22,563 nt of DNA, taken from IMG/VR virus record IMGVR_UViG_3300023281_000651, positions 1-22,563 of that record; one strand, 5' to 3'. Below are positions 1-22,563 of this stretch, one piece after another. The position numbers were made by a program, and so were the translations under genes. Position 1 is the first letter of the stretch, and the number at the start of each line of letters is the position of its first letter. The notes under the pieces were generated by a model. The model made no database searches. It was not told where the DNA came from and saw only the letters and a program-made list of their open reading frames with translations. Source of the stretch: a virus.

Positions 1-10
1 CGATACCTCA

Positions 11-283
11 TTAATAAATTGCAACAATATCTCTTGCAGTTGTATCTCTTGCATGGACTTTTTTAACTTGAATCCAATCAATGAAAGTTCCACTTGGTAT
101 GTTTTTCAAGGTGATTGTATTTCCACCTATCAAATCAAGTTTCAAATTTCCACCAGTTCCAACAAACAATTTTGCATTATTCAAATCTAAATCATCTCGA
201 TCAGATGGTGAAACAGAATCAGCAAATTGCCCTTTTTTTCTTAATACTTTTGCAAGTGTTTTTTGTCTTGTACTTAGTGCCAT
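11..283 (-). CDS. Small spike-base-like virion protein
   Basis: A 90-residue protein, last gene before the window edge, with ATG at 281-283 and TAA at 11-13. The second half has a beta-rich pattern: a glycine-rich strand (GTGGNLKLDLIGG), then NTITLKNIPSGTFID, then a closing strand ending DTTARDIVAIY. From memory this resembles the small phage 'spike base' family (RCAP_Rcc01079-like), whose members share a 'ltGG..vtl.nvpaG' core and a C-terminal 'T.A.divaly' strand. The N-terminal third is basic and helical. The gene starts 3 nt after the stop of the holin candidate. Its place after the lysis genes is unusual for a structural protein but fits a late decoration or fibre-base protein. Family call moderate, exact role uncertain. 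Confidence 0.55.
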   Translation of the reverse strand: MALSTRQKTLAKVLRKKGQFADSVSPSDRDDLDLNNAKLFVGTGGNLKLDLIGGNTITLKNIPSGTFIDWIQVKKVHARDTTARDIVAIY

Positions 284-286
284 GTT

Positions 287-520
287 TTACTTTTTACAAC
301 ATTCATTTTTAATTTCAAAGAAAGACAAACACAAAGGTGCAACAGCTACCAATGTGAATGCCACCACCATCCAAGATAATGGATTTGTTTGCAGATAAGT
401 AGAAATAACTCCAACAAGTACACCACTAATGGTTCTTTTTGCTGACCATTTCTTGTTCTTATCCTTGAATAAATCTGGGAGGATTTGAAACGCTTGTTTT
501 ATCAATGTACTTTTCAACAT
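287..520 (-). CDS. Putative holin (two-helix small membrane protein)
   Basis: A 77-residue protein. It has an amphipathic, lysine-rich N-terminus (residues 1-30). A hydrophobic segment follows at about 31-43 (TISGVLVGVISTYL), then a short NPLS turn, then a second segment at about 49-68 (WMVVAFTLVAVAPLCLSFF). The C-terminus is short, charged and ends CCKK. Small size, two predicted membrane spans and a position directly after the M15 endolysin fit a class II-like holin that would permeabilise the inner membrane and release the endolysin. No family is recognised with certainty, so the call rests on topology and context. The start is preceded by an A-rich leader with no Shine-Dalgarno. Confidence 0.55.
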   Translation of the reverse strand: MLKSTLIKQAFQILPDLFKDKNKKWSAKRTISGVLVGVISTYLQTNPLSWMVVAFTLVAVAPLCLSFFEIKNECCKK

Positions 521-533
521 CTTTTTTCTTTTT

Positions 534-893
534 TTAATATAACCACATCACTTCTTGTGGCAATTCAATGTCACAATCAGCATGAATGAAAGTTTTTGCA
601 ATTCCTATTCTTGTGAATCCAGCATCCAACAATGCATGAAGTATGATCATTCTTTGATGTGATGACATACATGCAATGTCAATTGCTGTTCCACGTAAAT
701 GTGCTGAGTTAGGTTTTCCACCAACTTCCATGTTGTGAAATCTGGATCTCCATGAAGATGTGATTGTAAATGGTGTGTCTGCAAATTCCCTTGCATCATC
801 CAACATCTTCAAAAGTTTTGGATTCATTTTATCAAAACAATTAACACCATCACAAGTGAATTCTTCTTTTATAAAGTGTTTCATTTTAGTCAT
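534..893 (-). CDS. Peptidase M15 endolysin (DD/LD-carboxypeptidase-like)
   Basis: A 119-residue zinc peptidase of the M15 (D-Ala-D-Ala carboxypeptidase, Peptidase_M15_3-like) group. The signature SxHxxGxAxD is seen as SAHLRGTAIDI at residues 63-73 (zinc ligands H65 and D72), followed by the HxD motif FIHAD at 102-106 (H104, D106). The upstream SSWRS (46-50) is the usual substrate-pocket segment ('T.s.yRs'). Length matches single-domain phage M15 endolysins. It would cleave peptide bonds in peptidoglycan at lysis. There is no signal peptide, so release through a holin is expected, and small membrane proteins lie on both sides. Its ATG (893) lies inside the end of the 51-residue membrane protein gene (8-nt overlap), suggesting coupled translation. 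An alternative start is the Met at residue 4. Confidence 0.88.
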   Translation of the reverse strand: MTKMKHFIKEEFTCDGVNCFDKMNPKLLKMLDDAREFADTPFTITSSWRSRFHNMEVGGKPNSAHLRGTAIDIACMSSHQRMIILHALLDAGFTRIGIAKTFIHADCDIELPQEVMWLY

Positions 894-1041
894 TCTTAGA
901 CATTATCTTTTTAATGTTATAAACTAATACAGAACACAAGACAAGTATCGTCAGAACGCTTTCAACATCCATCAATGGAACTGATATTGCACAAACATTG
1001 ACTGTGTTAAAACTTGCTAATTCATTTAAGGTGCTTTTCAT
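886..1041 (-). CDS. 51-residue single-pass membrane protein, lysis cassette
   Basis: A short ORF, ATG at 1039-1041 and TAA at 886-888. The N-terminal half is polar (begins MKSTLNELASFNTVN). A moderately hydrophobic stretch with AISVPLMDVES follows, then one clear transmembrane segment (VLTILVLCSVLVYNI) and a basic tail (KKIMSKND). Its stop overlaps the M15 peptidase start by 8 nt, and the ATG follows an A-rich leader (ctgaaaaaaagaa). Phages of Bacteroidetes often carry a similar ~50-residue protein beside the endolysin. A holin, antiholin or spanin-like role is plausible but unproven. Real-gene confidence is good because start, leader, overlap and a coherent membrane topology agree. Confidence 0.6.
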   Translation of the reverse strand: MKSTLNELASFNTVNVCAISVPLMDVESVLTILVLCSVLVYNIKKIMSKND

Positions 1042-1118
1042 TTCTTTTTTTCAGATAAATTTCCAACAACTTCTTGTTGATTTGCTTCTTTTCTTGATTG
1101 CTTTTGCAACCCTTTAAT

Positions 1119-1685
1119 CTACCAGCCACAACAATTCCAGTTTGCCAGTCTATTATTGCCTCTACTTGATCCAGATATTGTCAATCCACCTTCTGAATAG
1201 GTCTGTGTTTCTGGATTCATGTCTGCACCACTATTTGAATTGTATTCTGGAAACAAAGATCCATTGTTTTGAAGATATGAAATCAATCTTTCTGTGTAAA
1301 ATTGTGCATTGCTTCTTTCAATGTCAACCATTCGCATCACTTCAGCTTGTGAAAGTGCTGTAATATTGTCCACATTCCTTGATCCAATAGTTCCATTCAA
1401 AATCTTTCCTTGAAGATATGGATAAAAGTGGACCAAAGTCCATTTCAATGTTGCCATTCTTACATAATCATTCAATAAAAGATCATAATTTCCAGCAACT
1501 GTTCCAGCTGTTATTTGTGTCTTCAAGGCGTTGAATAAATCTGTTCCAAGAATTGGTTGGATCTGTGAATCTTGTGCTTGAATAATTGATGGAAGCAAAT
1601 CTTTTGCATCAACTGAAGCATCAAGATGTGAATAAGCTTTGATATAAGATTCATCAATATAAATGACTTGTGCTTGTAATCCCAT
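1119..1685 (-). CDS. Head-tail connector/adaptor (DUF6712-like)
   Basis: A 188-residue, mainly helical protein. The N-terminus has the pattern 'YIDESYIKAYSHLDASVDAK' followed by LLPSIIQAQDSQIQPILG and TDLFNALKTQI. It is the helical 'D...L.P.I..AQ...I.piLGt.Ly..l' signature I associate with DUF6712-type head-tail connector proteins of Bacteroidetes phages, functionally like gp6/gp15 adaptors. The C-terminal 50 residues (after about 140) are low-complexity, rich in Asn, Ser and Gly, and end NCCGW. The gene starts 3 nt after the portal stop, which fits a connector docking on the portal ring to begin the neck. Family call is from memory of the motif. Confidence 0.62.
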   Translation of the reverse strand: MGLQAQVIYIDESYIKAYSHLDASVDAKDLLPSIIQAQDSQIQPILGTDLFNALKTQITAGTVAGNYDLLLNDYVRMATLKWTLVHFYPYLQGKILNGTIGSRNVDNITALSQAEVMRMVDIERSNAQFYTERLISYLQNNGSLFPEYNSNSGADMNPETQTYSEGGLTISGSSRGNNRLANWNCCGW

Positions 1686-1688
1686 AAT

Positions 1689-3680
1689 TTAAGATTTCAT
1701 GAATGGTGGATTAATTTTTCCGTGATTTGGTGTGTCATAAGGTGCAATTGATTCTGATCCTTTTTGAACAATGAATGGATTATTCCCAACCCTTGATTCA
1801 TTTGTCATTCCTTTGTTTGGTAAAAATCGACCTCTGGAATCTGTCTTTCTGAAATATATTCTTCTCAACCAGCCATGTCTGCAATAGCAACCTCCAGAAT
1901 GTTCAAATAAATCATAAGAAGATTGTCCTTTTTCAGCAAATGATCCATTCACACTTGCTTCAGACATTGCAACAATATCTTCTTGCCTCCATTCCAAACC
2001 AGATTTTGACCAGTTCATCATTTTGTCACAGAATTCCCTTGACTTATTTCCGTCTTTGTTTGGTGTATTGCTTGTCTTCTGATATGAATATCTGACTTTG
2101 TATAGTCCAACATCACCAAAATCTGATTTCTTATCTGCATCAGCCATTGATTTTGTCGGCATCTTGTTTGACTTTGCAAAGGTCTTCAAGTCTTTTTTTG
2201 ATTCAATTTTATCTTCAACCAGTAATTCCCAAACATCATCATCATTCTTTTCAGCACAAAGTTCCAATTTAGACAAAAGTAAACTTCCATGTTCATCACT
2301 TAAAAATGGTCTTTTATCTTTTTTTTTTGCTGACAATTGCTGAAATATTGCAATTGGTTCTTCACTAAAGAAACCTTGTGCAATATCCATTGGAAATTTC
2401 AAGAACTGATTCATGAACACAATCGCTTGTTCTTGTGTCAATGTTCCTTCTTTTACTTTTGCAATCAAGTCAAGTGTTGGTTCAATATGGTCACCAGTCA
2501 TTGTTGGAATCACATCAGTCACAACTTCATCACGAACAACTTCTTCTTCTGTATTGGTAAATTCAGTCTTGAATAAATCAAATGGTTCAAAGAATAATTG
2601 AAGATTCATTCCATCTTCAGCCATCACAATATTCAATGCGTCTGTGATTATATCTCTGAAAGGATCAACAACTGTCTGTTCAAATAAGGCTGAAGCCACT
2701 TGAAGCTCTTCAGCATTGTTTCCAAGTCCACCACCATCAGCATTCACACCAAACAATCTTGGTGAAACAACTCTGTTTCCAACCATTATCTTGTTTGTGA
2801 TTTCTTTACTTAGAAATTCATATTGCTTGTCTGCATCACTTAATGGAATAGCTGTGATTTCTGGTGTTGTATCTCTGCCATCAGAAAATGTGCAAAGAAA
2901 CTTTCCAGCATTTGCAGAACCACCAAGTTCAGCTTCAATTGTTCTTTTTATTTCTTCACGTTTTTCCCTTGCTGGAATACCATTTGCAAAGTTTACAATG
3001 AAACTTGGTGCAAGACCATTTTCGATCTGTGACAAATGGAATTGTGCAACATTCACATCAAGTTCAATGTAATTCCATGCACCAATCCAATCTGGTTTTG
3101 GATAATAATATGATCCAACTGAATTCATTTTCACACAAAGAACTTGATTTGGATAAGTTGCTTTTGCTGATGGATCAAATGATTTTAATTCTGTGTATTT
3201 TGCACGTTTTCCGTCTTGCCAGTTATGGCTGTGATAGTACCAATCAACATCACCATCTTCATCTGTGTGTCCACTTCTCATTGTTTCATAAGGAAGAACT
3301 TGCATGTCCACAATTGATTCCCGATCTAATGAATAAGACATTGAAATGTAGAAACCACCATGCAATTTCAAATCTGTACACATCAATTGAATGTCATTCT
3401 TTCCAATCTTTGTGTTGATCAATGAATTGAATCTTGCCCAATCTTCTGGATGTTCTTCTTTGTTATGTGCATCAATTCCACCACCATAAATCCATGATGA
3501 AATTGAATTCACCAATGCGTTTTGTGTTGCAGAATTTTGATACAATCCAATTGTGTGTTGTGGAAACAAATTATCTGCTCCATACCAAATGAAATCAGAT
3601 CCTTTTTTCACTATTTCTTGACTGTCTGTTAGTGAATAGGATTGTCCCATTGCAGACAGATTGAATGCTTGTTTATCCAT
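1689..3680 (-). CDS. Portal protein with C-terminal Cys/His (MuF-like) domain
   Basis: A 663-residue protein. Residues 1-430 look like a portal core. WYGADNLFPQHTIGLYQNSA and the following NALVNSISSWIYGGGI are typical of Bacteroidetes-phage portals ('yg..N.fP..l..ly..sp.h.a.i..k..yi.G.G'). Later come a mixed stem region (about 180-330, including GNRVVSPRLFG) and a wing/crown region. A charged linker (about 440-520) leads to a compact C-terminal domain at about 525-620 with VRYSYQ, REFCDKMM, YDLFEHSGGCYCRHGW and LRRIYF. Its conserved Cys, His and Trp resemble the C-terminal part of MuF-like head-morphogenesis proteins. The protein would form the dodecameric DNA channel. Its start overlaps the end of the 156-residue gene by 8 nt. 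It is encoded after the major capsid gene, not next to the terminase. Confidence 0.82.
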   Translation of the reverse strand: MDKQAFNLSAMGQSYSLTDSQEIVKKGSDFIWYGADNLFPQHTIGLYQNSATQNALVNSISSWIYGGGIDAHNKEEHPEDWARFNSLINTKIGKNDIQLMCTDLKLHGGFYISMSYSLDRESIVDMQVLPYETMRSGHTDEDGDVDWYYHSHNWQDGKRAKYTELKSFDPSAKATYPNQVLCVKMNSVGSYYYPKPDWIGAWNYIELDVNVAQFHLSQIENGLAPSFIVNFANGIPAREKREEIKRTIEAELGGSANAGKFLCTFSDGRDTTPEITAIPLSDADKQYEFLSKEITNKIMVGNRVVSPRLFGVNADGGGLGNNAEELQVASALFEQTVVDPFRDIITDALNIVMAEDGMNLQLFFEPFDLFKTEFTNTEEEVVRDEVVTDVIPTMTGDHIEPTLDLIAKVKEGTLTQEQAIVFMNQFLKFPMDIAQGFFSEEPIAIFQQLSAKKKDKRPFLSDEHGSLLLSKLELCAEKNDDDVWELLVEDKIESKKDLKTFAKSNKMPTKSMADADKKSDFGDVGLYKVRYSYQKTSNTPNKDGNKSREFCDKMMNWSKSGLEWRQEDIVAMSEASVNGSFAEKGQSSYDLFEHSGGCYCRHGWLRRIYFRKTDSRGRFLPNKGMTNESRVGNNPFIVQKGSESIAPYDTPNHGKINPPFMKS

Positions 3681-4143
3681 TGTAAGAAATTGTTGTTGGT
3701 ATTATTAATTCATCAACTCCAGATGGAGCATTCTGGAAATAGTCATTTGTCCAATTGTCATTGTGAACAAGTGCAATTCCATTTGTTACAAGTCCAGCAA
3801 TTACAGAATCATCTTTGTTTGTTGCAAGTGCATTCCCAAAATATATTTCATAATCAAATAAACCAGTTGTATTGATGTTGATGTGAAATTCTTCAACATG
3901 ATCATCTAAATAAAAAGAAAATTGTCTGCTTCTTGGAAAGTTGTTTTCCATGCTTTTCAACAAAGACCAATATTCTTTTTGCGTTGTTTGTTCAATTAAT
4001 CTAATATAGTAAGAATTAGGTGTGTAATCTGAATTAAAGTTTGGTGTGAATTGATCATCTCCAATTGTATTGGAATAAACCGATGAATAAACATCTAAAG
4101 AAACAATATTTTCAAAACCATTACTACTTTTCAGATGCAACAT
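3673..4143 (-). CDS. Phage structural accessory protein, beta-rich, unknown role
   Basis: A 156-residue protein without a confident family. It is beta-rich and polar, with many Asn, Asp, Tyr and Ser. The middle reads as strand-turn-strand (NNFPRSRQFSFYLDD, then EEFHININTTGLFDYEIYFG) and the end has TNGIALVHND. This layout recalls small proteins next to portal or fibre genes in marine Bacteroidetes phages, with 'f......I.l..G.Y.Y.iY' and '..l..G..lV' motifs. A virion or tail-fibre accessory role is an inference from that resemblance and from position. The start overlaps the 55-residue gene by 20 nt, and its stop lies inside the portal gene. Confidence 0.5.
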   Translation of the reverse strand: MLHLKSSNGFENIVSLDVYSSVYSNTIGDDQFTPNFNSDYTPNSYYIRLIEQTTQKEYWSLLKSMENNFPRSRQFSFYLDDHVEEFHININTTGLFDYEIYFGNALATNKDDSVIAGLVTNGIALVHNDNWTNDYFQNAPSGVDELIIPTTISYNG

Positions 4144-4291
4144 TCTTCTTCTTCTTTTTAATTGGTTCTAAATAATTGGGATGATTTAATTTTAAATATT
4201 CCATCACCCGATCTTCAACAACTTCTGAAAGATATATTCTGACTGATCCTTTTATAATGACTTTGTTCAGCCATTCTTTTTTTATTTTCAT
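4124..4291 (-). CDS. 55-residue basic protein of unknown function
   Basis: A short ORF (ATG 4289-4291, TAG 4124-4126) filling what would otherwise be a gap. It begins MKIKKEWLNKVIIKGSVRIY, continues with an amphipathic helix ending MEYLKLNHPNYLE, and closes with a run of five lysines and NVASEK. It has no cysteines or membrane segment. It overlaps the next start (4143) by 20 nt, which suggests coupling. It lies just after the terminator at 4303-4341, so it would be the first gene of the portal-connector segment. Similar small proteins sit between capsid and portal genes in related phages, as far as I recall. The function is unknown. Confidence 0.55.
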   Translation of the reverse strand: MKIKKEWLNKVIIKGSVRIYLSEVVEDRVMEYLKLNHPNYLEPIKKKKKNVASEK

Positions 4292-4302
4292 AGTCTAAAG
4301 AT

Positions 4303-4341
4303 ATAAAAAAAAAGGTGATGGAATTAACCACCACCCTTTTT
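4303..4341 (-). terminator. Rho-independent terminator after the tail tube gene
   Basis: Read on the minus strand: an A-run and G, then GGTGGTGG, a 6-nt loop (ttaatt), CCATCACC and a run of nine T. The stem is 8 bp with one G-U pair. It lies 22 nt past the stop of the 196-residue gene. The opposite strand also has an A-run/T-run arrangement, so it could work in both directions. Confidence 0.75.
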
Positions 4342-4362
4342 ACTGATTAACCAAAACCAAAA

Positions 4363-4953
4363 CTATACTTGTGGAGTGTCGTATTGTGTAGCATCTTGAA
4401 CTAATGTTCCACTTGTCCAAGCTTTCATTGGACTTGTGGTTGAAGAACAATTGTATGCTGGAACTGGTTCTGCACCAGTCATTTGCAATACATATCCAAC
4501 ATAGTCACCATAAGCAACATCACCTCCGTGTGCATAAGTTCCACCAGATAATTCAACACCATTTTCAACACCTAATAAATAATAAACTCCATTGTTATCC
4601 AGAACAATTATTTGCCATAATCCTTCAACAACTTTCTGCATTCTTGCCCAAGATTCTTCTGAATCATGTGACATGTGCAAATCCAAGTCTGTTTGATATG
4701 CAACCGCTCCACCTTTACCAGTCAAAATTGTCTGATTGAATGAAGATAATTGTCTGTCTAAATCAAACTCATAGAAATTTAAAGATCCACCTGCTTTTGT
4801 TGTTATATCACTCACAATACCAGTTGATGGATCTGATGTCACATCAATGATTGATTCTGCATCATAATAGTTTGCAAGAAATACTTTCTTTATACCTCCA
4901 ACTTGTCCTTGACAGAAATAACCCCTTCCAGAACTTATTGTACATCCAGCCAT
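4363..4953 (-). CDS. Putative major tail tube protein
   Basis: A 196-residue, glycine- and Asp-rich beta protein. It begins MAGCTISSGRGYFC, followed by VGGIKKVFLANY. Further motifs are GSLNFYEFDLDRQLSSFNQT, a central DLDLHMSHDSEESWARMQKV and GLWQIIVLDNNGVYYLLGVENGVE. It ends with a strand before the acidic, polar C-terminus. The pattern (short Cys/Gly-rich start, 'k.v.i..y.d', 'f.k.tss.......', 'g.....v.l.f.k....kr......l......viv.D.nGkyyylG') matches a small beta protein common after the capsid gene in Bacteroidetes phages and interpreted as the tail tube. The gene is bracketed by two hairpin terminators, consistent with a protein made in large amounts. The alternative is a head decoration protein. 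Confidence 0.6.
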   Translation of the reverse strand: MAGCTISSGRGYFCQGQVGGIKKVFLANYYDAESIIDVTSDPSTGIVSDITTKAGGSLNFYEFDLDRQLSSFNQTILTGKGGAVAYQTDLDLHMSHDSEESWARMQKVVEGLWQIIVLDNNGVYYLLGVENGVELSGGTYAHGGDVAYGDYVGYVLQMTGAEPVPAYNCSSTTSPMKAWTSGTLVQDATQYDTPQV

Positions 4954-4968
4954 TTTTTTTCTTTTATA
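4954..4968 (-). promoter_or_regulatory. A-rich leader without Shine-Dalgarno (tail tube gene)
   Basis: Minus-strand sequence just before the ATG at 4953 is nearly all A with scattered T and G (tataaaagaaaaaaa). The same type of leader precedes the starts at 520, 1041, 5941, 6539 and 7349. Purine-rich but GG-free leaders are the usual translation signal in Bacteroidetes. Confidence 0.55.
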
Positions 4969-4969
4969 T

Positions 4970-5014
4970 ATTAATAAAACAAAGAAAGGGAAAGACTAAG
5001 TCAATAGCCTTTCC
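4970..5014 (-). terminator. Hairpin terminator/attenuator after the major capsid gene
   Basis: On the minus strand GGAAAGGCTA, a 6-nt loop (TTGACT) and TAGTCTTTCC form a 10-bp stem with one G-U pair (positions 4989-5014). A pyrimidine-rich, T-rich tail (ctttctttgttttatt) follows. The hairpin starts 13 nt after the capsid stop. The T-tract is interrupted, so it may be a partial terminator or an mRNA-stabilising 3' hairpin rather than a complete stop. Confidence 0.62.
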
Positions 5015-5026
5015 ATTTTCAATTGT

Positions 5027-5941
5027 TTATACGAACCAAACTGTGTCTGCAACTACTCCAATTGCAGTACCTACTCCAAACCTCATTGTGATTCTGTAAT
5101 TGTCAGAACCATCAAGTGGTGTCATATCAATTGCTTGTGCCATTGAATCTGAATCAGCTGTTCCAATACCAACAAACACATTGTTCTTATTTGCAACAAA
5201 TCCTTCACCAGAAGCAATTCCATTACAAGAAACAAGTTTGTATCCTAAGAATTTAGTTTGTGGCGCTCCAGCAACTGCTTGGTTGTAACCATCACCAGTC
5301 TGTCCAACTGCTAAGTTGTATGCTGAAATAGTTACTGGATTCACATATAAGTTTGTATTCTCAAAGTCACCAACAATTCCAGCTGGCATTGCTGTGATCA
5401 TTTCTTGAAGACCTGCAAGAACTGTTGCAGATGCATCAATTGGATTTACAAGTGCAGTTGCTCCAGCTGTATTTCCAGATGCTAATTTAAGACCATCAAA
5501 TGCAGCATATCCAGATGCAGTTGCACCACCCATCCAAATATTGTTTTCAATATCTGCTTGTACGAATTTAGCAACATATAAAAGTATTGCGTCAGCATAA
5601 TCATCTGGCACACCAGAATTGATTGAATATGCATCACCTTGCCACCATGTACGGAATTCACGCTTACAAAGTTGTAAGTTGACCATTTGATCTGTGATGT
5701 CCAAAGAAGCTTCTTCAAGTGTAGTTGTTGCAGTAACATCAAAGTCACATGCTCCAGCTTTTATCAATGCAGCTGCACCAGCTCCAAATGACATTCTTGG
5801 AATGATTGCTTTGTATCTTATTCCATCTAACAATGTAACATTACCACCATGTAAGGTTGGTGCAGATATTACAGCAGCATGAATATATGGTAATGCTAAA
5901 TCACCAGCATAAGTTGATGTAGGATTTAATGGATTTGCCAT
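5027..5941 (-). CDS. Major capsid protein (HK97-fold)
   Basis: A 304-residue protein. The N-terminus reads MANPLNPTSTYAGDLALPYI, then HAAVISAPTLHGGNVTLLDGIRYK. Near residues 65-100 it has CDFDVTATTTLEEASLDITD and QMVNLQLCKREFRTWWQ. It matches the Bacteroidetes-phage capsid pattern 'YaGe...yi..al....tl....i......K........i....g...CdF......tl.e..l........lClk.f..sW', seen here nearly intact. Length fits an HK97-fold subunit without a long N-terminal delta domain. That is consistent with a separate scaffold-like gene immediately upstream, 1 nt from its start. A protease lies one gene further. The T=7-like lattice role is assumed from the family. It is followed by a hairpin at 4989-5014. Confidence 0.85.
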   Translation of the reverse strand: MANPLNPTSTYAGDLALPYIHAAVISAPTLHGGNVTLLDGIRYKAIIPRMSFGAGAAALIKAGACDFDVTATTTLEEASLDITDQMVNLQLCKREFRTWWQGDAYSINSGVPDDYADAILLYVAKFVQADIENNIWMGGATASGYAAFDGLKLASGNTAGATALVNPIDASATVLAGLQEMITAMPAGIVGDFENTNLYVNPVTISAYNLAVGQTGDGYNQAVAGAPQTKFLGYKLVSCNGIASGEGFVANKNNVFVGIGTADSDSMAQAIDMTPLDGSDNYRITMRFGVGTAIGVVADTVWFV

Positions 5942-5942
5942 C

Positions 5943-6539
5943 TTATTTGTTTTTTGTTTTGTTAAAAATTTGTAAAATTCTATCTTCAGAAGTTAAAGCA
6001 ATTTTCACTTCTTCACGTTTGTGTGATTTTGGAGTGTGCTTAAATGATTTTTGTGCAGACAACTTCTTTACTTTTTCAAGTTCTGTGTTGTGTGCTTCTG
6101 TCATTTCAGCAAGTTTTTCAGCAATCTTCAATTCAACTGCTTCTGTGATCAACTTGCCTAATTCAAAACCATCTTCTTTTGTCATGTAAGTTGACAAATC
6201 AAGTTCTTCTTTTTCAGTTGTTTTTTCAACAACTTCTTCAGCTGACATTTCTTCTTCAACAGTTTCTTCAGAATCAGATTCTGTCTTTATGTCTGTCACT
6301 TCACCATCGACAACTTCCAAAACACCACCATCTTGCAATTCATAAGTTCCAGATGGCAATGCCATTTTCTCATCATCTTCGCCCAATACAAAGACAAGTG
6401 AACCCTTTTCAAATGAATCAGAATCAGTTGCAATTTTAGTTCCGTCAACAAGAAATGCTTCAGCCATCATTTTGACTTCTTCAGAAAGTTCTTCTTTATT
6501 ACCAAGAAGTTCTTTCATTTTGTTGTAAAGGTTTTCCAT
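5943..6539 (-). CDS. Putative capsid scaffolding protein
   Basis: A 198-residue, highly charged protein placed between protease and major capsid genes. The first third has an ordered beta segment (AEAFLVDGTKIATDSDSFEK and VDGEVTDIKTESDSEETVEE). A very acidic, low-complexity region (about 85-115, rich in Glu and Val) follows, then a predicted coiled coil (about 130-165, with ELKIAEKLAEM and NTELEKVKKL) and a basic C-terminus ending NKTKNK. Acidic middle, coiled coil and basic tail are usual features of scaffolds that bind the capsid shell through the C-terminus and are removed by the prohead protease. The leader is A-rich (aaaataaaaacaaaaa before ATG). Function is inferred from composition and neighbours. 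Confidence 0.68.
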   Translation of the reverse strand: MENLYNKMKELLGNKEELSEEVKMMAEAFLVDGTKIATDSDSFEKGSLVFVLGEDDEKMALPSGTYELQDGGVLEVVDGEVTDIKTESDSEETVEEEMSAEEVVEKTTEKEELDLSTYMTKEDGFELGKLITEAVELKIAEKLAEMTEAHNTELEKVKKLSAQKSFKHTPKSHKREEVKIALTSEDRILQIFNKTKNK

Positions 6540-6572
6540 TTTTTGTTTTTATTTTCCAGTAGTTAAAAGATT

Positions 6573-7349
6573 TTATATACGTTTTTTCCTTTCGCTTAAA
6601 ATTGCCCTTGCTTTTGGGATGACTGAATTAGCAATTGTTCTGTTTTTAATAGCAGCACAAATCTTGTTTGCAGTTTCTTCATTACCATATTCAGCCATTT
6701 GATCAGCAATACATTCATCCCATGGATAAGCAGCAAGATAAGTTGATTCTTCTTCTTTGATCATTGTTGAAATTTCATTCAATTTCAAATCTTCTTGACT
6801 TAATGATTTTGAACTTAATTCTTGCATCTTATCAGTAAAGAAGCCTTCAATACTAAATCCAAGAATTTCACCATCTTTCACTTTGTTCCATATTTCATCA
6901 TTGTCAACTTTCATTGTGACAAACCATGTTCCAATTGGACAATGTTCAAATCCATATTTTACAGATTTGTCAATTGAAAATTCTTTGATCCAAGATTCAA
7001 CAACACAAATTCCATCAATTTTTGATTCATGTTCAAGTGTTGCAGATTGCAGATGATTTCTTTTCATGTACAATTCAGAACACTTTTTGATTGTGTCTTT
7101 TGAAAAGTAAACATGATAGTCAGAACCATCATCATCCAATCTAAAGATCTGTTTATTTGGAACAAGTGCTGGTGCAATCAGAAGTCTTTTTTCTTCATCT
7201 ATCTTTGCAAATTTCAAATCTTTTTGTTGCTTATTTAATGCAACCCAATATTCATCAATGGCTGGATCTTCAACTAATGATATTGCGAAGACACCATCTT
7301 GATCTTCTTTTTCTTCTTCTGATATTATCAGCTCTACAATTTTTGTCAT
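6573..7349 (-). CDS. Prohead serine protease (XkdF-like, Peptidase_S78_2)
   Basis: A 258-residue protein. It begins with the family-typical DGVFAISLVEDPAIDEYWVA (18-37). A putative catalytic His follows in ATLEH (H107). Then come the core strand GTWFVTMKVDN (140-150) and the nucleophile motif GEILGFSIEGFF (160-171, Ser166). These agree with the XkdF-type prohead protease (S78-like) fold, which trims scaffold and itself during maturation. After about 200 there is a separate short module, YPWDECIADQ with YG.EE.A...C (208-231), a Trp/Cys motif I recall at the C-termini of several phage capsid-associated proteins. The gene precedes the scaffold gene with a 33-nt gap. High confidence for the protease, moderate for the tail motif. 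Confidence 0.82.
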   Translation of the reverse strand: MTKIVELIISEEEKEDQDGVFAISLVEDPAIDEYWVALNKQQKDLKFAKIDEEKRLLIAPALVPNKQIFRLDDDGSDYHVYFSKDTIKKCSELYMKRNHLQSATLEHESKIDGICVVESWIKEFSIDKSVKYGFEHCPIGTWFVTMKVDNDEIWNKVKDGEILGFSIEGFFTDKMQELSSKSLSQEDLKLNEISTMIKEEESTYLAAYPWDECIADQMAEYGNEETANKICAAIKNRTIANSVIPKARAILSERKKRI

Positions 7350-7361
7350 TTGTTTTTGTTT

Positions 7362-9134
7362 TTAAAGTGTTGCTTTTTGTTGAATCATTGTGTTGATTTG
7401 TTGTGAATCTGTTACTTGTTGTTCTACCACATAAGCTTGAACTGGTGGTGTTTCTTGTCCAAACTGACTATTGAATTGCTCTGTAATTGATGGAAGTCCA
7501 GACAAGTCTGTAAGTGATTCAGCACCACCAACTGATCCACCAGATGGAAGTGAACCCCCACTTGGAACTTGTGCGCTTACTGGCTTTTTGGTTTTTACTG
7601 ATGTGATGTTTTTAACTGCTTTCAATCCAGCTGCCAAAGTCAATCCAGCTTGAATGTAAGACATTGGTGGTGGTAATTTTAAAGCTTCAGTCACACCAGT
7701 CCAAGTGTTGACAGTTGCTGTTGCAATTCCAGTTGCTTTTGATGCAGCTGAACCCTCTTCAAATAGATCTCCAGCCATTCCAATTGTGTCAGACAACATT
7801 TGAACATCTTGCTTTCTTGCATCTTCTTTTGCTTTTGCTAAATCTTCAGCTGTCTTCAAGTCTTCTTCAGCAAATTTGTCATTTGATTGCTGAACTAAGT
7901 CATTGAATTGTTTGGTCAATTCAAAAATGTCTTCACCAGACTTTCTTGCAAGTTCTACTTTTGCATCATAATCTTGTTGAAGTGCAAGAAGTTCTTGTTC
8001 CCTTTCTCCAATTGTTGCAAGTGCAAGTTCTTCTTTTGCAGTCTTTAATTCATCAGCAAGACCAGCTTCATTTGTAAGTTGTTCAGATTTAAGACCAGCA
8101 ATTCTTTCATCAATATCAATCTGCTCAAGAAGTGATTGTTGATATGCTGTTTGTAATTCAATTGAAGTTTTATTTGTTGAAAGTTCAAGTTCTGCAATCC
8201 TTACTTTTTCATCAACAATTGCTTTTTCTTTTGCAGTCTGTTCTTCAAGTATTCTTCCAAGTTCAATGTTTGCTGAAATTCTTTCTTCAAATGTAAGTCT
8301 GACATCATCTCTGATTTGTCTTTGTTGTTCTGCTTCAAGTTGACTTTGCAATTGTTGTTTTGCCCTTAATACTTCAAGAAGTTCTTCATTCTTCTTTGCA
8401 TCTGCAAGTGCAGTTCCAGTTGCTATTGCACCAGCAATTGAAATTTCTTTGATGCCCTCTGTTGCTGTTTCAGATGCTATGGACACAACTGATCCAATTT
8501 CAGTCAATGCTTCACCAAGATTGTCTTTGATTGATTTACCAGCATCAACCACTTCATCAACAACTTCTGTCAAGTTTGCTTTTGATTCAAGTATTTTTGC
8601 ATTTAATTCATCAATTGTTTCTTGATCTTTTCCACCAAAGAATGATTCTTCCCAAGCCAATGCAGCTTCTTGAAGACCTAATTGAATGCCATAGAAAGCA
8701 GCCTTGAATGGAAATAAAACTGAAGTCACAATTCCACCCATGACTTTTCCAAGTCCCTCAAATCCCTCTGATGATTTTGAAACTGCATCAAATACATCTG
8801 TGACAACTGATGTCACTTGATTAAATATTACACTTAGTGTTTCAGTTGCAATTGCAACACCATCAATCACAGTTTGATTCTGCATCATGATGTCTTTTAA
8901 AAACTTGAAAGCTTCAATGATAAGACCAACACCAAGTGCTTTCATTGCAAGTCCCATTCCTTTGAATCCTTTGCCTATCTTCTTCAATGCACCTTCAGTT
9001 CCTTTTCCAGTCTTCTTGATGTCATCAAGATTCTCATTTGTTTCAGCAAGTGAATCTTTGACAGCATCCAGATCTTTTGAAATCTTCTGAACATTGGTTT
9101 TGAATTCTATGTCAACAACTATCTTTTCTGCCAT
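7362..9134 (-). CDS. Tail tape measure protein
   Basis: A 590-residue protein dominated by helices. Residues 1-50 are charged coiled coil (KISKDLDAVKDSLAETNENL). A hydrophobic helix follows at about 53-75 (GMGLAMKALGVGLIIEAFKF), then other hydrophobic and amphipathic parts to about 230. A long Glu/Lys/Gln-rich coiled coil covers about 235-460. A conserved-looking C-terminal part has ATGIATATVNTWTGVTEALK and IQAGLTLAAGLKAVKNI, a Gly/Ser/Pro linker (PSGGSLPSGGSVGG) and the ending YVVEQQVTDSQQINTMIQQ. This is the layout of tape measure proteins of Bacteroidetes phages. If about 1.5 angstrom per residue applies, the tail would be roughly 90 nm, a modest siphovirus tail. The start overlaps the 80-residue gene by 16 nt. 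Confidence 0.8.
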   Translation of the reverse strand: MAEKIVVDIEFKTNVQKISKDLDAVKDSLAETNENLDDIKKTGKGTEGALKKIGKGFKGMGLAMKALGVGLIIEAFKFLKDIMMQNQTVIDGVAIATETLSVIFNQVTSVVTDVFDAVSKSSEGFEGLGKVMGGIVTSVLFPFKAAFYGIQLGLQEAALAWEESFFGGKDQETIDELNAKILESKANLTEVVDEVVDAGKSIKDNLGEALTEIGSVVSIASETATEGIKEISIAGAIATGTALADAKKNEELLEVLRAKQQLQSQLEAEQQRQIRDDVRLTFEERISANIELGRILEEQTAKEKAIVDEKVRIAELELSTNKTSIELQTAYQQSLLEQIDIDERIAGLKSEQLTNEAGLADELKTAKEELALATIGEREQELLALQQDYDAKVELARKSGEDIFELTKQFNDLVQQSNDKFAEEDLKTAEDLAKAKEDARKQDVQMLSDTIGMAGDLFEEGSAASKATGIATATVNTWTGVTEALKLPPPMSYIQAGLTLAAGLKAVKNITSVKTKKPVSAQVPSGGSLPSGGSVGGAESLTDLSGLPSITEQFNSQFGQETPPVQAYVVEQQVTDSQQINTMIQQKATL

Positions 9135-9361
9135 CCTAATATTCTTTTGAATTCATTCATAATTGTATCATGATTCAATACTTGTTTTTCATACCATGAT
9201 AATGTTTTTGTTCCATTGTATGTTGTTTTTGACATCAGTCTTACAACATCTGGAATAATATGACAAGCACCAACCCAATATTCATGCATTGGTTTAAAGT
9301 CAAGGATTTGAAATTCAGACAAATCATTCTTGTTTTCTGTTTTGAATTTTATGTGTTCCAT
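9119..9361 (-). CDS. Small conserved-context protein upstream of the tape measure
   Basis: An 80-residue protein without a recognised family. It is soluble, with several His and Trp residues (MHEYWVGACHIIPDVVRLMS) and an amphipathic C-terminal helix ending KRILGWQKR. Both ends overlap neighbours: 13 nt with the end of the 1315-residue tail gene and 16 nt with the tape measure start. Tight coupling to the tape measure gene is where many siphophages place tail assembly chaperones, but I see no sequence resemblance to them here. A tail-assembly role is only a position-based guess. Confidence 0.5.
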   Translation of the reverse strand: MEHIKFKTENKNDLSEFQILDFKPMHEYWVGACHIIPDVVRLMSKTTYNGTKTLSWYEKQVLNHDTIMNEFKRILGWQKR

Positions 9362-12300
9362 TTTGATTGAAGATAGTTTTGTACTTGTTGAGTTTCTGAA
9401 TCAGTTAGTTCTACATTGTAGACAATAATTTCATGTATTTCACCTCTGAATTCATTTCTGTCTGAAGTTCCACTTGATGAAACAACTGCACCAATTGAAT
9501 AGATGTCTGATGTTGTATTTGTTGCTGATGAATTTGTATCTGTGTTTTGTTCTTGATCAAGAATGTATTGTGTTGTCCCAGCTCGTCTTCCAGTAATTAC
9601 TTGTCTTTCAAGAACTGAAACATTATTGATAGAACAATTGTAGTTCTGACTGTTATTGTTTAAGAAAGCTATTGAATTGCTTCCTTGACCTTGTGTGACA
9701 TTTATTGCAAATCCTTGTTTTTGTCTTGTTCCACCACAAACACCAGCAATCATTTGTCCGTAATTTTCAGAAGTTGTAATTGCAGATTTGAACACTACAA
9801 AAGTTGTTGATCTAATATCTGTAATTGTATGAAGTGATGAATCTGTATTTATTAAAACATCATTGATACCATCAAAAGTGATGCTTGGATCAGATAAGTC
9901 TTGATTGTATGTTGGTCTTGCTGTTGATGTTGGTGCAATCATGTCATATCCATTTCCACTTTTATCATCCCATTGTGTAACAGCACCAGATGAATGTGTC
10001 AATGTAATTGCATCAGCTGAATCAAGCCATAATTTAAGGCCAGTAATTTCTGATGGTTCAAATGGTAATCTGTTTGAAGACACGTCAATGTTTTGCAATG
10101 TTTGAAATGTGTATTTGAAATCAATTGACCAATCAACATCACCAAGATTGTAAGCCCTATCATCTGTGTCAATCTTAAAATAGAACAATCCTTCATTTGC
10201 AACTTTTTTTGAACCAATTGCACCCTCAATGTATGGCATTGGAAATTCCAAGCTTATATCAACAATATTGAATTCAGTTGATTCTTTTGAAATGTCTTTT
10301 GATAGTTGTAAAATTGTTGGTCTATAAGAATTATTATTGTTTACAATCACACCAGTATACTTTCTGAACATGTACTTCTGTGATCTGTCTGTTGTTGTTC
10401 CTCTTTCACTTCCAGATATTGTCATTTCAAACATCATTTGTGATGGAAAAGGCAATCTGAAAGAATTTGTTCCATTGCTTAAAATGGAATCTGAACCAGT
10501 ATCAATTGTGTATTGTCCATTTTGACCAATTGAAATTTCTTCTTTTCCGTCTGTGAAACCATGCTTTATAAAGTGTCCACTTTGACTTCTTCCAGTTTTA
10601 TTGTACAATGGATCTGTTCCACCAGACAACATGAATTCACCACTTGCAATTGTTTGACCATAGTCACCTTGAATTGATGTGTTGAAATATGATTGTCTTG
10701 TAAATATTTTGATTTCTGAACCATCAAAATCTTGTGCTAATGGATCAGACAAGTTGTTGTTTCCGACAATGTCAAACCCTTTTATATTTGCTCTTATTGT
10801 ATTGTCATTTCCATTTATGTTTGTGAAGTCTGATGAATATTCAACTAAGTTTCTGCTTCCTTTAATTATATTGAAATCTGTAATCAAATTATTATTTCCA
10901 AGAACTTGATTGAAAACACCAGATGCAGAATTATTACCACCAAGAACAATTTCTGTTGATCTGTTTGGATTTGGAACTTTCTGTTTTGGATCATTGAAAT
11001 CATTTGTTTGATTCCAGCATTGTGAAAATTCATACAAATAACCATTTGCTTGACAACATTCTTGTGTTGGTGTTTCTACCACACCACTTGAATTGTTTGT
11101 GAATATCACAATTCCACCAGCAGTTAAATAGCTTGGTGATGAAGTACATTCTATTCCAGAAGTTGCAATCAAATTTGTTCTTTGAACCTTTACTAATTCA
11201 ACATTGCAATTTCCTTGTCCAATTAAAGGATAATTGTTGATCTTATTTATTCTGAAATATTCGTTTTTAACAAATATAATATCATTGAAACTTAGGTTGT
11301 TTATGTCTAAAGCTGACAATTTGAAAGTTGCAATCAATAGTCTTGCCTCCCGTGAATACGTTTCTTCAATGTATCTTTTCCAATAAACTGAATACGCTCC
11401 ATTCAATGGTACTGGATAACCTAAAGCTCCAGTTGATTCACCCATAAATGAAAGACACTTTGTTTGTGGTGTGACAACAATATCTTCATAATTTTGAAAT
11501 ATTGAAAAACTGCTAAATTGTTGTGTTGCAACTGTATCTGTCAACCAAACAGATTCACCATTTACATCTGATCCACCATACCCAGAATAATATGATAATT
11601 TAAAACCAGAAACAGATTGACCATTTCCATTGTGACAAATGCTTGATCTGATTCCAGTATTTGGAATGTAGCTTGTGATTGTTGGATTAAATATTGTTTT
11701 TATTTCTTCCTTGTCTTTACCAAAATCGTTTGATGTATTGTCAACATATTGTGATCCATATATTTTTGAAGTTTGCTGTTCAAATAATGAATTCATGAAA
11801 TCATCAGATTTCTGATCTGTGAAGATTAATGATTTTGCTTGAAGATCTGCTGTTGGTTTTAATTGTACATCTTTTGAAACGTCAAGTTTTTCTGTCCAAT
11901 CCAAATCACTTCCTTGATCAATCCAATCTGAATATGGTTGAATATAAAGATGTGTAGGTTGTTGATCATCTGGAATGATTACCAAGTTGAATTTCTTTGC
12001 GAATGATGTAATGAAATCTATTGCCTTGACTTTTGGAAAGTTTCTTGCAACATCAAAACCAAGTATTCCAGTTATTGGTGTTGGTGTTCCATCTACATCA
12101 ATAGAATAAGTTTGTGGTAATGGACTAAATTGAACAATACCAGATTCAACTGTAATTGATGCGCTTTCATTCTGTGAATTTGTAACAAGACATCTAATCT
12201 CATATTCATTGTTTACATTTAAAAAGTAAGCTTCAAATGAAATTGCCAATGCAAAATCAGTTACTTGAACAATGTCCAATGGAAATCCTTGAATTACTGC

Positions 12301-13296
12301 TTCATTGTTTGTGATGTCATATAAGACAATTGAAACAAGTGTACCATCCAATGATGCTGGTTGTGATAAGTTAATGCTTATATTAATAGCAGTTGCAGAC
12401 CAGAAGTTTGATGGTGAATATATTCCAGTTGTTTCATTATAATCACCAGAATTGTTTGTGTAATTATTTCCACTTGTATTGTTATGTATTATTGTGTGAT
12501 AACCATTTGTTGCAATGAATGTTTGTGATCCAGAAGCTGTTAAATTTACTTCATAAAAACTTTCATTCATTTCAGTCAATGAATCATTTGATCCAGAATT
12601 TAGATCTAAATATAAATCGTTTAATTCTGTATCAATAAAAGATGATTCATAAGTAAAACCAGATTCAAGAAGTATTTTATTAAATACCTTATTTGCCCTT
12701 ATTTGTGGTTTTAAATTGAATACTGACAATGGATTGTTGGAATTTGATATTGATCCAGACACATTTCCACCAAACATTGCTCCACTATAATCATACATTG
12801 AATAAACAATGTCACCATTCAATAAAGGTGTTACATCTCTGTTCATTGAAGTTGACACCACATTCAAATTCATCTGATGATCGTATTCACTAAAGTCAAA
12901 TTCTGACAAATACTTACCAGTTAAAACTTGACCAAGTGAAGAAACAGAACTGAATACCACACATTCATAATGGTGTGTCACATCGTTTGAAACAAATACG
13001 TTTGTCAATTGAAGATACCCTTCAAACACTTCAAGTGAATCTTTTGTGATTGTTGCTTGAACCTTTATTTTTGTATTGTAATTTCCAAACTGTGTCACCT
13101 CAAAATAGTCACCAAAGAACACATCATTGTTTGGTGTTGATGGAATACGGAAATTGAATGTGTGATTTCCTTTGTTTGATTTGAAGTCTTGAATGTCTTT
13201 GAATTGGTAATTCGCTGTCATTGGTTGATCACCAGACAGATCTAAATAAACAACCCTTGAATCATCTTGTGTTTCAACTCTTATTTGTGTAGCCAT
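9349..13296 (-). CDS. Large tail-tip/receptor-binding protein with LamG-like C-terminus
   Basis: A 1315-residue multidomain protein. Residues 1-170 (IRVETQDDSRVVYLDLSGDQ, then FNFRIPSTPNNDVFFGDYFE) look like the hub-like N-terminal domain of Bacteroidetes-phage tail proteins, probably the part attached to the tail tip. A long beta-rich middle follows to about 735. Next come a Cys cluster (QECCQANGYLYEFSQCW, about 745-762) and an Asn/Gly-rich segment at about 778-850 (VLGGNN, VLGNNN, INGNDN, IVGNNN at regular spacing), likely a YadA-like beta-roll or beta-helix. From about 1080 there is a concanavalin/LamG-like jelly roll: GLKLWLDSAD, WDDKSGNGYDM, ITFDGINDVL and the closing HEIIVYNVELTDSETQQV. 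Jelly rolls of this kind bind sugars, so host contact is a reasonable inference. Longest gene in the window. Confidence 0.72.
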   Translation of the reverse strand: MATQIRVETQDDSRVVYLDLSGDQPMTANYQFKDIQDFKSNKGNHTFNFRIPSTPNNDVFFGDYFEVTQFGNYNTKIKVQATITKDSLEVFEGYLQLTNVFVSNDVTHHYECVVFSSVSSLGQVLTGKYLSEFDFSEYDHQMNLNVVSTSMNRDVTPLLNGDIVYSMYDYSGAMFGGNVSGSISNSNNPLSVFNLKPQIRANKVFNKILLESGFTYESSFIDTELNDLYLDLNSGSNDSLTEMNESFYEVNLTASGSQTFIATNGYHTIIHNNTSGNNYTNNSGDYNETTGIYSPSNFWSATAINISINLSQPASLDGTLVSIVLYDITNNEAVIQGFPLDIVQVTDFALAISFEAYFLNVNNEYEIRCLVTNSQNESASITVESGIVQFSPLPQTYSIDVDGTPTPITGILGFDVARNFPKVKAIDFITSFAKKFNLVIIPDDQQPTHLYIQPYSDWIDQGSDLDWTEKLDVSKDVQLKPTADLQAKSLIFTDQKSDDFMNSLFEQQTSKIYGSQYVDNTSNDFGKDKEEIKTIFNPTITSYIPNTGIRSSICHNGNGQSVSGFKLSYYSGYGGSDVNGESVWLTDTVATQQFSSFSIFQNYEDIVVTPQTKCLSFMGESTGALGYPVPLNGAYSVYWKRYIEETYSREARLLIATFKLSALDINNLSFNDIIFVKNEYFRINKINNYPLIGQGNCNVELVKVQRTNLIATSGIECTSSPSYLTAGGIVIFTNNSSGVVETPTQECCQANGYLYEFSQCWNQTNDFNDPKQKVPNPNRSTEIVLGGNNSASGVFNQVLGNNNLITDFNIIKGSRNLVEYSSDFTNINGNDNTIRANIKGFDIVGNNNLSDPLAQDFDGSEIKIFTRQSYFNTSIQGDYGQTIASGEFMLSGGTDPLYNKTGRSQSGHFIKHGFTDGKEEISIGQNGQYTIDTGSDSILSNGTNSFRLPFPSQMMFEMTISGSERGTTTDRSQKYMFRKYTGVIVNNNNSYRPTILQLSKDISKESTEFNIVDISLEFPMPYIEGAIGSKKVANEGLFYFKIDTDDRAYNLGDVDWSIDFKYTFQTLQNIDVSSNRLPFEPSEITGLKLWLDSADAITLTHSSGAVTQWDDKSGNGYDMIAPTSTARPTYNQDLSDPSITFDGINDVLINTDSSLHTITDIRSTTFVVFKSAITTSENYGQMIAGVCGGTRQKQGFAINVTQGQGSNSIAFLNNNSQNYNCSINNVSVLERQVITGRRAGTTQYILDQEQNTDTNSSATNTTSDIYSIGAVVSSSGTSDRNEFRGEIHEIIVYNVELTDSETQQVQNYLQSKWNT

Positions 13297-14778
13297 CTAT
13301 GTTGTGCTAAATTTAGGATTTGCATATTTGAATTTTAGTTCATATTCATATAAACCAGTATTCTTTTCACCTTTCAATTTCATAGTTGTCTTTTCAAGAA
13401 TAAGTGCTTTGGCATTATCTCCATCAAGTAAATGAATTTGTGGTGACATCATCATGTCTTTGATTTGTTCAATCTGGTAATCTTTAAGATTGTCCGTGAA
13501 TAGTGTGAATGATTCTGTTGGATTGACAGAAGTTGTCATCATTCCTTGCTTTGCAACATCTAATGGATAAGCTGAATCAATAAGTGTATTGCTGAAAGTA
13601 GCCAATCCAGTTGATTGATTAAATACTGGCTTAGTAATGTATTCCCTTTTGACTTGCAATTCTTCAGTCTTTTCTTTGTTCAAAGTTATGTATTCCCATG
13701 CACCAAATCTGTTCATGTATGAAAGTCTGTTCTGCTCATATCTTGAACAATATTCAATGATTTCAAAATCATATCTTTCAGACATCTTCACACCAGCTGA
13801 TGTTTCAATATAAACTGCATAATAAGCAATCTTGTCTGTTCCAATATATCCACTTGCTGGAACATCACCACCATAAGAAGCTTCACTTGTATCTATGACA
13901 CTCATATTAGACAATCCAATTCCAGCATAAAGATAGAAAGATTCATTTGTATTTGCTGATGCAGTTGCATTATATTGTCCACCAGATGCAGTTGTATTGT
14001 TCATTCTCAAATCACCAATCTGTGAACCACTTGAATCATAAAAATAAGCATGTATTCTGTAAGGTTCTGCTGATGTATTTATTGCATTTCTATTCAAGAA
14101 TGCAATTGTATGATATTCATCAAAACCTAATCTTGTTGTGAATCTTGTTCCTTTGACACCATCTGTTCTATATTCATAATTTGAAGACAGAAGTTTTGCT
14201 GTGTCATTGCTCAATCTGTAATCTGAAAAGTTAATTTTTGCACCTTCATCTTCTTGACCTCGACCCCAAAACATGAAAATTGTTTTTGAATCCAAACCAG
14301 TTCCAGCAGTTTGTTTGACTGGAATTCCATCTGGTGTTGTTGCGTACATTTCAAAGAACTTCAAATTCATTACATTTGCAACACCTCTGAAAGATTCAAA
14401 CCCTCCAGAAGTTTCAAGAATTCCAACTGAATACATCTTTTGGTCCACATCATTTCTGTATGGCAATGTATGAATGTTTGTCTTGTATGATGGTGTGATT
14501 GATAATGGTGCATTTCCATCCAATGATGGTGAAATTTGTGGTGTGACAATTGACTTGTATATTTCAGACAAATTGAAGACAGCTTGTCCATCTTGATTCT
14601 GTTGCTGTGTGAAAGATATTGTCTTTGTTACTGGTGTCAATAATCCCTCAATTGTGTATGTAAGTTCCATTAAATATCTGAACTTATAAACACCAGTTGT
14701 GCTTGTTGTCAGATAGGCAAGATTTCTTCCAGTTGATATGTTGAAGAACTGATCATTTATTACTATTGTCAACGCCAT
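13297..14778 (-). CDS. Tail protein (distal tail/baseplate-like)
   Basis: A 493-residue beta-rich protein, immediately before the 1315-residue gene (stop and start adjacent). It begins MALTIVINDQFFNISTGRNL. Near residue 350 it has YCSRYEQNRLSYMNRFGAWE followed by YITLNKEKTEELQVKREYIT, then TDNLKDYQIEQIKDMMMSPQ and a final beta segment. The 'C.ry....l.flN..Ggwd.f.f' motif is one I recall in tail proteins of Bacteroidetes phages, usually next to the large hub or receptor-binding protein. That suggests a distal-tail or baseplate component. No catalytic motif is seen. Assignment to a tail role is good, precise position in the tail uncertain. Confidence 0.62.
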   Translation of the reverse strand: MALTIVINDQFFNISTGRNLAYLTTSTTGVYKFRYLMELTYTIEGLLTPVTKTISFTQQQNQDGQAVFNLSEIYKSIVTPQISPSLDGNAPLSITPSYKTNIHTLPYRNDVDQKMYSVGILETSGGFESFRGVANVMNLKFFEMYATTPDGIPVKQTAGTGLDSKTIFMFWGRGQEDEGAKINFSDYRLSNDTAKLLSSNYEYRTDGVKGTRFTTRLGFDEYHTIAFLNRNAINTSAEPYRIHAYFYDSSGSQIGDLRMNNTTASGGQYNATASANTNESFYLYAGIGLSNMSVIDTSEASYGGDVPASGYIGTDKIAYYAVYIETSAGVKMSERYDFEIIEYCSRYEQNRLSYMNRFGAWEYITLNKEKTEELQVKREYITKPVFNQSTGLATFSNTLIDSAYPLDVAKQGMMTTSVNPTESFTLFTDNLKDYQIEQIKDMMMSPQIHLLDGDNAKALILEKTTMKLKGEKNTGLYEYELKFKYANPKFSTT

Positions 14779-14779
14779 T

Positions 14780-15361
14780 CTAATTCAGTTTAATTTCTTT
14801 AATAATTTGCTTAATGTAATCATTTGCCATTGCAAGTGCAACATCAGTTCCGTCTTTTGGAATAGCCATTTCAATTGCATCTTTGTAGTAATGTCTTGCA
14901 CCAATTCCTTTTGTTGCAATGCTTCTTCCAAGTAGAAATGCAAGTGTTTTCTTTGCTGTCTTTGTGTTCTTTGAAAATTGTCCAGTCCCCATGTCACGCA
15001 ATTTGATAGGTTTTTTTTCAATCCATTTCATCATTGCAAGTTGTGGAATATTTCTTCCTTTGAATTGAAATGGTGAATTCTTTGCTGATTGCTTTACACT
15101 TTCAGATCCTTTGACACCTTGTTCAATGAAAGGTGCATATATTTCAGAAGATAAGAATTCCACATCAAAACCAGAACTAAATTGTCCAGATGCAGTTCTT
15201 TTCTGCTTCACTCTATAAGATAATGATTTCGACAGATCACCAGTTGAATTTGTCACACGTTTCTTTCCATCAATCATTTTGGAAGCACCAAGATTGATTC
15301 TTGCAAGTTTGACAACCCTTGCACCAAAAAGATCCATTTGTTGTTTTGTTGATCCTATCAT
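14780..15361 (-). CDS. HK97 gp10-like tail completion/neck protein
   Basis: A basic protein of 193 residues from the ATG at 15361. A GTG five codons upstream would also be in frame. I prefer the ATG because it forms an ATGA overlap with the stop of the preceding gene, as at many other junctions here. Features: an N-terminal helix with many Lys/Arg, GDLSKSLSYRVKQKR, then a beta strand and EIYAPFIEQGVKGSESVKQS, and a C-terminal part with LLGRSIATKGIGARHYYKDA. The pattern 'g.Lr.si......g....v.....YA.yvE.G......' and a terminal helical region is typical of HK97 gp10/Mu-like tail completion proteins. These act at the head-tail joint. Confidence 0.68.
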   Translation of the reverse strand: MIGSTKQQMDLFGARVVKLARINLGASKMIDGKKRVTNSTGDLSKSLSYRVKQKRTASGQFSSGFDVEFLSSEIYAPFIEQGVKGSESVKQSAKNSPFQFKGRNIPQLAMMKWIEKKPIKLRDMGTGQFSKNTKTAKKTLAFLLGRSIATKGIGARHYYKDAIEMAIPKDGTDVALAMANDYIKQIIKEIKLN

Positions 15362-16557
15362 CTGTAATTCATCCACTCCATTGTTTTGGCTAAATTACCA
15401 CCAGCTAAATTGTTTGTATAAACATATTCATTTAGAATGAAATCACACTTATTCACTTGTGTTGGTGATCCCAAACCAAACTTCTTATTTGCAATGTCTA
15501 TTGATTCATTTAAAAGAACAACTGATTCATTCATGTTATAATACAGCTGAACACCAGTTGTAAAAACCCTAATTGCAAAAGTATATGGTTCTTTTCTTTT
15601 GTGTTGTGTGCTTGAATTAGTTCCATTTGTTGGACAAATTGGAAATGGTGAATTTATGAAGTTTGTTGTTGCAATATTTGTGACTTGAATTTGACCACTT
15701 GAATTGATGAATATATTCAATCCCTCTGTAAATGTTTCAACATCACCAAAGAAACCAATCACATTTGGTGAAGTTCCATCACTGAATCTTCCAAAGTCTT
15801 TAATTGTTATGATGAAAGTGTTTTCTGTTTCATTTGTTGGAATATGTGACAAACTACATGTTTCAGTAAATGATGTGTCTAAGAATCTAAATCCATTTTT
15901 TACTGGTGACCAAACAACATTCTGACCAGTCTTGTTAAGAGCATCATTACCAATTAATGTATCAACAACTGGTCTTAATTCTGTGACTTGATTTGCAACA
16001 ATAGTAGTGAATGAATGAATTTGTTCCCTTGAATACCAAGCAAGAATTGGAAACACTCCATCTGGCAAAATATAATCCAATGAAAATTGTTGTTCAGTAT
16101 TGAAATACGGAATATTGCAAGCTGTCGATTCATTAGGTGTGATCACTTCAAATGATGTTGCCCATCCAGAACAATTGTCTGGTTCTGTATCAATGAATGG
16201 TGTTGCTAAAATTGGCAGCTGCATTGATATGTTTGTGTCTTCATTGATGAAAAACTTTCCTTTTGTAAGTTCTTTACATAAGTCTTGTAATATAAGCAAG
16301 GCATCAGAAAGACAAGTTGCTTCATTTCTCATCTTATTAGATGCAACATTATATCTGTCAAATACAACAACATCAAATCCATAAGTGATTGTCTGATCAT
16401 CAATTGAAGTTCCAGTTGGTGTCAAATGAAGTGCTGGATATTCTGTGAATTTATCTTTGTCAAACAAGTCTATTTCACCATAAGTGAAAGACTGTATTTG
16501 TTGATGCCTATCAGCAATCACATCAAAATATTGAATAATGGCTTTGTATGTTATCAT
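15358..16557 (-). CDS. Tail-terminator-like protein fused to a jelly-roll domain
   Basis: A 399-residue protein with two visible parts. Residues 1-150 (YKAIIQYFDVIADRHQQIQS, GEIDLFDKDKFTEYPALHLT, TITYGFDVVVFDRYN) match the short tail-terminator or neck-type protein of Bacteroidetes phages, normally about 130-170 residues alone. Residues about 170-399 look like a LamG/concanavalin jelly roll: NGFRFLDTSF, NTFIITIKDFG, EPYTFAIRVFTTGVQLYYN, NKKFGLGSP and NEYVYTNNLAGGNLAKTMEW. It ends in the 'E.i.Yn..L....' strand usual for that fold. ATG overlaps the stop of the frameshift extension (ATGA). A tail-terminator ring carrying an exposed lectin-like domain would be unusual. The alternative is an unrelated tail protein with a similar N-terminus. 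Confidence 0.6.
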   Translation of the reverse strand: MITYKAIIQYFDVIADRHQQIQSFTYGEIDLFDKDKFTEYPALHLTPTGTSIDDQTITYGFDVVVFDRYNVASNKMRNEATCLSDALLILQDLCKELTKGKFFINEDTNISMQLPILATPFIDTEPDNCSGWATSFEVITPNESTACNIPYFNTEQQFSLDYILPDGVFPILAWYSREQIHSFTTIVANQVTELRPVVDTLIGNDALNKTGQNVVWSPVKNGFRFLDTSFTETCSLSHIPTNETENTFIITIKDFGRFSDGTSPNVIGFFGDVETFTEGLNIFINSSGQIQVTNIATTNFINSPFPICPTNGTNSSTQHKRKEPYTFAIRVFTTGVQLYYNMNESVVLLNESIDIANKKFGLGSPTQVNKCDFILNEYVYTNNLAGGNLAKTMEWMNYR

Positions 16558-16796
16558 CTTGATCTTTGTTTCTTTCTCATTTCCTTTTCTCTTTCTGTTG
16601 ACTTGTCTGCTTCAAGTGAAAGTTTTGTCAGACAGAACATTAATGGAAGCCTTGTGATTTGATCGAACTTTAATATGTCACCATTTGTCAATCCATCAAT
16701 TACACTGAACCATCCATATCCACTTGCGACTGATTTTTTTCCACCTTGTTTGAAGACAGAAGAAAATTGTTTTGTAGTTCTGTTCCGAAATTCCAA
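16554..16796 (-). CDS. -1 frame extension of the tail assembly chaperone (GT-like)
   Basis: An 80-residue reading frame in the -1 frame relative to the 199-residue gene, overlapping its last 97 nt. It contains VASGYGWFSVIDGLTNGDIL and KFDQITRLPLMFCLTKLSLE, then a charged C-terminus ending KKQRSR. The GYGWFsv...L..gDi.k.d.it pattern is one I associate with the second half of tail chaperones in Bacteroidetes phages. The first codon available at its 5' end is TTG. No ATG or GTG precedes the GYGWF motif, and the first in-frame ATG is codon 53. Independent initiation is therefore unlikely, and expression by -1 frameshifting from the upstream gene is the best explanation. The fused product would be about 248 residues. 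An alternative is a homopolymer sequencing error splitting one gene. Confidence 0.62.
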   Translation of the reverse strand: MEFRNRTTKQFSSVFKQGGKKSVASGYGWFSVIDGLTNGDILKFDQITRLPLMFCLTKLSLEADKSTEREKEMRKKQRSR

Positions 16797-17299
16797 AAAA
16801 AAACAGCAATTGCATTTCCTATGTCAATAGAAAGATTTCTGAATTTAACATCATTTAATGAATGCACATCTGAATCATATGGATCAACATCATATCTGTT
16901 TCCGTCTTCCTTGATAATTGGTCTGTATAATACTGACATCATCTTTGCAATGTCATTGTCTTTTGCATAAGTTTCAAGATCTACAAATTCACCCAAAGTC
17001 ATCTCATCAATTTTAGGATGCCATCCATAGATTTCCCCATCAATCTCAATTTTGTTTATGATCTTTTTGTTGACTGGTTTGCTGATTAGCTTGTGCAGAT
17101 TCTTTTGAATCTTTTGCAAATCTGACAACTTCATCACTTCAACAACTTCTGCTTTAATATTGCAAAGTGTTGAAATGGTTTGTACTGCAATTTCATGATG
17201 GTCTTCCAGATCTTTCATGCTATTAATATAATTAGCATAAGTTCTGATGCTTATTTCAGACCATTCAGTTGGAATTGATATTTCAAATGTTTTGTTCAT
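16700..17299 (-). CDS. Putative tail assembly chaperone (gpG-like, frame 0)
   Basis: A 199-residue, mainly helical protein. The first part has SIPTEWSEISIRTYANYINS, AVQTISTLCNIKAEVV and LSDLQKIQKNLHKLISKP. Then come a conserved-looking IDEMTLGEFVDLETYAKD, MMSVLYRPI and YDVDPYD, and finally NAIAVFFWNFGTELQNNFLL. This order fits a family I recall beside the terminase in Bacteroidetes phages, interpreted as tail assembly chaperone. The frame-0 product ends at TAA 16700. Two slippery runs lie near its 3' end, T9 at 16795-16803 and A7 at 16734-16740, each allowing a -1 shift into the downstream frame, as in the lambda gpG/gpGT arrangement. It starts 36 nt after TerL, with an A/T-rich leader. Confidence 0.65.
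   Translation of the reverse strand: MNKTFEISIPTEWSEISIRTYANYINSMKDLEDHHEIAVQTISTLCNIKAEVVEVMKLSDLQKIQKNLHKLISKPVNKKIINKIEIDGEIYGWHPKIDEMTLGEFVDLETYAKDNDIAKMMSVLYRPIIKEDGNRYDVDPYDSDVHSLNDVKFRNLSIDIGNAIAVFFWNFGTELQNNFLLSSNKVEKNQSQVDMDGSV
16733..16739 (-). promoter_or_regulatory. Candidate -1 frameshift site, A AAA AAT
   Basis: In frame 0 the codons read GAA AAA AAT, giving the heptamer A AAA AAT (pattern X XXY YYZ). A -1 slip leads straight to TCA GTC GCA and the GYGWF motif, keeping nearly all of the conserved frame-0 C-terminus. That makes it the better of the two candidate sites. I did not find a clear stimulatory hairpin by eye. Confidence 0.5.
16795..16803 (-). promoter_or_regulatory. 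Candidate -1 frameshift site, run of nine T
   Basis: Frame-0 codons GTT TTT TTT TGG contain T TTT TTT, a slippery heptamer. A -1 slip enters the downstream frame at TTG GAA TTT. The site lies at the 5' end of the -1 frame. It would discard the frame-0 segment WNFGTELQNNFLL, which looks conserved, so it is the second choice. Long T-runs are also prone to sequencing error. Confidence 0.35.
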
Positions 17300-17335
17300 T
17301 GTAAAGTTTAAAGGTGTTTTTTAATTTATTTCCTT

Positions 17336-18652
17336 TTAGAATTCGTATACTCCATAGTTTCCTTTGACTTCATACCACATTCGCATCATTAAAGCATCAG
17401 CATAATCTGGTGATCTACCAAGCAATGATTTCATGGTGTCTTTTGGTACAATAGAAAGCTTCTGTGTGTCCTTATCTAATTTGTCACGTTTAATGATTTC
17501 AAGTTCTTCAATGATGGTCTGTTTGTGTCTGGTGTCTTTTATTGCCACCTTTCCATTGTTCACCATTTCACCGAGTTTGAAATAGCATTGTGTTTTTAAG
17601 TTCTGGAAGTTTTCTGATTTCAATGCTTTTGATCCATTGACAAATCCTTTGCATCCAGAAACACCATCTTTCACACCACCACCAACACCATCTTCATCAA
17701 CAATGATGTGTGACCTTTGAACGCTGTTCTGGATTGCCATTGTTTTAATTGCATCTATTGTATCAACAACAGAAGATGTGTCCATAGAAGTAATCTTTTC
17801 AGCTGTCAAACCATTCCAAAGAATAATGACTGTCTTGTCTGCTCCAAATCTTGCAACATCACAAGTGATGAATTTTAATCCACCATCAATTGTATTGGTG
17901 AACATATCATGAATTGAATCATAATCAAATAAAAGTGCATCGTCTTCATTGTATTCCCAATCACCAAGAAGAAGTCTTTGTCTTGACACCTTATCAAGTT
18001 TTTCAAGTTGTTTGATGTAATGTTCTGATATTGCAGAATTGTCTGTCACAAGTGATTGAATGAATTGTCTGTGATCTGGCATTCTGTTTTCTTTTGATGG
18101 TTTATAGAATTCAGAATACAACCATGTTTTGGTTGGATTGCAAGTCATCAATGTTTTTGGAATCAAATCAAACTTGTCCAGCTTGTATCTTATCCTTGAA
18201 TTTAGAATGTTGATTGCTTTTTGTGACACCTCTGCACATTCATCAACAAAACAGTCCGTGATTTCCAAACCACCCAATGAAGTGAAGTCTGGATCTGATG
18301 GATATAAGAATAAGTCTTTCAAATATATTATTGAATCATTGAAGAAAGTGATGGTTGAATCTTGTGCATTGTAATTGAAATGCTCTTTTGGTTTTAATCC
18401 ACAAAAGTCTTGTGCCACTTCAAAGAAAGTGTTCAATGTTGTTGCTTTCAGATTCTTCAATTTACTTCTTCCAATCACACTTCTTGTTCCAGCATATTGA
18501 AGTCTTCTTTGTATTTGCCAAAGACAACCAGTAAAGGTTTTTGATCCACCAGCACCACCACCAAACAGAACTTCTGTTGTGGTTTTATCTTCCAAGTATT
18601 TGAAACATTCTACTTGACGAGGAAATAAATCAATATCAATTTGCTTTGACAT
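17336..18652 (-). CDS. terL: Terminase large subunit
   Basis: A 438-residue packaging motor with both domains. ATPase: Walker A GGGAGGSKT at 31-39, Walker B ITDCFVDE at 131-138 with the catalytic Glu138, and the coupling motif TCNPT at 170-174. RNase H-like nuclease: CDVARFGADKT around 264-273 (Asp265), IIVDEDGVGGG around 316-326 (Asp319/Asp321) and SPDYADALMM at 414-423. All key residues are present and the length is normal, so the gene appears intact. It would cut concatemers and pump DNA through the portal. The start overlaps the small terminase gene by 17 nt. Tail genes, not the portal, follow it. Confidence 0.95.
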   Translation of the reverse strand: MSKQIDIDLFPRQVECFKYLEDKTTTEVLFGGGAGGSKTFTGCLWQIQRRLQYAGTRSVIGRSKLKNLKATTLNTFFEVAQDFCGLKPKEHFNYNAQDSTITFFNDSIIYLKDLFLYPSDPDFTSLGGLEITDCFVDECAEVSQKAINILNSRIRYKLDKFDLIPKTLMTCNPTKTWLYSEFYKPSKENRMPDHRQFIQSLVTDNSAISEHYIKQLEKLDKVSRQRLLLGDWEYNEDDALLFDYDSIHDMFTNTIDGGLKFITCDVARFGADKTVIILWNGLTAEKITSMDTSSVVDTIDAIKTMAIQNSVQRSHIIVDEDGVGGGVKDGVSGCKGFVNGSKALKSENFQNLKTQCYFKLGEMVNNGKVAIKDTRHKQTIIEELEIIKRDKLDKDTQKLSIVPKDTMKSLLGRSPDYADALMMRMWYEVKGNYGVYEF

Positions 18653-18923
18653 CTAATGGTTTTAAGTTGATGATGATTGATTTGTCAGTCACATCAGCTT
18701 TGATTTCTGTTCTTGATAGTTTTGGAACAATGTATTCCGACATTTTCAGAATGATCTCCAATGCTCTTTCTGGATCTTCAGAAGCAACATCAGACAACCA
18801 TATTTTCATATTGTCAAGATTGCTTTCAACCAACAATTGGAAAGCATTTCTGATTTCTTGTGTTGACTTGTTTGGAATCCCTTTCCGATTACCAGCTAAC
18901 TGATTTCCCTTTTCAAATGGCAT
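18636..18923 (-). CDS. terS: Putative terminase small subunit
   Basis: A 95-residue protein directly upstream of TerL with a 17-nt overlap. It begins FEKGNQLAGNRKGIPNKSTQ, the 'F.kGN.l..gRpkGspNK.t.eir' opening seen in small DNA-binding proteins before terL in many phages (DUF5681-like). Helices follow (AFQLLVESNLDNMKIWLSDV and ERALEIILKMSEYIVPKL). It would recognise packaging sites and regulate TerL. Its ATG shares one base with the stop of the 27-residue ORF (TAATG). The call rests on the N-terminal motif and position. Confidence 0.72.
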   Translation of the reverse strand: MPFEKGNQLAGNRKGIPNKSTQEIRNAFQLLVESNLDNMKIWLSDVASEDPERALEIILKMSEYIVPKLSRTEIKADVTDKSIIINLKPLDVKAN

Positions 18924-19006
18924 TACTCTTTGTTTATTAATGAATAATAATATACATAAGAAACAAGAATGACAAACCCTATAATGACTGCGTAAATATT
19001 TATCAT
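18923..19006 (-). CDS. 27-residue membrane peptide
   Basis: A very short ORF (ATG 19004-19006, TAA 18923-18925) exactly filling the space between two genes. It starts 1 nt after the TAA of the 93-residue gene, and its stop overlaps the terS ATG as TAATG. Apart from an N-terminal MIN and a C-terminal NKE it is hydrophobic (VIIGFVILVSYVYYYSL), one membrane span. The fit at both ends argues for a real, coupled gene. Function unknown. Confidence 0.5.
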   Translation of the reverse strand: MINIYAVIIGFVILVSYVYYYSLINKE

Positions 19007-19007
19007 C

Positions 19008-19289
19008 TTAATTTGTGTCAATTGGTGTCACTTTCTCATAAATCTTTGGTGCAAGTTCTTGTGGAATAAAAGTCTTGATGCTTATTGATCCTTTAAGATT
19101 TGACTTTTTATTGTTTAAGAATTTAAATACACTTTCAATTGACTGGATTGATTTCTGAAGTGCATATCCCCTTGCCATGTCTTGAACATATTCAATCACT
19201 TCTGGTTGTCCTTTGAATGTTTCTGCTATTTGTGCAAGAACATCAACTTTACCATCTTTTGTTCTGATCACTTCTTCTTGTTTTTCCAT
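19008..19289 (-). CDS. Protein of unknown function, 93 residues
   Basis: No family recognised. It is soluble and mixed helical. It begins MEKQEEVIRTKDGKVDVLAQ, followed by EVIEYVQDMARGYALQKSIQ, which looks like one continuous amphipathic helix. A basic patch (NNKKSNLKGS) and a C-terminal strand region with a Pro-rich end come after. The start overlaps the preceding 74-residue gene by 22 nt. Position between early-type genes and the terminase suggests a packaging or regulatory accessory, without direct evidence. Confidence 0.6.
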   Translation of the reverse strand: MEKQEEVIRTKDGKVDVLAQIAETFKGQPEVIEYVQDMARGYALQKSIQSIESVFKFLNNKKSNLKGSISIKTFIPQELAPKIYEKVTPIDTN

Positions 19290-19492
19290 TCTTCTGTTTT
19301 AAAGTATTTGTCCAATTTGTAGTTCTTTCTGTTGTCTGATATTCCAAACATCATTAACATATTGTCAGCAACTACAAAACCATCTTTATTGATGAATATT
19401 TGTTTGACCTCTTTGTCTATTGTTGTGATGAATTTCTTTCCATCAGCTTCCAGAATACATCTATGATCCACAAGCTTCACAATCTTCATCAT
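19268..19492 (-). CDS. Protein of unknown function, 74 residues
   Basis: No family recognised. The first two thirds look like a small beta-sheet domain (KIVKLVDHRCILEADGKKFI, then KQIFINKDGFVVADNMLMMF), and the end is a basic, Lys-rich tail (EEWKNKKK). It begins with two consecutive ATG codons. The start lies 32 nt inside the 44-residue ORF and its end overlaps the 93-residue gene by 22 nt. Beta-rich core with a basic tail could bind nucleic acid or a partner protein, but this is speculative. Confidence 0.55.
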   Translation of the reverse strand: MMKIVKLVDHRCILEADGKKFITTIDKEVKQIFINKDGFVVADNMLMMFGISDNRKNYKLDKYFKTEEWKNKKK

Positions 19493-19595
19493 TTATATCA
19501 CAAACATCTGGTTGATCTCTGTCAGATAAGTCTTTCAAGAAGTCATCAAATGAATCATTCAGTTTGTCATTGTCTACTTTTGGATCTTTATTCAT
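19461..19595 (-). CDS. 44-residue acidic peptide with a Cys triplet
   Basis: A short ORF (ATG 19593-19595, TAG 19461-19463). It is strongly acidic (MNKDPKVDNDKLNDSFDDFL) and ends with three Cys close together (VCDINDEDCEACGS). Its start overlaps the DUF3310 stop by 8 nt in the form ATGAATAA, and it overlaps the 74-residue gene by 32 nt. It closes the only gap in this overlapping gene chain. High acidity suggests a DNA mimic or binding partner, but no function can be assigned. Confidence 0.45.
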   Translation of the reverse strand: MNKDPKVDNDKLNDSFDDFLKDLSDRDQPDVCDINDEDCEACGS

Positions 19596-19809
19596 TGTAT
19601 TTTGTTTGAAGTATTATTCTTAGATAGTGAATTGCTTTCTTTATGTCATCAGCACCATTCTTTGATTGATGTCTTGAAACATACTTGATTACATTACCCT
19701 CACAAAAATCAATCTTGTTTGATATGATGTAATCCAATGGTTCAATCTTCATCATTGCGTAATGCTGTTTCAGATCATCACCTTGCCATTCTTTCTCTGT
19801 GTCTTTCAT
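19588..19809 (-). CDS. DUF3310 family protein (SaV-like)
   Basis: A 73-residue protein with the whole DUF3310 signature: HYAMMKIEPLDYIISNKIDF (16-35), then EGNVIKYVSRHQSKNG (37-52) and DDIKKAIHYLRIIL (54-67). The family (PF11753) is widespread in phages, often annotated as nucleotide kinase or 'SaV-like', though the biochemical role is not well established. It consists of two or three helices packed around the Gly-Asn-x-x-Lys-Tyr motif. The start overlaps the HNH gene by 32 nt. Confidence 0.85.
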   Translation of the reverse strand: MKDTEKEWQGDDLKQHYAMMKIEPLDYIISNKIDFCEGNVIKYVSRHQSKNGADDIKKAIHYLRIILQTKYNE

Positions 19810-20029
19810 GAAGTAATTTTTTGAACTGTTCTTTATCTCCGTAATGAATATGACACTTTCTGCAAACTGCCATTAAATTTTCAATTGTGTCTTTTAGTTT
19901 TGATCCACCAGATTGTCTTGGTTCTATATGATGAATGTCCACAGCTTTCTTTCCACACATTTCACAAGGAATAAATTCATCACCAAAATAACTGAAGAAG
20001 TCCATGTATATCTTTGTGTGTTTCTTCAT
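19778..20029 (-). CDS. HNH endonuclease
   Basis: An 83-residue single-domain HNH nuclease. Zinc-binding Cys pairs are CEMC (22-25) and CRKC (56-59). The catalytic DIHHI is at 31-35 (His33/His34), followed by the conserved ENLMAVCRKCHIHYG (50-64; Asn51, His60, His62). Small HNH proteins near terminase genes assist DNA cleavage during packaging in HK97-like phages. This one lies about 1.1 kb before terL, so such a role is plausible, but a homing or defence role cannot be excluded. The start overlaps the preceding stop as ATGA. Confidence 0.88.
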   Translation of the reverse strand: MKKHTKIYMDFFSYFGDEFIPCEMCGKKAVDIHHIEPRQSGGSKLKDTIENLMAVCRKCHIHYGDKEQFKKLLHERHRERMAR

Positions 20030-20388
20030 TCCAGTTTGTCTTTGATCTTATCAATTAGATTGTTCATGTATCTAAGATAAAAAATGTCAAATTCAATTTC
20101 TTTCTGCTTGTGTTGTTTCCAGTAAATATACAAGACTGATCTAAGTCTTTGTGATGGTGTCTTTCCATCATTCTTTTCTGATTCTAATTTGAAGCCATCT
20201 AAAGCATCCAATTCTTCTTGTGATATGTTATCACTTGAAAGATACATCAAACATTCAGTCTTTCTTAGATTGAATAATTTGACAGCTCTGTCCGTGTCCA
20301 GTTCATAAGTTGAAAGAACTATCTTGACAGATGAATCTTGTCTTGTTGCAATTGATTCAACACCTACTGGAATAACTAACTTAGTCAT
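20026..20388 (-). CDS. Conserved phage protein of unknown function, 120 residues
   Basis: A two-part protein. Residues 1-65 are an alpha/beta domain (TRQDSSVKIVLSTYELDTDR, AVKLFNLRKTECLMYLSSDN). The second part has GKTPSQRLRSVLYIYWKQHK and a C-terminal amphipathic helix (FDIFYLRYMNNLIDKIKDKL). I recall the 'k.vi.t.el.......lf.l......v.i' plus 'kSpSqRLRnvLy..w' pattern in many phage proteins near recombination or replication genes, always without function. It is soluble, with no catalytic motif. It overlaps the next gene by 4 nt (ATGA) and the previous gene by 8 nt. Confidence 0.65.
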   Translation of the reverse strand: MTKLVIPVGVESIATRQDSSVKIVLSTYELDTDRAVKLFNLRKTECLMYLSSDNISQEELDALDGFKLESEKNDGKTPSQRLRSVLYIYWKQHKQKEIEFDIFYLRYMNNLIDKIKDKLE

Positions 20389-20599
20389 CTTGCTTTCTTA
20401 TAATGTCATAAAAAAATGGATCAATCTTCTTGATTTCTCTTTCAATGTGCTTCCAATCTGACTTTGTTTGTTTTTCACCTAAATCTTGACTTGATTTTGT
20501 TCCAAGTGCTGCAATGTTTGTTGCATTTGTTTGAAGCAAACTATCAATTTGATCTTTGATTGATTGATCTGTGTAATATTTTGGAACATTACTTTTCAT
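20381..20599 (-). CDS. Protein of unknown function, 72 residues
   Basis: A helical, soluble protein without recognised family. The ATG at 20599 is chosen over a TTG four codons upstream, as ATG is used elsewhere and still overlaps the preceding stop by 11 nt. It begins MKSNVPKYYTDQSIKDQIDS, has a Ser/Thr/Gln-rich centre and a second helix with SDWKHIEREIKKIDPFFYDI. The order around it (Cys-rich protein, this gene, 120-residue protein) suggests they act together, but nothing in the sequence shows how. Confidence 0.55.
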   Translation of the reverse strand: MKSNVPKYYTDQSIKDQIDSLLQTNATNIAALGTKSSQDLGEKQTKSDWKHIEREIKKIDPFFYDIIRKQDD

Positions 20600-20996
20600 A
20601 TTCTTCAACAATTTGATTCATTTCTTTCAATGCAGATTTCAAACATGGTACACAATTGCTGGTTTTGGTGTTTCCTCCAAAATATTTTCTTTGCATATCA
20701 TACAAGACATCTTTTTGATCTGGATTGATAGTGTGTTTTACTTCTTCAAGCAATTTCTTTATTGCAAGATAGTCATTCTCTGTGACTTGTAAGTCATTCC
20801 AGAAAGAAAATGGACATGTACTGAAAGATATTTTTGTTTTCGCATCCATGAAACATCCACATGTTCTTTTGTCACCAACCTTGTTTCCTTTAATAGCTGT
20901 TCCACAAGTTCTGGTTCTTTTTCTGAAGTGTTTACAAGCTTCACAAATGGCAATTCTTTTCTGTGCAAGTTCTTTGTCTGCTTTGAATGGAATCAT
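20589..20996 (-). CDS. Cys-rich putative zinc-binding protein
   Basis: A 135-residue protein with an N-terminal Cys cluster: CEAC (18-21), C31, CGC (46-48) and C61, in the form 'iC..C..........CG............CGC.m..K......CP...W'. This is a treble-clef or rubredoxin-like zinc site. Comparable small proteins are common in Bacteroidetes phages (DUF6171-like, from memory). The C-terminal part is helical, with another pair CVPC at 115-118 and the ending NQIVEEYEK. It probably binds metal and nucleic acid or protein; no enzymatic motif is seen. It starts in an ATGA overlap with the sigma-like gene. Confidence 0.65.
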   Translation of the reverse strand: MIPFKADKELAQKRIAICEACKHFRKRTRTCGTAIKGNKVGDKRTCGCFMDAKTKISFSTCPFSFWNDLQVTENDYLAIKKLLEEVKHTINPDQKDVLYDMQRKYFGGNTKTSNCVPCLKSALKEMNQIVEEYEK

Positions 20997-21520
20997 ATTA
21001 ATTTCTTTATGTTGTTTTTTACTTTGTCAATTGTGTATTGAATACTTTTGAAAGTGATTCCAGTTTCTTCAGACAGTCTTCTTATTGAAAGACCAGTTTC
21101 ATAATATAATTGAAACAACTTTCTGTCATATTCATCAAATGTGTTCAAACAATCATCAATCTTTTCATTCATCATTTCAACATGATCATTTGAATTGTTT
21201 TCAATTCTTTTGTTTGCAAGATGTTCAAGAAAGGAATCATCAGAATTGATTTTCTTTTTCTTGTATTGCACCATCTTTTTATTGAATTGTGATTTTGTTG
21301 AATAGAATTTCACCATCATGATCTTGCAGATGTATGTTTTTATCTTTCCAGAATCTATGATGATAAGAAGTTTGTGTTGGTTCATGGTCATCAACTGAAG
21401 GAATGTTTCTTGGACCAAGTCTTCAGATAAATCCTTGTCTTTGGTTTGTTTTATTGCAAATCCAAGAAAATATTTGTAGTCTTTGTAAATCCATTCAATT
21501 GGATGCCATTGATTTTTCAT
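20993..21520 (-). CDS. Phage sigma-70-family transcription factor
   Basis: About 175 residues from the ATG at 21520. A longer frame would start at 21574 inside the upstream gene, but the ATGA overlap at 21520/21517 favours the shorter form. Region 2-like motif: DLSEDLVQETFLQLMTMNQ (about 30-48), the 'd.eDlvQetF' core-binding helix. A basic segment follows (about 80-100, KKMVQYKKKKINSD). Region 4-like HTH at the end: FDEYDRKLFQLYYETGLSIR and LSEETGITFKSIQYTIDKV. The ECF-like two-domain layout fits a factor that would direct host RNA polymerase to phage (possibly late) promoters or work like the late regulators next to terminase genes. Region 2 is divergent, so promoter specificity cannot be judged. 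Confidence 0.72.
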   Translation of the reverse strand: MKNQWHPIEWIYKDYKYFLGFAIKQTKDKDLSEDLVQETFLQLMTMNQHKLLIIIDSGKIKTYICKIMMVKFYSTKSQFNKKMVQYKKKKINSDDSFLEHLANKRIENNSNDHVEMMNEKIDDCLNTFDEYDRKLFQLYYETGLSIRRLSEETGITFKSIQYTIDKVKNNIKKLI

Positions 21521-21915
21521 TCTGTAATTGTATAGTTCACGTTTGATTCTGGAATTGTGCAAGAAAGATACCATTCAATTGTTTCAATAGTATGATCAAT
21601 CCCAGTACAAACAACTGCAATATAGTCATTTATATCTAATTTTGAAAGAACATTCTTTTGTGCTTCTGTTGGATAATTACCTTTGATCTTTAATTCAATG
21701 GCAAGTCCATGTTTGATTTTTCCATCAATGATTCTTGGTGAATAGATGAATAGGTCTGGAAAACCAGAAGTGTATCCTTTTGATTTGTAATCTCTGTGCC
21801 TTGCTTTGGCAATATAAATTCCACCAAGTGATCCATTCATGAATACATCTTTATGTTTCAACTTCATGTATTTCACAATTGCTTTCTGAAGTTGTTGTTC
21901 TTTCTGCTTTCTCAT
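21517..21915 (-). CDS. VRR-NUC domain nuclease
   Basis: A 132-residue PD-(D/E)xK nuclease of the VRR-NUC group. N-terminal helix with EQQLQKAIVKYM, then NGSLGGIYIAKARHRDYKSK, the catalytic GFPDLFIY (51-58, Asp54) and AIELKIKGN (72-80, Glu74 and Lys76), followed by TEAQKNVLSKL (83-93). All catalytic residues are there. VRR-NUC proteins often serve as Holliday-junction or structure-specific nucleases in phages and are commonly near methyltransferase or helicase genes. It overlaps both neighbours as ATGA. A branch-resolving role before packaging is inferred. Confidence 0.85.
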   Translation of the reverse strand: MRKQKEQQLQKAIVKYMKLKHKDVFMNGSLGGIYIAKARHRDYKSKGYTSGFPDLFIYSPRIIDGKIKHGLAIELKIKGNYPTEAQKNVLSKLDINDYIAVVCTGIDHTIETIEWYLSCTIPESNVNYTITE

Positions 21916-22535
21916 ATTAGTCTAAGTTGTGATTGATGTTGTTTAAGTCTTTTCAATGATGCTTCAAAATACTCTTTATCTAATTCACAAGCAATTAAAT
22001 CAAATCCAAGATTGTGACAAGCTATTGCAATACTTCCAGAACCAAGATGTGTATCAAGTATCTTGTCACCTTCTTTTGCGTAGTTCATTAAAAGCCATTC
22101 ATATAACTTAACAGGTTTTTGTGTAGGGTGTATTCTTACATTGTCAGCACCAAGAAAACCTTTATATCTTATCGGAGCTATTCTTAAAACTTTATTAAAA
22201 CTACACCAAGCTAATTCTCCATCAGCAAAATCACAATCTCCGTTTATTCCTTTATCCCAAAATATATAACACCTACTTGGTTTTAATTTATCAGAAAAAT
22301 AATTACCACCCCAAATTATTTGATTTTTACTAACTCTAATTAATTCATTAAAATAATTAATGCTTGGTGTTTCATTATCCCATTTTTTACCTTTTTTGTA
22401 TTTCTTATTTTTACCACTTCCCATAGTCATTTCAGAAGCATTAATTCCATAAGGGGGGTCAACAATTGCTAAATCAAAATGATTGTCTTCATATCTTGAC
22501 ATCAACTCCATATTATCTTCTTTTGTTATTTTCAT
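21912..22535 (-). CDS. DNA methyltransferase (N6-adenine or N4-cytosine type)
   Basis: 207 residues from the ATG at 22535; a TTG four codons upstream is less likely. Motif IV is DPPYG (26-30), after FDLAIVDPP. Motif IIWGGNYFSD is at 73-82, then HPTQKPVKLYEWLL (136-149). Motif I is DTHLGSGSIAIA (161-172) and motif II ACELDKEYF (182-190). The order IV then I is the beta-class arrangement of the N4/N6 family. It transfers methyl from S-adenosylmethionine to DNA, probably to protect phage DNA from host restriction. No restriction partner is seen, so it is an orphan enzyme. Target sequence unknown. The middle of the gene (about 22140-22460) is richer in TTA/TAA-type triplets than the flanks. Confidence 0.9.
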   Translation of the reverse strand: MKITKEDNMELMSRYEDNHFDLAIVDPPYGINASEMTMGSGKNKKYKKGKKWDNETPSINYFNELIRVSKNQIIWGGNYFSDKLKPSRCYIFWDKGINGDCDFADGELAWCSFNKVLRIAPIRYKGFLGADNVRIHPTQKPVKLYEWLLMNYAKEGDKILDTHLGSGSIAIACHNLGFDLIACELDKEYFEASLKRLKQHQSQLRLI

Positions 22536-22563
22536 TGTCTCATCCAATCTTTAAGTGATATTT

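Follow-up and report, generated by a model that had tools for sequence, protein, structure and literature searches.

The tail assembly chaperone of phage lambda is made in a short form, gpG, and a longer form, gpGT, with ribosomes slipping at the heptamer GGGAAAG. Tail-chaperone recoding is the textbook example of ribosomal frameshifting, and the 2004 set of Xu, Hendrix and Duda and P2 E/E+E' belong with lambda gpG/gpGT among the closest known systems.

Overlapping frames can also be joined during transcription. In Shigella flexneri mxiE, two overlapping ORFs are joined by one extra U in a U run to give the longer product, and in IS elements and Thermus dnaX slippage occurs on A9/T9 at a frame junction, a feature kept in homologs (PMC1088944). 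Many bacterial genomes begin to avoid A/T runs within genes once these reach nine bases, a common threshold for transcriptional slippage (PMC1088944). Transcriptional slippage runs have been described as more than eight T's (PMC3711429). In E. coli transcripts single-base insertions grow exponentially with the length of an A/T run (PMC5574713). E. coli RNA polymerase favours poly(T), with insertion-type rescue of 5% at T7 and 10% at T8 (PMC6260861).

The gene pair considered here lies in a window of 22,563 nucleotides, positions 1 to 22,563 of IMG/VR virus record IMGVR_UViG_3300023281_000651. Like lambda gpG/gpGT it belongs to tailed phages, has overlapping frames in which the short product is the start of the longer one, and relies on a net shift of -1 close to where the first frame ends. 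It differs in that lambda-type sites are ribosomal heptamers, whereas here a T9 or T10 run is kept whatever its phase, and in that the lambda-type chaperone gene directly precedes the tape measure gene, whereas this one follows the large terminase. With mxiE it shares overlapping ORFs in which one extra U in a U run gives, or here would give, the longer product; however, mxiE is a plasmid-borne bacterial regulator for which slippage was shown experimentally, while this is a phage gene whose mechanism is inferred from evolution. The IS elements and dnaX likewise carry nine A or T at the frame junction, but these are different genes, and dnaX uses A's with slippage giving the shorter product.

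The two frames and their junction

All features of the locus are on the minus strand. The frame-0 ORF (16700..17299; ATG at 17299, stop at 16700-16702) directly follows the large terminase gene (18652-17336) and encodes a probable gpG-like tail assembly chaperone of 199 residues, consisting of an N-terminal domain and a variable tail past the T9 run. It overlaps a -1 frame open from 16823 to 16554, with a TGA just before it and its stop at 16554-16556, which encodes the segment GYGWFSVIDGL. Neither an ATG nor a GTG start was found for this frame in the overlap, and near the junction its sole start-like codon is a TTG formed by the T run itself. The T9 run (16795..16803) reads GTT TTT TTT TGG in frame 0 and is the conserved slip site; the in-frame heptamer T TTT TTT that a ribosome would use (16796..16802) sits inside every T9. 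Past T9 the -1 frame is translated from 16796 to 16557 into 80 residues, LEFRNRTTKQF...GYGWFSVIDGLTNGDILKFD..., so that the gpGT-like fusion (16554..17299) has 168 frame-0 and 80 -1-frame codons, or 248 residues. A slip at a second run, A AAA AAT (16733..16739), gives 248 residues as well. The initial annotation had described this startless overlapping frame, both slippery runs and a fusion of about 248 residues made in the gpG/gpGT manner; its coordinates and frames were confirmed, the runs lie where it placed them, and the computed fusion has the length that it proposed.

Homologues were collected by pattern-based scans with frame-0 alignments, taking the best 80 of more than 500 relatives per scan. 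The survey covers 215 related loci, which represent 168 distinct contexts and 65 clusters at 70% protein identity. T9 is found in 155 contexts (153 in the -1 arrangement and 2 with a downstream frame that could not be placed), T10 in the -1 arrangement in 11, T8 in one and an in-frame T10 in one. Of the 215 loci, those that include the junction all carry T9 or T10 at it, except for a single T8 contig, and among the matches listed 209 loci keep both frames in the -1 arrangement with T9 or T10 at the junction. In 38 loci the -1 stop codon abuts the run and the -1 frame opens exactly there, therefore no earlier slip could work. The overlap has no other in-frame X XXY YYZ heptamer in 45 of 65 clusters, and all loci in the -1 arrangement have T TTT TTT in frame. 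The presence of a heptamer was not counted as evidence, because 79% of trials with synonymous resampling place one or more in-frame X XXY YYZ heptamers within the overlap; in 13.5% a T9 arises at some position of the gene. Judged against resampled sequence, what exceeds chance is conservation, not the bare heptamer.

The initial annotation preferred a -1 ribosomal frameshift at A AAA AAT and proposed aligning relatives around the overlap. Both frames are indeed kept in these relatives, but the A-rich heptamer is not, and the T run is the general feature instead. The window and some of its close relatives have A AAA AAT in frame, yet this heptamer occurs in only 5 of 65 clusters and is missing from L007-L011, L018, the cultured phage P12024S and others that keep both frames. 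Furthermore, the -1 peptide between T9 and the A7 motif (LEFR..TT.QF.SVF) aligns with distant relatives from T9 onwards, although within the window's own clade both frames are similarly constrained over this interval, which taken alone does not settle the matter. Frameshifting at A AAA AAT is thus very improbable, and the heptamer is probably incidental.

The same two-frame arrangement with a T9 junction is present in the cultured Nonlabens phages P12024S (L058:6007-6701; JQ823122, genes 38 + 39) and P12024L (L059:2998-3692); in P12024S the run lies at L058:6449-6457. Their frame-0 protein is only 23% identical to that of the window, and the pair was deposited as separate genes for hypothetical proteins (numbers 38 and 39 in P12024S). 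As these cultured members infect a flavobacterium, Nonlabens (Persicivirga) sp. IMCC12024, the host phylum is likely Bacteroidetes. The phage group as a whole is aquatic and widespread. The gene pair was also observed in two metagenome-assembled genome contigs labelled Pseudooceanicola and Euryarchaeota (L140, L141), which are probably misbinned phage contigs.

Conservation of the -1 frame, which the initial annotation had treated as a point on which its reading could fail, is evident from 53 relatives of the -1 peptide in IMG/VR and from the pattern of substitutions. Across 208 non-independent pairs, substitutions upstream of the run track frame 0, with 61% at frame-0 third positions, and those past the frame-0 stop track the -1 frame, with 59% at -1 third positions. 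In the overlap, 42% fall at -1 position 3 and 38% at -1 position 1 (frame-0 position 3), which leaves 20% for the other position (the same 208 non-independent pairs). As both wobble positions are favoured in the overlap, purifying selection seems to act on both frames in this region.

These data bear on whether the gene is one true continuous ORF split by sequencing error or decay, a reading for which several continuous forms speak. One IMG/VR contig (L030, identical to L096) has T10 and a single fused ORF, which is the kind of continuous relative that the initial annotation had named as counting against recoding, and another (L003, identical to L005) has T8 at the junction. The flanks of these contigs are 100% and 99% identical, respectively, to those of T9 contigs, and each may be either an assembly error or a real run-length variant. 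Given its identical flanks, the fused T10 contig is, as far as sequence comparison tells, an indel or variant in the run and no different gene. Two distant relatives, L056:4626-5162 and L060:2123-2665 (Elizabethkingia phage TCUEAP1), carry continuous single-frame forms after the large terminase; they have the C-terminal GDILKYD/GDILKFD domain of the group, another N-terminal part and no T9 run. The Big Fantastic Virus Database (BFVD) further contains continuous uncharacterised relatives of 258-267 residues, such as A0A6J5N0W0, which were compared as proteins, and a search seeded with L056 returned no matches. Since such continuous relatives exist, the two-frame state is not universal across the wider fold family. 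Error or decay nevertheless fails to explain why 209 loci, drawn from many independent assemblies, and two cultured phages all have the same -1 offset, or to account for constraint on both frames in the overlap, which is unexpected of a decayed or misread frame. This reading is refuted for the group as a whole and is the least probable of those considered.

Another member of the fold family, gp10 of Flavobacterium phage 6H (L225:10352-10927), has 191 residues, matches the fusion fold in BFVD and covers positions 1-190 of a 293-position PHROG. Beyond it lies a further open stretch in the -1 frame, from which it is separated by a stop codon that immediately follows T TTT TTC, making it possibly another recoded or interrupted case.

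The natural in-frame ORF of the T10 contig (L030:36-806) is homologous to the fusion and was modelled with AlphaFold2 at a mean pLDDT of 95.6 and a pTM of 0.88. In this model a single helix, residues 164-184, spans the junction. The unshifted 199-residue protein of the window ends in a poorly ordered region (block means of pLDDT 61 and 45; last 20 residues). Several uncharacterised phage proteins in BFVD match the whole fusion fold. Against the PDB the fusion model had no match with E <0.7 in Foldseek and none over Z 2.4 in VIA-align, and a sequence search for relatives with solved structures found none. The fold gave no function for this reason.

Run length across codon phases

To describe the run, the extra T's on each side of T TTT TTT were tallied and each cluster was scored by its commonest state. 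Written as (left, right), T9 occurs as (1,1), xTT TTT TTT Txx; as (0,2), xxT TTT TTT TTR; and as (2,0), TTT TTT TTT followed by a non-T. T10 occurs as (1,2) and (0,3). The run is therefore found in all three codon phases, and the phase state has changed at least nine times on a maximum-likelihood tree built from the N-terminal proteins. Left and right extra T's are anticorrelated (r=-0.85 over 65 clusters, which are only roughly independent). No cluster of the 65 has fewer than two extra T's, against about 14 expected by shuffling and a minimum of 7 in 20,000 shuffles, and no run shorter than nine was seen in the -1 arrangement among the loci surveyed.

Two codon tests address the same property. 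Where Leu follows the second Phe, a CTN codon would alter neither protein and would keep the heptamer, but all 18 such clusters use TTR (the local TTR fractions multiply to 8e-5, with clusters only roughly independent). At the second Phe itself, TTC would keep both proteins and a slippery T TTT TTC, and TTT is used in 33 of 33 clusters (probability product 1.2e-6, again with clusters only roughly independent). The Phe test is the weaker of the two, because ribosomes may slip more readily on U UUU UUU than on U UUU UUC; the Leu test and the compensation between left and right are unaffected. Together, the codon usage and phase data suggest that the guarded property is a total run of at least nine T's and not the heptamer alone.

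Neighbouring genes, amounting to 67,068 codons, contain no run of T9 or longer against 1.35 expected, 3 of T8 against 4.7 and 10 of T7 against 26, all of which are small numbers. On these counts, depletion of T9 elsewhere would be right in direction and modest in absolute terms. Elsewhere in the window, a plus-strand T10 at 2319-2328 corresponds to A10 in the coding sense of a portal-like ORF (1689-3680), which is unusual for a virion gene.

Polymerase or ribosome at the T run

The net -1 shift could also arise by ordinary programmed ribosomal frameshifting at T TTT TTT within T9, in the manner of lambda G/T with a U-rich heptamer. A ribosome could slip there as well, since this heptamer is in frame wherever the -1 arrangement is found. 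Among genes with programmed -1 frameshifting, tail chaperones are a classic case (PMC5009743), and 6-7% frameshifting has been measured in an HK97-like cluster (PMC3711429). However, a ribosomal slip leaves unexplained why two or more further T's are always present and compensate between left and right, and why synonymous variants with T7 or T TTT TTC are not seen. Stimulators of such a slip were also sought. Shine-Dalgarno (SD)-like motifs 3-18 bases before the run occur in 2 of 65 clusters compared with 4-12 at control positions, giving no enrichment. In pseudoknot-free models the 70 bases after the run fold no better than shuffled sequence (mean z -0.01 to -0.20), and the consensus fold of the window's clade reaches only -2.7 kcal/mol with no covarying pairs. 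With neither an SD-like element nor a structure found by these searches, ribosomal frameshifting at the T run is unlikely, although it is clearly a stronger candidate than a slip at A AAA AAT. A ribosomal event, the level at which the initial annotation placed the slip, is hence not favoured.

Programmed transcriptional slippage on T9 fits the sequence record better than ribosomal frameshifting, and we put its probability at roughly 0.7. It is favoured because at least nine T's are guarded in any phase and because no stimulators were found. Under this reading, unslipped expression would give the 199-residue gpG-like protein, while RNA polymerase slipping on the nine-T run at 16795-16803 would add an extra U to a fraction of messages. 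Standard translation of the U-inserted messages would then enter the -1 frame and yield the 248-residue gpGT-like protein. Whether through one inserted U or through a ribosomal slip, translation would enter the -1 frame and the protein would be identical. The longer product would consist of an N-terminal and a conserved C-terminal domain, with a continuous helix running through ...AVFF-LEFR... between them.

The slipping enzyme would be the host RNA polymerase, with a one-U insertion making the product. A gene resembling sigma-70 regions 2 and 4, with matches below Pfam cut-offs, lies upstream of the terminase genes at 20993-21574 of the window, and P12024S has a sigma-70-like gene at the same place; this is consistent with transcription by the host enzyme. 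No match to a single-subunit RNA polymerase was found in this virus record, and control genomes were equally silent.

Flavobacterium johnsoniae has an occluded anti-SD and makes hardly any use of SD sequences (PMC8710568). A host of this kind would offer less help to SD-stimulated -1 sites, as SD pairing is so little used. On balance it seems that a widespread clade of aquatic phages makes its gpG/gpGT-like pair by RNA polymerase slippage on T9, possibly because Bacteroidetes ribosomes are poor at SD-stimulated frameshifting.

Role of the pair and implications

That the gene pair is a tail assembly chaperone is quite likely given its architecture, its position in a block with tail-like genes and weak profile matches. 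The frame-0 protein matches PHROG 32199 (E=1.2e-7) and PHROG 166, a 'tail protein' (E=2.2e-4). Weak matches were obtained to PHROG 3140, 'tail assembly chaperone' (E=0.017), and to Phage_TAC_7 in 1 of 15 members (E=0.0094). No Pfam family matched above its cut-off, and a profile comparison with P2 gpE gave no match. The chaperone identity given in the initial annotation is thus plausible, but homology to known chaperones is marginal. The gene follows the large terminase and does not directly precede the tape measure gene, which is likely the ORF at 9134-7362, ~7.4 kb downstream in the same direction; P12024S has a similar gene order. As in lambda gpG/gpGT, the pair would recruit subunits of the tail tube to the tape measure.

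A search of the open-licence literature found no account of transcriptional slippage in the tail chaperone of a phage, while dnaX is the known precedent for a swap between ribosome and polymerase. Such genes have been deposited as two unrelated hypothetical proteins, and their annotation could be repaired. If transcriptional slippage on T9 is indeed the mechanism, the ratio of the two products would be set by RNA polymerase, and these phages would have reached the same architecture as lambda at a different level of gene expression.
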